DNA of 64,000 nucleotides from Mycobacterium sp. UM_WGJ (GTDB lineage Bacteria; Actinomycetota; Actinomycetes; Mycobacteriales; Mycobacteriaceae), in assembly GCF_000455125.1 (NCBI RefSeq), contig NZ_AUWR01000052.1, positions 1 through 64,000 on the forward strand. The letters are read 5' to 3'. Position 1 is the stretch's first letter, and the number at the start of each line of letters is the position of its first letter. The position numbers and the translations under genes were made by a program. This document shows, piece by piece, positions 1 through 64,000 of this stretch. The notes beneath the pieces were generated by a model that was not told the DNA's origin, did no database searches, and worked only from the letters and a program-made list of their open reading frames with translations.

Positions 1-885
1 ATCAGCGGGACGCTATCCCTTTGCCGGAGGGTCGGGCGAAGCCTGGCGGCAACTAGGCTGCGCGCGCTGATCACCGTCTTCGGGTTCAAGGCTTGCTGGT
101 CGACATCAACTCCCTCGCGGACCGGCAAGCGCACCCCGGGGAAGCCGCCGCCAGACCAGGTCGGCGGTGGGAAACCGCGGTCGGTCGGCAGACGGCGTCA
201 ATCGCCTGGCAGATTCTCAGGGAGTATGGCACTCGCTTGCTCCCTCAGGTGGACCTGAAGTCCCTGAAGAACATCAATAATTGGCAGAGCGTCGCGTGCT
301 ACTAGCCCAATAGGCATCGGCGTTGGCGCTAGCGAAAGTTTGCCTGATTAAACACGCTCGCCGCCTGCCAGTGGATTGACATCTGTTTCTATAGCGCCGG
401 CGAGAGCCCTCCGGGCCGCTCCACCCATCCCAGTTCAGAGTGGTGTTTGCAGGTCAATAACGCAAAATGACGCGTAGTGAACGTGTTTCAGTTCTTACTT
501 GACGGTAATTTCCAATCGAACCATGTAGCAACTACAATAACGTTGCTACTCATGCAGTTCGACGGGTCTACCTGCCGCTTTGTTCTGTCGAGTGATTGCC
601 GGCTGCTGGCGACGCGTCAGGTTTTGAGGATCGAACCACCTGGGGTGGAGATTTTCAGCTCACCCACAGTTAGGCTTCGGGCGCTGGGTCCCCATCTCCG
701 AAGGAGCTCCCTTGTACGCCATTCCTTGCCCCGGCGCGACTGCAAGTACCGGCGCGCGCGTGCCCCTGGGATATGCAGCCTGTCCGCCCGCCTGGGTGCG
801 TCGACTGCCCGCGCGCACCAGCCTGCGCGAGCGATCCGGAGGGCGTGGAGTGGTGTCCCGATCTAATCGCCTATACAGACTGTGC
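1..885. other. Long stretch with no recognisable gene
   Basis: I see no convincing gene here. The longest open frames (about 70 residues at 93-305 and 129 residues at 477-866, both plus strand) show no family resemblance, no Shine-Dalgarno sequence and poor mycobacterial codon bias. The part around 300-560 is visibly more AT-rich than the rest of the window. It may be a long intergenic region, a decayed gene, or the edge of a mobile segment lying to the left. A perfect inverted repeat at 525-549 is listed separately. Confidence 0.5.
525..549. promoter_or_regulatory. Candidate operator palindrome
   Basis: GTAGCAAC (525-532) and GTTGCTAC (542-549) are perfect 8-bp inverted arms around a 9-nt spacer containing TACAAT, a good -10 hexamer. 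A TTGACG sits at 499-504. The geometry resembles a TetR/GntR-type operator over a promoter, but no recognisable regulated gene follows directly, so the role is inferred only. Confidence 0.3.
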
Positions 886-914
886 TTGACAAACTCTGAG
901 ATTACAGTTTAACT
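886..914 (+). promoter_or_regulatory. Candidate SigA-type promoter of the GjpA-like gene
   Basis: TTGACA (886-891) matches the -35 consensus exactly. With a 17-bp spacer the -10 would be TTAACT (909-914). The implied start of transcription is near 921, leaving a leader of about 58 nt that contains the AGAAGGAG ribosome-binding site of the next gene. Confidence 0.4.
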
Positions 915-978
915 TCCCGCACAGACATTCACATAAAGGGTGGATAGTCTACTTAAGAAGAGAAGGAGACCCCGTCTC

Positions 979-1797
979 ATGCCCGTATTGCTGCAATCAT
1001 GCGCGACCGCCGGTATCGCACTGGTAACCGCCGGGGCGATCGCCGCACCCGTAGCTCCCCTCGTCGCCCGCTCAGAATCTCCGGAAATCCAGCTCACCGC
1101 TGGCACGGCAGTGGAAGAGCTCGCCGGCACAGCTGCCGCCTTCCAGGTGGCCACGTTCCTGGGTGACCCCCTGGACTACAGCTTGGTTCAGCCTGCGGCG
1201 TCGTACACGCTCGACCTGACCCACGGATTCTTGTGGGCCAGCCTCAACGGGATCCCGCCGTTCGGGGACGGTACCCCGACGATCGACGACCCCACAATGC
1301 TGGCCATGCTCAATTTCGCGGCTTCGCCAGTCAGTGGAGTGCTGCTCGGTGTGCTCGGGCCGGCGCTGAGCCCTCTGGTCGAGGTTTACAACAATCTCGA
1401 CGCCGTCGTCACTGACCTGGGCAACAACGATTACGAACAGGCGCTAGCGGGCTTGATGGCCGTGCCCGGGAACGCCTTCGACGCCTTCCTGAACGGCACC
1501 ACCCTTAACCTCGACTGGGCGATACCCATGCTGGAAGACACCGGCATGTTCCCGTCCGGCAGCCTGGTCTCGTTCGACCTCGCGCTAGGCGGACTTCTCA
1601 CCGAGGGCGTCACCATCGGCGACTCCGCCGACTTCACCGAGAACCTGGGTACCGGTGGATCGATCTTCAATGCCCTCGGCTTCGGCTTCCCTGGCGACGG
1701 TTCTGCCGACGTCCTGGGACAAGCGGCCGGTCTGTCCGGTGCATTGACCAACTTGATGGATCTTGTCACCGCGGCGCTTGACGTCGACACGGTCTAA
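979..1797 (+). CDS. Secreted GjpA-like outer-membrane porin family protein
   Basis: A 272-residue secreted protein. The first 30 or so residues form a signal peptide (positive start, then a hydrophobic Ala/Gly/Val run ending in AAPVAP), followed by the QLTAG sequence that often follows the signal in mycobacterial GjpA and PE/PPE-like proteins. The mature part is rich in Gly, Leu, Asp and Asn, without cysteines or transmembrane helices, as in the proteins annotated as outer membrane porin GjpA; it seems on the short side for that family. I chose the ATG because AGAAGGAG ends 10 nt before it; a GTG 39 nt upstream has nothing comparable. Pore function is a family label, not visible here. Confidence 0.6.
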   Translation: MPVLLQSCATAGIALVTAGAIAAPVAPLVARSESPEIQLTAGTAVEELAGTAAAFQVATFLGDPLDYSLVQPAASYTLDLTHGFLWASLNGIPPFGDGTPTIDDPTMLAMLNFAASPVSGVLLGVLGPALSPLVEVYNNLDAVVTDLGNNDYEQALAGLMAVPGNAFDAFLNGTTLNLDWAIPMLEDTGMFPSGSLVSFDLALGGLLTEGVTIGDSADFTENLGTGGSIFNALGFGFPGDGSADVLGQAAGLSGALTNLMDLVTAALDVDTV

Positions 1798-1882
1798 GAG
1801 GATTCGGCAGCCGGGTTGCCTCAGTGGCACGGCTGCCAGCCCAACCGGGTGTGCCTAACTGAATCTGGCGCCGATGAGTTCG

Positions 1883-1925
1883 CATGGTCGTCGCAACCTC
1901 GTGACAAGAGGTTGCGACGACCATG
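1883..1925. terminator. Bidirectional hairpin between convergent genes
   Basis: A perfect 18-bp inverted repeat (1883-1900 and 1908-1925) around the 7-nt loop GTGACAA. It lies between the GjpA-like gene and the convergent lipE gene. There is no clean T-run, as is common for mycobacterial terminators; the symmetry would let it serve both strands. Confidence 0.75.
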
Positions 1926-1981
1926 TGCTTTATCAAGGCCTGCGCCCAGGCTCCGACAATTCCCGCACGGCGTCGCCCCGC

Positions 1982-3220
1982 TCAACAGACCCGCGGGATC
2001 TCCGCGGCAATCCGGTCCATCAGCGCGGTGTAGCGCTTGGCCTCCGGGTCCTGGCCGGGCTTGCCGCTGGAGATCAGCCCGGCCGACAGTCCCCGCTCCG
2101 GGTCGGTCCAGATGGCGCAGTTGACCAGGCCCAGATGACCGAACGCGGCCGGCGCGCCCCGGCCGAACGGCCCGAACCGCTTGGTCCCCAACATGAAACC
2201 GGTGCCCCAGCGCAGTGGCGCCAGCCCGGTGGCCACGTCGGGCCGCAATCGGCGGCACTGCGCCGTCGCCGCGCGCAGGGTCTCCGGTGACAGCACCCGC
2301 ACCCCGTCGAGTTCGCCTCCGCGGCGCCAGATCTCGGCGAACCGCGACAGCTCGAACGCGGTGGAGATGGTGTTCGATGACGGCACCACCGTGGTCAGGA
2401 AGAACGGGCTGTTGGTGACCGGGATGATCTCGTACACCGACCCGCCGATCGCTTTGCGGAACACCGCGACCGCCGCACCGGTCGGCTGCTTGCCGGTGGC
2501 GTGGCTGGGTGCCACCAACGGAATGTCTTGCGGGGCAACGCCGTAATTGGTCCATCGGAACCCCAGCGGGTCCAGGATTTCGGTCGCCAGCACGTCGCGG
2601 ATGTCTTTGCCGGTGGCCGCCCGCACGATCTCCCGGGTCAGCGGCCCCCAGGTCAGGGCGTGGTACATGTGCATCAGCCCCGGTGGGTACACCAGCCGCA
2701 GGTTGGCCAGCTGCGCCTGGGCGTACTCCGGGTCGTCGGCGCGGTTCAGGTCGGGCTTGGGACCGGTGGCGAACGGCACCCCGGCACTGTGGGTCATCAC
2801 GTGCCGAATGGTGGTGCGGTGCTTGCCGTGTCGGCCGTAGTCGGGCAGATAGTCACTGACCCGATCATCCAGGGCGAAGGCGCCGCGCTCGGCCAGCATG
2901 TGCATGACGGTGCTGGTGATGGCCTTGGCGGTCGAGTACACGCAGAACGGGGTGTCCACCGTCACCGGGACCAGCTCCGCATCAGCGGGATCCGAAGGAC
3001 CGTTGCCCCAGCCGTGCCCGATGGCCCGGTTGAGCACCACCCGACCGTTGTGGCGCAGGCACAACTGGATGGCCGGGTGCAGGCCGGCGGAATACCAGTG
3101 CCGGGCGGCCTGCCAGATCCGGTCCACGGCCGCCGGGTCGATACCGGCGTGGTCCTCCTCGCCGATCACGGTGACGGCGTCGAGGTCGGCGGGGACACGG
3201 ATGGTGCCGTCAGTTGTCAT
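1982..3220 (-). CDS. Beta-lactamase-fold esterase LipE
   Basis: A 412-residue serine hydrolase of the class C beta-lactamase/esterase family, probably the ortholog of M. tuberculosis LipE (Rv3775, about 415 aa). The SxxK nucleophile motif is STAK (S96, K99). A tyrosine motif (MYHALTWG) and a C-terminal GHLG, in place of the KTG box, complete the usual set. No signal peptide, so it is probably cytoplasmic and acts on small esters or lipids. It starts just after the upstream thioesterase stop on the same strand, so the two are likely cotranscribed. A GTG three codons upstream is an alternative start; neither has a strong ribosome site. Confidence 0.85.
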   Translation of the reverse strand: MTTDGTIRVPADLDAVTVIGEEDHAGIDPAAVDRIWQAARHWYSAGLHPAIQLCLRHNGRVVLNRAIGHGWGNGPSDPADAELVPVTVDTPFCVYSTAKAITSTVMHMLAERGAFALDDRVSDYLPDYGRHGKHRTTIRHVMTHSAGVPFATGPKPDLNRADDPEYAQAQLANLRLVYPPGLMHMYHALTWGPLTREIVRAATGKDIRDVLATEILDPLGFRWTNYGVAPQDIPLVAPSHATGKQPTGAAVAVFRKAIGGSVYEIIPVTNSPFFLTTVVPSSNTISTAFELSRFAEIWRRGGELDGVRVLSPETLRAATAQCRRLRPDVATGLAPLRWGTGFMLGTKRFGPFGRGAPAAFGHLGLVNCAIWTDPERGLSAGLISSGKPGQDPEAKRYTALMDRIAAEIPRVC

Positions 3221-3230
3221 GCCCGCCACG

Positions 3231-4112
3231 TTACGTGGGCCGCCGGGCCCCGCCCCGGCCGAAATAGAGTTCCTGGGTCGCCACGCAGACCAGCTGCCCG
3301 GCCCGGTTGTACAGCGTCGCGCTCGTCAGTCCGCGCCCGGCGACCCCGCTGGGCGTGAACTGATCCGAGAGCACCCAATCCGAGAGGTCGACGGGCCGCT
3401 GAAACCACAGCGCGTGGTCGATCAGCGCGTTGAACGTGCTGGCCTGGTTGGCTCGCCGCATGGCCAGCGCCGCCTCGACCATCTTGGTGCCGGTCAGGTA
3501 GGTCAGCAGGGCACTGTGCATCGCGGGATCAGCGGGAACCGCGCCGGACGGCTTCCACCACATCCGCAGCCGCGGCGACGGTTCGGCATGCTCCATGGCG
3601 ATCCGCGGGGGCGCGTCCACGTAGCGCACGTCGAACGGGTGCGGCTGCACCCAATAGCCGCCCAGTTCGCCCGCGTAGGCGGCGTGCTGCTCCTGCGACG
3701 TCGGCAGCGACTCCGGTTCGGGAACTTCCGGTATCGGCTGCTGGTATTCGGGTGCGTCGACGGCGGTGGTGAACGACGACAGCACTTCGAGCAGGATCTG
3801 GCCGTCCTGGCGGGCGGTGACCTGGCGCGTCGACAGCGTGCCGCCGTCGCGGGCCACCTCCACGTGCAGGTCCACCGGGCGGCGGGCGTCCCCGGCCCGC
3901 AGGTAATAGACGTGCACACTGTGCGGCACCCGGCCCGGCGCGGTGCGGCTGGCGGCGATCAGCGCCTGGCCGGCGATATGCCCGCCGACGATATGGTGGG
4001 CCGGATTGTCCAGCTGGGTGGCCACGAAGTGCTCGTCGTCGGTGCGCTCGACGTCGAGGGTGGCGATGATCTCGGCCAGGGCCGGTTGGCGGTGGGCCAT
4101 GTCGTCGCTCAT
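3231..4112 (-). CDS. Acyl-CoA thioesterase II (TesB family)
   Basis: A 293-residue double hot-dog thioesterase that hydrolyses acyl-CoA to free acid and CoA. The N-terminal hot dog includes HHIVGGHIAGQAL, typical of the first TesB half. The C-terminal half has the IDHALWFQRP segment, whose Asp is the family's catalytic acid, and the VATQE segment with the catalytic Gln. Its ATG overlaps the TGA of the SMR gene (ATGA), so translation is probably coupled. The order echA21-SMR-tesB-lipE on one strand suggests one transcript linked to lipid breakdown. The true substrate is unknown. Confidence 0.9.
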   Translation of the reverse strand: MSDDMAHRQPALAEIIATLDVERTDDEHFVATQLDNPAHHIVGGHIAGQALIAASRTAPGRVPHSVHVYYLRAGDARRPVDLHVEVARDGGTLSTRQVTARQDGQILLEVLSSFTTAVDAPEYQQPIPEVPEPESLPTSQEQHAAYAGELGGYWVQPHPFDVRYVDAPPRIAMEHAEPSPRLRMWWKPSGAVPADPAMHSALLTYLTGTKMVEAALAMRRANQASTFNALIDHALWFQRPVDLSDWVLSDQFTPSGVAGRGLTSATLYNRAGQLVCVATQELYFGRGGARRPT

Positions 4113-4432
4113 GCGTGCGCGCCCATCTCCATCAGGTACACCCCCGCGCCGATCAGCACCACGCCACCGGCCATCACCGGCGTGAACGGGTCGTCGAAAA
4201 AGAACCGGGCCAGCACCGCGGTCAACGCCACTCCGACTCCCGACCAGACCCCGTAGGCCACCCCGACCGGAATCCCGCGCTTGAGCACCATCGCCAGCAA
4301 CACGAAGGACACCCCATAGCCGACGGCCACCGGGATCGCCCACTGCCACCGGCTGAATCCGTCGGAGGCGCGCATCGACAGCGTTCCGGCTACCTCGAAA
4401 CCGATCGCGCCCAACAGCAGCAGCCAGGCCAT
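4109..4432 (-). CDS. Small multidrug resistance (SMR) family transporter
   Basis: A 107-residue protein with four transmembrane helices. Helix 1 carries the essential membrane glutamate (E13 in AIGFEVAGT), used by EmrE-type pumps to exchange protons for cationic drugs. The YGVWSGVG segment in helix 3 is the family signature. The length equals that of the M. tuberculosis Mmr protein. The chosen ATG shares one base with the TGA of echA21 (TGATG); the open frame extends about 30 codons further upstream, but that part lies inside echA21 and is not SMR-like. It probably works as a dimer in the inner membrane. The operon position between lipid enzymes is odd for a drug pump. Confidence 0.9.
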   Translation of the reverse strand: MAWLLLLGAIGFEVAGTLSMRASDGFSRWQWAIPVAVGYGVSFVLLAMVLKRGIPVGVAYGVWSGVGVALTAVLARFFFDDPFTPVMAGGVVLIGAGVYLMEMGAHA

Positions 4433-5256
4433 CACTCGCCGGTGAATTCGGGCGTGCGTTTGCCCATGATGGCGCCGATCCCCTCCATCAGGTCTTTGGA
4501 CGCCAAGAACGCCGAGTTCCACGCCGCGACATAGCGCAGGCTGGCCGCCACCCGGTCGGTGCGCTGCTCGTCCAACACGTCCTTGACCCCGGCCACCGTC
4601 AGCGGCGGGTTGGCGGCGATCTCGGTCGCGGTGGCGTGTGCGGCGGCCAGGCAGGCATCGGCGTCGGCATAGACGTCGTTGACCAGGCCGATCTTCTCTG
4701 CCCGCGCGGCGTCGATGTCCTTGCCGGTCAGCGCCAGTTCACGCAGGTGACCGTCGGACAAAATCAGCGGAAGCCGGGCCAGGCTGCCCACATCGGCGAC
4801 GATGGCCAGTTTGACCTCGCGCACGCTGAACTTGGCGTCCGCAGCGGCGTAGCGGATGTCGACCGCCGAGATCAGGTCGACCCCGCCGCCGATGCACCAG
4901 CCCTGGACCGCGGCGATGGTCGGGGTGCGGCAGTCGGCCACCGCGGTGATCGCACCCTGCATGCGCTGCAGCTCGCGGTGGAAGTCCGCCCGCGGCCGGG
5001 CCAGCGCCCCTTCGGCCAGCATCGGCGTCATGGTGCCGCCCATCGCGGCCAGATCCAGCCCGTAGCTGAAGTTCTTGCCGGAGCCGGTCAGCACGATCGC
5101 CCGCACGTCGCGGTCGGCGTCCAGCGCGGCGAAGACCTCCGGGAGTTCCGCCCAGAACGCCGGGCCCATCGCATTGCCCTTGCCCGGCCCGATCAGCGTG
5201 ACCTGGGCGACGTGGTCTTTGATCTCGACGATGACGGATTCATAGGTCTCGGCCAT
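4432..5256 (-). CDS. Crotonase-fold protein EchA21, dienoyl-CoA isomerase-like
   Basis: A 274-residue crotonase-superfamily protein, same length as M. tuberculosis EchA21 (Rv3774). The oxyanion segment is CIGGGVDL. The active-site pattern is not that of enoyl-CoA hydratase: SAVDIRY, REVKLA and VADVGSLARLP supply Asp, Glu and Asp at the places used by delta3,5-delta2,4-dienoyl-CoA isomerases (ECH1 type), where hydratases have Glu at the last site. So it more likely moves double bonds in unsaturated acyl-CoAs during beta-oxidation. First gene of a four-gene coupled operon, divergent from the next gene with only 23 bp between starts, so both are probably leaderless. Confidence 0.88.
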   Translation of the reverse strand: MAETYESVIVEIKDHVAQVTLIGPGKGNAMGPAFWAELPEVFAALDADRDVRAIVLTGSGKNFSYGLDLAAMGGTMTPMLAEGALARPRADFHRELQRMQGAITAVADCRTPTIAAVQGWCIGGGVDLISAVDIRYAAADAKFSVREVKLAIVADVGSLARLPLILSDGHLRELALTGKDIDAARAEKIGLVNDVYADADACLAAAHATATEIAANPPLTVAGVKDVLDEQRTDRVAASLRYVAAWNSAFLASKDLMEGIGAIMGKRTPEFTGE

Positions 5257-5279
5257 ACTCCAGACCGTAGCGTGGGCTG

Positions 5280-5855
5280 ATGGCCTCCGATCTACGACCC
5301 GGTCCCGACGCACCCCCTGCCGACGAGCTGGCCGGCGCCGAAGCCGCCCTGGCGGTGCTGGCGCAGGTGCTGCATCACATCAGCAGCGACGAACTGTCCA
5401 ATCCGACGCCGTGCTCGGAATTCGACGTCGCACAGCTGACCGAGCATCTGCTGTACTCCATCCGCGTCCTGGGCGGCGCGGCCGGCGCGGTGTTCGCGGA
5501 CAGCGACACCGCCGAGTCGCCGGAACGGCGGGTTATCGCCGCGGCCCGGCCCGCTTTGGACGCCTGGCACCGGCGTGGCCTGCAGGGCGCCGTCGCGATC
5601 GGTCCCAACGAGCTGCCGGCGTCGATGGCGGTGGGCATTCTGGCGCTCGAATTCCTGGTGCACGCGTGGGACTACGCGACGGCGACGGGCCGCACGGTGC
5701 AGGTGGCCGAACCAGTGGCCGAGTACGTGCTGAGCCGAGCGCACGCGATCATCACCCCGGCGGGCCGGGTGCGAGCGGGATTCGATGACCCGGTCGACGT
5801 CCCCGATTCGGCATCGGCCCTGCAGAAGCTGATCGCCTTTACCGGACGGTCATAG
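5280..5855 (+). CDS. DinB-fold TIGR03086 family metal-binding protein
   Basis: A 191-residue protein of the TIGR03086/DinB-like group, the likely ortholog of Rv3773c. These four-helix bundles bind a divalent metal through spaced histidines; visible here are LTEHLLYS in the N-terminal half and the HAWDYA motif near residue 129. Relatives include mycothiol-dependent maleylpyruvate isomerase, so a mycothiol-dependent isomerase or transferase role is possible but unproven. There is no Shine-Dalgarno site ahead of the ATG, in line with a leaderless transcript from the very short divergent promoter shared with echA21. Confidence 0.8.
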   Translation: MASDLRPGPDAPPADELAGAEAALAVLAQVLHHISSDELSNPTPCSEFDVAQLTEHLLYSIRVLGGAAGAVFADSDTAESPERRVIAAARPALDAWHRRGLQGAVAIGPNELPASMAVGILALEFLVHAWDYATATGRTVQVAEPVAEYVLSRAHAIITPAGRVRAGFDDPVDVPDSASALQKLIAFTGRS

Positions 5856-5911
5856 CCTGGCAACCTGCTGGCCAGCCCAGCGTCGGTCCCACGGCCTAAC
5901 CTGGACGGCAC

Positions 5912-7117
5912 ATGGACATTCCCGGATGGTTATGGGCACTGACGATCGTCGGCCTGGTGGGGCTGATGGCGTTCGACTTCTTCATGCATGTCCGCAAGGC
6001 GCACATTCCGACGCTGCGGGAAGCCGGACGCTGGTCCGCAGGCTACGTCGGCGTCGCCGTACTGTTCGGGGTCGCCATGTTCGTCCTGGGCGGCAAGGAC
6101 GCCGGCTCGGAGTACTTCGCCGGGTATCTCACCGAAAAGGCGCTCTCGGTGGACAACCTGTTCGTCTTCCTGGTCATCATGGCCAGCTTCCGGGTGCCTC
6201 GCGCCGATCAGCAGAAGGTGCTGCTGTTCGGCATCGTCATGGCGCTGATCGCCCGGACCGGCTTCATCTTCCTCGGCGCCGCATTCATCCACACCTTCGC
6301 GTGGGCCTTCTACTTCCTGGGGCTGATCCTGCTGCTGACGGCGGGCAGCATGCTGCGCTCGGCGAGCGGTGACGAGGCCCTCAAAGCCGACAACGTGGCC
6401 ATCCGGCTGGCGCGGAAGGTCATCCACACCACCGAGCACTACGACGGCGACAAGCTGTTCACGACGGTCGCGGGACGCCGAGCGATGACCCCGATGCTGT
6501 TGGTGATGATCGCCATCGCCGGCACCGACGTGATCTTCGCGCTCGACTCACTGCCGGCGATCTTCGGCCTCACCCGTGACACCTACATCGTGTTCACCGC
6601 GACCGCGTTCTCCCTGCTGGGACTGCGACAGCTGTACTTCCTGATCGAGGGCCTGCTGGATCGTCTCGTCTATCTGTCCTACGGGCTGTCGGTGATCCTG
6701 GGATTCATCGGCGTGAAGCTGATCCTGCACGGCCTGCACGAGAACAACGTGCCGTTCATCAATTCCGCAGAACCGGTTGACGTCGTCGAGATCGGCACCG
6801 GCTTGTCGCTGGTGGTGATCGTGGGTGTGCTCGCGGTCACCGTCGCCGTCTCGCTGCTGAGCCGCCGTGGCCGGACTCAGACCGCGATGGCCAACGCCCG
6901 GCGGTACGCCACGGCCTACCTGGACGGCGGAGCCGGCCACAGCGCCGCCGATCGGGAGCGGATCTTCGGGAGGCTGCTCGACGAGTGCGGTCAGATCGTG
7001 GAACTCGATCCCGACGACGGGCAGGTGGTTCGCGAGGATCCGGAGCTGGTCGATCTACTCGACCGTGCCACCGCCGAGCATCAGACCAACGAGGACGATC
7101 AGATCCGCTCGAGGTAG
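5912..7117 (+). CDS. TerC family integral membrane protein
   Basis: A 401-residue TerC/Alx-type membrane protein with about eight or nine hydrophobic helices. The two conserved acidic motifs of the family are present: EKALSVDNLFVF near residue 75 and GTDVIFALDSLPAIF near residue 206. Family members are tied to tellurite resistance, manganese export at alkaline pH and metallation of secreted enzymes; which applies here is unknown. The last 90 or so residues are hydrophilic and charged, probably a cytoplasmic tail. It converges on the next gene with a 19-bp tail-to-tail overlap. Transcribed alone as far as can be seen. Confidence 0.9.
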   Translation: MDIPGWLWALTIVGLVGLMAFDFFMHVRKAHIPTLREAGRWSAGYVGVAVLFGVAMFVLGGKDAGSEYFAGYLTEKALSVDNLFVFLVIMASFRVPRADQQKVLLFGIVMALIARTGFIFLGAAFIHTFAWAFYFLGLILLLTAGSMLRSASGDEALKADNVAIRLARKVIHTTEHYDGDKLFTTVAGRRAMTPMLLVMIAIAGTDVIFALDSLPAIFGLTRDTYIVFTATAFSLLGLRQLYFLIEGLLDRLVYLSYGLSVILGFIGVKLILHGLHENNVPFINSAEPVDVVEIGTGLSLVVIVGVLAVTVAVSLLSRRGRTQTAMANARRYATAYLDGGAGHSAADRERIFGRLLDECGQIVELDPDDGQVVREDPELVDLLDRATAEHQTNEDDQIRSR

Positions 7118-7569
7118 AAGTAGAAGTACCGGCCGTTGTCCAACACTGCGCCCTTGCCGTTCATGATGCCCAGCACGGTGTTGTCGTCGACCCGCTTGAA
7201 GTGGTCATGGGTGGGCTGACCGTCGTAGACCATGGTCGCCACCACCTCCCCGCGGAACTCCTCGGCCCACAGGCTCGCCTCGCCCTTACCGAGTTGGGTG
7301 TTGGAGAACTTGTTGCCGTCTTCGTCCAGACAGACCAGGGGCTGCACGTCGGTGATCGAGTTGAACGTCTTGCCGAACCAGCGGGCCTTGTCCAGCAGGC
7401 CGTTCATCTTGTGGCCGGTGACGAACTCCCCGCCCCGCCACTCGCCGATCATCTGCTCGACGGTGGCCGGCGGCAGCGTCGCCCAGAACGCGTCGATCTC
7501 GGCATCGGGGATCTCCCCGGTGCGCTCCTTGAGCGCATTGAACGTCTCGCGGGCCAGTTCGTCACTCAT
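7099..7569 (-). CDS. GXWXG/DUF4334 family protein
   Basis: A 156-residue protein with the two linked domains GXWXG (WRGGEF...GHKMNGLL...ARWFGK) and DUF4334 (FRGEVVATMVYDGQP...DHFKRVDD). No biochemical function is established. The fold is expected to be a small lipocalin-like barrel, so binding of a hydrophobic ligand is plausible but only inferred. A good ribosome site, GAGAGGA, lies 8 nt before the ATG. It is the third gene of a tight minus-strand operon after hisC2 and the SRPBCC gene. Confidence 0.85.
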   Translation of the reverse strand: MSDELARETFNALKERTGEIPDAEIDAFWATLPPATVEQMIGEWRGGEFVTGHKMNGLLDKARWFGKTFNSITDVQPLVCLDEDGNKFSNTQLGKGEASLWAEEFRGEVVATMVYDGQPTHDHFKRVDDNTVLGIMNGKGAVLDNGRYFYFYLERI

Positions 7570-7582
7570 GCTGCAGATCCTC

Positions 7583-7996
7583 TCAGGCGGCCTTGTTCAC
7601 GGCCCGCTTGAGGCCGAACAGCAGTCCGTGCGCCAGCACCGCGGCCACCCCGGGCAGGCGGTTGTCGGCGCTGACGGTGTAGCTGATCTGGGTGCCGGAT
7701 CCGGTCGACCGCAGGGCCACGTTGCCGACGTAGTTGCGGAAGGGGATGCCCGAGACGCCCCGGTAGCTCAGCCGCTGATCGGGTTCGAACGCGATGATCT
7801 CCTCTACCAGCGGCGCCATCCCGGGCACCGCCTGGATGCGACGCTGGGCGCCGACGCCGTGCGGCTCGGGGGTGCCCGGCCGGATCACGGTGATCTTGAG
7901 CCCGGGGGCCCAGCTAGACATGCCCTCGTAGTCGGAGAGCACCGCCCACACCTGGGCCGCCGATGCGGCGACGGTGGCAGTCGCGGTCGCGTGCAT
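7583..7996 (-). CDS. SRPBCC family (polyketide cyclase-like) protein
   Basis: A 137-residue START/Bet v1-like protein. The N-terminal pattern VAASAAQVWAVLSDYEGMSSW is the usual first strand and helix pair of SRPBCC proteins, which form a deep cavity for lipids or aromatic ligands. GAGGAGG seven bases before the ATG is a strong ribosome site. It starts 12 nt after the hisC2 stop and ends 13 nt before the GXWXG gene, so the three are one operon. The ligand and any enzymatic activity are unknown. Confidence 0.85.
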   Translation of the reverse strand: MHATATATVAASAAQVWAVLSDYEGMSSWAPGLKITVIRPGTPEPHGVGAQRRIQAVPGMAPLVEEIIAFEPDQRLSYRGVSGIPFRNYVGNVALRSTGSGTQISYTVSADNRLPGVAAVLAHGLLFGLKRAVNKAA

Positions 7997-8008
7997 GTCA
8001 GTTCCTCC

Positions 8009-9067
8009 TCAGCGATACGTCTGTGCGAACCGTAACAGCGCGTCGTTCTCCTCCGGCGCGCCGATGGTCACCCGGACTCCGTCGTGCCCGTAGGGGCGGA
8101 CGACGATGCGCGCCGCCGCGGCAGCGGCCACGAAATCGGCGGTGCGCTCGGCCAGGGGCAGCCACACGAAGTTGGACTGCGAATCCGGCAGCTCGAACCC
8201 GGCTTGACGCAGTGCGGCCGACACCCGGGCCCGCTCGGCAACCACCGCGTCGGTGCGGGCCATCAGCTCCTCGGCGGCGTCCAGGGAGGCGATGCCGGCG
8301 ACCTGCGCCACGCTGGACACCGTGAACGGCACGTAGACCTTGCCCAGTGCGGTGATGATCTCCGGATCGCCGACCGCATAGCCCAGACGCAGACCGGCCA
8401 GCCCATAGGCCTTTGAAAACGTTCGCAGCACAACCACATTCGGGTAGCGCCGGACCAGGCCCAGGCTGTCGGGCAGCAGGCCGTCGCGGATGTACTCCAC
8501 GTAGGCCTCGTCGATGGCGATCAGGATGTGCGGCGGTACCGCGGCGACGAACCGCTCCAGCGCGGCGGGGTCGACGACGGTGGACGTCGGGTTGTTCGGG
8601 TTGCAGACGAAGATCAGCCGGGTGCGCTCGGTGACCGCGGCCAGCATCGCGTCCAGGTCGTAGGTGTGCTCGCGCAGCGGCACCTGCACCGGAACGGCGC
8701 CGGCCGTGCGTACCTGCAGCGGATAGATCTCGAAGCTGCGCCAGCCGAACACCACCTCGTCGCCGGCGTCGGCACTGATCTGGATGAGCTGCTGACACAG
8801 GCTCACCGATCCGCAGCCGGCCGCCACGTGCTCCCGGCCGAACCCGACGTGCTCGGCCAGTCGGGTGCGCAGGGCGGCGTAGCCGTTATCCGGATAGCGG
8901 TTGGTGGTGGCCAGGGCGGCTTCGACGGCTTTGGCCACGCTCGGTAACGGGGGGAACACTGTCTCGTTGCTGGCGAGTTTGATCGATCCGGGGACCGACT
9001 TACCCTCGACGTAGGCCGGCAGCGCGGCAATCTCCGGGCGCAGTCTGGCGGTCACGGACCACAGCAT
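8009..9067 (-). CDS. Histidinol-phosphate/aromatic aminotransferase HisC2
   Basis: A 352-residue fold-type I PLP aminotransferase, closely like M. tuberculosis HisC2 (Rv3772, phenylalanine/aromatic aminotransferase). It transfers the amino group from glutamate to the keto acid of Phe/Tyr and may also take histidinol phosphate. Visible motifs: the PLP lysine in TFSKAYGLAG (K219), the CNPNNPTST loop, the IDEAYVEY aspartate that holds the pyridine nitrogen, and VRVTIGAPEEN with the substrate-binding arginine. The start is uncertain: ATG 9067 or the GTG at 9055, which matches the start of the tuberculosis protein. Divergent from tRNA-Ser; first gene of a three-gene operon. Confidence 0.92.
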   Translation of the reverse strand: MLWSVTARLRPEIAALPAYVEGKSVPGSIKLASNETVFPPLPSVAKAVEAALATTNRYPDNGYAALRTRLAEHVGFGREHVAAGCGSVSLCQQLIQISADAGDEVVFGWRSFEIYPLQVRTAGAVPVQVPLREHTYDLDAMLAAVTERTRLIFVCNPNNPTSTVVDPAALERFVAAVPPHILIAIDEAYVEYIRDGLLPDSLGLVRRYPNVVVLRTFSKAYGLAGLRLGYAVGDPEIITALGKVYVPFTVSSVAQVAGIASLDAAEELMARTDAVVAERARVSAALRQAGFELPDSQSNFVWLPLAERTADFVAAAAAARIVVRPYGHDGVRVTIGAPEENDALLRFAQTYR

Positions 9068-9100
9068 ATGTGTGTCGTGGGCGGCATACTCCCCCGCGGT

Positions 9101-9130
9101 TTCAGAACTGGGGGAGTGATCCGGTACCCT
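9101..9130 (+). promoter_or_regulatory. Candidate promoter of tRNA-Ser(GCT)
   Basis: TTCAGA (9101-9106), an 18-bp spacer and TACCCT (9125-9130, fits TANNNT) place the transcription start a few bases ahead of the tRNA at 9142. The same short region must also drive hisC2 on the other strand. Confidence 0.4.
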
Positions 9131-9141
9131 CAACGAGTTCG

Positions 9142-9230
9142 GGAGGCGTGCCAGAGCGGCCGAATGGGACTCACTGCTAATGAGTTGTCCCCTTTACGGG
9201 GGACCGGAGGTTCAAATCCTCTCGCCTCCG
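9142..9230 (+). tRNA. tRNA-Ser(GCT)
   Basis: A class II tRNA with a long variable arm. The acceptor stem GGAGGCG pairs with CGCCTCC and the discriminator is G. The anticodon stem ACTCA/TGAGT closes the loop CTGCTAA, giving anticodon GCT, which reads AGC/AGU serine codons. The T arm contains GGTTCAAATCC. The 3' CCA is not encoded. Confidence 0.97.
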
Positions 9231-9267
9231 CAACGGCCGGGCTTGCTCGACCGACAACTGAAGACAG

Positions 9268-9340
9268 GCGCCCGTAGCTCAACGGATAGAGCATCTGACT
9301 ACGGATCAGAAGGTTGGGGGTTCGAATCCCTTCGGGCGCA
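9268..9340 (+). tRNA. tRNA-Arg(ACG)
   Basis: A 73-nt class I tRNA. The acceptor stem is GCGCCCG/CGGGCGC with discriminator A. The anticodon stem TCTGA/TCAGA closes the loop CTACGGA, giving anticodon ACG. Its A34 should be converted to inosine by TadA, whose gene lies at 22564-23031 in this window. It follows tRNA-Ser(GCT) by 37 nt and probably shares its transcript. Confidence 0.97.
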
Positions 9341-9362
9341 CATTTTTCATCGGTGACAGACT

Positions 9363-9386
9363 GCCCCGGCCACGGCCGGGGCTTTT
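9363..9386 (+). terminator. Intrinsic terminator after the two tRNAs
   Basis: GCCCCGGCC and GGCCGGGGC form a strong hairpin, directly followed by TTTT and a T-rich stretch. It sits 22 nt after tRNA-Arg(ACG) and closes the two-tRNA transcript. Confidence 0.85.
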
Positions 9387-9428
9387 CTGTTCGATGGGGC
9401 CTGACGAAGCGGTGCCACGCGCCTTCGG

Positions 9429-10178
9429 CTAGGACCGGTCGCTGCGTCTATCGCTGCGCGGCGCCGAGGTGTCCGGCGCGAACCAGGCCCTCTTGGCCCG
9501 CCAGGACCGCGCCAGGCCATAGGCGAAGGTGCCCACAGACAGGCAGACGCCGATCCAGATGACAGTGCCGGCATAGCCGCCGAACCAGATCGAGATGACC
9601 GCCGCGACACAGGCCACTGCCGCGAAAGTCATTGCCGCCAGGTACAGCATGAGCGTTGTCCTGGCTCGTGGGTCCTTCCGCAGCGACAACATCAGCCGCG
9701 CGACATAGGCGCTCAGGAACAGCACCAGGGCGGCGTTCGCCACCTCGATGACGGTCACCCAGTGATCACCGCCCAGAGCGGCGAACAAATCTGGCTGGAA
9801 ACCTCGGTCGGTGTTGAAGAAGGCCATCAGTACCACCACGACACCCGAGCCCACCGGCACCAGCAGATGCTTGCGCATGATCGGCCACACGTGCGCGGGA
9901 TCGGTGAGCCGCACCAGCATGTGATAGATGTTGCCGACTATGCCGGCGATCAGGCACAGCCATCCGAGTACCTGCTGGACGTTCCACAGTCCGGTGACGC
10001 TGTGCAGCGGCGGGCTCAGTTCGGTGCCCGCCCACGGCGTCAACAAGATCAGCGCGAGTCCCTCCATCGCGATGGCAAAGGTGGCGCCGACCTCCCAGCG
10101 CGACCACCAGGTGTCGCGGCGAACCCACAGGCAGTAGGTGACCATCGCTACGGTGGCCACGATGAACGCAGGTGTCAT
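9429..10178 (-). CDS. Seven-helix membrane protein, third of three tandem paralogs
   Basis: A 249-residue protein with about seven hydrophobic helices, of no family I can name. It shares with its two neighbours LWVRRDTWWSRWE after helix 1, NIYHMLVRL at the end of helix 3, SLRKDPRA before helix 6 and YGLARSWRAKRAWF at the C-terminus. Where the other two have GH at the start of helix 3, this copy has GW, so one of two conserved helix-3 histidines is lost. The ATG overlaps the stop of the middle copy (ATGA). Last gene of the operon; its C-terminal tail is short, basic and Ser/Arg-rich. Function unknown. Confidence 0.85.
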   Translation of the reverse strand: MTPAFIVATVAMVTYCLWVRRDTWWSRWEVGATFAIAMEGLALILLTPWAGTELSPPLHSVTGLWNVQQVLGWLCLIAGIVGNIYHMLVRLTDPAHVWPIMRKHLLVPVGSGVVVVLMAFFNTDRGFQPDLFAALGGDHWVTVIEVANAALVLFLSAYVARLMLSLRKDPRARTTLMLYLAAMTFAAVACVAAVISIWFGGYAGTVIWIGVCLSVGTFAYGLARSWRAKRAWFAPDTSAPRSDRRSDRS

Positions 10179-10915
10179 TGTGCGCCGATCACCTTCTCGT
10201 CGCCGTTGGCGGTGAACCAGGCGCTCTTGGCCTTCCAGGATCGCGCGGACCCGTAGGCGAAAGTGCCTACCGCCAAACAGATACAGAGCCAGATCCCGCC
10301 GCTGGCATTGTCCCCGTCGACCCACGTCGACGCGAGAACGATCAGGCATGCGGCGGTGGCGAACGCCATCGAGACGAGGTAGAGGTCGACGGTGGATTTG
10401 GCGCGCGGATCGTGCCGCAGCGCCAGCATCAGCCGGGTGACATAGCCACTGAGGTAGATCACCAGGGCGCAGCCGACCAATTGGTACACCGTCATCCAGG
10501 CGTCGGTGCGGGGTGCGGCGAACACATCGGGTTGGTAGTCCTGGTCGGAACGCAGGTAGGCCGGCACCATCACGGCAATGCCCAGCCAGATCGGGATCAT
10601 CAGCTGGCGGCGCATGATGAACCGCACTTGAACGGGATCGGCGAGTCGCACCAGCATGTGATAGATGTTCGCCGTCACGGCGATGATCAGGCACAGGTGC
10701 CCGATCATCTGCTGAACGTTCCACACCCCCAGCCCGTTGTGCAGCACCGGGCCGAGCTTGGCCCCGGCCCACGGCGACATCAGTAGCAGCGCACAGGCTT
10801 CCAGTGCTAACGCGAAGGTGGCGGCGTTCTCCCAGCGTGTCCACCAGGTGTCGCGGCGTACCCAGAGGCTATAGGCGACGACTACCAAGGTGCTGACAAT
10901 GATTCCGGACGTCAT
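10175..10915 (-). CDS. Seven-helix membrane protein, second of three tandem paralogs
   Basis: A 246-residue membrane protein of unknown function with about seven hydrophobic helices. Helix 1 ends in YSLWVRRDTWWTRWE, a basic and tryptophan-rich interface motif shared by all three copies. Helix 3 begins GHLCLII and ends NIYHMLVRL, so two histidines lie 13 residues apart on one helix, a spacing that could place both toward a common ligand, though that is speculation. The last helix is followed by YGSARSWKAKSAWF. It starts 9 nt after the stop of the first copy and its own stop overlaps the start of the third, so all three are translated together. Confidence 0.85.
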   Translation of the reverse strand: MTSGIIVSTLVVVAYSLWVRRDTWWTRWENAATFALALEACALLLMSPWAGAKLGPVLHNGLGVWNVQQMIGHLCLIIAVTANIYHMLVRLADPVQVRFIMRRQLMIPIWLGIAVMVPAYLRSDQDYQPDVFAAPRTDAWMTVYQLVGCALVIYLSGYVTRLMLALRHDPRAKSTVDLYLVSMAFATAACLIVLASTWVDGDNASGGIWLCICLAVGTFAYGSARSWKAKSAWFTANGDEKVIGAQ

Positions 10916-10924
10916 CGGGTGCGC

Positions 10925-11680
10925 TCACGACAGGGCTTGCGGGGGATTGGGTTCGGCCGCCGACCGTTCGCTGTTGGTGAACCATGCGGCTTTGGCCTGC
11001 CAGGATCGGGCCGAACCATAGGCGAAGATGACGACTGAAATGCACGCGCACAGCCAAATCAGCGGGCTGACATCGGCGCTGGACCAGGCGTTGCTCAAAA
11101 TCGCCATGATGGCCGCCACCGCGAATGCCGTGGAGGCCGTGTAGAGCTCGACGGTCTCCTTGGCGCGCGGATCGGATCGCAGCATCGAAAGCGCCCGCAT
11201 CGCGTAGCCGGCCAGATAGATCAGCACCAGGGAAAACAGCACCCAATATGCCCGCGCCCAGGCGCCGCCGCCCCCGAGTGAAGAGAAACCATCCGGGCGG
11301 TAGTCGGCGTCGGCGACCAGGAACACCGCCACCATCGCCACCACACCGGCCAGTACGGGCAACTGCACCTGCAGACGGAACAGCGGGCGGAATTGGTCGA
11401 AGTCGGCCAGCCGGGCCAGCACATGGAAGATGTTGGCCGCGATCGCGACGACGAAGCAGATATGACCGCCTAGCTGCTGGATGTTCCAAATCCGGGTGGC
11501 ATGGTGCAGCGCCGGGCCCACGGTGTGGGCTGCCCAGGGCGACATCATCACGAGAGCGACGGTTTCCAGTGCGATCGACACGGTGATGCCGATCTCCCAC
11601 CGTGACCACCAGGTATCACGGCGCACCCACAGGGCGTACAGCGCCACCAGCACGGTGACAGCAATTAACGCCGACGTCAT
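10925..11680 (-). CDS. Seven-helix membrane protein, first of three tandem paralogs
   Basis: A 251-residue membrane protein of unknown function, the first of three related copies. The shared motifs are YALWVRRDTWWSRWE, the helix-3 pair GHICF and NIFHVLARL, LRSDPRAKETVELY, and the C-terminal YGSARSWQAKAAWF. The segment joining helices 4 and 5 is Gly-rich in this copy (LGGGGAW), where the other two differ, so this outer or inner loop is the variable part. It lies 28 nt downstream of the HTH gene in the same direction. I could not match the family to any transporter or enzyme. Confidence 0.85.
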   Translation of the reverse strand: MTSALIAVTVLVALYALWVRRDTWWSRWEIGITVSIALETVALVMMSPWAAHTVGPALHHATRIWNIQQLGGHICFVVAIAANIFHVLARLADFDQFRPLFRLQVQLPVLAGVVAMVAVFLVADADYRPDGFSSLGGGGAWARAYWVLFSLVLIYLAGYAMRALSMLRSDPRAKETVELYTASTAFAVAAIMAILSNAWSSADVSPLIWLCACISVVIFAYGSARSWQAKAAWFTNSERSAAEPNPPQALS

Positions 11681-11708
11681 ACGTCGACGGTACTTGCTCG
11701 GGGCACTC

Positions 11709-12017
11709 CTAGACGGGGGGTTTGTCCAGATCCGCCTTCAGATCACCCAGCCGCAGCGGCCGCGGCGAGGACTCCAGGTATTCGGCGACAGCGTCGTGCT
11801 CGATCAATCCGAACCGTACCTGCAGGTCGACGGGGTTGAGGCCGAAGTACCGGGCAACTCGGATCAGGTTGTCCGCGCTGATCAGTCGGCCCTCATGGGC
11901 CGCCTTGTAATAGGCGGATTTGCGATAGCCGAATGCCTCGTAGACCTCGGTCGCTCCTAGCGGCCTGCCCACGAGGTAAGGCAACACGACGGTTGGGTCT
12001 TTGTGACGATCGTCCAC
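11709..12017 (-). CDS. Small XRE-like helix-turn-helix regulator
   Basis: A 102-residue protein whose middle, GATEVYEAFGYRKSAYYKAAHEGRL, is split here only by length limits: the key run TEVYEAFGYRKSAYY followed by SADNLIRVARYFGL looks like a lambda-repressor-type HTH. The GTG start is chosen because a -10 hexamer (TAAGGT) lies 8 nt before it, implying a leaderless message; upstream in-frame codons would precede the promoter. It is the first gene of the operon with the three seven-helix proteins and probably controls that operon and itself. No signal or ligand domain is visible. Confidence 0.7.
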   Translation of the reverse strand: MDDRHKDPTVVLPYLVGRPLGATEVYEAFGYRKSAYYKAAHEGRLISADNLIRVARYFGLNPVDLQVRFGLIEHDAVAEYLESSPRPLRLGDLKADLDKPPV

Positions 12018-12025
12018 AGCAATAA

Positions 12026-12054
12026 ACCTTAGCTCGTCTTCGTGGACCGCACAA
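12026..12054 (-). promoter_or_regulatory. Promoter of the HTH and membrane-protein operon
   Basis: On the minus strand, TTGTGC, a 17-bp spacer and TAAGGT make a good SigA-type promoter. The -10 ends 8 nt before the GTG of the HTH gene, the usual distance for a leaderless mycobacterial transcript. Confidence 0.55.
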
Positions 12055-12087
12055 GTATTTCTGAAACTCGGCGGAGTCCAATTACTA

Positions 12088-13332
12088 CTAGAACCGACTG
12101 GGAGTAAGCAATTCAAGCATTGCACGGGCTGCAATCCTGGTTCCGACCGGGATGGCGGAAAGGTCGACCACATAGTCCGGCGAGTGCGGTGTGTAGGGGA
12201 ACAATTGCCCCTTTTCCGCGGACTTGGCGTATACCTGTGCATCGGCCACCCCGACCAGCAGATATGCCAGCGGCACGTCGGTGTGCGGCCCTTTGAGCAG
12301 GTGACAGTCCTCCGAGCCGGTCAGCGCCGGCAGCTCGCGCACCACATTGTCCGGGCCGAGCAGGTCGCCCAGCGCGATCGCCACCCGGTCGGTCAGTGCG
12401 GTGTCGTTGACCAGCGGGGTGGCGCCACCGGCCATGGTGATCTCCGGCAACCGGTCCTCGGGCATGCCGTAGCTGCGGGCGATGCCCGTGCAGATCGCCC
12501 GGATGCGGGTCAGCATCGTTTCGCGCACGTCGGGGTTGAACCACCGCAGGTTGACCTTGAGCAGTGCCCGGTCCGGGATGACGTTGTAGGCACTGCCGGC
12601 CTGGACCGAGCCGACCGTCAGCACCGCCGTCTCGCTGGGGGCCAGGGCCCGGCTGACAATGCTCTGGAACTGCACGACCGCCTGCGCCGCCATGAGCACC
12701 GGGTCGCGGGCCAGCTGGGGCATCGACCCATGGCCGCCGACGCCGTGGAACACGATGTCGAGCTGATCGGTACCAGCCATCCGTTCTCCGCCGACCGCGG
12801 CGACCATGCCGACCGGTACCGGCGCGGTGTGCATCGCCAGGAAGGCGTCCGGTCGGGGAGCCACGTCATAGAGACCCGCGTCGATCATGGCTCGGGCACC
12901 GCTGATCAGTTCCTCGGCGGGCTGTCCGATCAGCACCGCGGTGCCCGACCAGGACTCGGTGGTCTCGGCGAGTACCTTGGCCAACCCCAGCATCCAGGTC
13001 ACGTGCGCGTCGTGGCCGCACATGTGTCCCAGTGCCGGGTTGCTGCTGGCGTAGTCCAGGCCGGTGGCCTCGGGCACCGCCAGCGCGTCCATGTCGGCCC
13101 GGTACATCACCACCGGGCCGGGGCCGTTGGCCAGCACCGCCACCACGCCGGTGCGGCCGATCCCGGTGGTCACCGTGAAGCCGAGGTTGCCCAGGGCCTG
13201 CGCGACCGTCCGCGCGGTGCGCACTTCTGCGAAGCCCAACTCAGGATTGCGGTGCAGGTCTTTGAAGATGTCGACCAGACGCCGGGTGTCGGCGGCAATG
13301 ATCCGGTCGATCTCCGCGTTACGGTCGGTCAT
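12088..13332 (-). CDS. M20 family amidohydrolase (peptidase M20D)
   Basis: A 414-residue zinc amidohydrolase of the AbgB/hippurate hydrolase/indole-acetyl-amino-acid hydrolase group. Visible are HRNPELGF near the start, the YRADMDALAV strand, the metal-ligand run MCGHDAHVTW, QPAEE with the catalytic glutamates, and the dimerisation domain starting around FHGVGGHGSMP. It cleaves an N-acyl or N-aryl amide bond of an amino acid; the substrate is not predictable. Its ATG overlaps the stop of the phosphotransferase-like gene (ATGA), so the two are coupled. No signal peptide, so cytoplasmic. Confidence 0.92.
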   Translation of the reverse strand: MTDRNAEIDRIIAADTRRLVDIFKDLHRNPELGFAEVRTARTVAQALGNLGFTVTTGIGRTGVVAVLANGPGPVVMYRADMDALAVPEATGLDYASSNPALGHMCGHDAHVTWMLGLAKVLAETTESWSGTAVLIGQPAEELISGARAMIDAGLYDVAPRPDAFLAMHTAPVPVGMVAAVGGERMAGTDQLDIVFHGVGGHGSMPQLARDPVLMAAQAVVQFQSIVSRALAPSETAVLTVGSVQAGSAYNVIPDRALLKVNLRWFNPDVRETMLTRIRAICTGIARSYGMPEDRLPEITMAGGATPLVNDTALTDRVAIALGDLLGPDNVVRELPALTGSEDCHLLKGPHTDVPLAYLLVGVADAQVYAKSAEKGQLFPYTPHSPDYVVDLSAIPVGTRIAARAMLELLTPSRF

Positions 13333-14354
13333 TTCGCGCTCGCCATCCAAATCTGGGCCCGGTCGAAGAGCCAGACCGCGGCCTCGTGCAACTGATCGCC
13401 CACTTCCTTCTGCGCCATGCCTGCCGACGCCCGGGCCAGGGTGCCCTCGATCACGATGGCCAACTTGAAGGCGGCCATCACCGTGTACCACCCGATATGC
13501 GTCAGATCGCGGGAGCTGCCCGCCGCGTAGCGCTGCACCAGGTCATCGGGGGAGGCCAGTCCGTCCATGCCGGTCAGCGTGTGGCTGAACACGCTGGACC
13601 CGTCATCTTGGCGCCAGGTGGCCAGCAGCCAGCCCAGGTCCAACAGTGGGTCCCCGATGGTCGACATCTCCCAATCCACGATCGCCGCCACCTCCGGCCC
13701 GGTGGGGGAGAACATCACGTTGGCCGCGTGATAGTCGCCGTGCAGAATCCCCGGCTGCCAGGACGTCGGCACAGTGCGCTGCAGCCAGTCAGCGACGTCC
13801 TCGAGTCCGGGCAGGTCGGGCCCCGGGTAGTTCTCGAACTGCCGGTAGGAGTCCAGTTCGGAAAGCCACCGCGGCACTTGGCGTTCCAGGAAGCCGTCGG
13901 GTTTGCCGTAGTCCGCCAGGCCCACCGCGACGTGGTCGACCGCCCCGAGCTTGGCGAGCGCGTCGGCCATCGACAGTCCCATCCCGTACCGGACCGTCGG
14001 GTCGCCGGCGTGCAGCGCGGGCAGTTCGCCGCTCGCGTTGAACCCGTCGACCGGTTCCATCAGATAGAACACCGCGTCGCCCAGCACCGCCGGGTCATCG
14101 CAGACCGCGATCAGTCCCGGATGCGGAACGTCGCTGCCGGCCAGCGCGGCCAGCAGTCGGGTCTCCCGCAGCATCACCGCGTTGCTACGCGGTCGCAGAT
14201 GGCGCGGGCCGCGTCGCAACACATAGCTGCGGCCGGATCGGGTGAACTGCAGCATGACGTTCTGGGTGCCGCCGGACAGCTCCGTGACGCTGTCCAGCGG
14301 GCCCTCGCCCAGGCCCTGGGCGGACATCCATGCCGCGACCGCTTCGAGGTTCAC
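13329..14354 (-). CDS. Aminoglycoside phosphotransferase-fold protein (Rv3761c-like)
   Basis: A 341-residue protein of the APH/choline kinase fold. The N lobe includes YVLRRGP with the ATP-binding lysine position taken by Arg, and the C lobe has the catalytic loop LHGDYHAANVMF and the metal site VDWEMSTIGDP. M. tuberculosis Rv3761c was labelled FadE36, yet has this kinase fold; animal and bacterial relatives fused to acyl-CoA dehydrogenases (ACAD10/11) phosphorylate 4-hydroxy acyl groups. A role in hydroxy-acid breakdown is therefore a fair inference. It is coupled to the downstream amidohydrolase. Confidence 0.88.
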   Translation of the reverse strand: MNLEAVAAWMSAQGLGEGPLDSVTELSGGTQNVMLQFTRSGRSYVLRRGPRHLRPRSNAVMLRETRLLAALAGSDVPHPGLIAVCDDPAVLGDAVFYLMEPVDGFNASGELPALHAGDPTVRYGMGLSMADALAKLGAVDHVAVGLADYGKPDGFLERQVPRWLSELDSYRQFENYPGPDLPGLEDVADWLQRTVPTSWQPGILHGDYHAANVMFSPTGPEVAAIVDWEMSTIGDPLLDLGWLLATWRQDDGSSVFSHTLTGMDGLASPDDLVQRYAAGSSRDLTHIGWYTVMAAFKLAIVIEGTLARASAGMAQKEVGDQLHEAAVWLFDRAQIWMASAK

Positions 14355-14420
14355 GGGGGGAAACCTAACCCGTCAGCCCACCTCGATTCAGGGGTTTGGC
14401 GGGCCCCGCCGCCGGCGGTG

Positions 14421-14765
14421 TCAGCTCTTGGGGCGCATCTGCTGCGAAATCGTCTGCACCCGGATCGAGTCGTCGTCGAACAGGAAGGTGTCCACCCCGT
14501 CGACGCCGAAACCCACTGCGTCCAGCGTCCATTCCAGCAGCAGCACATTGCCGCTGTAGGTCTGCGACTTGATCTCGAAGTTCGCGTCGGCCAGTGCGCC
14601 GGACAGTTGGCTGAACGCGGCCCGGATTGCGCCGCTGCCCTGCGCGACGCCGGCCGACGTGATCAGCTCCGATTCGTCGGTGTAGTCGATGAGTAGCTCG
14701 TCGACGTCGCCGGCGAGCAGAGCCTGGAGATGGTGGTCGAAGATTTCCTGCGGTGAGCGTGCCAT
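14421..14765 (-). CDS. SnoaL-like nuclear transport factor 2 fold protein
   Basis: A 114-residue SnoaL/NTF2-like protein. The start PQEIFDHHLQALLAGDVDELLIDYTDES is typical in pattern (helix, then the strand carrying the DY/D pair), and the C-terminal half has the long beta strands of the cone-shaped barrel. Such proteins are isomerases, cyclases or dehydratases on small hydrophobic substrates, or non-enzymatic. It is divergent from tcrX with about 36 nt between starts, so the two promoters overlap. The first residues MARSPQE follow no obvious ribosome site. Confidence 0.8.
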   Translation of the reverse strand: MARSPQEIFDHHLQALLAGDVDELLIDYTDESELITSAGVAQGSGAIRAAFSQLSGALADANFEIKSQTYSGNVLLLEWTLDAVGFGVDGVDTFLFDDDSIRVQTISQQMRPKS

Positions 14766-14801
14766 GCGATGAAGATATCGGCGCGACGGACATACTGGAA
14801 C

Positions 14802-15545
14802 ATGATGTCTGCACCACGAGGGTCGGTCGAACGTGTCCTGATGACGCGCGCCGACGGCACGCCCATCACGGTGCTGGTGGTCGACGACGAGACGGTGCTG
14901 GCCGAGATGGTGTCGATGGCGCTGCGCTACGAAGGGTGGACCACCGCGACCGCCGGTGACGGCGCTGCGGCGATCGCCGCGGCCAAAGCGGAACGTCCCG
15001 ACGTCGTGGTGCTCGACGTGATGCTTCCCGACATGAGCGGACTCGACGTCCTGCACAAGCTGCGGGAGATCAACCCGCGGTTGCCGGTGCTGTTCTTGAC
15101 CGCCAAGGACGGGCTGGAGGACCGCCTCGCGGGGTTGACCGCCGGCGGCGACGACTACGTCACCAAGCCGTTCAGCATCGAGGAGGTGGTGTTGCGGCTG
15201 CGGGCGCTGTTGCGCCGCGCCGGGGTGAGCACCGCCGAGGCCGGCGCCCAGATCGTGGTCGGTGACCTGGTGCTCGATGAGGATTCCCATGAGGTGACCC
15301 GGGGTGGTGATCCGATCACGTTGACATCCACCGAGTTCGAGCTGCTGCGTTACCTGATGCACAACGCCAAGCGGGTGCTGTCCAAGGCACAGATCCTGGA
15401 CCGGGTGTGGGACTACGACTTCGGCGGCCGGGCCAACATCGTCGAGCTCTACATCTCCTACCTGCGTAAGAAGATCGACAACGGCCGACCACCGATGATC
15501 CATACGCTGCGCGGTGCGGGCTATGTGCTCAAGCCGGCTGGGTAA
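14802..15545 (+). CDS. Response regulator TcrX
   Basis: An OmpR-type response regulator, 247 residues from this start. The receiver domain has the acidic pair in VVDDE, the phospho-acceptor Asp in LDVMLPDMSG (residue 72 here, 59 if counted from the internal ATG at 14841) and the lysine in TKPFSIEE. The C-terminal winged helix contains LTSTEFELLRYL and the recognition-helix region NIVELYISYLRKK. It is the near-identical counterpart of M. tuberculosis TcrX (Rv3765c, 234 aa). The start is ambiguous between 14802, 14805 and 14841. It overlaps tcrY and forms a two-component system, reported in tuberculosis to respond to low iron. Confidence 0.93.
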   Translation: MMSAPRGSVERVLMTRADGTPITVLVVDDETVLAEMVSMALRYEGWTTATAGDGAAAIAAAKAERPDVVVLDVMLPDMSGLDVLHKLREINPRLPVLFLTAKDGLEDRLAGLTAGGDDYVTKPFSIEEVVLRLRALLRRAGVSTAEAGAQIVVGDLVLDEDSHEVTRGGDPITLTSTEFELLRYLMHNAKRVLSKAQILDRVWDYDFGGRANIVELYISYLRKKIDNGRPPMIHTLRGAGYVLKPAG

Positions 15546-17046
15546 CTCGCGGCGACCCGGCCTCTGGCGTACCTGGTCGCTGAGGGCGCGGCTGCTGGCC
15601 GGTCAGATCGTGCTGCTCACCGTGGCCTGCCTCGGTATCGGCGCGGTGACGGAGCTGGCCCTCTACCAGTATCTGGTAGCTCAACTCGACCATCAGCTCT
15701 CCGACGCCGCGCGCCGCTCGGCGCGGCTACACGGTCAGCCCCTGCCGCCGCTCGCGCACCGACACCACCGGCCACGGCCGGGGCCCGGCCCGGACTTCCT
15801 GGACGCGCCGGGCCAGCCGGCCGGCATGGTCGGTGCCGTGATGGCAGGCCGGACCGCTCCCGGCGCCGGCCAGGACGTCGAGGCTGGGTATCTGAGCATC
15901 TCGGGTCAGCGCGAGGAGCTGAGTGCTTCCGCCACAACACGATTGACCGATGTGTCGGCCGGAGAGCCGCCGGTGACGCGGCGTCTCGATGGCGTGGGCC
16001 GCTACCGGGTGGTCGCCACCGCCGCTCGCCGCGGTGACGACGTGATCGTCACCGGGCTGCCGCTGGCCGGGGTGGACGACACCATGGTCCGGGTGCTGCT
16101 GATCTTCGGGCTGGTCACCCTGTTCGCGGTGGCCGCGGTGGCCACCGCCGGCAGTGTGGTGATCCGGCGGGCACTGACCCCGCTGCGCCGCGTCGCACAG
16201 ACCGCCGGCGAAGTCGCCGGCCTGCCGTTGGATCGCGGTGAGGCGACGCTGCCGGTGCGGGTCGCCGAATCCGACGCGAACCCCCGCACCGAGGTCGGAC
16301 AACTGGGCGCCGCGGTCAACCGGATGCTCGACCACATCGCCGCCGCGCTGTCGACCCGCCAGGACAGCGAGACCCGGGTGCGTCAGTTCGTCGCCGACGC
16401 GAGTCATGAGCTGCGCACGCCGCTGACTGCGATTCGCGGTTACACCGAATTGGCGCAACGCATTCCGGTATCCGACGGTGCGGACTCGCAAGCCCTGGCT
16501 CACGCGTTGAGCCGGGTGCAGTCCGAGACCGAGCGGATGACGCAGCTGGTCGAAGACCTGCTGCTGCTGGCGCGCCTGGACTCCGGCCGTCCGCTGGAGC
16601 ACGAACAGGTGGACCTGTCCCGAATGGCGGTCGACACGGTCAGCGACGCCCACGTCGGGGGCCCGGACCACCAGTGGCGACTCGAGCTGCCCGACGAGCC
16701 GGTGACGGTGCCCGGTGACGCGGCCCGGTTGCACCAGGTGGTGGCCAACCTGCTGACCAACGCCCGCGTCCACACCGGCCCGGGAACCGTGGTGACCCTT
16801 CGGTTGGGTGTCGACGGGGGTGAGGCCGTGCTCAGCGTCACCGATGACGGCCCGGGCATCCCCGCGGAGTTCCTGCCGGAGATCTTCCAGCGGTTTGCCC
16901 GCGGGGACACCTCCCGCTCGCGCAAGGGCGGCAGCACCGGGCTCGGGCTGGCGATCGCCGCGGCGGTGGTCCGGGCGCACCGCGGGACCATCGAGGTCAC
17001 CAGCGAGCCCGGCCGTACCGCGTTCACCGTGCGGCTGCCCCGCTAG
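15523..17046 (+). CDS. Sensor histidine kinase TcrY
   Basis: A 507-residue membrane sensor kinase paired with TcrX. An N-terminal helix (LLAGQIVLLTVACLGIGAV) and a second near residue 195 flank an extracytoplasmic sensor of about 140 residues that is rich in Pro, His and Arg (LAHRHHRPRPGPG), possibly metal-binding. A HAMP segment (RRALTPLRRVAQTAGEVA) follows. The H box DASHELRTPLTAIRGY holds the phospho-accepting His; the ATPase part has NLLTNARVHT, DDGPGIP and GSTGLGLAIA. The ATG used overlaps tcrX by 23 nt; a GTG three codons earlier is possible. Confidence 0.92.
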   Translation: MCSSRLGNSRRPGLWRTWSLRARLLAGQIVLLTVACLGIGAVTELALYQYLVAQLDHQLSDAARRSARLHGQPLPPLAHRHHRPRPGPGPDFLDAPGQPAGMVGAVMAGRTAPGAGQDVEAGYLSISGQREELSASATTRLTDVSAGEPPVTRRLDGVGRYRVVATAARRGDDVIVTGLPLAGVDDTMVRVLLIFGLVTLFAVAAVATAGSVVIRRALTPLRRVAQTAGEVAGLPLDRGEATLPVRVAESDANPRTEVGQLGAAVNRMLDHIAAALSTRQDSETRVRQFVADASHELRTPLTAIRGYTELAQRIPVSDGADSQALAHALSRVQSETERMTQLVEDLLLLARLDSGRPLEHEQVDLSRMAVDTVSDAHVGGPDHQWRLELPDEPVTVPGDAARLHQVVANLLTNARVHTGPGTVVTLRLGVDGGEAVLSVTDDGPGIPAEFLPEIFQRFARGDTSRSRKGGSTGLGLAIAAAVVRAHRGTIEVTSEPGRTAFTVRLPR

Positions 17047-17065
17047 GCCCGTTTTTTCCGCGAGG

Positions 17066-17117
17066 GAGCGTGTTTGTACGGCAACACGCCGGTTTTGACG
17101 TACAACCGTGCACGCTC
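17066..17117. repeat. Extended imperfect palindrome (REP-like)
   Basis: GAGCGTG and TTTGTACG on the left pair with CGTACAA and CACGCTC on the right, with a 5-nt bulge, and the inner GGCAA pairs with TTTTG. The element sits 20 nt after the tcrY stop, beside a TTTTTT run at 17052-17057. I recall very similar palindromes scattered between genes in other mycobacteria, so it may be a member of a dispersed family and also act as a terminator. Confidence 0.55.
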
Positions 17118-17160
17118 GCCCCCGGGTTTGCACCCGCCGCGCGGCGGGTAGGCGAACCGC

Positions 17161-17307
17161 ATGAATCCAGAACTGCCACCCGAACCGGGCCGGCCGGCAG
17201 AGCCGCCGGAGCGACTGGTGCCCGCGGACCCACCGGAACGACTGGCGCCCGCCGAGGTGCCCGAGCGGCTGGTTCCCGAAGACCCGCCCGACTCACCGGA
17301 GAAGTGA
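17161..17307 (+). CDS. Possible 48-residue Pro/Glu-rich peptide
   Basis: A short open frame encoding an acidic peptide built from repeats of the form PxERLxP (PPERLVPAD, PPERLAPAE, VPERLVPED) and ending in PDSPEK. A GGGTAGGCG stretch about 7 nt before the ATG could serve as a ribosome site. The regular repeat suggests selection on the protein, but simple GC-rich repeats can give the same look. No family recognised. It lies alone between tcrY and the alkylsulfatase gene. Confidence 0.3.
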   Translation: MNPELPPEPGRPAEPPERLVPADPPERLAPAEVPERLVPEDPPDSPEK

Positions 17308-17501
17308 CCCATGCGTGCTGAAGAAGGCGACGAATCCCGCCGCTCCGTCCGACACCAGCCCACGAGGCCCGGGAGACCCGCGACCGCGTCGCCCGCCCGT
17401 CGTGGCCGACGCGGCTGCGTAACGCACTGACCTCGCTGCGCCGGCGCCACTAACGCGCGAACCCGCCTCGCGGCACAGCGTCGGGTGGCAAGCTGGGCGC
17501 C

Positions 17502-19370
17502 ATGGAAAACCAGCCGGTGAGTGCAACGATCGAAGCTGCCCACGCCGAGCACCGCAAAGCGCTGCCTTTCAGTGACACAACAGATTTCGCCGATGCAGAC
17601 CGGGGCTTCATCGCCGCACTGACGCCGTGCGTCATCACCGCCGCCGACGGCCGGGTGGTCTGGGACAACGACAGCTACAACTTCCTCGCCGGAGAGCCGC
17701 CGACGTCGGTGCATCCGTCGTTGTGGCGCCAGTCCCAATTGGCGGCCAAGCAAGGCCTCTACGAAGTGGTCGAGGGCATCTATCAGATCCGTGGCTTCGA
17801 CCTGTCCAACATCACCTTCGTCGAGGGCGAGACCGGCGTCATCGTCATCGACCCGCTGATCTCCACCGAGGTTGCCGCCGCAGCGCTGGCGTTTTACCGC
17901 GAACACCGTGGGAATCGTGCGGTCAGCGCCGTTATTTATACCCACAGCCACGTCGACCATTTCGGCGGTGTGCTGGGCGTGACCTCGCAGGCCGACGTCG
18001 ATGCCGGCCGGGTGGCCGTTCTCGCCCCCGAGGATTTCGTCGAACATGCGGTGTCCGAGAACGTCTACGCCGGTACCGCGATGACACGGCGTGCCGCCTA
18101 CATGTACGGCACTGTGCTGGCGCGCGGTCCGCAGGGGCAGGTCGGCTGCGGCCTGGGCCAGAACACCTCGACCGGGGAGGTGTCCGTCATCGTCCCGACC
18201 ATCGACATCTCCCGCACCGGCGAGACTCATGTGATCGACGGTGTGCAGATCGAATTCCAGATGGCGCCGGGCACCGAGGCGCCGGCAGAGATGCACTTCT
18301 ACTTCCCGCAATTCCGGGCGCTGTGCATGGCCGAGAACGCCACCCACAACCAGCACAACCTGCTGACGCTGCGCGGGGCGCTGGTCCGCGACCCGCGTGC
18401 CTGGGCCGGATACCTCACCGAGGCCATCGACACCTTCGCCGGGCGGGCCGATGTCGTCTTCGCCTCGCACCACTGGCCGACGTGGGGCACCGAGCAGATC
18501 GCGGAATTCCTCGGCCTGCAGCGCGATCTGTACGCCTACCTGCATGACCAGACACTGCGGCTGCTCAACCGCGGCTTCACCGGAGTCGAGATCGCCGAAC
18601 AGTTCCAGCTGCCGCCCGCCCTGGAGAACGCCTGGCACGCCCGCGGCTACTACGGCTCGGTGAGCCACAACGTCAAGGCCGTCTACCAGCGGTATCTGGG
18701 CTGGTTCGACGGCAACCCGGCCCGGTTGTGGCCGCACCCGCCCGAAGCGCTGGGACCCCGCTACACCGCGGCGCTGGGCGGCGTGGACCGCGTCGTCGAG
18801 CTGGCCGAAGCGGCCTTCAACGACGGTGATTTCCGTTGGGCGGCAACCCTGCTCGACCATGCGATGTTCACCGACGCCGACCACGCCGGCGCGCGCAGGC
18901 TCTACGCCGACACACTGGAACAGCTGGCCTACGGCGCGGAGAACGCCACCTGGCGCAACTTCTTCCTCTCCGGCGCCACCGAGTTGCGCACCGGCAACTT
19001 CGGCACCCCCACCCGGGTCGCCTCGATGGCGCTGCTGTCTCAGCTCAGCGCCGAGCAACTCTTCGACAGTCTGGCGATCCGGATCAACGGGCCGCGGGCC
19101 TGGGAGCTGGCGCTGGCCCTGGATGTCTCGTTCGCCGACACCGGGGTCAACTATCGCCTCACCCTGCGCAACGGGGTGCTGGTGCACCGCAAGACGCCGG
19201 CCGACCCGGACAGCGCGGACGTCACCGTCACGGCGCCCACCAAGCTGGCACTGCTGGCGGCGCTGCTGGGCAACGGCGGACTGGAGGTCTCCGGCGACTC
19301 GAGCGCCTGGGCGCACCTGCTCGGTGCACTGGACAACCCCGACCCGAACTTCAACATCGTCACCCCGTGA
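17502..19370 (+). CDS. Alkyl sulfatase, metallo-beta-lactamase fold (Rv3762c-like)
   Basis: A 622-residue SdsA1/BDS1-type alkylsulfatase. The zinc site is THSHVDHFGG (His148, His150, Asp152, His153), with further ligands in MAENATHNQHN and ASHHWPTWG. After the catalytic domain come the dimerisation region (residues about 390-480) and a C-terminal SCP2-like sterol-carrier domain that feeds the alkyl chain in. It releases sulfate from alkyl sulfates such as SDS to give the alcohol. No signal peptide is obvious, unlike Pseudomonas SdsA1, so it is probably cytoplasmic. Likely ortholog of Rv3762c (about 626 aa). Confidence 0.93.
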   Translation: MENQPVSATIEAAHAEHRKALPFSDTTDFADADRGFIAALTPCVITAADGRVVWDNDSYNFLAGEPPTSVHPSLWRQSQLAAKQGLYEVVEGIYQIRGFDLSNITFVEGETGVIVIDPLISTEVAAAALAFYREHRGNRAVSAVIYTHSHVDHFGGVLGVTSQADVDAGRVAVLAPEDFVEHAVSENVYAGTAMTRRAAYMYGTVLARGPQGQVGCGLGQNTSTGEVSVIVPTIDISRTGETHVIDGVQIEFQMAPGTEAPAEMHFYFPQFRALCMAENATHNQHNLLTLRGALVRDPRAWAGYLTEAIDTFAGRADVVFASHHWPTWGTEQIAEFLGLQRDLYAYLHDQTLRLLNRGFTGVEIAEQFQLPPALENAWHARGYYGSVSHNVKAVYQRYLGWFDGNPARLWPHPPEALGPRYTAALGGVDRVVELAEAAFNDGDFRWAATLLDHAMFTDADHAGARRLYADTLEQLAYGAENATWRNFFLSGATELRTGNFGTPTRVASMALLSQLSAEQLFDSLAIRINGPRAWELALALDVSFADTGVNYRLTLRNGVLVHRKTPADPDSADVTVTAPTKLALLAALLGNGGLEVSGDSSAWAHLLGALDNPDPNFNIVTP

Positions 19371-19404
19371 GGCCGGGCCGAACTGGCACCTTAGGGTGGC
19401 AGAC

Positions 19405-20016
19405 GTGCAGTTGCTGCTGATCCGCCATGCCCTCCCGCTGCGCAGCGAGTACGGCCAGGGCTCGGACCCCGAGCTGTCCGAGACCGGCTTCGCTCAGGCG
19501 CAGCGCCTGCCGGACGCGCTGACCCGGTTCCCGATCACCCGGCTGGTCAGCAGCCCGCAGCGTCGTGCGATCCAGACCGCTGAGCCGCTGGCCGCGCGGC
19601 TCGGGCACAGCGTCGACATCGATGAGCGGTTCGCCGAGTACGACCGCGACCTGGCCGGCTACCTGCCCATCGAACAGCTGCGTACCGAGCGGCCCCAGGA
19701 CTGGGCCCGGATGGCGCAGGGGCACCTGCCCGCCGACGTCGACGAGGCCGCGTTCTGCGCCCGAGTCGCTGACGCGGTGGCCGACGTGGTGGCCGGCTCC
19801 GCGCCCGACGACACGGTCGCGGTGTTCAGTCACGGCGGCGTGATCAACGTGATCTTGCACCAGGTTCTGGGCACGCAGCGGTTGCTGTCGTTTCCCATCG
19901 ACTACGTATCGATCACCCGACTGCTGTACTCGCGCTCAGGGCAGGCCGCGGTGGCAGCCACCAACGGCACCGAGCATGTCTGGGACCTGCTCCCGCGCAA
20001 TCAGGCCCGGTTCTGA
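19405..20016 (+). CDS. Histidine phosphatase (phosphoglycerate mutase-like)
   Basis: A 203-residue histidine-phosphatase-family protein. The nucleophile motif is RHALP at residues 7-11 (RHG is the common form), with SSPQRRAIQTAEPLA supplying the second phosphate-binding Arg, and the second catalytic His in FSHGGVINV. It removes phosphate from a small metabolite; the specificity is unknown. The GTG start follows AGGGTGG by 5 nt. It converges with the LapA gene, one base apart. Confidence 0.88.
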   Translation: MQLLLIRHALPLRSEYGQGSDPELSETGFAQAQRLPDALTRFPITRLVSSPQRRAIQTAEPLAARLGHSVDIDERFAEYDRDLAGYLPIEQLRTERPQDWARMAQGHLPADVDEAAFCARVADAVADVVAGSAPDDTVAVFSHGGVINVILHQVLGTQRLLSFPIDYVSITRLLYSRSGQAAVAATNGTEHVWDLLPRNQARF

Positions 20017-20017
20017 T

Positions 20018-20353
20018 CTACCGCTGAGCCGCCAGGGACTTCTTGGCGGCGCGCCGCAACTGATAGATCCGCGCGGTACCGACCAGGGCGGTCACCAGCC
20101 CGCCGCAGATCGCCGCCAGCAGGATGGCCACTCCCGCGGGCAGGCTCCACGTCCAGGTCAAAAACGCCAGGTCGACCGGACCGGTGTTCTGGGTGATGAA
20201 CACCAGCAACACGATCAGGACCAGAAAACCGGCGATCAGTGCGGTCCACAGCGCGCCGGCGCGGGTCAACGGCATCGTCGCCGCGGGCGGCGGCGGAGGG
20301 CTGCTGGTTTCGCCCTGATGGGGGTCGATGGGCACGCTCGGGTCGCTGCTCAT
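20018..20353 (-). CDS. LapA/DUF1049 domain membrane protein
   Basis: A 111-residue protein with a Pro-rich cytoplasmic start (residues 1-25), two transmembrane helices (about 34-53 and 67-90) and a basic tail IYQLRRAAKKSLAAQR. The pattern matches the LapA/DUF1049 family, which in E. coli helps lipopolysaccharide assembly; the role in mycobacteria is not established. The QNTGPVDLAFLTWTW stretch between the helices is the conserved core. It stands alone and converges with the phosphatase gene. Confidence 0.85.
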   Translation of the reverse strand: MSSDPSVPIDPHQGETSSPPPPPAATMPLTRAGALWTALIAGFLVLIVLLVFITQNTGPVDLAFLTWTWSLPAGVAILLAAICGGLVTALVGTARIYQLRRAAKKSLAAQR

Positions 20354-20457
20354 GTGGCTATCTTGCCGCGTGGGATCCAGAAATCAATGAGTTCCGGTGA
20401 GTTTGCGCACCGGGGGTCGTGACTGCGGATCGGTGGCCGGTCGCTTACGGTGGATCG

Positions 20458-21054
20458 GTGAGTGCAGCCCCGTCCGGCCAGTGGCCGGCGATTCTGACCT
20501 GGCGGGCGCCCGACGCCCCCCGGATGGAATCGGTACGTGTGCAGCTATCCGGCAACCGGATCAGGGCCAATGGCCGAATCGTGGCCGGGGCCACCGCCGA
20601 CCACCCGGCGTTCGGCGTCTATTACGACCTGCACACCGATGAGTCCGGCGCCACCAAACGGTTGGGGCTGACCGTCTCGCTCGCCGAACGGGAACGCCAG
20701 CTGGTGATCGCCCGCGACGAAGAGAACATGTGGCTGGTCACTGACGCCCGGGGACAGTCCCGCGCAGGCTATGACGGTTCCCTGGACATCGACATGCTGT
20801 TCAGCCCGTTCTTCAACACCTTGCCGATCCGGCGGGCCCGGCTGCACGAGCGGGCGGCGGCGATCACCTTGCCCACCCTGTACCTGAACCTGCCCGACAT
20901 GTCGGTGGTGGCGGCGACCGCCAGCTACAGCAGTGCCGAGACGCGTCCGGGTATCAAGGTGATCACGCCGGGCACCGACCCCGGAGGCACCACCGTCACC
21001 GTGGATGCCGACGGTTTCGTCATCGACTATCCCGGGTTGGCAACGCGGATCTGA
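20458..21054 (+). CDS. Putative glycolipid-binding protein
   Basis: A 198-residue protein of the putative glycolipid-binding family (PF06475). It shows the typical opening [18 protein letters not shown], then a long run of beta strands with [21 protein letters not shown] in the middle (given here in part) and FNTLPIRR near residue 125. The family is shaped like a beta barrel and its role is unproven. The GTG start is chosen because homologs begin just before WPAIL; an upstream in-frame GTG at 20419 is less likely. Its end overlaps the tyrA end by 35 bp. Confidence 0.85.
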
Positions 21055-21988
21055 TCACGCCGCCGGCCCGGCCGGCAGCGGCCAGTTCCCGGCGCCAATC
21101 CTTTGCGCCGACGACGACCGTGACGATCTCGCTGCGGGGGAAATTGTCGTAGCGCGTGCGGGCGGCGTGCCCATGGTTGACCAGTTCGGCCACCGAATCG
21201 GAGGCCGACAGCGAATCGCGCGCGTCGGCCAACAGCGCGATCACGCGATCCAGCGCCGGCAGCAGCCGCTGCCAGTTGGCCTCACACATCGCCCGGACCA
21301 GATCCGGTGCTGTTCCGGCCACCCGGGTGCCGTCGCGGAAGGACCCGGCGGCCAGTGCGAACGCCAGCGGTACGTCGGCCGCGGTCACCGCCAGCGCCTC
21401 AGCCATCAGATGCGGCAGATGAGAGATCGCGGCCGCGGCCGCGTCGTGTTCCTCTGAGCGGGCCGGTACCGCCAGCGATCCGCAGTCCAGAATCAGGTCC
21501 AGTACCTCAGCGAACACCCCCGGGTCCACGTGGTCGTCCACGCTGATCACCCAGGGTGCGCCCTGGAACAGATCGGCATGCCCGGCCGGCCAACCGGAGT
21601 GGGCGGTCCCGGCCATGGGATGACCGCCGACGAAGCGAGCCTGCAGTCCCGCGGCGGTGATCTCGTCGAGCACCGGGCTCTTGACGCTGGTGACGTCGGT
21701 CAGGGGGCATTCGGGTGCCAGCCGGCTGATGGGGCCGAGCAGCATCGGCAGCGCCGGCACCGGGACGGCGATCACGATCAGCGCACCGGTCGCCGAGGCG
21801 CGCTTCAGGACGGTTTCCAGCTCGGTGGTGGCGTCGAATCCGTCGGCGACGGCGGCGTTCACCCCGTCGGCCGACCTGTTGTAGCCGAACGTCGTCCGGC
21901 CTGCCGCCGCGGCCGCGCGCAGCACCGAACCGCCGATCAGGCCGAGTCCCAAAACGCACACCGGAGTTTTCACTGTGCTTACTGCCAC
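21020..21988 (-). CDS. Prephenate dehydrogenase TyrA
   Basis: A 322-residue prephenate dehydrogenase: NAD-dependent oxidative decarboxylation of prephenate to 4-hydroxyphenylpyruvate in tyrosine synthesis. The nucleotide-binding motif GLGLIGGS is near the start; [10 protein letters not shown] and the [14 protein letters not shown] segment hold the catalytic and substrate-binding His and Ser; the C-terminal helical dimer domain has [11 protein letters not shown] and [15 protein letters not shown]. It corresponds to Rv3754 (301 aa). The start is ambiguous between GTG 21988 and GTG 21973. No regulatory ACT domain is present in the 322 residues. Confidence 0.93.
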
Positions 21989-22045
21989 CTGTCCAGGTTG
22001 GCACACGCTGGTCAAGGGCGTAAGCGGCGACTACCGTAGGCGCCC

Positions 22046-22567
22046 ATGGGAGCACAGAGCTCGTCTGCACCGGGCCGGCCGGCCGAGACGCTGGACGGCT
22101 TCGGAGTGGCTGTTGTGCGTGAAGACGGCAAATGGCGTTGCACGTCGATGCGTGCTGCGGCCCTTACCAGTCTTTCCACAGCAGAGACCGAGCTACGTGA
22201 ACTGCGCAGCGCCGGAGCTGTATTCGGCCTGATCAATGTCGACCACGAGTTCTTCGTGATCATTCGTCCGGGCCCGGCCGGCACTCGGCTGTTGCTTTCG
22301 GATGCCACCGCGGCCCTGGACTATGACCTAGCCGACGAGGTGCTCGAGGAGATCGACGCCGACATCGACGCCGACGACTTGGAGGACGCCGATCCTTTCG
22401 AAGAGGGCGATCTGGGCGTGCTGTCCGACATCGGCCTGCCCGCTGCGGTGCTCGGCGTCATTCTCGACGAGTCCGATCTGGCCGTCGACGAGCAGTTGCA
22501 CCGCATCGCCAACGAGATGGGATTCGACGAGCAGCTCACCGCGGCGATGCCGCGACGCAGTCGGTGA
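22046..22567 (+). CDS. tRNA adenosine deaminase-associated protein
   Basis: A 173-residue acidic protein, ortholog of Rv3753c and of the actinobacterial family always found before tadA. The N-terminal half (GFGVAVVREDGKWRC... ELRSAGAVFGLINVDHEFFVIIR) is a compact beta domain; the second half has the very acidic stretch EEIDADIDADDLEDADPFEE and then LDESDLAVDEQLHRIANEMGF. The overlap of its TGA with the GTG of tadA (GTGA) suggests translation coupling and probably a physical partnership. Its biochemical role is not known. Confidence 0.9.
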   Translation: MGAQSSSAPGRPAETLDGFGVAVVREDGKWRCTSMRAAALTSLSTAETELRELRSAGAVFGLINVDHEFFVIIRPGPAGTRLLLSDATAALDYDLADEVLEEIDADIDADDLEDADPFEEGDLGVLSDIGLPAAVLGVILDESDLAVDEQLHRIANEMGFDEQLTAAMPRRSR

Positions 22568-23031
22568 GCGGCCCGCTCACCGACGAGGACCTGATCCGCG
22601 CGGCCCTGGCGGCCGCCGGCCAGGCCGGTCCCCGCGACGTGCCGGTCGGTGCGGTGCTGGTCGGTCCCGACGGCACTGTGCTGGCGCAGGCGGCCAATGC
22701 GCGCGAAGCTCTGGGCGATCCGACCGCGCACGCCGAGCTGCTGGCCATCCGCGCTGCCGCCGCCGTCCTCGGTGACGGATGGCGGCTGACCGGCGCGACG
22801 CTGGCCGTCACCCTGGAGCCCTGCACCATGTGCGCGGGGGCGCTGGTGGCCGCGCGGGTGGAACGGCTGGTGTTCGGGGCCTTCGAGCCCAAGACCGGAG
22901 CGGTCGGTTCACTGTGGGACGTGGTGCGGGATCGCCGGCTCAATCATCGCCCGCAGGTCCGTGGCGGAGTGCTCGCCGCCGAGTGTGCTGCACCACTGGA
23001 AGCGTTCTTCGCCCGGCAGCGATTGGGCTGA
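22564..23031 (+). CDS. tRNA(adenine34) deaminase TadA
   Basis: A 155-residue cytidine-deaminase-fold enzyme that converts A34 to inosine in tRNA-Arg(ACG); that tRNA lies at 9268-9340. Zinc ligands and catalytic Glu are visible: H56-A57-E58 and P86-C87-T-M-C90. VPVGAVLV near residue 24 and the DGWRLTGATL strand are also typical. The length is normal. It ends 29 nt before tRNA-Ser(CGA). A free nucleobase deaminase is the alternative, but the pairing with the associated-protein gene favours TadA. Confidence 0.93.
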   Translation: MSGPLTDEDLIRAALAAAGQAGPRDVPVGAVLVGPDGTVLAQAANAREALGDPTAHAELLAIRAAAAVLGDGWRLTGATLAVTLEPCTMCAGALVAARVERLVFGAFEPKTGAVGSLWDVVRDRRLNHRPQVRGGVLAAECAAPLEAFFARQRLG

Positions 23032-23060
23032 TGGCCCCCTCGTTGGGTACGCTGTCCCGC

Positions 23061-23148
23061 GGTGGCGTGTCCGAGCGGCCTAAGGAGCACGCCTCGAAAG
23101 CGTGTGTGGGGTAACCCCCCACCGAGGGTTCAAATCCCTCCGCCACCG
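23061..23148 (+). tRNA. tRNA-Ser(CGA)
   Basis: A class II tRNA with acceptor stem GGTGGCG/CGCCACC and discriminator G. The anticodon stem closes the loop CTCGAAA, giving anticodon CGA for UCG codons. The long variable arm (TGGGGTAACCCCCCA region) marks a serine tRNA. A TACGCT at 23048-23053 is a likely -10 box placing the transcription start at about 23060. Confidence 0.97.
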
Positions 23149-23182
23149 CCACATGATGAGTCGCCTCATCAGTTACGGATTG

Positions 23183-23204
23183 CCCCGGCTTCGGCCGGGG
23201 TTTT
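23183..23204 (+). terminator. Intrinsic terminator after tRNA-Ser(CGA)
   Basis: CCCCGGC, the stable tetraloop TTCG and GCCGGGG, followed at once by TTTT and a T-rich run. It lies 34 nt after the tRNA. Confidence 0.9.
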
Positions 23205-23288
23205 CTGTTTGTGGTGCCACCTCGTGGCCGGGCTGATGCTTCGCCACCGATACCATCTGCGGGGTAGGGGGCTGGCAATTAGGGAACA

Positions 23289-24053
23289 GTGGCTGCTGCA
23301 ATGAAATTGCCAGGTAAGGACCGCTTCGATGAGATAGCGCGGGGGCTGGACCAGGGTCTGTCAACCGGGGCTTTCCTGCTGCTGGATCGCGACCTGCGGA
23401 TCCGGGCGGTGAGCGCGGAATACGAGCGGATATCGCTGCGCCGACGCACCGAGCTGCTGGGCGACTTCCTGTTCGACGCCTTTCCGGAGAACCCCGGTGA
23501 CCCGCAAGCCAATGGCAGATCGAATCTCGAGGCGTCGCTGGAGACCGCGATGCGCACGGGTCATCCGCACCGGATGTGGCTGCAGCGTTACGACGTTCGC
23601 GACGATCTGCGCACTCCCGATAAGTTCGTGCCGAAGGTGTGGAAGCCCTGGAATGAGCCGCTGCTCGACCACGGCGAGCTGTTAGGGGCGGTGCACCACG
23701 TCGAGCCGGTCACGCAGGTCCAGCAGGCGGTTGCCACGATGCAGCGCGCCCTTGAAAACGGTGCGTGCTGGTCGCCGGCAGAGCTGCTGCGGGTCTTGAG
23801 CGCGGTCAGCGCCACCGAGAACGCGCACCACCACGAACAACGACAAGCCTTGGTCCGTGAGGCCGAGCAACTACAGCGCGCCATCGAGAGCCGCGACACG
23901 ATCGGCCAGGCCAAAGGCGCGTTGATGGAGCGGTACGACATCGACGCCACGACCGCCTTCAACCTGCTGGTGAAGATTTCGCAGGACACCAACACGCCGG
24001 TGGCTCAGGTCGCCCGCAAGCTCATCAGGAACGATCGCTCGGATCAGCGCTGA
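23289..24053 (+). CDS. PAS-ANTAR domain regulator
   Basis: A 254-residue protein with an N-terminal PAS-like sensor (residues about 20-140; FLLLDRDLRIRAVSAEYER) and, after a helical linker rich in Gln and Glu, a C-terminal ANTAR domain (residues about 195-250; QAKGALMERYDIDATTAF). ANTAR domains bind paired hairpins in nascent RNA and prevent termination. A GTG start follows AGGGA closely; an ATG at 23301 is an alternative. The target RNA is not evident. The convergent formate/nitrite channel gene is its only close partner, so a link to nitrogen metabolism is a guess. Confidence 0.88.
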   Translation: MAAAMKLPGKDRFDEIARGLDQGLSTGAFLLLDRDLRIRAVSAEYERISLRRRTELLGDFLFDAFPENPGDPQANGRSNLEASLETAMRTGHPHRMWLQRYDVRDDLRTPDKFVPKVWKPWNEPLLDHGELLGAVHHVEPVTQVQQAVATMQRALENGACWSPAELLRVLSAVSATENAHHHEQRQALVREAEQLQRAIESRDTIGQAKGALMERYDIDATTAFNLLVKISQDTNTPVAQVARKLIRNDRSDQR

Positions 24054-24081
24054 TCACCGCGGCCGGTCCGGGTGTGCGCCG

Positions 24082-24924
24082 TCAGACTCCCGCGGTCACT
24101 TCCTTCTGTACCGCCGAAGCGCTGCGCTTGGGCGCGGTCCGCGAGTGCGTCGCGTACATCGCCAACCCGGTGAAGGCCAAGCCACCCACCAGATTGCCCA
24201 GCACCGTGGGAATCTCGTTCCATTCGATGTAGTCCAGGATGGTGAAGTGCCCGCCGAGCATCAGGCCGGACGGAAACAGGTACATGTTGACGACTGAGTG
24301 CTCGAATCCCATTGCAAAGAATAGGGATACGGGCAACCACATGGCGATCACCTTTCCGGTGACGTCGGTAGCCAGCATGGCCCCGACCACGCCGGTGGAC
24401 ACCATCCAGTTGCACAACATGCCGCGCACGAACAAGGTCAGCATGCCCGGAAAGCCGTGTGCGGCATAGCCGAGCGTGCGGGCCTCGCCGATGTGCCCGA
24501 TCGCCTGGCCGACTTCGTTGGGCGGGCTGGAGAACCCGTAGGTGAACACGATCGCCATCAGCACCGCGACGGTGAAGGCACCGGCGAAGTTGCCCAGGAA
24601 AACCAGTCCCCAGTTCCGCAGCACCCCGCCGATGGTGACACCCGGACGCTTGTCGAGCCAGGCCAGTGGCGCCAACACGAACACCCCGGTCAGCAAGTCG
24701 TATCCCAGCAGGTAGAGAATGCAGAATCCGGCCGGAAACAGCATTGCCCCGATGATCGCGTGACCGGTCTGCACTGTCATGGTCACCGCGAACGCCGCGC
24801 CCAGCGCCAGCGTCGCACCGGCCATGAATGCGCGGATCAGGGTGTCGCGGGTGGACATGAAAATCTTGGACTGGCCGGCATCGATCATCACATTGATCAA
24901 CTCGGGCGGCTTGACGTAGGTCAT
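24082..24924 (-). CDS. Formate/nitrite transporter (FNT) family channel
   Basis: A 280-residue FocA/NirC-type channel with six transmembrane helices, expected to form a pentamer in the inner membrane. Family motifs: GATLALGAAFA in helix 1, GNFAGAF in helix 3, the NWMV segment after the central loop (CNWMVSTGVV) and FEHSVVNMYLFP, which carries the conserved pore His and Asn. It conducts formate, nitrite or a related anion. GGAG ends 6 nt before the ATG. The gene stands alone; about 160 nt upstream separate it from the DUF4333 gene end. Confidence 0.93.
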   Translation of the reverse strand: MTYVKPPELINVMIDAGQSKIFMSTRDTLIRAFMAGATLALGAAFAVTMTVQTGHAIIGAMLFPAGFCILYLLGYDLLTGVFVLAPLAWLDKRPGVTIGGVLRNWGLVFLGNFAGAFTVAVLMAIVFTYGFSSPPNEVGQAIGHIGEARTLGYAAHGFPGMLTLFVRGMLCNWMVSTGVVGAMLATDVTGKVIAMWLPVSLFFAMGFEHSVVNMYLFPSGLMLGGHFTILDYIEWNEIPTVLGNLVGGLAFTGLAMYATHSRTAPKRSASAVQKEVTAGV

Positions 24925-25086
24925 CGAACTCCTCAGGTACCGCAGCGCAGTAGTTGGATCGGCGCTGTGACCCTATGTCGGTGCGGCCCGCTTGGAGCAA
25001 GCTCGTCAGTCAACTCCTAGTCAGCCCACAGACGTTGCCCAACAATGGAATCGCGGGATCTAGATGGTGTTTTTGCTGCTAAAACA

Positions 25087-25734
25087 TCACCGCGGGCGGT
25101 CGACGGCGTATGTCCCCGCGTCGTCGGTGAACTCCGCCAGCACCCGGCGCTGAGCGCCGTCGACAGTGACCACACAGCTGAAACTGGTGCCCTTGCGCAC
25201 GGTCGGGTTGACCCCGTTGTTGCAGCGGACATCGCTCACCTTGTCGCGGCCGTAGCCGTTGATCGGGTCGGTGAGCACCTGGCGAACACCGTCTTGGGCC
25301 GCAACCACATCGAGCTCGACGGGGGCCGAGCCGCCGACGGCGCCGCGCAGCACCAACGTCGCAAGCACACCCAGGGCGAGCAGCCCGGTCAGGCCCGCGG
25401 CGATCAGCACGGCGCGGTTCGACGGCGGTTGGGGGCGCGCCGGTTTCGGGGCGCCGGCCTCCGAGTCCGCCCGCGGCCGGCGACGGTCCTGCGGTGCCGG
25501 TGGCCGCGGGCCCGACGGCGGTGGCCGGTGCGCCTGCGGGGGCGGTGGCACCCGGCGTGGCGGTGGTGCAGGGGGTCGGCGGACCTCCTCGAGATACCAC
25601 GGTCGCTCGGGTGGCCGGGGACGTTGCGGTGGCGGCCCCTGCGGGCCACGGGGTCCCCGCGGCTGCTGGGGTGGCCGCGGAATCGGTGTGGTCCGCCGCT
25701 CCGGCCGTTCGCGCGGGTCGTCGGGACGGTTCAT
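25087..25734 (-). CDS. Pro-rich DUF4333 membrane protein
   Basis: A 215-residue protein. Residues 1-105 are a cytoplasmic Pro/Arg-rich region (runs such as PPQQPRGPRGPQGPPPQRP). One transmembrane helix follows at about 107-129. The outer domain of about 80 residues is DUF4333, with two cysteines (RCNNG and SFSCVV) likely to form a disulfide. Function unknown; such proteins are common at the mycobacterial envelope. It is the last gene of an operon with the LpqM-like protease and the amidase, 13 nt after the protease stop. Confidence 0.85.
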   Translation of the reverse strand: MNRPDDPRERPERRTTPIPRPPQQPRGPRGPQGPPPQRPRPPERPWYLEEVRRPPAPPPRRVPPPPQAHRPPPSGPRPPAPQDRRRPRADSEAGAPKPARPQPPSNRAVLIAAGLTGLLALGVLATLVLRGAVGGSAPVELDVVAAQDGVRQVLTDPINGYGRDKVSDVRCNNGVNPTVRKGTSFSCVVTVDGAQRRVLAEFTDDAGTYAVDRPR

Positions 25735-25747
25735 GACGCCGGGCCCA

Positions 25748-27220
25748 TCACGGGAACCGCCCGAAGCATCCGTCGACGTCGCCGTGCAGCCCGGACCGGA
25801 ACGCCAGAATCCGGGTGAACCCCGCCGGCACGGTGTCGTCGTTGGCGTCGCTGGCGACGATGCCGTTCATCAACAGGCCCGTCACCGCCTCGTCGAGGTC
25901 GCCGCCGGCCAGCGTCAAGCCGCGGACCGACGACCCGGAAGACAGCGTCATGGGCTCGGCCATCCGGCGCTGCGCCACCCCGGTCAGGCACGCGGTGCGC
26001 AACGCCGCCGATGCCGACTCCAAACCGACCTCGCGTTCGCGTTGCACCGCAAGGGCATACCGCGACGTGACCGCCGACAACCCGGTGTTGTCGCCCTGCG
26101 GCATGCCCAGCGTCGACTGATCGGTCGGGGCACTCATCTCCTGCAGTCCGGCCAGATCGACGACGATCAGGTTGGACTCGGGGCAGTAGGCCACCGGGTC
26201 GGGCTGGTGGCCGCTGGGGCACTTGCCCGACGTGGACAGCTCCGGCGGGCGGGACAGGCCGAAGATCTGGCCCAGCTGCTCCATCAGGGTCGACAACACC
26301 GACGCGTCGATGGCGAGGTCGCTTTGCGGGTTCTCGGAATCGAACAGGGAATGGGGCAGATTGCCACGGCGCTTGCGGATCTCGCCCATGTCGATGTCGG
26401 CGCACATCGCCGCGCCGCCGTCGAAGCCGGTCTGAAAAGCACCGACCCGATCCAGAGCGGTGCCGTGTTCATCGGAGATCGAGACCGGATTGTCCGGCGT
26501 CGATACCGGGTCGCGGATCACGATCAGGCCGGCCAGCACATGATTGAGGCCGTCGCCGGTGCTCAGCTGTACCCGCGACGAACTGCCCGCGGCCACCCAC
26601 TGCAGATACACCCCGGCAAAACAGTCGGCCTGCTGTTCGCGGACCAGGGTGCGTGTCAGCGGGTGGACGATGCCGGCCATGTTCTGCAGGGCGTGCCCGT
26701 ATTCGTGCGCCAGGGTTCCGTTGATCGCCATGTCGCCGAAGTACTTTCGGGCCGTGGGCAGGAATTTGGCGCGGTCCCAGGCCATGGTGTCCATCCGGCG
26801 GCAATACATCGCGTTCGGCAGGTGGTAGACCTCGCCACCGCACACCGACGGGCCGTCCGGGTCGGTGGAGTCATACGACATCAGCGTCGAGACCGGCTGG
26901 AAGCGTCCGCGCAGCGCCTCGGCGTAATGCTGCGTCCAGAAGTCCTCGATGTCATCGACGGCCAACAGTGACAGGCGGTCGATGTCGCCGCCGTCGCTGT
27001 TCTGCACCCGGGCGGTGACCGGGGGAACGTCGCCGCGCGGGCCGCTGGGCCCCTCCGCGGTGGGCAGACCGCCGACCCGTCCGGGGTCATACAGCATCGA
27101 AACCGCGTGCCCGGCGATCACCGTCGGGACGCTGTCGTGGGAGCAGCCCGTCAGCGCCAGGATCAGGGCGGCCACCCCGAAAAGCGTTCTGGCGGTACGG
27201 CCGAATCCGCGTTGAGACAT
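25748..27220 (-). CDS. LpqM-like lipoprotein metallopeptidase
   Basis: A 490-residue lipoprotein. The signal peptide ends in the lipobox LTGC (Cys26), so it is anchored outside the inner membrane. The zinc motif HEYGH near residue 158 is preceded by INGTL and followed by the family ligand region EQQADCFAGVY, as in neutral zinc metallopeptidases (PF04228) and in M. tuberculosis LpqM (Rv0419), which is my best guess at its relative. Several Cys pairs suggest disulfides. The gene begins 2 nt after the amidase stop, so a joint role in cell-wall turnover is likely; LpqM-type proteases have been tied to DNA transfer in M. smegmatis. Confidence 0.85.
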   Translation of the reverse strand: MSQRGFGRTARTLFGVAALILALTGCSHDSVPTVIAGHAVSMLYDPGRVGGLPTAEGPSGPRGDVPPVTARVQNSDGGDIDRLSLLAVDDIEDFWTQHYAEALRGRFQPVSTLMSYDSTDPDGPSVCGGEVYHLPNAMYCRRMDTMAWDRAKFLPTARKYFGDMAINGTLAHEYGHALQNMAGIVHPLTRTLVREQQADCFAGVYLQWVAAGSSSRVQLSTGDGLNHVLAGLIVIRDPVSTPDNPVSISDEHGTALDRVGAFQTGFDGGAAMCADIDMGEIRKRRGNLPHSLFDSENPQSDLAIDASVLSTLMEQLGQIFGLSRPPELSTSGKCPSGHQPDPVAYCPESNLIVVDLAGLQEMSAPTDQSTLGMPQGDNTGLSAVTSRYALAVQREREVGLESASAALRTACLTGVAQRRMAEPMTLSSGSSVRGLTLAGGDLDEAVTGLLMNGIVASDANDDTVPAGFTRILAFRSGLHGDVDGCFGRFP

Positions 27221-27222
27221 CG

Positions 27223-27963
27223 TCACCTGCTGAGGTAGGCCACGATCCCGCTGGTGACCGCCGAGGCGTACCGCGCTCGCCCGTCGGCACTCTCCAGCAG
27301 CGCCGCGTCCTGGGCATTGCGCATGTTGCCCAGCTCCACCAGCACCGCCGGATACTCGGCCAGATTCAGCCCGGCCAGATCCGCTCTCCCATACAGGCCG
27401 TCCGTGCCGAGATAGCTGGACTGGGGAATGCCCGCGGCCGTCAGGGAATCCCGGATGTCGCCGGCCAGCGCCACGGCCGGCCCGGACTGGGCGTCGTTGA
27501 GCGCCGGGCTGGAGTAGTTGACATGAAACCCGCGGCCCGAGGCCGGCCCACCGTCGGCGTGGATGGACACGATCGCGTCCGGGTGCGCCGCGTTGGCCGC
27601 GGCGGCGCGGGCATCGATGCACGGCCCCACGGAGGCGTCGTCGGCACGCGAGAGTTCGGTATGCACGCCCAGCCGCTCGAGTTCCGCCCGGATCCGGCCG
27701 GTCACGTCCCAGGCCAGGCTGTGCTCGGGATAGCCGTCATCGGTGGCGGTTCCGCTGGTCTGGCACGGTTTGGTGCCGCCGCGCCCGTTGGGAACCTGCC
27801 GGGCGATCGAGGCGTCGTTGGCGCCGCTGTGTCCGGGGTCCAAGAACACCGTCTTGCCGGCAACGGCGGGATTCGCGGGATCGGCCGGAGCTGCGGGCGC
27901 GACAATGCCGGCCGCGAGTAAGCACGCGGCCGAGGCGACACAGACAGGGGCCCGGCGACGCAC
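27223..27963 (-). CDS. Secreted N-acetylmuramoyl-L-alanine amidase, Ami1 paralog
   Basis: A 246-residue secreted zinc amidase (Amidase_3). A signal peptide spans about residues 1-27. The ligands and acid are visible: FLDPGHSG, the YPEHSLAWD glutamate, SIHADGG and the catalytic Glu in LVELGNM. It cuts the amide bond between muramic acid and the stem peptide of peptidoglycan. It resembles the Rv3717-type enzyme encoded at 52675-53439, roughly 60 percent alike by eye, so the window has two copies. First gene of an operon with the lipoprotein protease; a GTG start 50 nt from the divergent tgs2. Confidence 0.93.
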   Translation of the reverse strand: MRRRAPVCVASAACLLAAGIVAPAAPADPANPAVAGKTVFLDPGHSGANDASIARQVPNGRGGTKPCQTSGTATDDGYPEHSLAWDVTGRIRAELERLGVHTELSRADDASVGPCIDARAAAANAAHPDAIVSIHADGGPASGRGFHVNYSSPALNDAQSGPAVALAGDIRDSLTAAGIPQSSYLGTDGLYGRADLAGLNLAEYPAVLVELGNMRNAQDAALLESADGRARYASAVTSGIVAYLSR

Positions 27964-28013
27964 GAGGCAAGACTAGCAAGCGGCCATGGGCCCCTCCGGG
28001 GTCTAATGGATCG

Positions 28014-29372
28014 ATGCAGCTGATGTCACCGCTCGATTCGGTCTTCCTGCTGGCTGAGACGCGTGAGCACCCCATGCACGTCGGCGGGTTGATGTTGTTC
28101 GAGCCGCCGGAGGGCTCCGGACCGGAATTCGTCGGCGAGATCTACCGGGGCCTGCTGAGCGCCCGTGATCTGCAGCCCGCCTTCCGCAAGCACCCGGCGT
28201 CGCAGCTCGGCGCGATCTCCGGCGTGGGCTGGGCCTTCGACGACGACGTCGACCTCGAGTACCACGTGCGGCGCTCGGCGCTGCCGGTACCGGGCCGGGT
28301 GCGTGATCTGCTCGAGCTGACCTCACGGCTGCACGGCAGCCTGCTTGACCGGCACCGCCCACTGTGGGAGGCCCACGTGGTCGAGGGCCTCAACGACGGC
28401 CGGTTCGCCGTCTACGTCAAGGTCCACCACTCGCTGATCGACGGTGTCTCGTTGCTGCGGCTGATGCGCCGCACGCTGTCGACCGATCCGCGGGAATCGG
28501 AATTGCGCACGCCGTGGTCGGTCCGGGTCTCGTCGCGGCCGCGCCCCGAGTCCGGGTCCCGCTTGAGCGAACTGACTCAGATGGTCAAAGACGTTGCCGC
28601 CTTTGGGCCGTCGACGGTGCGACTCGCGCGCGCAGCGCTGCTGGAGCAACAACTGACTATGCCGTTCGCCGCGCCGCGCACCATGCTCAACGTCAATATC
28701 GGCGGTGCCCGTCGGTGCGCGGCGCAGTCCTGGCCGGTCGAGCGGGTGATCGCGGTGAAACGAGCGGCCGGCGTCACCCTTAACGACGTGGTGCTGGCGA
28801 TGTGTGCCGGGGCGTTGCGCGCCTACCTCGACGAGCAGAACGCGCTGCCGGACCACCCCCTGGTGGCGATGGTCCCGGTGAGCCTGCGCACCGAAGCCGA
28901 AGCCGACTCCGGCGGCAACATGGTCGGCGCCATCTTGTGCAACCTCGCCACCGACCTCGAGGACCCGGCGCAACGGCTGGCAACCATCAGCGAGTCGATG
29001 CGCGGGAACAAGAAGGTGTTCAGCGAATTGCCGCGCACCCAGGCGCTGGCGTTGTCGGCGGCCAATATGGCGCCGCTGGCCCTGGCGGCCATCCCCGGCT
29101 TCGTCTCGGCGGCCAAGCCACCGTTCAACATCGTCATCTCCAACGTGCCCGGCCCCGCCGAGCCGCTGTACTGGCGCGGCGCCCGCCTCGACGGCAACTA
29201 TCCGATGTCGATCGCGCTGGACGGGCAGGCGCTCAACATGACGGTGGTCAGCAACGCCGGCAACCTCGACTTCGGGCTGGTCGGCTGCCGGCGTTCCGTT
29301 CCGCACCTGCAACGGCTGCTGAGACACCTCAACACCGCGCTGGAGGACCTGGAACACGCCGTGGGGGTGTGA
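28014..29372 (+). CDS. Wax ester synthase/diacylglycerol acyltransferase Tgs2
   Basis: A 452-residue WS/DGAT enzyme, close in length and context to M. tuberculosis Tgs2 (Rv3734c). It joins an acyl-CoA to diacylglycerol or a fatty alcohol, making storage lipid. The catalytic HHxxxDG is HHSLIDG at residues 138-144. The N-terminal SPLDSVFLLAETREHPMHVGG and the C-terminal NIVISNVPGPAEPLYW are also typical. A Nudix gene follows directly. TCTAAT ends 6 nt before the ATG, suggesting a leaderless start. Confidence 0.95.
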   Translation: MQLMSPLDSVFLLAETREHPMHVGGLMLFEPPEGSGPEFVGEIYRGLLSARDLQPAFRKHPASQLGAISGVGWAFDDDVDLEYHVRRSALPVPGRVRDLLELTSRLHGSLLDRHRPLWEAHVVEGLNDGRFAVYVKVHHSLIDGVSLLRLMRRTLSTDPRESELRTPWSVRVSSRPRPESGSRLSELTQMVKDVAAFGPSTVRLARAALLEQQLTMPFAAPRTMLNVNIGGARRCAAQSWPVERVIAVKRAAGVTLNDVVLAMCAGALRAYLDEQNALPDHPLVAMVPVSLRTEAEADSGGNMVGAILCNLATDLEDPAQRLATISESMRGNKKVFSELPRTQALALSAANMAPLALAAIPGFVSAAKPPFNIVISNVPGPAEPLYWRGARLDGNYPMSIALDGQALNMTVVSNAGNLDFGLVGCRRSVPHLQRLLRHLNTALEDLEHAVGV

Positions 29373-29374
29373 CC

Positions 29375-29848
29375 ATGGCCAAGCGCAGCGCCGGGTTGCT
29401 GTTGTACCGGGCGGGCGCCGACGGCGCCGTGGAGGTGCTGATCGCCCATCCCGGCGGACCGTTCTGGGCGCGCAAGGATGACGGCGCCTGGTCGATTCCC
29501 AAGGGCGAACAACCCGAAGGCGAGGACCCGTGGGATACCGCGCGACGTGAATTCGCCGAGGAGCTCGGCCTTGCGCCGCCGGACGGCGAGCGAGCAGACC
29601 TGGGTGAGGTGCGCCAGGCGGGCGGGAAGGTGGTCACGGTGTTCGCCGTGCGTGGCGACCTCGACGTGACCGAGGCTCGCAGCAACACATTCGAATTGGA
29701 GTGGCCGCCGCGGTCGGGACAACGGCGGGAGTTTCCCGAAGTAGACCGGGTGGGCTGGTACTCGGTGGCCCAGGCGCGAATCAAGCTGCTGGCCGGGCAG
29801 CGGCCCGTCCTGGACCGGTTGGTGGATTACCTGCGGCTCGAGCCCTAA
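29375..29848 (+). CDS. Nudix hydrolase (Rv3733c-like)
   Basis: A 157-residue Nudix hydrolase. The Nudix box starts at GEQPEGEDPWDTARREFAEE, with the REFAEELG core holding the metal-binding glutamates. It hydrolyses a nucleoside diphosphate linked to some group X. The start SAGLLLYRAG and the segment FWARKDDGAWSIPKG match the Rv3733c group, related to bis(5'-nucleosyl)-tetraphosphatases. It begins 2 nt after tgs2 and probably shares its transcript. Its last 4 bp overlap the end of the convergent acyl-AMP ligase gene. Confidence 0.9.
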   Translation: MAKRSAGLLLYRAGADGAVEVLIAHPGGPFWARKDDGAWSIPKGEQPEGEDPWDTARREFAEELGLAPPDGERADLGEVRQAGGKVVTVFAVRGDLDVTEARSNTFELEWPPRSGQRREFPEVDRVGWYSVAQARIKLLAGQRPVLDRLVDYLRLEP

Positions 29849-31701
29849 CCGCCGGTCTGGGTTGGAGGTGTTCCCTGTTGCTGCTGACGCCGCTGCGCCA
29901 AGCTGGACACGATCATCCGGGCCAACGTGCTGGTTCCGTTTGCTCCGGCTCCCTGCGGGGACCGGACAGCCGGCGTCGCCGGAGCATGCCACCGCGCCAG
30001 CGGGTGCAGTTCGCCGGCGAGGAACTGCCGCCGGCATTCGCCCCGTTGAATCTTGCCGCTGGAGGTGGTGGGCACCCGCATCGCCGGCACCAGCAATAGG
30101 TCCTGGGTGTCCAAGCCGTGCTGTTCGCTGACCGCCGCGCGGATGGACTCCATGATCGCGGGATACTCGCTCTCGTCGACCTGCTGCCGATAGTCCAGTT
30201 CCTGCACGATCACCAGGCGGGCGTCGTCATGCGGTTTCGGTTGCACGGCGAACACCGCGCCGCGGTCGGCCAGCAACGCCGGATGGCTGTCTTGCACCGT
30301 CGGCTCGATGTTGTTCGGGAAATAGTTGCTGTCGCCGATGGTGACGAGGTCCTTCCACCGCCCGGTGACGAAGACCTCGCCCTGGCAGAGAAATCCCATG
30401 TCGCCGGTGCGCAGGAAGGGGCCTTCACCGGTGTCCGACAGGAACCCGGCGAAGCTGTGCGCGTTCTCTATCGGCCGTGCCCAGTACCCTTGCGCCACGC
30501 TGGGTCCCGAAACCCAGATCTCGCCGACCTCGTCGGGTCCGAGCTGCTGGCGGGTCTCCGGATCGACGATCAGGACCCGCTGGCCGTACACCGGCGGGCC
30601 GCAGCTGACCACTGCGACGGCGTCGGTGGTGGCCTCGACGTCGACGGTGCGGTTCTCACTCAGCGCCTTGCTGTCGACGTAGCGGACGCCGACGACGCCG
30701 GGAGTGGGGTCCGCCGAGACCAGCAGGGTGGCCTCGGCCAGGCCGTAGCACGCCAGAAACGCCTCGATGCGGAATCCCGCCGGCGCGAACGCGTCGGCGA
30801 ACTCCTGAATGGTCGCAGCGTGGATCGGCTCCGAACTGCTCGCGGCGGTGGTCCAGTTCGACAGATCCAGGGCCGCGCGCTGGTCCGGGGTGCTGTGTTT
30901 GACACACAACCGGTAGGCGCTGTTGGGTGCTGCGGTCGTGTGGGCGCCAAACCGCGACATGGCCTCCAGCCACGCCATCGGCCGCTGGAAAAAGACGATC
31001 GGCGACATCAACACGGTGGTGCAGCCGACGTAGATCATCTCCAGGACCCCACCGATCAGTCCCATGTCGTGCTGCTGCGGCAGGAAGTAGACGCTGGTCT
31101 GGTCCTCGTTGCCGTGGTAGGCGCGCCGGATGGACTCCAAGTTGTGCATGAGGTTGCCGTGCGTCACGACAACGCCCTTGGGCGATTTGGTCGAGCCCGA
31201 GGTGTACTGGATCATCGCCGTGGTACTCGGGTCGATGTCGGGCGCCTGCCATGCTTCGGGGCTGGCGGCTTGGTCGATGGCGCACCACTGAAGCGTCGAC
31301 ATACCGGGCACATCGGTGGCCGCCGCCTGAAGTTGAGTCTGGGTGGCCGAGGTCGCTACCGCAAAGGTGGCCTGAGCGTCGGGCGCGACCAGCCTCAGGC
31401 GGGCCAGGGGAGTGTCGACCGGCACGGCGATCGCCCCGGCGTAAAAGCAGCCGAAAATGCTGATGATGCTGTCCAGCCCCGGTCGGCAGATCACCAGCGT
31501 GCGTTGCCCGGCAGCGCCAAGGCGCTGCAGCTCGGCGCCGACTGCTCGAGCCTTGGCGTCGAGTTCCCGGTAGGTCAGGCTCGCCATGATCTTGTCGCCG
31601 TCGGGGGCGAAGTTGAACGCGACCTTGTCCCCATACCGGTCAGCCTGTATCCGCAGTAAGTCCACCAGGGTGTCTGCGTTTGGCAGGAATTGCTCAGGCA
31701 T
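29845..31701 (-). CDS. Fatty-acyl-AMP ligase (FAAL/FadD family)
   Basis: A 618-residue adenylate-forming enzyme of the FAAL type. The P-loop is YTSGSTKSPKG, the A5-like motif CYGLAEATLLVS, the hinge region GFLCQGEVFVTGRWKDLVTIGD (given in part) and the C-terminal lysine region TSSGKIQR. FAALs make acyl-adenylates and hand them to a polyketide synthase or carrier protein rather than to CoA. No polyketide synthase lies nearby, so the acceptor is elsewhere. The last 55 residues are an unusual Gln/Pro/Thr-rich tail (AQRRQQQQGTPPTQTGG). The ATG is 34 nt after the small Cys-rich gene on the same strand. Confidence 0.92.
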   Translation of the reverse strand: MPEQFLPNADTLVDLLRIQADRYGDKVAFNFAPDGDKIMASLTYRELDAKARAVGAELQRLGAAGQRTLVICRPGLDSIISIFGCFYAGAIAVPVDTPLARLRLVAPDAQATFAVATSATQTQLQAAATDVPGMSTLQWCAIDQAASPEAWQAPDIDPSTTAMIQYTSGSTKSPKGVVVTHGNLMHNLESIRRAYHGNEDQTSVYFLPQQHDMGLIGGVLEMIYVGCTTVLMSPIVFFQRPMAWLEAMSRFGAHTTAAPNSAYRLCVKHSTPDQRAALDLSNWTTAASSSEPIHAATIQEFADAFAPAGFRIEAFLACYGLAEATLLVSADPTPGVVGVRYVDSKALSENRTVDVEATTDAVAVVSCGPPVYGQRVLIVDPETRQQLGPDEVGEIWVSGPSVAQGYWARPIENAHSFAGFLSDTGEGPFLRTGDMGFLCQGEVFVTGRWKDLVTIGDSNYFPNNIEPTVQDSHPALLADRGAVFAVQPKPHDDARLVIVQELDYRQQVDESEYPAIMESIRAAVSEQHGLDTQDLLLVPAMRVPTTSSGKIQRGECRRQFLAGELHPLARWHAPATPAVRSPQGAGANGTSTLARMIVSSLAQRRQQQQGTPPTQTGG

Positions 31702-31735
31702 GCCCACACCATAATGCGTGCATGCGGGGACTCGG

Positions 31736-31870
31736 CTAGGAGAGCGTCGTCTCCGGATGGCCCTCGCACCACTGCTCAGGCGGCACCTGGGCGCGTACCT
31801 CTGCGATGTGCTCGCCGCAGCCGTCCCAGGTGGTCTTGCCACAGACTCGACAGGGCACGGGGTAGCACAT
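31736..31870 (-). CDS. Small cysteine-rich (zinc-ribbon-like) protein
   Basis: A 44-residue protein starting MCYPVPCRVCGKTTWDGCG and continuing EHIAEVRAQVPPEQWCEGHP. Six cysteines, including a CRVCG knuckle and a following GCGEH, and a late Cys-x-x-His suggest binding of one zinc or copper ion. AGGAG lies 6 nt before the ATG, an unusually good ribosome site. Very similar short proteins occur in other mycobacteria but I know of no assigned function. It starts 12 nt after the DUF302 stop, so the two share a transcript and probably a stress signal. Confidence 0.75.
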   Translation of the reverse strand: MCYPVPCRVCGKTTWDGCGEHIAEVRAQVPPEQWCEGHPETTLS

Positions 31871-31882
31871 CGGCGGCTCCTC

Positions 31883-32299
31883 TCAGCTGGTGCGTAACGC
31901 ACCCGCCAGCGTATCGATGACGGTGCGGATCTTCTCGCTCACCTCGTCGGCGATCGCCGCCAATGCCGGATTGTCGATCACTTGGGCCATCAGTTGCGGA
32001 TTCATCGCCTCCACCAGCACCGTGCCCGGGTGTTCGGTGTCTTCGCGAACCACGACGTTGCAGGGCAGCAGCACCCCGATGCGCTTCTCGGCGGTCACGG
32101 CCCGGTGGGCCAGGGGTGGGTTGCAGGCACCCAGGATCAGGTAGCGCTCCATCTCCTCGCCGAGCTTGGCCTTCAGTGTTGCTTGCATGTCGATTTCGGT
32201 CAGTACGCCGAAACCGTTGTCCTTCAGGATCTCTCGTGTCTTCTCGGTGACGGTGTCGAAATCGGTGCCGGTCACTGCGGTGCTCATTGCCACGGACAT
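31883..32299 (-). CDS. DUF302 domain protein
   Basis: A 138-residue DUF302 protein. The N-terminal helix (FDTVTEKTREILKDNGFGVLTEID) and the segment YLILGACNPPLAHRAV are the family core; the latter has the Cys that is conserved in many members, and a second Cys is in LLPCNVVVRE. DUF302 genes often travel with CsoR/CstR-type repressors, rhodaneses or copper pumps, so a role in copper or sulfane-sulfur stress is inferred. GGAGG lies 7 nt before the ATG. A CsoR-like palindrome sits in its promoter at 32341-32352. Confidence 0.88.
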   Translation of the reverse strand: MSVAMSTAVTGTDFDTVTEKTREILKDNGFGVLTEIDMQATLKAKLGEEMERYLILGACNPPLAHRAVTAEKRIGVLLPCNVVVREDTEHPGTVLVEAMNPQLMAQVIDNPALAAIADEVSEKIRTVIDTLAGALRTS

Positions 32300-32340
32300 T
32301 CCAGGCCTCCTTGGTCGCGTAGAAAACCAGTCTATCAGAC

Positions 32341-32352
32341 ACCCCCGGGGGT
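32341..32352. promoter_or_regulatory. CsoR/CstR-type operator
   Basis: ACCCCCGGGGGT is a perfect 12-bp palindrome with GTAT on one side, the hallmark of CsoR-family operators (A/T-rich edges around a C-run and G-run). On the minus strand it lies directly upstream of TAGACT, a likely -10 box for the DUF302 gene, so a bound repressor would block that promoter. On the plus strand it precedes TATCGT, a possible leaderless -10 for the haloalkane dehalogenase. No CsoR gene is in the window. Confidence 0.6.
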
Positions 32353-32378
32353 ATATACCGACACGGTATCGTCGCCTC

Positions 32379-33296
32379 ATGCAGACCCTGCGCACGCCCG
32401 ACGACAGATTCGCCGGACTTCCGGATTTCCCCTACCAGCCGCAGTTCTGCGACCTCGATGACCTGGACCAGGACGAGCCCGGCGGCACGCTGCGGGTGGC
32501 CTGGGTGCAAGACGGTCCCGAAGAGGGGGAGCCGATCCTGATGCTGCACGGCGAACCGTCGTGGTCGTATCTCTACCGCAAGATGATCCCGATCCTGGCC
32601 GAGGCGGGGTATCGGGTCATCTGTCCGGACCTGGTCGGGTTCGGCCGGTCCGACAAGCCCACCCGCGCGCAGGACCACACCTATGCGCGCCATGTCGAGT
32701 GGATGCGTGCGCTGGCGTTCGACGTCCTCGACCTGCGCAACGTCACGCTGGTGTGCCAGGACTGGGGTGGGCTGATCGGGCTGCGGCTGCTCGCCGAGAA
32801 CCCGGACCGGTTCAGTGGCGTCGTCGTGGCCAACACCGGCCTGCCCACCGGGGACATTCCGATGCCGGATGTCTGGTGGCGCTTTCGGGAGGCGATCCAG
32901 ACCGCGCCGACCATCAACGTCGGATGGTTCGTGCAGGCCGGATGCCGCCGGCCGATGAGCGACGCCGTTCGGGCCGGCTATGACGCCCCGTTCCCCGACG
33001 ACAGTTACTGCGTCGGCCCGCGGACCATGCCGTCGCTGATCCCGACCACGCCCGAGGATCCCGCCGCCCCGGCCAACCGGGCGGCCTGGGCCGCGCTGTG
33101 CGCCTCGCAGACCCCGATGCTGGTCGCGTTCAGTGACGGCGACCCGATCACCGGGGCCATGGCGCCGATCTTCGAGCGCGAGATGGCCGGTGCGCACGGC
33201 CGGGCCCACCCGGTGATCCACGATGCCGGGCACTTCCTGCAGGAGGACGCCGGCGAAGAACTCGCCCGCCACGTCGTGGAGTTCCTGCGGCGCTGA
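32379..33296 (+). CDS. Haloalkane dehalogenase (DhlA/DhmA type)
   Basis: A 305-residue alpha/beta hydrolase of haloalkane dehalogenase subfamily I. The oxyanion/halide region is HGEPSW, the nucleophile is Asp128 in CQDWGG with the halide-binding Trp129, the acid is probably Asp255 (GDPITG), and the base is His285 in HDAGHF. It replaces a carbon-bound halogen with hydroxyl. M. tuberculosis DhmA (Rv2296) is a relative. No ribosome site is seen; TATCGT 7 nt before the ATG suggests a leaderless transcript. The natural substrate in mycobacteria is unknown. Confidence 0.92.
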   Translation: MQTLRTPDDRFAGLPDFPYQPQFCDLDDLDQDEPGGTLRVAWVQDGPEEGEPILMLHGEPSWSYLYRKMIPILAEAGYRVICPDLVGFGRSDKPTRAQDHTYARHVEWMRALAFDVLDLRNVTLVCQDWGGLIGLRLLAENPDRFSGVVVANTGLPTGDIPMPDVWWRFREAIQTAPTINVGWFVQAGCRRPMSDAVRAGYDAPFPDDSYCVGPRTMPSLIPTTPEDPAAPANRAAWAALCASQTPMLVAFSDGDPITGAMAPIFEREMAGAHGRAHPVIHDAGHFLQEDAGEELARHVVEFLRR

Positions 33297-33308
33297 GCAG
33301 CCACCGCC

Positions 33309-34355
33309 ATGATGGACACCATGGACTTGCCCGTGGCGCCGCCGGTGGCCCCGATGCTCGCCAAGGCGGCCGCCAAGGTTCCCGGTGACGGCGAGGAGCC
33401 GGGGCGCTGGTCCTACGAACCCAAATGGGACGGCTTCCGCGCCATTGTGTTCCGCGACGGCGATGAGGTGCTGCTGCAGTCCCGCAACGGCAAACCGCTG
33501 AGCCGCTACTTCCCCGAACTGCTGGAGGCGCTGCGCGCCGAGACCGCCCCGCGCTGCGTGCTCGACGGCGAAGTCGTGGTGCCGCGCCAGATCGGCGGGC
33601 GGACCCGGCTGGACTGGGACTCGCTGAGCCAGCGGATTCACCCCGCCGAGAGCCGGGTGCGGTTGCTGGCCGAACAGACCCCCGCGCAGTTCATCGCCTT
33701 CGACGCGTTGGCCACCGGTTCGGCCGCGCTGCTCGACGAACCCTTTCGGGAGCGGCGCGCGGCGCTGGCCGAGCTCATCACCGGCGGCGCCGGCTGTCAC
33801 ATCACCCGGGCCACCGCCGACCCCGAACAGGCCACCCGCTGGCTCACCACGTTCGAAGGCGCCGGGTTGGACGGGGTGGTCGCGAAGCGGAATGACGGGC
33901 CGTACCTGCCCGGCAAGCGCGAGATGGTCAAGGTCAAACACCACCGGGACGCTGACTGCGTGGTGATGGGGTATCGCATCCACAAGAGCGGGGTCGGCAT
34001 CGGTTCGCTGTTGCTGGGCCTGTATCGCACCGACGGCGAGCTGGCGATGGTGGGCGGCTCGTCGGCGTTCACCGATGCCGATCGGCGCAAGCTCCAGACC
34101 GAGCTGGAGCCGTTGCGTCTCGGTGAGGTCCGCGACGGCGAACCGAGCCGGTGGAACTCCGCCGCCGACAAACAGTGGGTCCCGATCCGGCCCGAGCGCG
34201 TCGCCGAGGTCGCCTATGACCAGATGGAAGGGGACCGCTTTCGGCACACCGTGAAACTGCTGCGGTGGCGCCCCGACCGGGACCCGGCCAGCTGCACCTT
34301 CGATCAGCTCGAGGTGCCGCTGAACTACGACCTCGCCGACGTGCTGGAGACCTGA
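33309..34355 (+). CDS. ATP-dependent DNA ligase LigC
   Basis: A 348-residue ATP-dependent DNA ligase of the LigC group (Rv3731). The adenylated lysine is in PKWDGFRA (residue 39 from this start). Motif III-like FIAFDAL, motif IV GLDGVVAK and motif V MVKVKHHR are in order, followed by an OB-fold domain. It seals nicks in the minor end-joining/base-excision repair route together with Prim-PolC, encoded one base downstream. The start may instead be ATG 33321, where homologs begin (MDLPV). No nuclease or polymerase domain is fused, in contrast to LigD. Confidence 0.94.
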   Translation: MMDTMDLPVAPPVAPMLAKAAAKVPGDGEEPGRWSYEPKWDGFRAIVFRDGDEVLLQSRNGKPLSRYFPELLEALRAETAPRCVLDGEVVVPRQIGGRTRLDWDSLSQRIHPAESRVRLLAEQTPAQFIAFDALATGSAALLDEPFRERRAALAELITGGAGCHITRATADPEQATRWLTTFEGAGLDGVVAKRNDGPYLPGKREMVKVKHHRDADCVVMGYRIHKSGVGIGSLLLGLYRTDGELAMVGGSSAFTDADRRKLQTELEPLRLGEVRDGEPSRWNSAADKQWVPIRPERVAEVAYDQMEGDRFRHTVKLLRWRPDRDPASCTFDQLEVPLNYDLADVLET

Positions 34356-34356
34356 G

Positions 34357-35376
34357 ATGGCCGGTCCCGAGGAGTTGCTGGTCGGTGGCACCGCCGTCCG
34401 CTTCACCAGCGGTGACAAGGTGTACTTCCCCCGGCTGGGTGCGGGCGGCACCAAGCGGGCGCTGGCCGACTACTACCTGGCGGTGGCGACCGGGCCGCTG
34501 CTGCACGCCCTGGCCGACCGGCCCAGCCATCTGCAGCGGTTCCCGGACGGCATCGACGGGGACGAGGTCTACCAGAAGCGGCTGCCGCGTTCGCACCCGG
34601 ACAACGTGGAGTCCTGCCGGGTGACGTTTCCCTCCGGGCGTACCGCAGACGTGCTCAAGGTCACCCGGCCCGCCGACATCCTGTGGGCCGTGCAGATGAG
34701 CACCGTGACATTCCATCCCTGGCCGGTGCGCTGTCCCGACACCGACCACCCCGACGAGCTGCGCATCGACCTGGACCCGCAGCCGGGCACCGGTTTCGCG
34801 CAGGCCCGTGCGGTCGCGCTGGAGGTGGTGCGCCCGCTGCTCGACGAGCTCGGGCTCATCGGCTACGTCAAGACCTCCGGCGGCCGCGGCCTGCACGTCT
34901 ACCTGCGGATCAAGACCGACTGGGATTTCATCGAGGTCCGCCGGGCCGGCATTGCCCTGGCCCGCGAGATCGAGCGGCGCGCACCGGAGGCGGTCACTGC
35001 CTCGTGGTGGAAGGAAGAACGCGGCGCGCGGATCTTCGTCGACTTCAACCAGAATGCCCGGGACCGCACCATGGCGTCGGCCTATTCGGTGCGGGCCACG
35101 CCGATCGCCACCGTGTCCACGCCGTTGACCTGGGATGAGCTGGCCGACGGCGCCGATCCCGACGACTTCACGATCAGCACGGTGCCGGACCTGATCGCAC
35201 GGCGCGGGGACCCGTGGAGCGCCATCGACGACCTCGAACAGTCCCTGGAGCCGCTGCTGGACATGGTGGCAACCGACGAGGCCCGCGGGTTGGGGGACCT
35301 GCCCTACCCGCCGAACTACCCGAAGATGCCGGGCGAACCCAAGCGGGTGCAGCCCAGCCGGGCGAAATCAGACTGA
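34357..35376 (+). CDS. Prim-PolC, LigD-type polymerase/primase
   Basis: A 339-residue archaeo-eukaryotic primase-fold protein, like Rv3730c and M. smegmatis Prim-PolC. The metal-binding residues are Asp138 and Asp140 in DLDPQPG and Asp229 in FVDFNQN. SGGRGLHVYL is the nucleotide-binding loop. It adds ribonucleotides into short gaps so that LigC can seal them. It starts one base after the ligC stop, a clear two-gene repair operon. Its last 9 nt overlap the end of the convergent tetR gene. Confidence 0.94.
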   Translation: MAGPEELLVGGTAVRFTSGDKVYFPRLGAGGTKRALADYYLAVATGPLLHALADRPSHLQRFPDGIDGDEVYQKRLPRSHPDNVESCRVTFPSGRTADVLKVTRPADILWAVQMSTVTFHPWPVRCPDTDHPDELRIDLDPQPGTGFAQARAVALEVVRPLLDELGLIGYVKTSGGRGLHVYLRIKTDWDFIEVRRAGIALAREIERRAPEAVTASWWKEERGARIFVDFNQNARDRTMASAYSVRATPIATVSTPLTWDELADGADPDDFTISTVPDLIARRGDPWSAIDDLEQSLEPLLDMVATDEARGLGDLPYPPNYPKMPGEPKRVQPSRAKSD

Positions 35377-36033
35377 CGGCTCCAACAGTCCGATGCAGGT
35401 GGCGGTGAGCAGCCGGGTCAATGCGGTGGTGAAGTCCAGATTCCACTCCGGTGGCACCTGCCGCTCCGCGGCATAGGCGTCGGCCAGTTTGGTCGGTGGG
35501 TGCGCCACCTGCCACAGCGGCGCTGCCAGTGAATAGGACGCCAGCAACAGGTCGAAGGCACCTTGCTTGCCCAGCCGGGGGAGCGCCTGCAGCAGGGCGT
35601 CGGCCATGGTCAGCCCCGCCGCGGTGATCTTTCGGCGGATCTCGATCACCCGCTCGGCGTCTACCTCATGGTCTAGGTGTAAGTGCAGATTGGCCAGCAT
35701 GTCGCAGAACAACGGGTCTGCGGCCAACCCGCCGGCCAGGGTGGCGGCCACCCGGTCCGGCGACATCGTCTCGGACCGTTGCAGCGCGGTGCAAACGGTG
35801 TTTGACCAGCCCTCCCAGCTCTCGGCGGCCAGTCGCAGCAGCACCTCTTTGTGCGAGCTGAAGTAACGCCGTACCGCCGAGTGGTGCACCCCGGCCCTGC
35901 GGGCCACCGCGGTCAGGGTCACCGATGCCACGCCGGTCTCTGTGGCCACCGAGCGGGCGGCCTCCATCAACGCTTCAGCCCGCTGACGCTTGTTCGCGTC
36001 GCTGCGGGCGCGTTGGAAGGCGACCTGACGCAC
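35368..36033 (-). CDS. TetR family repressor of the mmpS-mmpL locus
   Basis: A 221-residue TetR regulator. The HTH is near residues 30-65 ([21 protein letters not shown]), with a long helical ligand domain after it. The GTG at 36033 is chosen because TATCCT, a good -10 hexamer, lies exactly 6 nt before it, giving a leaderless message; a GTG at 36051 would sit inside the operator. It is divergent from mmpS-mmpL and two perfect palindromes lie between them, so it most likely represses both itself and the transporter. Its inducer could be a lipid, siderophore or drug. Confidence 0.88.
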
Positions 36034-36039
36034 AGCGAG

Positions 36040-36063
36040 AGGATAACGCACACAATGTGCGTT
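36040..36063 (-). promoter_or_regulatory. tetR promoter with operator 1
   Basis: On the minus strand TATCCT (36040-36045) is the -10 box. Immediately upstream, AACGCACA (36045-36052), CAA and TGTGCGTT (36056-36063) form a perfect 8-bp inverted repeat that would cover the -10/-35 spacer. This is the expected layout for an autorepressing TetR protein. Confidence 0.65.
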
Positions 36064-36088
36064 GCGGGCCTCCGTGGGAGTGCTGTAG

Positions 36089-36121
36089 CGTGCGTTTACG
36101 CACGTTGATGTGGGTTAGGGT
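36089..36121 (+). promoter_or_regulatory. mmpS promoter with operator 2
   Basis: CGTGCGT (36089-36095), TT and ACGCACG (36098-36104) form a second perfect inverted repeat sharing the half-site GTGCGTT with operator 1. TAGGGT (36116-36121) is a likely -10 box; the -35 position then falls inside the palindrome. Transcription would start near 36128, about 25 nt before the proposed mmpS start. Confidence 0.6.
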
Positions 36122-36152
36122 ATCCAAAGTTTGCTGGTGTGAGGGGACTTCG

Positions 36153-36584
36153 ATTTTCAAGGTACTGAGCCGGGTGTGGATACCCCTGGTCATAGTGGCT
36201 GTGGTCTGTGTCGCCGCGTTCACCGTGACGCGCATCCACGGCCTGTTCGGCTCGGAGAAGCGCCCCTCCTATTCAGACGGCCAGAACGACGAGACCAAAC
36301 CGTTCAACCCCAAGCGGTTGACCTATGAGATCTTCGGCCCGCCCGGAACGGTCGCCGACATCAGCTATTTCGACGTCAACTCCGAGCCGCAGCGGGTCCA
36401 GGACGTCGCGCTGCCGTGGCAGCTCGAAATCGTCACCACGCTTCCGTCTGTGGTGGGAAGCATCATGGCGCAGGGCAATAGCAACAGCATCGGCTGCCGT
36501 ATCACCGTGGACGGAGAGGTGAAGGCGGAACGGATCTCCAACGAGGTCAACGCCTACACCTTCTGCCTGCTGAAGGCGGCATGA
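36153..36584 (+). CDS. MmpS family protein (apparent ATT start)
   Basis: A 143-residue accessory protein for MmpL, close to MmpS4/MmpS5. One transmembrane helix ([17 protein letters not shown]) is followed by [13 protein letters not shown] and the outer beta domain with [19 protein letters not shown] and [11 protein letters not shown], plus two Cys. The family start Met lies 8 residues before WIP; here that codon is ATT, 5 nt after the strong ribosome site GAGGGGA. The in-frame ATG at 36108 lies upstream of the likely -10 box, and the in-frame GTG at 36174 has no ribosome site and would cut the conserved N-terminus. Overlaps mmpL (ATGA). Confidence 0.8.
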
Positions 36585-39490
36585 GCCAGCTCGGTACACC
36601 TCGCACCGGCGAGCGGCCGGAGCGACCGTTCATCGCGCGGACCATCCGCCGGTTCGCCATACCGATCATCTTGGGGTGGCTGGCGCTGATCGCGGTGCTC
36701 GTTGCCACCGTCCCGCCGCTGGAAGAGGTCGGCAAGCAGAACGCCGTGTCGGCGAGCCCTAAAGACGCCCCCTCCATGCAGGCCATGACCGAGATGGGCA
36801 AGGTCTTTCAGGAGTCGGACTCCGACAGCACCGCGATGATCGTGCTGGAGGCCGACCACGAACTGGGCGACGCCGAGCACGAGTACTACGCCGAAGTGGT
36901 CGAGAAGCTCAAGGCCGACACCGCCCACGTCCAGCACGTGCAGGACTTCTGGGGTGACCCGATGACCGCCGTCGGCGCCCAAAGCGCTGACGGCCGAGCG
37001 ACTTACGTGCAGTTGAACCTGGTCGGCAATATCGGCCAGGCGGCGGCGAACGACTCCATCGCCGCAGTCCGCGAAATCGTGGACTCGGTCCAGACGCCGC
37101 CGGGGCTGACCGTTTATGTCACCGGCACCGCGGCCCTGGCCGCCGACATGAACCATGCCGGCGACAAGTCGATGTTCAAGATGATGGTGGTCACCATCCT
37201 GGTGATCCTGACCATGCTGTTGCTCGTCTACCGGTCGGTCATCACGGTGGCGCTGCTGCTGGGCATGGTCTATATGGAGCTGAACGCCGCCAGCGGCGTG
37301 GTGGCATTCATGGGCCACCACCACTGGGTGGGGTTGACCACGTTCGCCGTCAACCTACTGGTCTCGCTGGCGATCGCCGCCGGCACCGACTACGCGATCT
37401 TTCTGATCGGCCGCTATCACGAGGCGCGCCAAGCCGGCGAGGACCGGGAATCGGCGTACTACACGGCTTTTGAAGGCGTCGCGCACGTCATCCTGGGATC
37501 CGGTCTGACCATCGCCGGAGCGGTGTTCTGTCTGCACTTCACCCGGATGCCCTACTTCGTCACGCTGGGCATTCCGTGCGCGGTGGGCATGCTGGTCTCG
37601 GTGTTCGCGGCGTTGACGCTGGGCCCGGCGATCATCACGGTCGGCAGCCGGTTCGGCCTGTTCGACCCCAAGCGCGCGACCAGCACCCGCGGCTGGCGGC
37701 GGGTGGCGACGGTGATCGTCCGCTGGCCCGGCCCGGTTCTGGTCGCCTCCCTGGCGGTCGCGGCGGTCGGCCTGCTGGCGCTGCCGGGATATCAGCCGGC
37801 CTACGACGACCGGAAATACATTCCCTCCGACATCCCCGCCAATGAGGGCTTCAACGCCGCGGACCGGCACTTCTCGCAGTCCCGGATGATGCCCGAGGTG
37901 CTGTTGATCGAGGCCGACCACGACCTGCGCAACCCGTCGGACTTCCTGATCATCGACAAGCTGGCCAAGTCCATCTTCAAGGTCGTCGGGATCTCCCGGG
38001 TACAGGCCATCACCCGTCCGCAGGGCACCACACTGGAACACACCTCGATCCCGTTCCAGATCAGCATGCAGAACGCCGGCCAACTGCAGACCATGCAGTT
38101 CCAGAAGAAGCGCATGGACGACATGCTGACCCAGGCCGAGGCCATGGAGCAGACCATCGCCACCATGCGCCAGATGTACGGCCACATGAGCCAATTGGCC
38201 GGCATCACCCACGAGATGGTCATCGACATGGATGACCTACAGGCCCAGATCTACGAGATTCGGGACCACATCGCCGATTTCGAGGACTTCTGGCGGCCGA
38301 TCCGCAATTACTTCTACTGGGAACCGCACTGCTACGACATCCCGATCTGCTTCTCGCTGCGCTCGGCGTTCGACATGGTCGACAGCGTTGACCCGATGAG
38401 CGAGAGCATGGACAAGATGATCGCGCACATGGGTGACATGGATGCCCTGATGCCGCAGATGCTGAGCACCTTCCCGCCGATGATCGACACCATGGAGACC
38501 ATGCGGATCATGATGCTGACGATGCACAGCACCATGTCCGGGATCTTCGCGCAGATGGACGAGATGAGCGACAACGCCACTGCGATGGGCAAGGCGTTCG
38601 ACGAGTCCAAGAACGACGATTCGTTCTACCTGCCGCCGGAGGTGTTCGAGAACCCGGACTTCAAGCGGGCCATGAAGATGTTCATCTCCCCGGACGGCAA
38701 GGCCGTCCGGATGATGATCTCGCATCGGGGCAATCCGGCTACCGCCGAAGGCATCTCGCACATCGACAAGATCCGGACCGCGGCCGAGGAAGGGCTCAAG
38801 GGCACGCCGCTCGAAGACGCCAAGATCTATCTCGGCGGGACCGCGTCGCTGTTCAAGGACATGCACGACGGTTCCAACTATGACCTGCTGATCGCCGGAA
38901 TCGCCTCGCTGTGCCTGATTTTCATCATCATGCTGCTGATCACTCGCGCCCTGATCGCCGCGTTGGTGATCGTCGGCACCGTGGCGTTGTCGCTGGGTGC
39001 GTCGTTCGGGCTGTCGGTGCTGTTCTGGCAGTACATCATCGGTATTCAGCTGCACTGGCTGGTGCTGGTGATGAGCGTGATCGTCCTGCTGGCGGTGGGG
39101 TCGGACTACAACCTGATGCTGGTCGCCCGGTTGAAAGAGGAGATGCACGCCGGGCTGCATACCGGCATCATCCGGGCGATGGGCGGCACCGGGAAGGTGG
39201 TGACCTCGGCTGGACTGGTGTTCGCCTTCACCATGGCGTCGATGGCCGTCAGTGACCTGCGCATCATCGGGCAGATCGGCACCACCATCGGTCTGGGGCT
39301 GATGTTCGACACGCTGATCGTGCGGGCGTTCATGACGCCGTCGATCGCGGCGCTGCTGGGACGCTGGTTCTGGTGGCCGATCAACGTGCTGCCGCACGTC
39401 GGTGGGAAAGCCGCCCGGCATCGAGAGGCCGCCGCCCTGGCTCGCGGCGAGGGCTCGGAGGACACCGAGGAGCTGGCCCACAACCGGTAG
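36581..39490 (+). CDS. MmpL4/MmpL5-type RND transporter
   Basis: A 969-residue RND exporter with about 12 transmembrane helices. The proton-relay Asp-Tyr pairs are D270-Y271 (GTDYAIFL) and D842-Y843 (GSDYNLML). The second periplasmic domain contains a very long Met-rich coiled coil (about residues 490-690; [15 protein letters not shown] and [12 protein letters not shown]), the feature that sets MmpL4/5 apart and is thought to span the periplasm. With MmpS it probably exports siderophores, as MmpS4/L4 and S5/L5 do in M. tuberculosis, and such pumps also expel drugs. The DUF5078 gene downstream supports the siderophore role. Confidence 0.95.
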
Positions 39491-39531
39491 CCCGATGTGA
39501 GCGATCGCATGCGCAGGGAGCCGGAAAACAA

Positions 39532-39567
39532 TTAGGTAGCATGGCTAAAGTTATGTAGCATTGCTTA
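39532..39567. promoter_or_regulatory. Two tandem 19-nt-spaced repeats, candidate regulator sites
   Basis: TTAGGTAGCATGGCTAA (39532-39548) and TTATGTAGCATTGCTTA (39551-39567) match at 14 of 17 positions and are one 19-nt step apart. The first holds the symmetric core TAGC-ATG-GCTA. Their left halves look like an IdeR box but the right halves do not. They lie about 120 nt upstream of the DUF5078 gene. The binding protein is unknown. Confidence 0.4.
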
Positions 39568-39689
39568 CCGAGTTCGGATGGCTGAGCGACCCTTTTAATG
39601 GCGCATTCGCCTCACCTGCTTCACCCGACTCAGCGGTCTCACCGGCGGGTTTAGCGTCCCAGAACTGACAGAGTGAAAGGGTCCGGGGA

Positions 39690-40181
39690 ATGGCTACAGT
39701 GGACTCCATGCGTACGCACCGCTCGCTACTGAGGGGCATCGTCGTGACCGCTGCCGCCGTGGGCGCAGCCGTGACCGCGGTGCTGCTGCCCGCCACCGCC
39801 TCCGCCGACGCGACCGACGACTTCCCGATCCCGCGTCGGGTGATCCGCACCGACTGCAGTGCCGAGCAGATGCTGGCCGCCAGCCGCGACCTGTCGCCGA
39901 TCTACTACGAGCGCTACATGATCGACATGCACAACAAGCCGGTCCAGGTGCAGCAGGCCACCATCGACAAGATGCACTGGTTCTTCTCGCTGAACCCCGA
40001 GCAGCGCCGGGCCTACTCCGAGGAGTTGGCGACCAACTTCGCCGACCCGCTGACGGTGTCGTGGCCCAACCACGCCAAGATCTTCTTCAACAACAAGGGT
40101 GTCGTCGCCAAGTCGACCGAGGCTTGCAGTCAGTACCCGCGCGACGACATGTCGGTGTGGGACTGGTCCCCCAAGCCGTAA
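39690..40181 (+). CDS. Secreted DUF5078 protein (Rv0455c-like)
   Basis: A 163-residue exported protein. The signal peptide ends near ATASAD; the mature part begins [10 protein letters not shown], then [31 protein letters not shown] and [17 protein letters not shown], a near copy of M. tuberculosis Rv0455c, which is required for siderophore secretion. Two Cys (TDCSAEQ and EACSQYP) match the disulfide of that family. It lies next to mmpS-mmpL, as Rv0455c lies near mmpS4-mmpL4. The ATG is chosen with GAAAGGG 8 nt before it; an internal ATG at 39708 is possible. Confidence 0.9.
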
Positions 40182-40191
40182 CAGGAGACCG

Positions 40192-40755
40192 ATGAACGGT
40201 TCCATCCGTCGAGTCATGCGGGTTCTGCTCGTCGCCGGCGCGGCGGGTGGCCTGCTGCTCGCGGCCCCGGGAGGACCTGCGGGGGCGCAGCCTGCGGGGT
40301 TCCCCGATTTTGACGAATTCACCGCGGTCCCGGTGGACAGCTACATCTCCACGGGCCCCAAGGGGCCGGGACGCTGGGTGAACTTCTCCACGCCCTACAA
40401 CGTCGCCTGCCAATTCGACGCCATCGACCCGCCCGCGGGATCGTCGCAGGCCATCATGTGCGACGGCGACATGCCGGGCCTGGCCAACGCGCCGCTGGGC
40501 TCGGGCGCCCCGGTGCCGGGCGGGTGTGTGATCGGGACGGTGCGCTCTCAGGGCGCGGCGGGTCTGCGGCTGAACCGCGAATCGACCGGTTGCGGCCGCC
40601 AGTTCTCCAACGGAGCTTTCCTGGGCGTCGGGCAGAAGCTGTCGTACGGCAACGTCACCTGTGCGGTGGGCACCGACCAGCTCGTCGCCTGCCTGGACAC
40701 CTCGCTGGGGCATCACGGGTTCGTGCTGAGCCCCTCGGGCAGCACGGCGTTCTAG
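40192..40755 (+). CDS. Secreted Cys-rich protein of unknown function
   Basis: A 187-residue exported protein. The signal peptide runs to about residue 34 (LLLAAPGGPAGAQPAG). The mature part has six cysteines in a spaced pattern (VACQFD, IMCDGD, GGCVIG, TGCGRQ, VTCAVG, VACLDT), probably three disulfides, and a small all-beta look. Similar sequences occur across mycobacteria without a function. AGGAG ends 5 nt before the ATG, 11 nt after the DUF5078 stop, so the two are one operon and it may share a role in siderophore export or cell-surface work. Confidence 0.8.
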   Translation: MNGSIRRVMRVLLVAGAAGGLLLAAPGGPAGAQPAGFPDFDEFTAVPVDSYISTGPKGPGRWVNFSTPYNVACQFDAIDPPAGSSQAIMCDGDMPGLANAPLGSGAPVPGGCVIGTVRSQGAAGLRLNRESTGCGRQFSNGAFLGVGQKLSYGNVTCAVGTDQLVACLDTSLGHHGFVLSPSGSTAF

Positions 40756-40785
40756 GGGTTCTCGGACTGCCCGGGCCCGCCTGCG

Positions 40786-42114
40786 CTACCGGTCGATGGT
40801 GAACGTGGTGGTGTAGGTCCGCGGGTGATATGGCGGCGGCGGGGCATCTGGCCCGACCGGCCAGCCCTCAGGCGTCGGCCACGTGCTGACCCGCATCGTG
40901 ACCTGCTCTTGTCCGTTGGGAAGCGTCTCGACATTGACGATGCTCGGCCCGTACGGGACGGCCGGCTGATTGCCGGGGCTCGGGATGAAACCGGGGCCGG
41001 TGAGGTCTTGCGGGGGAGCCTGCAGCAGGCCCTGGGGGCTGCCCGCGGTGACGCCCACGACCTGGCCGCCATCGCTCGCGCTGGCCAACAGATACCCGCC
41101 TTGGGGCAGCGGCACGATCTGGTTCTCCCGGTTGGCGGGCCCGAGATTGTTGAAGGCACCGACCTCATGCAGGCTGTTCATCCAGGCATGGGGCGGGTCG
41201 CCGGCAGCGACCGGAGCCGACTGCCACAGGGCGCGCTGACCGTCTTGCCCCATGTTTCCGACGATCATCATGGTCCCGGAGGCCTGGTCGTAGACACCGC
41301 TGGCCTGCGAGATGCCCACCTTGGTGTCTGAGCCGAGCGGGGTGCCCAGCAGCGGTCCCAGATCCGTTGCCGGATCGGCCAGGTTCTGCACCCGAGATTC
41401 CGGGGCGATGTAGTTGTCCGGTGAGGTCCCGGGCCCGTACGGCCGGACACTGTAGAACGCGTATTGCTGACCGTCGGGGCCGACCGCGGTGCCGGTCGGC
41501 AGTGCCCGGAAACCGTCATCGACGGGAAACGGGTTATCGATGTCGGGCTGTCCGGGGAGCTGCAGGCGGGGGTGGCCGCTCTCCGGGTCCCCGGTGATGA
41601 CGATGCCGGTGCCCGGGATCGTCGCGCCCAGGTCATAGGGCGAACCGTCCTGCTTCTCCGGCATCGGTGGGCTGCCCACGCCCGCGATCGTGGGGTCGTG
41701 CTGGCCGTCGGCCGGAATCGTGTTGTCCACCAGGCGGATATGCGGGTCCTGACCGTCCGCGCCGCTGCCCAGCCGGTAGTCATTGGTCAAGGTCTGCACC
41801 AGCTGCGTCCGATGCCGGCTGTCGGTGGCGGCGTCGGAGACCACCCGGTGGATCTCGCGGGTCTTGGCGGTCAGGAATCGCTGGAACTGGCGGGACCCGG
41901 CGGGGGTGTCCAGGCCTGGCCAGGTGGCGGCCGACTCGCGGATCTCGGACTCGATGGCGTCGAGCCGTTGCCGCGAACTCACGGTGTTGCGCACGGCCTG
42001 CTGCAGGATGGTCTGGAACTGTTTGTCGGCCGCTACCGATGCCGCCAGCCGGTTCGCGAGCTCCACTTCACGCGCGCGCGCCGCATCCGCGAAGCCACCG
42101 AGGTTCTCGGCCAT
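40786..42114 (-). CDS. DUF4226 family protein with C-terminal beta domain
   Basis: A 442-residue protein. The first 115 residues are helical (LGGFADAARAREVELANRLAASV given in part) and match DUF4226, a mycobacterial domain seen in secretion-linked proteins. The rest, about 320 residues, is Gly/Pro/Asp-rich with many short strands (YAFYSVRPYGPG, ALWQSAPVAAGDPPHAWMN, GGYLLASASDGGQV), resembling DUF4185-type beta-propeller parts, but this is only an impression. No signal peptide; export by a type VII system is possible. Function unknown. Lies beside lucA, same strand, 30 nt apart. Confidence 0.75.
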   Translation of the reverse strand: MAENLGGFADAARAREVELANRLAASVAADKQFQTILQQAVRNTVSSRQRLDAIESEIRESAATWPGLDTPAGSRQFQRFLTAKTREIHRVVSDAATDSRHRTQLVQTLTNDYRLGSGADGQDPHIRLVDNTIPADGQHDPTIAGVGSPPMPEKQDGSPYDLGATIPGTGIVITGDPESGHPRLQLPGQPDIDNPFPVDDGFRALPTGTAVGPDGQQYAFYSVRPYGPGTSPDNYIAPESRVQNLADPATDLGPLLGTPLGSDTKVGISQASGVYDQASGTMMIVGNMGQDGQRALWQSAPVAAGDPPHAWMNSLHEVGAFNNLGPANRENQIVPLPQGGYLLASASDGGQVVGVTAGSPQGLLQAPPQDLTGPGFIPSPGNQPAVPYGPSIVNVETLPNGQEQVTMRVSTWPTPEGWPVGPDAPPPPYHPRTYTTTFTIDR

Positions 42115-42144
42115 AGCGAACAGGGTAGCCGGGCGGGATCGGGC

Positions 42145-42870
42145 TTACTGGTCCTTTTTCGCCCGGCGCTTGCCGGACGGGCGCAGCTTGCCCTCGTCGG
42201 TTGGGGCCGGCTCGTCGGCGTCGACGCCCGTCGACTCGAGGATCTCGGTGGCGTCGGGCTCGCCATCGGCCTCGTCGGCGTCAGCGTCCTCGGGCTCATT
42301 CGCGGCCTCGTCATCGACCTTGGTCTCGTCGGCGTCAGCGTCCTCGGTCTTCGCGTCGCCGGACTTCTTGCCCCGGCGCCGACCCTGCTTGGGCTGCTTT
42401 TCGACCTTGGGTTTGAGCGGTTTGGGCGGCGGCGGAGGCATTTCGGCGACGAATGCCAGATAGAACGCACCGATCCCCAACAGGGCGATCGCGGCTGCGG
42501 CCCCGTAGATCCCGAACAGCCACACGCCGAAGCTGTCCAGCGACAGCCAGATCTCACTGACCGCGGTGCCGACGATCAACGCTGCGGCCACCAGATGCGC
42601 CACGATCGAGCCGGTCCGCAGTGACAGCGCAAGCTGCGGGGTGCCGTACTCGGGCTTGCGCGACTGCTTCAACACCGCCGCAACCGGCAGGGCCATCCCC
42701 CCGACCAGCAGTCCGAGCAGAACTCGCATCACGGTGCCCAACACATGCGGGCTGAAGCCGGTCAGCTCCCACCACCGCGGCAGGACGAAGAGGAAATACA
42801 GAATGGCGGCGAGAGTCGAGAGCGACGCGTGCCAAACCGTGGCGACGGTACGACTCACGCCACCTCCCAT
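42145..42870 (-). CDS. Lipid uptake coordinator LucA (Rv3723-like)
   Basis: A 241-residue membrane protein, ortholog of Rv3723/LucA. Four transmembrane helices fill residues about 10-145 (IWLSLDSFGVWLFGIYGAA among them). The tail is long, first basic and Pro-rich (EMPPPPPKPLKPKVEKQPKQ), then very acidic (KTEDADADETKVDDEAANEP), then basic again. LucA stabilises the Mce1 and Mce4 importers and so permits uptake of fatty acids and cholesterol. The likely start is the first ATG; an internal GTG (VSRTVAT) is possible. Confidence 0.88.
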   Translation of the reverse strand: MGGGVSRTVATVWHASLSTLAAILYFLFVLPRWWELTGFSPHVLGTVMRVLLGLLVGGMALPVAAVLKQSRKPEYGTPQLALSLRTGSIVAHLVAAALIVGTAVSEIWLSLDSFGVWLFGIYGAAAAIALLGIGAFYLAFVAEMPPPPPKPLKPKVEKQPKQGRRRGKKSGDAKTEDADADETKVDDEAANEPEDADADEADGEPDATEILESTGVDADEPAPTDEGKLRPSGKRRAKKDQ

Positions 42871-42894
42871 GCTCGTCAGCTAGTGATTCAGGTG

Positions 42895-42980
42895 CGGAGG
42901 ATAGGGGATTTGAACCCCTGAGGGCTATTAACCCAACCCGCGTTCCAGGCGAGCGCCATAGGCCACTAGGCGAATCCTCC
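42895..42980 (-). tRNA. tRNA-Ser(GGA)
   Basis: Read on the minus strand, the acceptor stem GGAGGAT pairs with ATCCTCC and the discriminator is G. The anticodon stem CTCGC/GCGGG closes the loop CTGGAAC, giving anticodon GGA. A long variable arm (GTTGGGTTAATAGCCCTC region) and the T arm GGGGTTCAAATCCCC confirm a serine tRNA. CCA is not encoded. Confidence 0.96.
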
Positions 42981-43018
42981 GTCGGCAATGGTAGCTGAGT
43001 CCGTTGCGTGCCCCGCGC

Positions 43019-43062
43019 GCCGCTCGTCCTGCCAGGCTTAGCCGCTCGTCCCGCCCGGCTTC
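43019..43062. repeat. Two 22-nt direct repeats upstream of ffs
   Basis: GCCGCTCGTCCTGCCAGGCT and its next copy GCCGCTCGTCCCGCCCGGCT lie head to tail with a 22-nt step and three differences over the 20 nt shown. A third copy of the GCCGCTCGTCCCGC core occurs at 58347. They directly precede the SRP RNA promoter and may be mobile or slippage-born filler. Confidence 0.5.
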
Positions 43063-43082
43063 GCCGCGCTCGCGACCACCGC

Positions 43083-44516
<1,434 letters not shown>

Positions 44517-44527
44517 CACATTGCGGA

Positions 44528-44566
44528 ATTCGGCGTCGGTGCGGCCGTCGCCGAATAGAGTTTTTT
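44528..44566 (+). terminator. Rho-independent terminator of the aminotransferase gene
   Basis: ATTCGGCG (44528-44535) pairs with CGCCGAAT (44549-44556), followed after AGAG by TTTTTT (44561-44566). It lies 12 nt after the stop codon and is one of the few terminators here with a full T-run. Confidence 0.88.
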
Positions 44567-44614
44567 GACAGTTGATTCAGCAAACCCGTTGATTTGCCGG
44601 TGGAGGCGCGAGAA

Positions 44615-45226
44615 ATGTCGATCAAGGTCGGTGCCTTCGGCTGCGCGGTGGTGGCGCTAGGGCTGCTGGGTCTGGGCCAGGTTCCGGCGGCGCAGGCCGG
44701 ACCGGAACGGCCGGTCGAACCGCCGTCGGTGCCGGCCGCCGATCCCATTGCCGCCGAAGCGGAACTGTTGCCGCCGAGGGCCGCCGAACAACTCGATGCC
44801 TTTCGCCACGATGCCGCCGAGGGCGCACTGGGAAATCCGGTGATGTATGGCGACGGCCAGTGTTATCCGCTGGTGCAGCAATACATCCAGACGCTCGGTT
44901 CATGGCGCAACAGAGACCCCAGCGGCAATGCCTTCGATCTCTACGAGCATTTCCCCACCAACGGTCTGGGCCAATACTTCGACCAGGTGCCGTTCGACGG
45001 TGGTCTGAACGCACCGCGGGTCGGGGACGTCGTGGTCTACGGCCCCGGCGGGTTTGTCAGTGAACACGGGCATGCCGGGGTGGTCACGGCGGTGCGGGGC
45101 AGCGGCAGCCTGCTGCGCTATGAGGTCGCCGAACAGAACTCCGGCGGCCGGTTGTTCGTGACGCTGAACTGGCGTGACGTCGGGCCCATGTGGAACACGC
45201 TGGGGTATCTGCGCCCGAAACCGTAG
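44615..45226 (+). CDS. Secreted CHAP-domain protein
   Basis: A 203-residue exported protein. A signal peptide ends near AAQAGP, then a Pro/Glu-rich linker to about residue 75. The rest is a CHAP domain: the catalytic Cys in GDGQCYPLVQQY, the His in HGHAGVV and an Asn/Glu in EVAEQNSGGR. CHAP enzymes cut amide bonds in the peptide part of the cell wall. GGAGG ends 9 nt before the chosen ATG. The gene lies between the aminotransferase terminator and dnaX, alone on its transcript as far as visible. Confidence 0.82.
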   Translation: MSIKVGAFGCAVVALGLLGLGQVPAAQAGPERPVEPPSVPAADPIAAEAELLPPRAAEQLDAFRHDAAEGALGNPVMYGDGQCYPLVQQYIQTLGSWRNRDPSGNAFDLYEHFPTNGLGQYFDQVPFDGGLNAPRVGDVVVYGPGGFVSEHGHAGVVTAVRGSGSLLRYEVAEQNSGGRLFVTLNWRDVGPMWNTLGYLRPKP

Positions 45227-45280
45227 TGCTTCGCCTGCCGGGCCTGCACTCGCGTCGGGCTGAGCAAGTACCCTGCTGGC

Positions 45281-47227
45281 GTGGCGCTCTACCGCAAATA
45301 CCGGCCGGCATCCTTCGCCGAAGTGGTGGGGCAGGAGCACGTCACCGAACCCCTGTGCACGGCGTTGTCGGCGGGCCGGATCAACCACGCCTACCTGTTT
45401 TCGGGACCTCGTGGGTGCGGTAAGACCTCGTCGGCGCGCATCCTGGCCCGGTCGCTGAACTGTGCGCAGGGGCCGACCCCGACGCCGTGCGGAACCTGCG
45501 ACTCGTGCGTGGCGCTGGCCCCCAACGGCCCGGGCAGCATCGATGTCGTCGAACTCGACGCGGCCAGCCACGGCGGGGTCGACGACACCCGCGATCTGCG
45601 CGATCGCGCCTTCTACGCTCCCGCCCAGTCGCGCTACCGAATCTTCATCATCGACGAAGCGCACATGGTGACCACCGCGGGTTTCAACGCGCTGCTCAAG
45701 ATCGTCGAGGAGCCGCCCGACCACCTGATCTTCGTGTTCGCCACCACCGAACCGGAGAAGGTGCTGCCCACTATCCGCAGCCGCACCCATCACTATCCGT
45801 TCCGGCTGCTGGCGCCGCGCACCATGCGCGAGCTGATCGGAAGAATCTGCGAGCAGGAGCGCGTCGCCGTCGATGACGCGGTATATCCACTGGTGATCCG
45901 TGCCGGCGGCGGCTCGCCCCGCGACACCCTCTCCGTGCTCGACCAGCTGCTGGCCGGCTCGGAGCCCATGCCCGGCAGCCCCGACACCAGCCACGTGCGC
46001 TACCAGCGGGCACTGGGCCTGTTAGGCGCCACCGACGTCGCCCTGATCGACGAGGCGGTCGACGCCTTGGCCGCCGGGGATGCCGCATCGCTGTTCGGAG
46101 CGGTGGAGGCGGTCGTTGACGCCGGCCACGACCCGCGCCGGTTCGCCATCGACCTGCTGGAGCGGTTCCGCGACCTGATCGTGCTGCAGGCGGTCCCCGA
46201 CGCGGTCGCCAAAGGCGTGGTCGACGCACCGGAAGACATCCTGGAACGCATGCAGGAGCAGGCCGCCCGGATCGGTTCGGCCACCCTGGCCCGCTACGCC
46301 GAGGTGGTGCACGCCGGGCTCGGGGAGATGCGCGGCGCGACCGCTCCCCGGTTGTTGCTGGAGGTGGTGTGCGCCCGGCTGCTGCTGCCCTCGGCCGCCG
46401 ACACCGAAGCCGCACTGCTGCAACGGATTGAGCGCATCGAGGGCCGACTGGACATGTCGATACCGGCGGCACCCGCGCGTACCGGAGCCGTCTCCTCCGC
46501 GAGCCCGCCGTCTCCGGCCGCTGCGCCGGCCGCGTCATCGGGCAAGCAGTTCACCCGCCGTTCTGCCCGGACCACCGACCCCGCATCCGCGCCCGCACCC
46601 GAGCCTGCGCCGGTGCCCGTCGCCGCTCCCACCCCCGAGCCGGTGCCGCCACCCGCGGCGGCAGTGCCCGAACCCGAACCTGTTGCGCCACCTGCTCCGG
46701 CCCCCGCGCCGCCGGCCGAACCGGAGCCCGCTGCGGCGCCGCCGGCGCCCGCACCCGCTGCGGCAGCCACCCCGGGCGAGCCCGACGCCGCCGCCGTGCG
46801 CGCGATGTGGACCACGGTCCGCGAAAAGGTGCGCCGACGCAGCCGCTCGACCGAGGCGATGCTGGCCGACGCGACGGTGCGCACCGTGGACGGCAACACC
46901 TTGGTGCTGACCCACGGAACGGCCTCGCTGGCCAGGCGACTCTCCGAACCGCGCAACACCGACGTCATCACCGAGGCCCTCAAGGACGCCCTCGGGGTGA
47001 ACTGGCGGGTGCGCTGCGAGGCCGGCGGACCACCTCCGGACGCCGGCCACTCGGCGGCGCCCGCTCAGGTCGACGTGGAATCGGCGCGGCGCGCCGACGA
47101 GGAGGCCATGCTGGCCGAGGCGGCCGTCGATGCCGGTTCGGAGGCCCCGCCCCGCCGCGACCCCGAAGAAGCGGCCCTGGAGTTGTTGCAGAACGAGTTG
47201 GGCGCCCGCCGGATCAGCGGCGACTGA
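45281..47227 (+). CDS. DNA polymerase III subunit gamma/tau (DnaX/DnaZX)
   Basis: A 648-residue clamp-loader subunit. The start ALYRKYRPASFAEVVGQEHV, Walker A GPRGCGKTSSARIL, the zinc cysteines (NCAQ, CGTCDSC), Walker B FIIDEAHM and sensor-1 VFATTEPEK follow in order. Domain III ends near residue 380. Residues about 395-505 are an Ala/Pro/Glu-rich linker (PVPVAAPTPEPVPPPAAAVP), followed by a tau-type C-terminal domain. It is longer than the M. tuberculosis protein (about 578 aa), mostly in this linker. GTG start. No clear frameshift signal for a short gamma form was seen. Confidence 0.95.
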   Translation: MALYRKYRPASFAEVVGQEHVTEPLCTALSAGRINHAYLFSGPRGCGKTSSARILARSLNCAQGPTPTPCGTCDSCVALAPNGPGSIDVVELDAASHGGVDDTRDLRDRAFYAPAQSRYRIFIIDEAHMVTTAGFNALLKIVEEPPDHLIFVFATTEPEKVLPTIRSRTHHYPFRLLAPRTMRELIGRICEQERVAVDDAVYPLVIRAGGGSPRDTLSVLDQLLAGSEPMPGSPDTSHVRYQRALGLLGATDVALIDEAVDALAAGDAASLFGAVEAVVDAGHDPRRFAIDLLERFRDLIVLQAVPDAVAKGVVDAPEDILERMQEQAARIGSATLARYAEVVHAGLGEMRGATAPRLLLEVVCARLLLPSAADTEAALLQRIERIEGRLDMSIPAAPARTGAVSSASPPSPAAAPAASSGKQFTRRSARTTDPASAPAPEPAPVPVAAPTPEPVPPPAAAVPEPEPVAPPAPAPAPPAEPEPAAAPPAPAPAAAATPGEPDAAAVRAMWTTVREKVRRRSRSTEAMLADATVRTVDGNTLVLTHGTASLARRLSEPRNTDVITEALKDALGVNWRVRCEAGGPPPDAGHSAAPAQVDVESARRADEEAMLAEAAVDAGSEAPPRRDPEEAALELLQNELGARRISGD

Positions 47228-47241
47228 AGGTACTCGGTCCG

Positions 47242-48564
47242 CTAGGGAGTCCACCAGGGCCGTAGCGGCAGACCCCCATCCCCGCCCTGCTGGTCGACGT
47301 TGCCGGCCAGCACGTGGTGTAACTGACACTGGTTGCGCTCGAAGCCGATCACCGCAGCCGCCATGTACAGGCCCCACACCTTGGCGCGGCCCAAGCCCAC
47401 TTCGGCGACAGCCTCGTCCCAGTGGTCCACCAGGTTCTGGCACCAGCCGCGCAGCGTCTTGGCGTAGTGGAGCCGGAAGTCCTCCTCATGCAGGACCTCG
47501 AGACCGGTCTGCTGGATCTCGGCGGTGATGCTTCCCACGCCGGTGATCTCGCCGTCGGGGAAGACATACCGGTCGGTGAACGGGTCGCCCTTGTAGACGG
47601 AATTGTCCGCAGTCGTGATGCAGTGGTTGAGCAGCAGGCCACCGGTGCGCAGCTTCGATTTGAGGAAGCGGAAGTAGGCCGGGTAGTTCTTCACCCCGAT
47701 GTGCTCGGTCATGCCGATCGACGAGACGCCGTCGAATTCGGTCTCGCGCACGTCCCGGTAGTCGCAGTGCCGGACCTCAGCGAACTCGGAGAGTCCTTCC
47801 TCGGCGATCGCCCGCTGCGCCCAGGCGACCTGCTCTGCAGCGAGGGTGACGCCGAGTGCGTGGACCCCGCGGCGCGCGGCGTAGCGCACCATGCCGCCCC
47901 AGCCGCAGCCGACGTCGAGCAGGCGATCGCCGGGCTTCAGCCGCAGCTTCTCGAAGATCAGCCGGTACTTGTTCTCCTGGGCTTCCTCCAGCGTCGCGTC
48001 GGCGGACGGGTAGATCGCGCAGGTGTAGGTCATCGACGGGCCCAGCACCCACTCGTAGAAGGTGTTCGACACGTCGTAGTGGTGATGAATCGCGTCGGCG
48101 TCCCGAGACTTGCTGTGCCGCAGCCCGCTGGCGTTGCGACGCCATTTGGGTGGCGCCTCCTCCGGCGGCGGAGCGACCGGCTTGAGATTCCTCAGCCCGA
48201 TGGAGCGGACGATATTGGCCATATCGCGCGCCGACGGGCGTTTGAATTCGAGATCCGCCATGGCGTTGAGCACGTCGTAGGGATTCCCCGGGTGGACGCC
48301 GCACAGTTCCAGGTCACCCGAGATGTAGGCCCGGGCTATGCCGAGTTGGCCCAGTGAGGTGGCCAGGTAGTTGGTCGCCCGCGGATTCAGCAGTTTCACG
48401 CCCAGTTCCGCGTCGCTGGGCCCGACGCTGCTGCCGTCGTAGGCAGAGATCTTCAGTGGTGGTGGCTGCCCCCCAGCGGCCAGTAGCACCAGAATCTCGG
48501 CCAGCCCCAGCTTGCCGTTCGCGGTGGTGGTGTTCGTGCTTTGGTTGAGTGTTTTGACCGCCAT
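47242..48564 (-). CDS. Cyclopropane-fatty-acid synthase family methyltransferase (first copy)
   Basis: A 440-residue CFA-type methyltransferase. An N-terminal domain of about 150 residues (LGIARAYISGDLEL, SIGLRNLKPVAPP) precedes the SAM domain with LLDVGCGWGGMVRYAA and GMTEHIG. The C-terminal AEIQQTGLEVLHEEDFRLHY and HWDEAV are typical. It places a methylene or methyl group on an unsaturated phospholipid acyl chain. It is a close paralog of the gene at 49887-51191 and lies tail-to-tail with dnaX. The reductase needed for methyl (rather than cyclopropane) products is encoded next to the other copy. Divergent from the flavin monooxygenase. Confidence 0.92.
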   Translation of the reverse strand: MAVKTLNQSTNTTTANGKLGLAEILVLLAAGGQPPPLKISAYDGSSVGPSDAELGVKLLNPRATNYLATSLGQLGIARAYISGDLELCGVHPGNPYDVLNAMADLEFKRPSARDMANIVRSIGLRNLKPVAPPPEEAPPKWRRNASGLRHSKSRDADAIHHHYDVSNTFYEWVLGPSMTYTCAIYPSADATLEEAQENKYRLIFEKLRLKPGDRLLDVGCGWGGMVRYAARRGVHALGVTLAAEQVAWAQRAIAEEGLSEFAEVRHCDYRDVRETEFDGVSSIGMTEHIGVKNYPAYFRFLKSKLRTGGLLLNHCITTADNSVYKGDPFTDRYVFPDGEITGVGSITAEIQQTGLEVLHEEDFRLHYAKTLRGWCQNLVDHWDEAVAEVGLGRAKVWGLYMAAAVIGFERNQCQLHHVLAGNVDQQGGDGGLPLRPWWTP

Positions 48565-48638
48565 GATCTAAGCCCCCCTTGTCCAGATGCGAGTAACCGC
48601 TCGGGCGTCACCTCAAACTCGCGTAGCGTTGCACCGCG

Positions 48639-49880
48639 ATGGGAGAGAGAACCGAGGCAACCACCTGCGCGATCGTCGGTGGCGGACCGGCAGGCATGGT
48701 TCTCGGGTTGTTGCTGGCCCGGGCCGGTGTGCAGGTAACGCTGCTGGAGAAGCACGCCGACTTCCTGCGCGATTTTCGTGGCGACACCGTGCACCCCACC
48801 ACCCTGCGCCTCCTCGACGAGCTCGGGCTCTGGGAGCGCTTCGCGACGCTGGCGCACAGTGAGATCCACCAGGTCAGCCTCGACATGGCCGGGCGCGGCG
48901 TCACGGTGGTCGACTTCGGTCGGCTGCGCCGCCAGCCGCATCCCTACATCGCGATGGTGCCGCAGTGGGACCTGCTCAACCTGCTCGCCGAGTCCGCACA
49001 GACCGAGCCGACGTTCACCCTGCGAATGCAGAGCGAGGTGACCGGACTGCTGCACGAGGAAGGCCGGGTGGCCGGAGTGCGCTACCGCGATACCGAGGGC
49101 ACCGGCGAGCTGCGTGCCGATCTCACGGTCGCCTGCGACGGGCGCTGGTCGGTGGCGCGGCATGAGGCGGGCCTGCACTCACGCGAGTTTCCGGTGAACT
49201 TCGATGTGTGGTGGTTCCGGCTGCCGAACGACCGCGCCGCCCAGCCCACCTTGTTGCCCCGCCTCGGGCCCGGGCGGGCCGCGATCATGATTCCGCGGGA
49301 CAGCTACTTTCAGGTCGCCTACCTGGGCCGCAAGGGCACCGACGCGGACAAGCGGGCGCGCGGTATCGAGGCATTCCGCCGCGACGTGGTGGAGCTCATC
49401 CCCGAGGCGGCGGACTCGGTGGAGGCGCTGCAGAGCCTGGACGACGTCAAACACCTTGATGTGCGGCTGAATCGGTTGCGGCATTGGAGCATTGACGGCT
49501 TGTTGTGCATCGGCGACGCCGCACACGCCATGTCGCCGGTGGGTGGGGTCGGCATCAATCTGGCGGTGCAGGACGCGGTGGCCGCCGCCACCATCCTGGC
49601 CGAGCCGCTACGGCACGGCCAGCTGACCGCCGGGGACCTGGCTGCCGTGCAGCGCCGCCGGGAGCTGCCCACCGTCGTCACCCAGTCGGTGCAGCGGGTG
49701 GCGCACCGGGCGCTGAACCCGATCTTGCGCGGAAAGAACCTCAGCCCGCCGGCGAGCGTGGGCACGCTGTTCGCGGTGTTGCCCTGGCTCTCGGCGATTC
49801 CGGCATACCTGGTCGGGGTGGGCGTGCGCCCGGAGCGGGCACCGGCCTTCGCGCGCCGCCAGAACCGTCAGAGCCGCTAG
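48639..49880 (+). CDS. FAD-dependent monooxygenase-type oxidoreductase
   Basis: A 413-residue flavoprotein of the p-hydroxybenzoate hydroxylase fold. FAD motifs: AIVGGGPAGMVLG near the start, the DG motif VACDGRWSV, and the GD motif CIGDAAHAMSPVGGVGINLA. The middle domain (FPVNFDVWWFRLP) sets the substrate pocket. It could hydroxylate an aromatic or act as a geranylgeranyl-type reductase on lipids; the two CFA genes on either side hint at a lipid substrate, but this is inference. No transmembrane helix is certain, though the C-terminal FAVLPWLSAIPAYLVGVGV could lie on a membrane. Confidence 0.88.
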   Translation: MGERTEATTCAIVGGGPAGMVLGLLLARAGVQVTLLEKHADFLRDFRGDTVHPTTLRLLDELGLWERFATLAHSEIHQVSLDMAGRGVTVVDFGRLRRQPHPYIAMVPQWDLLNLLAESAQTEPTFTLRMQSEVTGLLHEEGRVAGVRYRDTEGTGELRADLTVACDGRWSVARHEAGLHSREFPVNFDVWWFRLPNDRAAQPTLLPRLGPGRAAIMIPRDSYFQVAYLGRKGTDADKRARGIEAFRRDVVELIPEAADSVEALQSLDDVKHLDVRLNRLRHWSIDGLLCIGDAAHAMSPVGGVGINLAVQDAVAAATILAEPLRHGQLTAGDLAAVQRRRELPTVVTQSVQRVAHRALNPILRGKNLSPPASVGTLFAVLPWLSAIPAYLVGVGVRPERAPAFARRQNRQSR

Positions 49881-49886
49881 GGTCGG

Positions 49887-51191
49887 CTAGGGCCGCCACC
49901 ACGGCCGCAGCGGCAGGCCGGCGCCGTCGCCGCCGTTGACCGCCAGCGCGTGATGAAGCTGAATGCCGTTGTGCTCGAAGCCCAGCCGGGAACCGGCCAT
50001 GTACAGGCCCCACACCTTGGCGGTGGCCAGCCCGACCTCGGCCACCGCGTCGTCCCAGTGCGCCACCAGGTTGGCGCCCCAGTCGCGCAGGGTCAGCTCG
50101 TAGTGGTTGCGCAGGTTCTCGGTGTGCAGCACCTCTAGGCCGACGTCTTGGATCTCGCTGATGATGCGGCCGGACCCGGCCAGCTCTCCGTCGGGGAACA
50201 CATAGCGGTCGATGAAATCGCCTGCGGTCGCACTGGATTTGTTGTCCGCCCGGGTGATGCAGTGGTTGAGTAGCAGACCGCCGGGACGCAGCTTGGACTT
50301 GAGGAACCCGAAGTAGGCGGGGTAGTTGGCCACCCCGATGTGTTCGGTCATACCGATCGAGGAGACCGCGTCAAATCCGGATTCGCCGACGTCGCGGTAG
50401 TCGCAGTGGCGCACCTCGGCCCGATCGGACAGGCCGGCGTCGGCGATCGCGCGCTGCGCCCACTGGGCCTGTTCGGCCGACAGCGTCGCACCGATGGCGC
50501 GCACCCCGTGCCGTGCCGCGTAGCGCACCATGCCGCCCCAGCCGCAGCCCACGTCGAGCAGCACGTCGCCGGGGCTCAACCGCAGCTTGTCGAAGACCAG
50601 CCGGTACTTGTTCTCCTGGGCCTGCTCCAGCGTGGCATCCGGAGTCGGATAGACCGCGCAGGTGTAGGTCATCGATGGTCCCAGCACCCAGGCGTAGAAG
50701 TCGTTGGATACGTCGTAGTGGTGATGAATCGCCTCGGCGTCCCGAGACTTGCTGTGCCGCAATCCTTCCGCGATACGTCGCCAGCGGGGGAGTGCCTCCT
50801 GGGGCGGCGGGGCGATCGGCACCAGATGTTCGATCCCGATCGAGCGCACGATGTTGGCCAGCACTCTGGGCGAGGGCCGTTTGAAGTGCAGCTCGTCAGC
50901 CAAGGCCTTGAGCAGCCGATAGGGATCCCCGGGATGCACACCGTGCAGCCCCAGATCACCGGAGATGTAGGCCCGGGCCATCCCCAGGTCGCCGGGAGCG
51001 GTGGCCAGATAGGTGGTGCCCCGCGGGGTCAGCAGGTCCAGGCCCAAGGGGGCGTCGTCGGGGCCGGTGCTGCTTCCGTCGTAGGCGGTGAACCGCAGCG
51101 GCAGGTGCCCGTCGGTGGCCAGGGTCTCCAGCACCTGGGCCAGGCTCAGCCTGCCGGTCGAAGTGCGTATCTGCTCGCTGTCGATCGTCAT
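49887..51191 (-). CDS. CFA-type methyltransferase, tuberculostearate BfaB/TmsB-like (second copy, Rv3720)
   Basis: A 434-residue CFA-type methyltransferase, best matching Rv3720 by its position next to the Rv3719-type flavoprotein. The SAM motif is LLDVGCGWGGMVRYAA; GMTEHIG and RPWWRP at the C-terminus are shared with the first copy. Enzymes of this kind (BfaB/UfaA1, TmsB) methylate oleoyl chains at C10, giving a 10-methylene product later reduced to tuberculostearic acid. Its ATG overlaps the TGA of the flavoprotein gene, so the two are coupled. Six to seven nt separate its end from the convergent monooxygenase. Confidence 0.92.
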   Translation of the reverse strand: MTIDSEQIRTSTGRLSLAQVLETLATDGHLPLRFTAYDGSSTGPDDAPLGLDLLTPRGTTYLATAPGDLGMARAYISGDLGLHGVHPGDPYRLLKALADELHFKRPSPRVLANIVRSIGIEHLVPIAPPPQEALPRWRRIAEGLRHSKSRDAEAIHHHYDVSNDFYAWVLGPSMTYTCAVYPTPDATLEQAQENKYRLVFDKLRLSPGDVLLDVGCGWGGMVRYAARHGVRAIGATLSAEQAQWAQRAIADAGLSDRAEVRHCDYRDVGESGFDAVSSIGMTEHIGVANYPAYFGFLKSKLRPGGLLLNHCITRADNKSSATAGDFIDRYVFPDGELAGSGRIISEIQDVGLEVLHTENLRNHYELTLRDWGANLVAHWDDAVAEVGLATAKVWGLYMAGSRLGFEHNGIQLHHALAVNGGDGAGLPLRPWWRP

Positions 51192-52567
51192 CGTCGTCGC
51201 ACCGCCTTGGCGTAAAGGTCCAGTAGCCGCGAGTCGGGGTCGTAGGTCTTCTTGATCCTCCGATAGGTTTCACCGCCGTAGAGTTCGTCAAACTCCGCGG
51301 CGGTGTAGTAGGAGTCGGAGTACAGCGACTTGTGGCCGTCGAGCTCGCTCACCTTGGCCTCGATCAGTCGATTGGTGGCTCCCTCGGTGGCGCCGGCCGG
51401 GACCGACGACCAGAACCCGACGTTGACGTAGGTGCGATTGGACCGGATCGGGTACAGCGGCCACTCCTCGTCGCCGCGCAGCCGGAGCGGGCACAACCAC
51501 ACCGGCTCGATCGGGACGTGAGCGAAGAACCAGTCCAGGAACTGCCGGCAGCGCTCCAGCGGGACCTCGATGTCCTGCACCACTCGCTCACGAGGCGGGC
51601 GGTGATGCCGCTTCTCGATCCGGTCGGCGATGCCGAAGCGCTGGTCGTAGGCGATCAGCTTCGAGTAGACACTGCTACGGCGGTAGCGCCGCGGCCACCA
51701 CCGGCGCACCAGGGGACGCTGAGCGCCGAACGCGCGCGAGCACCAGAACCAGTCGGTGTCCCAGCGCCAGAGGTAGTCGTGGATGGTCAGCCGGTCGTCT
51801 TTGATCCCGTGCGCGTGCCGGATCGAGCGGTAGTAGATCTGCTGGCCGGTGTAGTCGCTGACGGCGCCGGGAGAATCCGTTGCGATACCGACACACAGGT
51901 AGCTCTCCCGGGGGTCGAACACCACACCGTCGAGGTAGTCCACCGGAACGCCTTCGAGCCCGCCGGTATCGATGATGCGGTCCATCGTCGCGACCAGCTC
52001 ATCGAGGGAATCGAAGCGGATGTGCCGCAACGCGACGAACGGCTTGACGGCCTCCAGCTCGATCCGCAGCCGCGTCGAATACCCCAACGTGCCATAGGAA
52101 TTCGGAAACGCGTGGAACAGATCCTCATGCTGGTCGCGCGATATCGTCAGCAGCTCGCCGTCGCCGGTGAGCACGTCCATCTCCAGCACCGACTCGTGGG
52201 GAAGCCCGTTGCGGAACGACGCCGACTCGATGCCCAGGCCGCTGACCGCACCGCCGACGGTGATCGTCTTGAGCTGCGGGACCACTAACGGCGCCAGGCC
52301 GTAGGGCAGGGTGGCGGCGACCAGATCTTCATAGGTGCACATGCCGTCGACGTCGGCGGTGCGGTTCTCCGGGTCGACGGCGATGACGCTCACCAGGCCG
52401 GAAGTGTCCAGACCGGGGGCTTGGCGCTTCGCGCGGGCCCGAAACAGGTTGGAAGTGGGCTTGGCCAGCCGGACCGATTCGTCGGCCGGGATGTTGCGGT
52501 AGCTGTCCAGCAGCCGTCGCACCCCCCGCGTGTGGGATGTCGGTGTATCGGCCGGCCGAACGGACAT
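51188..52567 (-). CDS. FAD-linked reductase, BfaA/TmsA-like (Rv3719)
   Basis: A 459-residue FAD_binding_4 (VAO/DprE-like) flavoprotein. The FAD half has CTYEDLVAATLPYGLAPLVV and TVGGAVSGLGIES near residues 75-110; the C-terminal half has the dense Trp/Tyr region WRWDTDWFWCSRAFG. In Mycobacterium and Streptomyces such proteins work with the adjacent CFA-type methyltransferase and reduce the 10-methylene group to methyl, as in tuberculostearic acid. Its stop overlaps the methyltransferase start (ATGA). The GTG directly before the ATG is an alternative start. Ortholog of Rv3719 by order. Confidence 0.9.
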   Translation of the reverse strand: MSVRPADTPTSHTRGVRRLLDSYRNIPADESVRLAKPTSNLFRARAKRQAPGLDTSGLVSVIAVDPENRTADVDGMCTYEDLVAATLPYGLAPLVVPQLKTITVGGAVSGLGIESASFRNGLPHESVLEMDVLTGDGELLTISRDQHEDLFHAFPNSYGTLGYSTRLRIELEAVKPFVALRHIRFDSLDELVATMDRIIDTGGLEGVPVDYLDGVVFDPRESYLCVGIATDSPGAVSDYTGQQIYYRSIRHAHGIKDDRLTIHDYLWRWDTDWFWCSRAFGAQRPLVRRWWPRRYRRSSVYSKLIAYDQRFGIADRIEKRHHRPPRERVVQDIEVPLERCRQFLDWFFAHVPIEPVWLCPLRLRGDEEWPLYPIRSNRTYVNVGFWSSVPAGATEGATNRLIEAKVSELDGHKSLYSDSYYTAAEFDELYGGETYRRIKKTYDPDSRLLDLYAKAVRRR

Positions 52568-52628
52568 CACTTCCTACGCTAACGGCGGATCGGCGGTTCC
52601 GCACGCCACGGCCGGCTTCGGGTCTTTC

Positions 52629-52669
52629 GCGTCGGCCCTCGCTGAACCTGCGTCGGCCCTCGCTGAACC
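52629..52669. repeat. Perfect 20-nt direct repeat
   Basis: GCGTCGGCCCTCGCTGAACC occurs at 52629-52648 and again at 52650-52669, a 21-nt step, between the divergent flavoprotein gene start and the ami1 end. Probably replication slippage; no function is evident. Confidence 0.8.
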
Positions 52670-52674
52670 GCCGG

Positions 52675-53439
52675 TCAGGGCAGCTGCGCTTGACTGCTCA
52701 AAAAACTGGCGATGCCGCGCGCCACGGCATCGGCGTAACGCTGGCGGCCCGCAGGACTCTCCATCAGGGCCGCATCGGTGGCGTTTTTCATGTTGCCCAG
52801 CTCGACGAGGATCGACGGGTATTCGGCCAGGTTGAGCCCGGCGAGGTCGGCGCGACCCTTCAAGCCGTCAGTGCCGATGTAGTTGGCCGGAGGAATGCCG
52901 GCGGCCTGCAACTGACTGCGCATGATCTGGGCGAACCGCACCGCGGGACCCTCCTGCGCCGGGTTCAGCGGAGGTGCGGAGTAGTTGACGTGAAATCCGC
53001 GGCCGGCCGGCTGTCCGCCATCGGCGTGGATGGACACGATGGCATTGGGGTGCAGCGCATTGGCCGCCGCGGCACGTGCGTCGATGCACGGCGCCGGCCC
53101 GTTGTCGTCGCCTCGCGACATCGCGGTGCGGACCCCGGCTGAGTTGAGGGCCTGGCGGATCCGCAGTGTGGTGTCCCAGGCGAAGCTGTGCTCGGGATAC
53201 CCGGAGTTGGTCGCGGTGCCGCTGGTCTGGCAGTTCTTGGTGCCGCCCCGGCCATTGGGCACCTGACGTGACAGGGCAGCGGGGTCGCCCGCGCCGCTGT
53301 GCCCGGGGTCGAGGAACACGATCATGCCGGCGATGTTGCCGGGGGCGGCTGAGGACGGCGGGGCGCTCGGCACCGCGGCGGCCACCACCAGGCCGGCGGT
53401 GATCGCGATACCGACACGGACAAGAACTGGTACGCGCAC
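52675..53439 (-). CDS. N-acetylmuramoyl-L-alanine amidase Ami1 (Rv3717)
   Basis: A 254-residue secreted zinc amidase, the ortholog of Rv3717 by position (between recR/ybaB and Rv3719). A signal peptide covers about residues 1-32. Zinc ligands are in FLDPGHSG, the Glu of YPEHSFAWD and SIHADGG; the catalytic Glu is in LVELGNM. Two Cys (KNCQTSG and APCIDAR) are placed as in the known structure's disulfide. It strips stem peptides from peptidoglycan fragments and helps daughter-cell separation. The GTG start leaves 118 nt to the divergent ybaB. A related copy is at 27223-27963. Confidence 0.94.
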   Translation of the reverse strand: MRVPVLVRVGIAITAGLVVAAAVPSAPPSSAAPGNIAGMIVFLDPGHSGAGDPAALSRQVPNGRGGTKNCQTSGTATNSGYPEHSFAWDTTLRIRQALNSAGVRTAMSRGDDNGPAPCIDARAAAANALHPNAIVSIHADGGQPAGRGFHVNYSAPPLNPAQEGPAVRFAQIMRSQLQAAGIPPANYIGTDGLKGRADLAGLNLAEYPSILVELGNMKNATDAALMESPAGRQRYADAVARGIASFLSSQAQLP

Positions 53440-53557
53440 GCCGCCAACGTAGGCCGGGGCCGACTACGCTGGAATTCTCACACGCACCGGGTCTCGCAGC
53501 TGAAACCAAGCCGCAACCCAGTCGAGACCACGCACACGACAACGCAAGGGGAGTGTC

Positions 53558-53893
53558 ATGCAACCAGGAGGCCCGCCCGACATGTCGGCGTTGCTGGCCC
53601 AGGCTCAGCAGATGCAGCAGCGACTGCTGCAGGCGCAGCAGGAGCTGGCCGTCACCGAGGTGCACGGGGAGGCCGGAAACGGCCTGGTCAAGGTCACCTC
53701 CAACGGCAGCGGCGAGGTGCTCGCGGTGCACATCGACCCGAAGGTCGTCGACCCCGAGGACATCGAGACCCTGCAGGACCTGCTCGTGGGAGCGCTCGCG
53801 GACGCCTCGAAGAAGGCGCACACGCTGGCCCAGCAGCGGCTCTCGCCGCTGGCCGGCGGCATGGGCGGCGCGCTCGGCATGCCGGGAGCCTAG
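53558..53893 (+). CDS. YbaB/EbfC nucleoid-associated protein
   Basis: A 111-residue YbaB/EbfC family protein (Rv3716c ortholog). The N-terminal helix [20 protein letters not shown] is the usual DNA-pincer arm, followed by the three-strand sheet ([19 protein letters not shown]) and a C-terminal helix. It forms dimers that bind DNA and is nearly always found before recR, here with no gap: the recR GTG begins at the base after the TAG. GGGGAG lies 4 nt before the ATG. It may help RecR in repair or compact the nucleoid. Confidence 0.92.
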
Positions 53894-54505
53894 GTGTTTG
53901 AGGGTCCGGTTCAGGACCTGATCGACGAGCTGGGCAAGCTGCCGGGCATCGGCCCCAAGAGTGCCCAGCGGATCGCGTTTCACCTGCTGTCAGTGGAGCC
54001 GCCGGAGATCGACCGGCTCACCGCGGTGCTCACCAAGGTGCGCGACGGGGTGCGGTTCTGTGAGGTGTGCGGCAATGTCTCCGACGCGGAGCGCTGCCGG
54101 ATCTGCGGGGACCCCCGCCGCGACTTCGCCCAGATCTGCGTCGTCGAGGAGCCCAAGGACGTCGCGGCCATCGAGCGCACCCGGGAGTTCCGCGGCCGCT
54201 ACCACGTACTCGGCGGCGCGCTGGATCCCTTGTCGGGGATCGGGCCGGAGCAACTGCGGGTGCGTGAGCTGCTGAATCGGGTCGGGGAGCGGGTCGACGG
54301 GGTTGACGTCAGCGAGGTGATCATCGCCACCGACCCCAACACCGAGGGCGAGGCCACCGCCACCTATTTGGTGCGGGTGCTGCGTGACATTCCCGGGCTC
54401 AGCGTGACGCGGTTGGCGTCCGGTTTGCCGATGGGCGGCGACCTGGAATTCGCTGATGAGCTGACTTTGGGCCGGGCCTTCACCGGCCGCCGCGCCATGG
54501 CCTGA
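53894..54505 (+). CDS. Recombination protein RecR
   Basis: A 203-residue RecR. The helix-hairpin-helix [17 protein letters not shown], the four-Cys zinc finger ([19 protein letters not shown]) and the TOPRIM domain ([10 protein letters not shown] ... [17 protein letters not shown]) are all present in order. RecR forms a ring clamp that loads RecA at gaps with RecO (RecF pathway). It uses a GTG start directly after the ybaB stop. Its length and end [19 protein letters not shown] are normal. Confidence 0.96.
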
Positions 54506-54512
54506 CCCGTCT

Positions 54513-54568
54513 CTCCCGCGAGCCCCGGGGGTGCCTCCCGCGAACCCCGGGGGTGCCTCCCGCGAGCC
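54513..54568. repeat. 22-bp tandem repeat, about 2.5 copies
   Basis: Copies of CTCCCGCGAGCCCCGGGGGT plus GC begin at 54513, 54535 and, cut short, 54557; the second has one change (GAA for GAG). The repeat runs straight into the left arm of the palindrome at 54561-54621. Confidence 0.85.
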
Positions 54569-54621
54569 TGTAGTTAGCGCGGCCGCTACTCGCACTTTCT
54601 CGCGCCAACTACAGCCTCGCG
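54561..54621. repeat. Large REP-like inverted repeat
   Basis: Arms of 21 bp at 54561-54581 and 54601-54621 match at 19 positions (core CTGTAGTT...AACTACAG, flanks CGCGAG/CTCGCG) around a 19-nt loop. It lies between recR and the DUF559-like gene. Like the element after tcrY it appears to belong to the dispersed palindromes common between mycobacterial genes; it could also act as a terminator for recR. Confidence 0.7.
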
Positions 54622-54665
54622 GAGGTTCGAGGCCAAATGTCGGTGCGTGGGACCAGCATGTCGCC

Positions 54666-55523
54666 ATGACGGCGGCATTTCTGGGCAGCGAAGCGCTGGC
54701 GCAGGGCGTTGTGACCGAACACGAGCTTCGGCGCTGGCACCGGGCCGTCTTCCGGGACGTCTACGTGCCTGGCGGGCATGAGCTCACGGTCCGTGACCGG
54801 ATCGAGGCGGCGTGGCTGCGGTCGGGGCGCAAAGGCGTGATCGCGGGAGTCGCGGCCTCTGCGTTGCATCACGCCGATTGGGTTGACCTCGACATTCCCA
54901 TCGAGTTGATCTGGTCCAATACCCGCCCACCGCGCGGCCTGATCGCCCGCGATGAAACCCTGACCGACGACGAGATCACCCAAGTCGCCGGCATACCGGT
55001 CACCACACCTGCCCGCACCGCCTACGATCTTGGCCGCCACCTGCCCCGCGGCAAAGCGCTGGCCCGGCTCGACGCCCTGGCCCGGGCCACTCCGTTCGGT
55101 ACCGAGGACGTGCTGCTGATCGCCAAGCACCACCGCGGTGCACGGGGTTCACGCCGGCTGCGCTCCGTGTTGCCGCTCGTCGACGCCGGCGCCGCCTCAC
55201 CCAAGGAGACCTGGCTGCGGCTACTGCTGATCGACGCAGGTCTGCCCACCCCGACCACCCAGATCCCGGTGTGCGACCGCCGCTACTGGCCGTTTGCATG
55301 GCTTGATCTGGGGTGGGAGCGCTACAAAGTGTCCGCCGAATACGACGGGGAACACCATCAGAAAGATCGTGCGCAGTACGTCAGAGACCACCAGCGTCAG
55401 CGCAGACTGGAACGCGCGGGCTGGATCAACATCCAGGTGATCAACGAGGACAACCCCCAAGAGACCGTCCAACGCGTCACCGAGGCGCTCCACGCCCGCG
55501 GGTGGCGCCCCTCACACCCCTAG
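54666..55523 (+). CDS. AbiEi-like plus DUF559 nuclease-like protein (Rv3714c position)
   Basis: A 285-residue protein. The N-terminal part (residues 1-150; HELRRWHRAVFRDVYVPGGH, AALHHADWVDLDIPIELIW) resembles the AbiEi-type winged-helix domain found in many mycobacterial proteins. The C-terminal part (SAEYDGEHHQKDRAQYVRDH, RRLERAGWINIQVINED) matches the DUF559/Vsr-like endonuclease fold; the Glu-Tyr-Asp-Gly stretch is the usual metal site. A DNA-targeted role, possibly defence, is inferred. It sits where Rv3714c lies. Its last 4 bp overlap the end of the ferredoxin-type reductase gene. Confidence 0.8.
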   Translation: MTAAFLGSEALAQGVVTEHELRRWHRAVFRDVYVPGGHELTVRDRIEAAWLRSGRKGVIAGVAASALHHADWVDLDIPIELIWSNTRPPRGLIARDETLTDDEITQVAGIPVTTPARTAYDLGRHLPRGKALARLDALARATPFGTEDVLLIAKHHRGARGSRRLRSVLPLVDAGAASPKETWLRLLLIDAGLPTPTTQIPVCDRRYWPFAWLDLGWERYKVSAEYDGEHHQKDRAQYVRDHQRQRRLERAGWINIQVINEDNPQETVQRVTEALHARGWRPSHP

Positions 55524-56701
55524 GCCGGCTGCAGCACGTCGGTGATCGCCACCCCGGCGGCGATCCCGGCTCGGGCCGTCCGCACCTTCTCCGGGATACC
55601 GGCGCCCACCACCGCGACCAGTACCCCGGCCCGCTCGTAGTAGGCCAGGAAGCGGCGACCGTCATCGTCGACCACGTGCACGGTGTCGCCGGCGCGCGGC
55701 CGTCCCAGGCACTGAATTTTGACGTCGTACTGGTCGCTCCAGAAGTAGGGTACGCCCGGGCTCACCACTGCTTCCAGGTTCAGCATCGCCGCCACCAGGG
55801 TCCTCGCCTGCTCGGCGACGTTGCTCCAGTGCTCGACGCGGATCTGGCTCCCGGTCGCATCCCGCCAGGACGCCACGTCGCCGATCGCCCACACATCGGG
55901 GGCGCTGGTGCGCCCGACCGCGTCGCAGACGACACCGTCGGCCACCGCGATATCACTGCCGGCCAGCCAGTCGCTGGCCGGGCGTGACCCGATGCCCACC
56001 ACCACCAGATCGGCCGCCACCACCGAGCCGTCGGAAAGCGTCACCGACTCGACGCCGTTGCCGCCGGAGACGGCGTCCACTGTCACGCCGGTGCGCACGT
56101 CGACGCCCTCATCGCGGTGCAGCCGGGCGATCAACGCCCCGACCTGCTCGCCGAGCACGCCGGCCAGCGGTGCGGGCTGCGGCTCCACCAGCGTCACCTG
56201 CACACCCAGGCCGCGCAGGCTGGCGGCCACCTCGCATCCGATGAAGCCGGCGCCGATCACCACGGCGCGGCGTGCGCTCGCGGCCCGGCGCTGCAGCGCC
56301 ACACAGTCGTCGAGCGAGCGCAGCACGCAGAGGCCGTCCAGGTCGCCGAACGCCGCAATGCGGTTGGGCACCAGGCCGGTGGCGATCACCAACTGCTGGT
56401 AGCCGATCAGCTGTCCATCGGCCAGCTCCACGGTGTGCGCCGCGGCGTCGATACCGAGAGCCGGGACACCGAGGCGCAAGGTGATGCCGTTGTCGTCGTA
56501 GAAACTCGCCGGTTTCAACGCTATGCCTTGTGGGTCCTCCACCTCGCCGCGCAGCATCTGCTTGGACAGCGGCGGCCGGTCGTAGGGCGGGTGAGCTTCG
56601 GCGCCGACGATCGTGATCGGGTCGCCAAAGCCGTTGCGCCGAAGCTGTTCGGCGGTGCGTACCGCCGCCAGGCCCGCCCCGACGATGACCACTCCGCTCA
56701 C
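55520..56701 (-). CDS. Rubredoxin reductase (NAD(P)H-dependent flavoprotein)
   Basis: A 393-residue reductase of the AlkT/ferredoxin reductase fold. The FAD motif is [16 protein letters not shown], the NAD motif [16 protein letters not shown], and the FAD-closing motif is DVWAIGDVA. It passes electrons from NAD(P)H to rubredoxin. The GTG start overlaps the TGA of the second rubredoxin gene (GTGA), and it is the last gene of the alkB-rubA-rubB operon. The C-terminal domain has the usual reductase interface. It makes the operon a complete alkane-hydroxylation system. Confidence 0.93.
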
Positions 56702-56880
56702 GGCCGGACCACTTCCACCATCTCGAAGTCCGCCTTGGCCGCGCCGCAGTCCGGGCAGCTCCAGTCCTCGGGGATGTCGGCCCAGCGGGTGCCGGGCTCG
56801 ATGCCGTCTTCCGGCCAGCCCAGCGCCTCGTCGTATTCGAAGCCGCACTGCAGGCACCGGAACAGTTTGTAGTCGCTCAT
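56698..56880 (-). CDS. Rubredoxin RubB
   Basis: A 60-residue rubredoxin. The iron is held by four cysteines in [10 protein letters not shown] and WSCPDCGAA. The acidic surface ([20 protein letters not shown]) fits docking to AlkB and the reductase. Among alkane rubredoxins the CxxCG...CPDCG form with the downstream Ala-Ala-Lys is of the AlkG2/RubB kind that accepts electrons for AlkB. It overlaps rubA (ATGA) and the reductase gene (GTGA), showing tight coupling. Confidence 0.95.
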
Positions 56881-57050
56881 GAGTTCACTCCGATCACTTC
56901 GAAATCCAGCTTTTCGCGTACCGCGCAGTCCGGGCAGGTCCAGTCGTCGGGAATCTGCTGCCACGGCGTGCCGGCCGGGAATCCCTCGCGGGGTTCCCCG
57001 TTGACCTCGTCGTAGCGGTAGCCGCAGCCCGGGCATTCATAAACCGCCAT
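56877..57050 (-). CDS. Rubredoxin RubA
   Basis: A 57-residue rubredoxin: [20 protein letters not shown] at the start and [17 protein letters not shown] near the end give the four iron-binding cysteines. The Arg after the last Cys pair ([10 protein letters not shown]) resembles the RubA/AlkG1 type, which in other species cannot replace the electron donor to AlkB. Its ATG shares a base with the alkB TGA (TGATG) and its own TGA overlaps the rubB ATG. The order alkB-rubA-rubB equals that of M. tuberculosis Rv3252c-Rv3250c. Confidence 0.95.
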
Positions 57051-58273
57051 CAGGCCACCGCCCCGTAGCGAGCCAGTACCTTGCCGCGCACCCGGGGGTG
57101 GATGTTGGCCCGGGTGATGTCACCGGCGTAGTGCTCGAGCACCCGGTGATCCATCAGCTTGCGCCACACCGGCGGGAAGTAGGTCACCCCGATCAGCGCT
57201 CCGTATCCGGCCGGCAGGTTCGGCGAGTCGTCGAAGCTGCGCAGCGTCTGGTAGCGCCGGGTGGGGTTGGCGTGGTGGTCGCTGTGCCGCTGCAGGTGGT
57301 AGAGGAACAGGTTGGTCACCATGTGGTCGGAGTTCCAGCTGTGCTGCGGTGTGCAGCGCTCGTAGCGGCCGCTGGCCTGCTTCTGGCGGACCAGCCCGTA
57401 GTGCTCGAGGTAGTTCACCGACTCCAGCAGTGACGACCCGTAGATCGCGTTGATCAGCACGTAGGGCAGCAGCGCCACGCCGAACACCGCGATCATCACG
57501 CCCCAGAACAGCACCGACATCGCCAGCGCGTTGACCACGTCGTTGTCCGCCCAGGTCCGCGGGTTCCACGGGCTCTTGCCGGTCCGGCGGACCCGCTGGG
57601 CTTCCAGCTCCCACGCCGAGCGGATGCCGCCGAAAGTGCTGCGCGGCAAGAACTCCCAGAATGTTTCACCGAATCGGGCCGACGCGGGGTCCTCGGGGGT
57701 GGCCACCCGGACGTGGTGGCCCCGATTGTGCTCGACGTAGAAGTGGCCGTAGCAGACCTGGGCCAGGGTGATCTTGGCCAGCCACCGCTCCAGCGACTCG
57801 CGCTTGTGGCCCAGCTCGTGGGCGGTGTTGATCCCGACCCCCGCCACGGTCGCGGTGGTGAGCGCGACCCCGATCTTGCCCAGCCAGCCCAGTGACCCGT
57901 CGAACCCGAGCCAGCCCAGGTCCGAGGCGGTGAACAGGTAGGCGCCGAAGATCGCGCTGGCGTACTGGAAGGGGATGTAGGCGTAGGTGGCGTAGCGGTA
58001 GTACTTGTCGTTCTCCAGCGCCGCCATCGCCTCATCCGGCGGGTTCTGACCGTCGGCGCCGATCCAGAGGTCCAGCGCCGGTAGCAGCACGTAGAGCAGG
58101 ATCGGCCCGATGTACAACGGCAGCTGCGCCGCGGTGTGCAGGCCGGCCTGGTTCAGGGCCCACACCAGCGGCAACATCAAAAACAGCATGGTGGGCACCA
58201 CCAGGCCCAACAGCCACAGGTGACGCTTCTTGTCCTGCCAGAGCTTCGGTTCGCTGGCCATCTCGGTGCTCAT
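57050..58273 (-). CDS. Alkane 1-monooxygenase AlkB
   Basis: A 407-residue membrane di-iron alkane hydroxylase. The histidine boxes are HELGHKRE, EHNRGHHVRV and LQRHSDHHAN, plus the fourth NYLEHYGL. Six transmembrane helices are likely. It oxidises the terminal methyl of an n-alkane to the alcohol with electrons from rubredoxin. The ATG at 58273 is chosen for the sequence MSTEMASEPKLWQDKK; the frame stays open a little upstream. Regulated most likely by the PucR-type protein encoded upstream on the same strand. Confidence 0.96.
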   Translation of the reverse strand: MSTEMASEPKLWQDKKRHLWLLGLVVPTMLFLMLPLVWALNQAGLHTAAQLPLYIGPILLYVLLPALDLWIGADGQNPPDEAMAALENDKYYRYATYAYIPFQYASAIFGAYLFTASDLGWLGFDGSLGWLGKIGVALTTATVAGVGINTAHELGHKRESLERWLAKITLAQVCYGHFYVEHNRGHHVRVATPEDPASARFGETFWEFLPRSTFGGIRSAWELEAQRVRRTGKSPWNPRTWADNDVVNALAMSVLFWGVMIAVFGVALLPYVLINAIYGSSLLESVNYLEHYGLVRQKQASGRYERCTPQHSWNSDHMVTNLFLYHLQRHSDHHANPTRRYQTLRSFDDSPNLPAGYGALIGVTYFPPVWRKLMDHRVLEHYAGDITRANIHPRVRGKVLARYGAVA

Positions 58274-58379
58274 CGCGTTCAACCCCTCGCCTCGGTCACA
58301 CCACGTGTTTTCGGATGTGCCTGACATTAGGGAGCGCCGCAGCCTCGCCGCTCGTCCCGCGCGGCCGGAATTCGGCCGA

Positions 58380-59648
58380 CTATTCGTCTCCGGGAGACAA
58401 CACCGCGGTGCCGTACCACTGACACAGCAGCAGGGCGATCTCGACGTCTAAGCGATCGCCGGCGATCGGGCGGCCGCGGCGCTCGACCGCCCGCTGCACT
58501 CGGTACTTCACGGTGTTGACATGAAAATGGAGTTGCTCCCCGGCCGCCTTGAAGCTGGATCCGGTTCGCAAGAACACCCGCAGGGTGTCGCGCAGCCGGC
58601 CGTCGCTCTCGGTGGCGCAGGCCAGCGGGCCGAGCACTTCGGCGACCCAGGCCCGCGCGGCAGTCAGGTTGTCGCCACCGAGCAGGGCCGCTGCCCCAAG
58701 CCCGGGGTCGCGGGCCGCACTGACCCGATTCGCGCTTTCGCCGGAGGCGACCGCCAGGGCGTTCGCCGCCAGCGCCTGCTGGTGCGACCGGCGGAACCCC
58801 TCGACTCCGGGCAGCGGATCGCCGATCGCCACCCACGGCTCGCCTTCCGCGGCAAGCGCGCAGGCGCGGATCTGTTCCACCACGTCGTCTGCGGCGTCCG
58901 AGGACAGCGGAAGCCACGCCCACCCGCATGCGCTGTCAGCCGGGACGAACAACGGAGACCCGTGCACCGGCAGCGTCTCGGCCAGGTTCTTGACGAAGGC
59001 CTCCGCCGCCGCCAGCCGGTCGCCGGCCGAGTCGGGGTACCACACCACGATCCCGGCGTGGGTGCGCCGCAGCGGGTAGCGGATCGCGGTCGTCATCGCG
59101 TCGACGTCCAGGCTCTCGTCGGCGAGGATGTCGCGGACCCGCAACGCGCGCACCGCGTTTCGGCTCTCCAGCCAGCGTTCCCGTTCTGCCTGATAGACGG
59201 CCGACACCTGCTGCGACATCTCGTCGATATAGCCGAACATGATCGTCGACATGGTGCCGAGCACGCTCAGGCTCAGGTCGGGTTCCAGCGCGGCAGAACG
59301 GATCTCCTCCAGCACCAGCTGCAGCGCCACCGAGTGGCCCAGCCGGTAGCCGCGCACCAACGCGTTGACCGGCACCCCGCGCTGCGCCAGCCGGCGGGCG
59401 TGTTCCAGGGCGACCGGCGGTGCCGCGATGTCAGCCACCGGAATGTTGTGCCGGATCGCCGAGAAGTACGTGTCGACGTTGGCCGACACGGTCTCATGCA
59501 GCAGCTGCAGCAGCGACGAATCGCTGGTGAGGTCCGGCGACTCCTTGGCGACCAGATCCTCGATGACCCCGATGGTGCCGGCCAGGCGCTCGTCGAGGCG
59601 CTGGGAGATTGCGATCGCGGCCTGGGCGACGGCGCTCTGATCGGTCAT
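58380..59648 (-). CDS. PucR family transcriptional regulator
   Basis: A 422-residue PucR-type regulator. Residues 1-170 form a helical N-terminal domain of unknown ligand (RsbT-coantagonist-like, SANVDTYFSAIRHNIPVAD). The middle is GGDEF-like in fold but lacks its motif. The C-terminal HTH (SSFKAAGEQLHFHVNTVKYR) is the signature HTH_30. It lies directly upstream of alkB in the same direction with about 106 nt between, so it is probably the alkane-operon regulator, in place of the TetR-type regulator used elsewhere. It follows gatD by 13 nt. Confidence 0.88.
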   Translation of the reverse strand: MTDQSAVAQAAIAISQRLDERLAGTIGVIEDLVAKESPDLTSDSSLLQLLHETVSANVDTYFSAIRHNIPVADIAAPPVALEHARRLAQRGVPVNALVRGYRLGHSVALQLVLEEIRSAALEPDLSLSVLGTMSTIMFGYIDEMSQQVSAVYQAERERWLESRNAVRALRVRDILADESLDVDAMTTAIRYPLRRTHAGIVVWYPDSAGDRLAAAEAFVKNLAETLPVHGSPLFVPADSACGWAWLPLSSDAADDVVEQIRACALAAEGEPWVAIGDPLPGVEGFRRSHQQALAANALAVASGESANRVSAARDPGLGAAALLGGDNLTAARAWVAEVLGPLACATESDGRLRDTLRVFLRTGSSFKAAGEQLHFHVNTVKYRVQRAVERRGRPIAGDRLDVEIALLLCQWYGTAVLSPGDE

Positions 59649-59661
59649 GGTCAGACCGTAG

Positions 59662-60375
59662 TCAGACCCGCCGGGGCGCAGCCAGCCGTTCGCGGCGCAA
59701 CGCGTCCACTTCCGGCAGCTCCAGGGGCGCCAGGTCGCCGACCACCTTCGACAGCAGCAGATCGGCCAGTTCCGGGTTGCGGGCCAGGCACGGCCCGTGC
59801 AGATAGGTGGCGACGACGCTGCCCTGCACCGCGCCGTCGTAGCCGTCGCCCGCCTTGTTGCCGGCACCCTTGGTGACCGCACTCAGCGGCGCGGCGTCCG
59901 GCCCCAGCACGGTGCCGCCGCGGTGGTTCTCGAAGCCGGTCAGTGGCGCCGACAACCCCGCCAGCAGCGGCGTGGCCACCACCTCGCCGATGGTGCGCGA
60001 CTCCTGCGGAGAGGTGGTCACATCGAGCAACCCGACGCCGTCGACCCGCTCACCGGCCGAGGTCTCATACCAGTGCCCCAGCACCTGAATGGCCGCGCAG
60101 ATCGCCAGCACGGGCGCTCCGCGCGCCGCCGCGCGCTGCAAGCCCGGGTGGGTGATCAGGTGCCGGGTGGCCAGTCGCTGTGCGTAGTCCTCGGCGCCGC
60201 CCAGGGTGTAGAGGTCCAAAGACTCCGGCACCGGTTCGGCCAAGGTGACCTCGACGATCTCGGCGGGAATCCCGCGCATCAGCAACCGTTGACGCAGCAC
60301 CACCGCGTTGCCGCCGTCACCGTAGGTCCCCATCACGTCGGGCAGCACCAGCCCGATCCGAACGGTGTCAGCCAT
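59662..60375 (-). CDS. Lipid II glutamine amidotransferase subunit GatD
   Basis: A 237-residue class I-type glutaminase, partner of MurT. The nucleophile is Cys93 in VLAICAAIQVLG and the base is His193 in TYLHGPCLAR; the usual Glu is absent, as in the GatD family. It supplies ammonia to amidate D-glutamate in the lipid II stem peptide, needed for cross-linking. It overlaps murT by 8 nt. Equivalent to Rv3713 (CobQ2, about 231 aa). Confidence 0.95.
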   Translation of the reverse strand: MADTVRIGLVLPDVMGTYGDGGNAVVLRQRLLMRGIPAEIVEVTLAEPVPESLDLYTLGGAEDYAQRLATRHLITHPGLQRAAARGAPVLAICAAIQVLGHWYETSAGERVDGVGLLDVTTSPQESRTIGEVVATPLLAGLSAPLTGFENHRGGTVLGPDAAPLSAVTKGAGNKAGDGYDGAVQGSVVATYLHGPCLARNPELADLLLSKVVGDLAPLELPEVDALRRERLAAPRRV

Positions 60376-61594
60376 CACCCAACCTCCGCTGCAGCGCCAG
60401 GAACGCGGTGTAGTTGGCCACCACCTCGACCGGCCCGGGCGGGCAGGACGCGATCGCCGCGAGGGTGTCGTGCACCAGGGTGTGCTGTACCCCGGCGTAG
60501 CCCAGCCGCACGGCCAGGTCGGTGCCGCGCTCGCCGGCCGCCACCACCGGCACAGTGTCGAAGTGCTCGAAGCGCACATCCCACAGCCAGGACAGGTCTT
60601 CGCCGTCGGGCACCTGACCGTTGACAGCGATCACCACCCCCGCGGCATGTTTGTCCACCATCGACAGCGCCTCCTGCCAGCCGGCCGGGTTCTTGGCCAG
60701 CAGCATCCGCAACGTGTGCTCGCCGACCCGCACACTGCGGTAGCGGCCGGCCACTTCGTCGACCGCGGAGACCGCGGCCACCGCTTTGGCCGGATCGGCG
60801 CCCAGGGCGACGGCGGCGGCGACGGCCTGGGCGGCGTTGCCGCGGTTGACGGTGCCGGGCAGGGCCAGTCGCATCGGCAGCACCAGCCCGTCCGGTCCGT
60901 AGAGCGCGTCGTCGTCGAACCACCACTGCGGGGCGGGACGGCTGAACTCGCTACCGCTGGAGCGCCAGTGATCCTCCTGGCGGTCGATCACCTCGCCGCT
61001 GCGCGGGCAGCTGACCGAGTCGCCCGACCAGCCGGCACGCGCGGCGACCCAGACCACGTTGGGGCAGTCGTAGGCGGCCGAAGTCATCAGCACGTCATCG
61101 CAATTGGCGACCACCACCGTCTCCGGATGACGGGCCAGGCCGCTGCGCAGCGCGCGCTCCACGGCGTTGATCTCGCCGACCCGGTCCAACTGGTCCCGGG
61201 ACAGGTTGAGCAGCACCACCACGGCCGGCGATACCGCATCTGCGACGTGCGGGACGTGCATCTCGTCGACCTCGAGCGCCGCCAGTTGCGCGGTGCGGTC
61301 GGCGGCCAGCGCCGCAACCAGCCCGGCGTCCATGTTGGCGCCCTCGGAGTTGGTGGCCACCGCGCCCAGGTCGCTCAGTGCGGCGGCGAGCATGCGGGTG
61401 GTGGTCGACTTGCCGTTGGTGCCGGTGACGATCGCGGTGCGTCGCCCCGTGCCGAGCTGACGCAGGATCGATCGGTCCAGGGTCATCGCGATCAGACCGC
61501 CGATCATCGCGCCCGCACCGCGGCCGGTCACGCGCGACGCCCACCGGGCGCTCGCGCCGGCGGCCAGGGCCAGGCGTCCTCGGGCGGTGATCAC
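60368..61594 (-). CDS. Lipid II isoglutaminyl synthase subunit MurT
   Basis: A 408-residue Mur ligase homolog. The ATP loop is VTGTNGKSTTTRML; the substrate-binding and metal Glu is in ALEVDEMHVPHV; the C-terminal DUF1727 domain binds GatD. In firmicute MurT a four-Cys zinc ribbon is inserted in the middle; here only scattered Cys remain (DCPNVV and SCPRSGE), so the ribbon appears lost or altered. It amidates D-Glu of lipid II with GatD. GTG start; TAAACT ends 6 nt before it, so the message is probably leaderless and starts in the last copy of the 57-bp repeat. Confidence 0.94.
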   Translation of the reverse strand: MITARGRLALAAGASARWASRVTGRGAGAMIGGLIAMTLDRSILRQLGTGRRTAIVTGTNGKSTTTRMLAAALSDLGAVATNSEGANMDAGLVAALAADRTAQLAALEVDEMHVPHVADAVSPAVVVLLNLSRDQLDRVGEINAVERALRSGLARHPETVVVANCDDVLMTSAAYDCPNVVWVAARAGWSGDSVSCPRSGEVIDRQEDHWRSSGSEFSRPAPQWWFDDDALYGPDGLVLPMRLALPGTVNRGNAAQAVAAAVALGADPAKAVAAVSAVDEVAGRYRSVRVGEHTLRMLLAKNPAGWQEALSMVDKHAAGVVIAVNGQVPDGEDLSWLWDVRFEHFDTVPVVAAGERGTDLAVRLGYAGVQHTLVHDTLAAIASCPPGPVEVVANYTAFLALQRRLGDG

Positions 61595-61596
61595 TC

Positions 61597-61720
61597 GGGA
61601 AGTTTAGGGCGACCCGCTGCGCGCGGCGCGGGCGCCGTGCTTGCGATCGCCCTGGGAAGTTTAGGGCGACCCGCTGCGCGCGGCGCGGGCGCCGTGCTTG
61701 CGATCGCCCTGGGAAGTTTA
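61597..61720. repeat. 57-bp tandem repeat, two copies plus 10 bp
   Basis: Copies begin at 61597 and 61654 and are identical; the first 10 bp (GGGAAGTTTA) recur at 61711. Each unit has GGGCGA near one end and TCGCCC near the other, an inverted pair, and on the minus strand each copy carries TAAACT, a -10 hexamer. The array fills the space between murT and dnaQ and looks like a mycobacterial minisatellite (MIRU/VNTR-like). Confidence 0.95.
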
Positions 61721-61783
61721 AATTGCCCCGACACGGGCCCTTGCCGCCCGGCCATCGTCCGACCCGCATGCCATCCTCGTCAC

Positions 61784-62782
61784 ATGAGTGCTCGGTGGGG
61801 CCGACCGGCTCGCGAACCCGGCGACGGCTGGGTCGTGGTCGATGTCGAGACATCGGGGTTTCGGCCCGGGCAAGCGCGGGTGCTCAGTGTCGCCGCGTTG
61901 GCGCTCGACGCCGACGGCCGGGTGGAGCAGTCGGTGTCGCACCTGCTCAACCCGGGCACCGACCCCGGGCCCACCCATGTGCACGGGCTGACCGCGGAGA
62001 TGCTGGCCGGGCAGCCGCAGTTCGCCGACGTGGTCCACGAGGTGGTCGCACTGCTGCCGGGGCGGACCCTGGTGGCCCACAACGTGGCGTTCGACTACAC
62101 GTTCCTGGCGGCCGAAGCGGAGATGGCCGGTGCGGTACTGCCCGTCGATTCGGTGATGTGCACCCTGGAGCTCGCGCGGCGGTTGGACCTGGGCCTGCCC
62201 AACCTGCGGTTGCAGACGCTGGCCGCGCATTGGGGCGTCGTCCAGACCCGCGCGCACGACGCACTCGATGACGCGCGGGTGCTGGCCGGGGTGCTGGAGC
62301 CTGCGCTCCAGCGCGCCCGGGAGCGTGACGTGTGGTTGCCGGTGCGGCCGGTGACTCGGCGCCGGTGGCCCAACGGCCGCATCACCCACGAGGAACTGCG
62401 ACCGCTGAAGGCGCTGGCGTCGCGGATGCCCTGTGCCTACCTCAACCCGGGTCGCTACGTGCGGGGACGCCCGCTGGTGCAGGGCATGCGGGTGGCGTTG
62501 TCGGCGGAGTGCACCCGCACCCACGAGGAGCTCGTCGAACGCATCCTGCACGCGGGGCTGGCCTACAGCGACGTCGTCGACGCCCACACCTCACTGGTGA
62601 TCTGCAACGAGGGCCGCCCCGAACAGGGCAAGGGTTACCTGGCGCGCGAGCTGGGCGTACCGATGGTCTCGGACCAGGACTTCATGGCGTGCGTGGGCCG
62701 GGCGGGCGGGGTCGTCTCCGGTACCGACATCGAGGAGTTCGTCGATTCCGGGGCGGCCGGCGAGCAGATCTCGCTGTTTTAA
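61784..62782 (+). CDS. DnaQ-like 3'-5' exonuclease with BRCT domain (Rv3711c type)
   Basis: A 332-residue protein. The DEDDh exonuclease has VVVDVETSGF (Exo I), HNVAFDYTFLAAEAE (Exo II) and HDALDDARVLAG (Exo III), residues about 15-170. After a linker a BRCT domain lies near residues 240-325 (MRVALSAECTRTHEELVERI). It is a single-strand trimming or proofreading-type enzyme; in mycobacteria main proofreading lies in DnaE1, so this may act in repair. The end QISLF resembles a beta-clamp-binding peptide (QxxLF), so it may ride on the sliding clamp. Confidence 0.93.
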   Translation: MSARWGRPAREPGDGWVVVDVETSGFRPGQARVLSVAALALDADGRVEQSVSHLLNPGTDPGPTHVHGLTAEMLAGQPQFADVVHEVVALLPGRTLVAHNVAFDYTFLAAEAEMAGAVLPVDSVMCTLELARRLDLGLPNLRLQTLAAHWGVVQTRAHDALDDARVLAGVLEPALQRARERDVWLPVRPVTRRRWPNGRITHEELRPLKALASRMPCAYLNPGRYVRGRPLVQGMRVALSAECTRTHEELVERILHAGLAYSDVVDAHTSLVICNEGRPEQGKGYLARELGVPMVSDQDFMACVGRAGGVVSGTDIEEFVDSGAAGEQISLF

Positions 62783-62799
62783 CGCGTCGCCGCGACGCG
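62783..62799 (+). terminator. Small hairpin after dnaQ
   Basis: CGCGTCG, CCG and CGACGCG form a perfect 7-bp stem directly after the dnaQ stop, without a T-run. A likely terminator or stabilising 3' hairpin. Confidence 0.45.
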
Positions 62800-62801
62800 A
62801 A

Positions 62802-62820
62802 ATGTCTCATTTTGGGACAT
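62802..62820. promoter_or_regulatory. Candidate operator of the LipF-like gene
   Basis: ATGTCTC and GGGACAT are 7-nt inverted arms with one mismatch around ATTTT, about 70 nt before the esterase gene. The AT-rich spacer and TGTC/GACA ends look like a regulator site; the protein is unknown. Confidence 0.4.
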
Positions 62821-62889
62821 CGGCAGGTGAACAGCTTCCCCCATGCTGTTAACCGTGACGAAACATTCGCGGCGCCCGGCAGGACAGCG

Positions 62890-63996
62890 ATGACCACCGC
62901 TGTGCGTACAGACCGGCTCCCCGCCGACGTGACCCCGCTGGCGGGCTGGGCCCGTCGGAGCGCGTCGAACCCCGCCCACCACCGGGATCCCGCGATGCTG
63001 GACGAGGTGGTGGAGAACGGGCCCAGCCTCGCCGGCCAGCTGGCCGGTTTGGCCGCGCGTCTCAGTATTCGGCCCATCCTGGCGATCGGCGCTCAACTGC
63101 CGAAGGCGCCCTGGCCATGGGGCCTGTTGGACCACGCTGCCCGGGTCGTCCCCTCCGCCCCGGGCAGCGTTCGCCGCACGGTTCGGTTGGCACGCTGCAC
63201 GGCGCGGCTGGTCCGCGCCGCCGGTGTGCGGCCCGCCGACGGCACCGGCCGCGTTGTGCTCTACCTGCACGGCGGCGCGTTCTTGACGTGCGGAGTCAAC
63301 ACCCACGATCGGATGGTCACCACGCTGTCGAAGTATGCCGACAGCCCGGCGCTGGTGGTCAGTTACCGGATGATCCCCAAGCACTCCGTCGGCGCGGCGA
63401 TCGACGACTGCTACGACGGTTACCAGTGGCTGCGCAGTCAGGGATACGCACCGGACCAGATAGTGGTGGCCGGTGACTCCGCGGGAGGCTACCTGGCGCT
63501 GGCGCTGGCGGTACGGCTGCTCGATGAGGCAGAACAGCCCGCCGCCGTCGTCTGCATGTCGCCGTTGACCCAGATCGCCAAGGCGTCCAGGCGCGAGCAC
63601 CCCAACAGTGCCACCGATGCGATGTTCCCCGCCAAGGCCTTCGATGCGCTCGTCGACCTGATCACCCACGCCGCCAGGCGCCGGGGCGCCGACGGCACGC
63701 GCGAGGAGATCTTCGAACCGCTCGACCACATCGAGTCCGGGCTGTGCCCCACCCTGATCCACGTGTCCGGGTCCGAGGCCATGCTGCACGACGCCACGCT
63801 GGTGGCGAACAGGCTGGCCGGCGTCGGTGTTCCGGTCCAGCTGCGGGTGTGGCCCGGTCAGATGCACGTGTTCCAGATCGCGCCGATAGTGCCGGAGGCC
63901 AACCGTTCGCTGCGGCAGATCGGTGCCTACATCCGTGCGGTGACCGATTGGGCGGCGGTTCCGGAGGGAATCGACGACTACGTGGTGATCCCGTAG
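62890..63996 (+). CDS. Hormone-sensitive-lipase family esterase (LipF-like)
   Basis: A 368-residue alpha/beta hydrolase of the HSL group. The oxyanion motif is YLHGGAFLTCG, the nucleophile Ser is in VAGDSAGGYLALAL, and the His is in WPGQMHVFQI; the acid is probably the Glu of VSGSEAMLHD. It hydrolyses short to medium acyl esters. The first 90 residues, including PWPWGLLDHAARVVP, form a cap-like region seen in LipF and related mycobacterial lipases. The ATG is chosen as MTTAVRTDRLPADVT; the frame is open upstream but carries no support. It ends 4 nt before the window edge. Confidence 0.9.
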   Translation: MTTAVRTDRLPADVTPLAGWARRSASNPAHHRDPAMLDEVVENGPSLAGQLAGLAARLSIRPILAIGAQLPKAPWPWGLLDHAARVVPSAPGSVRRTVRLARCTARLVRAAGVRPADGTGRVVLYLHGGAFLTCGVNTHDRMVTTLSKYADSPALVVSYRMIPKHSVGAAIDDCYDGYQWLRSQGYAPDQIVVAGDSAGGYLALALAVRLLDEAEQPAAVVCMSPLTQIAKASRREHPNSATDAMFPAKAFDALVDLITHAARRRGADGTREEIFEPLDHIESGLCPTLIHVSGSEAMLHDATLVANRLAGVGVPVQLRVWPGQMHVFQIAPIVPEANRSLRQIGAYIRAVTDWAAVPEGIDDYVVIP

Positions 63997-64000
63997 GTCT

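Follow-up and report, generated by a model that had tools for sequence, protein, structure and literature searches.

The window, a 64,000-nucleotide stretch of the genome of Mycobacterium sp. UM_WGJ, carries an operon of one repressor gene and three tandem genes for seven-helix membrane proteins. By sequence kinship, these are the repressor and the membrane protein of mycobacteriophage immunity cassettes, which the first-pass annotation had missed. The anatomy of the locus and its phage kinship are well supported, and we hold them with high confidence. That the operon is a domesticated phage immunity (lysogeny) cassette with a multiplied membrane part, serving phage exclusion, is roughly an even bet.

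The features of the locus are as follows.

12054-12026, minus strand: putative promoter-like site; TTGTGC (12054-12049), 17 nt, TAAGGT (12031-12026), 8 nt, then GTG
12017-11709, minus strand: HTH repressor gene, GTG start, 102 aa
11680-10925, minus strand: TM1, 251 aa, seven-helix membrane protein; phrog_950, E 1.8e-55
10915-10175, minus strand: TM2, 246 aa, seven-helix membrane protein; phrog_950, E 1.4e-53
10178-9429, minus strand: TM3, 249 aa, seven-helix membrane protein without His73; phrog_950, E 2.2e-45
9268-9341, plus strand: tRNA-Arg(acg) (ARAGORN), convergent with the operon
9142-9231, plus strand: tRNA-Ser(gct) (ARAGORN), adjoining tRNA-Arg

The genes are closely packed, with 28 nt between HTH and TM1, 9 nt between TM1 and TM2, and an ATGA overlap between TM2 and TM3. 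The gap of 9 nt and the overlap had already been read from the sequence alone and are confirmed. The same is true of the three tandem proteins of 246-251 aa with four common motifs (LWVRRDTWW, N-I-(Y/F)-H, LR.DPRA and Y-G-x-A-R-S-W-x-A-K), all of which are found in TM1, TM2 and TM3. The operon had also been drawn to 12054. This is the first base of the promoter-like -35 box, but the HTH gene itself starts at 12017.

TTGTG(C/T)-N17-TAAGGT is found upstream of HTH in 18 out of 18 Mycolicibacter sequences (the window and loci L063-L079). Given this conservation, and a distance of 8 nt to the GTG, it is plausible that the HTH gene is leaderless. By raw count, 50 of 54 class C loci (those of L088-L142 with HTH) have CCCA-N4-TGGG ahead of HTH, and 5 of 6 class B loci have TTACGT-N2-ACGTAA with no mismatch or one. 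An operator motif common to all classes was not seen by eye.

The operon lies just past the 3’ end of tRNA-Arg(acg). This tRNA is also the neighbour in 7 out of 8 tandem loci, and the sequence of the eighth ends at most 600 nt from the operon. For the tRNA site, 12 genomes were picked out of 40 with a hisC match. The five near neighbours are, by Pfam, an M20 peptidase, an APH-family protein, a class I/II aminotransferase, a polyketide cyclase-like protein and a GXWXG/DUF4334 protein. The gene names hisC, ileS and glyS are presumed, as Pfam gives only aminotransferase class I/II and tRNA synthetase of class I and of class II. The genus, which we take to be Mycolicibacter, and the growth-rate labels of the window’s species are likewise assumed, from kinship. 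A direct att repeat involving the tRNA genes was not found around the operon, so site-specific integration cannot be claimed.

All three membrane proteins match PHROG family phrog_950 (E 2e-45 to 2e-55). The first-pass annotation spoke of an unknown family. The family turns out to be a known one from phages, to which PHROG assigns no function. The three are also alike far above chance, with 50% identity between TM1 and TM2 (E 5e-75) and 43% between TM1 and TM3 (E 4e-62). Outside the operon, the genome has a fourth and more distant copy (30%), at C8:250828-251544. The AlphaFold2 model of TM1 has a seven-helix fold (mean pLDDT 92.2, pTM 0.88). Hydropathy agrees with seven helices for TM1 and TM2, and the last helix of TM3 is below the hydropathy threshold. 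From the distribution of charge, the N-terminus is predicted to be outside and the C-terminus inside. Foldseek matches the TM1 model to five viral models at E <= 0.001; three of these are from Mycobacterium phage Archie and Gordonia phages Rabbitrun and Sephiroth. A sequence search of solved structures gave nothing significant for HTH or TM (best E 1.1 and 0.061), and the PADLOC defence profiles gave nothing meaningful (best E 8).

Two histidines 13 residues apart had been noted in two of the copies, one of them lost from the third. This holds: TM1 and TM2 have His73 and His86, and TM3 has Trp at the first position. It had further been proposed that these helix-3 histidines hold heme or metal in a hetero-complex. 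In the alignment, all 49 class B, class C and phage/prophage rows have His73, and all 46 Mycolicibacter and class B rows have His86. However, His73 is missing from 18 of 41 Mycolicibacter rows. At position 86, Asn is found in 29 of 30 class C rows; among the 14 phage/prophage rows, 9 have Asn there and 11 have a residue other than His. Because position 86 is mostly Asn in these two groups, the idea of paired histidine ligands is unsupported, and we find it scarcely credible.

The proteins could also be small-molecule transporters, following the NCBIfam label of the MAB_1171c family (NF042915, ‘putative transporter’). There is a weak profile likeness over most of the TM protein, scoring 25.5 bits for TM1 (E 6e-6) and 23.1 bits for TM2 (E 3e-5). 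This is far under the curated cut-off of 100 bits, however, and TM3 has no match. In a phylum sample of 149 genomes, the profile passes that cut-off in 3, all from other genera than the window’s. Known transporter or enzyme families give no TM match above a curated cut-off, Foldseek finds no significant transporter fold in the PDB, and PMC8707978 gives MAB_1171c itself as a conserved hypothetical protein. The transporter reading was dropped because of the NF042915 scores, and is very unlikely.

The HTH protein matches phrog_1746, a phage ‘transcriptional repressor’ (E 6.4e-27, with a longer ORF as query), and is 43% identical to Adephagia gp43. Its Pfam HTH_3 score is 12.8 bits, under the gathering score of 23. 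Against solved structures, Foldseek gives a best E of 0.19 for its fold; XRE-type proteins, among them PrgX, HigA, DdrO and lambda repressor, come at E 0.3-0.9, alongside an unrelated enzyme.

Of 50,697 phage records searched, 322 match TM and 316 match HTH. In the annotated phage loci that were opened (16 picked by TM and 5 by repressor, several being near-copies of one another), a gene of TM size adjoins the repressor in 21 out of 21, codirectional in 18 and convergent in 3. The TM profile (A2, which includes 14 IMG/VR rows) matches in 20 of these 21, and the HTH profile, built from matches in loci that it then scored, in 18. Near-identical rows were dropped from A2, which took it from 135 to 89 rows, and L067 TM2 and L119 were taken out by hand; 87 rows plus the window’s 3 were used. 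The membrane protein beside the repressor of Gordonia phage Kudefre does not match A2. No HTH-profile match was found beside TM in 13 of 19 IMG/VR loci. Repressor identity and TM identity are not related across the phage loci (Spearman 0.02 over 253 non-independent pairs, Kudefre included). Such shuffling of partners would be expected for cargo riding on a lysogenic promoter.

According to PMC11373665, Adephagia gene 42 (7 TM) adjoins repressor 43, and both are at low expression in the lysogen. When overexpressed, 42 is inhibitory and leads to small colonies. Together with the linkage of HTH and TM, this might point to a toxin-antitoxin-like pair, where the repressor restrains a membrane toxin. 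But in the same screen repressor 43 is the more toxic of the two (+++), and solo TM genes in 7 genomes and a single HTH for three TM genes also speak against it, which makes such a pair most improbable. Waterfoul gp41, a candidate counterpart that by its number adjoins repressor 42, was not toxic (PMC9339283). The authors describing K4 phages suggest in PMC5679791 that such a gene, expressed in the lysogen, could give defence.

The repressor and TM pair is a chromosomal module too. Among 148 genomes of the genus, 92 have both genes, 1 has only TM, 2 have only HTH and 53 have neither. Adjacency was counted in the best 80 of 180 relatives retrieved with one peptide pattern. HTH is within or adjoins the run of TM genes in 79 of these 80 loci, and 16 of the 17 Mycolicibacter loci among them have HTH plus 3-4 TM copies. 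This upholds the earlier suggestion of a fixed, operon-like group of diverged copies next to a conserved HTH gene; the copies form three clades.

The class C pair keeps to the same site, beside a class I tRNA synthetase gene (presumably ileS), in 49 of 56 loci, as an ordinary host gene would. A solo TM lies beside the class II tRNA synthetase gene (presumably glyS) in 7 tandem-set genomes. Both observations would fit a role in the physiology of the host envelope and not in phage defence, either as a lysogenic-conversion factor adopted by the host, or as a host gene taken by phages. Knocking out MAB_1171c, a very distant relation, also leaves about half the biofilm (PMC8707978). Against this, the TM genes change fast and gain copies, and both genes are absent from those 53 of 148 genomes. 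We regard this role as unlikely.

TM1, TM2 and TM3/4 form three old clades (support 100/99, 97/79 and 100/99). This tree, and the 3-4 copies in 16 of 17 loci, rule out a recent duplication in this strain only. Mean identity among species is 0.968 (97%) for HTH, 0.685-0.730 for TM and 0.813-0.906 for three flanking genes. The membrane proteins change faster than the three flanking genes compared. These figures cover genes found over at least 85% of their length, in 17 genomes for HTH, TM1-3 and APH-like, 15 for M20 peptidase and 11 for hisC, out of 17. Across the genus, HTH has a dN of 0.021 at a pS of 0.44. For TM, pN/pS is 0.20-0.30 on the cytosolic face and 0.44-0.54 in the outer loops, and no pooled value reaches 1. 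Copy-specific loops had been proposed; the outer loops do change more quickly than the cytosolic side, but the rate of helices 4-6 is about equal to that of these loops, or higher.

A slow cytosolic face with faster outer loops is also what a sensor might look like, in which a signal from outside shifts the conserved face, which then holds or frees the HTH repressor. The linkage of HTH and TM is tight, and occurs in both orientations. The best PDB folds for TM1 are 7-TM receptors and microbial rhodopsins, but these are not significant: no match reaches E <= 0.001, and among the 50 matches listed E is 0.011 or worse, with an rmsd of 5.7-9.9 Angstrom. Related TMs also go with unrelated repressors and vice versa, HTH without TM and TM without HTH are present within the same genomes, and three TMs share one HTH. 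We consider a sensor unlikely.

The closest known systems are the immunity cassettes Adephagia 43/42 and Chancellor 47/46, which have a 7-TM gene right behind the repressor. Adephagia has the same families in the same order as the window. Mycobacteriophage immunity cassettes have one membrane gene, with cro/xis divergent and an integrase nearby. The window’s operon is chromosomal instead and has three TM genes (four in some relatives); Cro, Xis and integrase genes are absent from its near neighbours (within 7.1-14.4 kb), and 72,556 plasmid records hold no match.

Lambda cI-rexA-rexB and Gordonia phage CarolAnn 45-44-43 similarly co-express a membrane protein with a lysogeny repressor, which is a functional analogy only. 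The gene order of the window’s operon would agree with such co-expression. The rexAB and CarolAnn systems are described with 4 TM helices and a partner like RexA, whereas the window’s operon has 7 and lacks a RexA-like gene. In those descriptions, Sbash 30/31, related to CarolAnn, has its own promoter, and the 4-TM defence proteins of Butters, Sbash and CarolAnn are set apart by TM number and partner.

Under the domesticated cassette, a temperate mycobacteriophage would have passed the pair, an immunity repressor gene and then a 7-helix membrane gene, to mycobacterial chromosomes. The ancestor of most Mycolicibacter would have had this module at tRNA-Arg, with the membrane gene duplicated at least twice, giving HTH-TM1-TM2-TM3 and sometimes TM4. 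HTH, made from a leaderless promoter, would govern how strongly the operon is expressed, probably through autoregulation. By analogy with lambda rexAB and CarolAnn 43/44, the TM proteins in the inner membrane may exclude other phages or abort their infection, a role we propose tentatively, at slightly less than even chances. Different copies would have different phage specificities. Several observations weigh against this reading: the empty PADLOC search, the absence of a RexA-like gene, the non-toxic Waterfoul gp41, the 13 IMG/VR loci where TM has no HTH-profile match beside it, the constant site of the class C pair, and pooled pN/pS values that stay below 1.

A stronger version is a ‘lysogen without prophage’, where the host-owned repressor is still constrained to bind the operators of incoming phages, as its 97% identity and dN of 0.021 would reflect, next to a copy-specific 7-TM exclusion panel at the inner membrane. 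We consider this quite unlikely. If true, one operon would provide both layers of lysogenic protection, superinfection immunity and exclusion, with the virus absent.

In the phage loci opened, a 7-TM gene is a recurrent neighbour of the immunity repressor (20 of 21 by profile), and the portions of literature searched yielded no tested function for it, nor a defence test of any phrog_950 protein. Chromosomal pairs stay in one place across species, and one is multiplied, which suggests that the bacterium itself gains from retaining the pair. The diverged chromosomal copies are a natural set for learning what the phage 7-TM protein does.

The operon in the window is very probably a chromosomal, multiplied version of a phage-type module, in which a repressor gene adjoins a gene for a seven-helix membrane (7TM) protein. 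It is bounded by an M20-peptidase gene and tRNA-Arg(acg).

12017-11709, minus strand: HTH, phage-type repressor, 102 aa, GTG start
minus strand, in tandem: TM1, 7TM protein, 251 aa
minus strand, in tandem: TM2, 7TM protein, 246 aa
minus strand, in tandem: TM3, 7TM protein, 249 aa, start likely the ATG at 10178

With TM1 as the query in its own genome, TM2 has 50% identity and TM3 43%. The motifs and histidines that the first-pass annotation described in the three TM proteins are present in the sequence as stated. A 471-aa ORF at 9429-10844, which prolongs TM3 through TM2 in another frame, is an artefact of mechanical ORF listing.

Pfam has no match above cut-off for the operon proteins. In NCBIfam, TM1 and TM2 match MAB_1171c, a 'putative transporter', below threshold (23-25 bits versus a cut-off of 100). 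By sequence matching, PHROGs is decisive for the family: TM1, TM2 and TM3 are all phrog_950 (annotated as unknown function), and HTH is phrog_1746, a transcriptional repressor. The earlier description of the three proteins as being of unknown family is thus superseded.

The predicted TM1 model (pLDDT 92.2, pTM 0.88) has zero PDB matches at E <= 0.001. The top matches are 7-TM receptors and rhodopsins, with E from 0.011 upward, and query TM-scores across the 50 matches listed are 0.36-0.62; a seven-helix bundle could obtain such scores without kinship. Against viral models there are 5 matches at E <= 0.001; three carry names, a membrane protein of a mycobacteriophage and two from Gordonia phages. 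Charge counts predict that the N-terminus of TM1 is out and the C-terminus in. The HTH model, built on 13 sequences, has pLDDT 85.5; its best Foldseek match has E 0.19, and XRE-type repressors are among the matches.

The TM protein matches 322 of 50,697 phage records, all Mycobacterium phages, and HTH matches 316 (313 Mycobacterium, 3 Gordonia). Most of the 40 HTH matches listed are annotated as immunity or transcriptional repressors. In some phages the repressor is labelled only as hypothetical (Adephagia 43, MsGreen 38) or is identified by a note (MalagasyRose 44). Annotated phage loci were inspected in 21 cases, several of them near-copies, 16 picked via the TM match and 5 via the repressor match; for instance, both cassette genes of MsGreen are identical to those of Snenia. 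A TM-sized gene directly adjoins the repressor in all 21, downstream in 18 and convergent in 3 (CCUG48898T-2, MalagasyRose, prophiT49-1), and 17 have an annotated integrase within the displayed stretch. In IMG/VR, scored by the HTH profile alone, 6 of 19 loci have an HTH match beside TM, 3 per orientation.

The main rival to a role in phage exclusion is that the TM proteins are a sensor acting on HTH. The shuffling of repressor and TM partners and the existence of solo HTH and solo TM genes speak against it. Because the TM profile matches 20 of the 21 phage loci (exception: Gordonia Kudefre) and the repressor profile 18 (exceptions: CCUG48898T-2, Harella, Baka), related TM proteins accompany repressors that this repressor profile does not recognise as kin. 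Repressor and TM identities are uncorrelated (Spearman 0.02; 23 partner pairs, 253 non-independent comparisons).

Among 148 genomes of the genus, TM matches occur in 93 and HTH matches in 94: both in 92, TM only in 1, HTH only in 2, neither in 53. In a sample of the order, 23 of 249 genomes have matches; these fall in 2 of 68 genera, the second represented only by a match at E 5e-5 that covers part of the protein. Of the 80 named loci, the best 80 of 180, 76 have HTH as the first gene of the run and 3 have it in convergent orientation; the one locus with no visible HTH is L119, where the sequence starts 207 bases ahead of the match. No publication naming a chromosomal repressor-7TM module was found in the open literature.

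Three chromosomal kinds are seen. Within the best 80 of 180, class A, the tandem set of Mycolicibacter, has 3 or 4 TM genes in 16 of 17 loci (L063-L079); in the remaining one a contig end cuts the set after two. M. acidiphilus has HTH-TM plus HTH-TM-TM. The sequence TTGTG(C/T)-N17-TAAGGT lies 5' of the HTH GTG in 18/18 sequences (window plus L063-L079), 8 nt from the start in the window.

In class B the pair is single and occurs in M. shimoidei, kyorinense, celatum, fragae and MFM001; 5 of 6 HTH genes of this class (L081-L085) are preceded by TTACGT-N2-ACGTAA inverted repeats, either perfect or mismatched at one position. Class C is a single pair, mostly in Mycolicibacterium, flanked in 49 of 56 loci (L087-L142, within the best 80 of 180) by a class I tRNA synthetase gene, which we take to be ileS. 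Of 54 class C loci, 50 carry CCCA-N4-TGGG palindromes 5' of HTH (for example upstream of 3599 in L109), possibly a shared operator. The divergent gene beside class C HTH (e.g. L109 2879-3469) has no Pfam match and changes fast, with a median identity of about 40%.

Of 8 tandem loci compared at this border, 7 have the set beside tRNA-Arg(acg) and tRNA-Ser(gct); the eighth ends less than 600 nt from the operon. Twelve genomes without the set at this site, picked from 40, were examined. All 12 keep the order hisC, tRNA-Ser, tRNA-Arg, after which other genes follow, and the content beyond tRNA-Arg(acg) (window 9342 onward) differs among them, so the place is variable. An att repeat was looked for at the tandem-set site and none was found.

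Some relatives stand alone. A fourth TM copy in the genome of the window (C8:250828-251544, a different contig; 30% to TM1) has no HTH match and lies next to a FUR-family gene and a gene for a class II tRNA synthetase; six more loci from tandem-set genomes have these flanks. The same genome has a second HTH gene (C14:8415-8726) that shares 72% identity and lacks a TM match in the surrounding 10 kb or so, and solo HTH loci occur in eight further tandem-set genomes. In L181, HTH is followed only by a match to a short TM remnant, perhaps a decayed pair.

In a tree of 90 TM proteins, which has no outgroup, a single branch sets each of TM1, TM2 and TM3/4 apart from all the rest (support 100/99, 97/79, 100/99). 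Given this split, the triplication predates the Mycolicibacter species sampled, with the possible exception of M. acidiphilus. Hosts may have been the source of the repressor-TM pair in phages.

Across up to 17 genomes, mean pairwise identity is 0.968 for HTH (dN 0.021, pS 0.44), 0.718 for TM1, 0.730 for TM2 and 0.685 for TM3; for the flanking M20 peptidase, APH-like and hisC genes it is 0.813, 0.890 and 0.906. By region, the pooled pN/pS values of the TM proteins are: predicted cytosolic face 0.20-0.30, outer loops 0.44-0.54, helices 1-3 0.39-0.45, helices 4-6 0.52-0.72, helix 7 0.28-0.44. The TM proteins change fast; positive selection is without support from pN/pS, since no TM region exceeds 1. 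Synonymous change is scarcer in HTH codons 2-9 than in codons 10-90 (share 0.50 vs 0.87), and at codons 2-5 (window 12014-12003) every site is identical in 18 sequences. This hints at a DNA site possibly overlapping the gene start, weakly, because a second invariant run, codons 24-27, lies within the gene.

The first-pass annotation had proposed testing the helix-3 histidines for heme or metal binding. In alignment order, where M. acidiphilus rows count as Mycolicibacter and class C takes in M. talmoniae and MFM001, His73 is present in class B (5/5), class C (30/30) and phage or prophage rows (14/14), and in just 23/41 Mycolicibacter rows. His86 is in 46/46 Mycolicibacter and class B rows; class C has Asn there in 29/30. 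By this alignment, His73 is the widely shared residue, which some of the extra copies have lost, and His86 characterises classes A and B. A two-histidine ligand is unlikely.

As to what the module does, several papers are relevant. Adephagia gene 42 is a 7-TM protein adjoining repressor 43; both are expressed at low level in the lysogen, and overexpressed 42 is inhibitory, but less so than 43 (PMC11373665). For K4 phages, the authors suggest that gp46 (7 TM) and a second gene, when expressed in the lysogen, could give defence (PMC5679791). Waterfoul gp41, a TM protein beside repressor 42 judging by its number, is described as non-toxic (PMC9339283). CarolAnn 43/44, co-expressed with the repressor, do defend (PMC6426606), and are compared with the operon by analogy. 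Together with the phage company, the lysogenic expression in Adephagia, the fast change and the gain of copies, this analogy makes phage exclusion a serious, if still tentative, candidate for the function of the operon.
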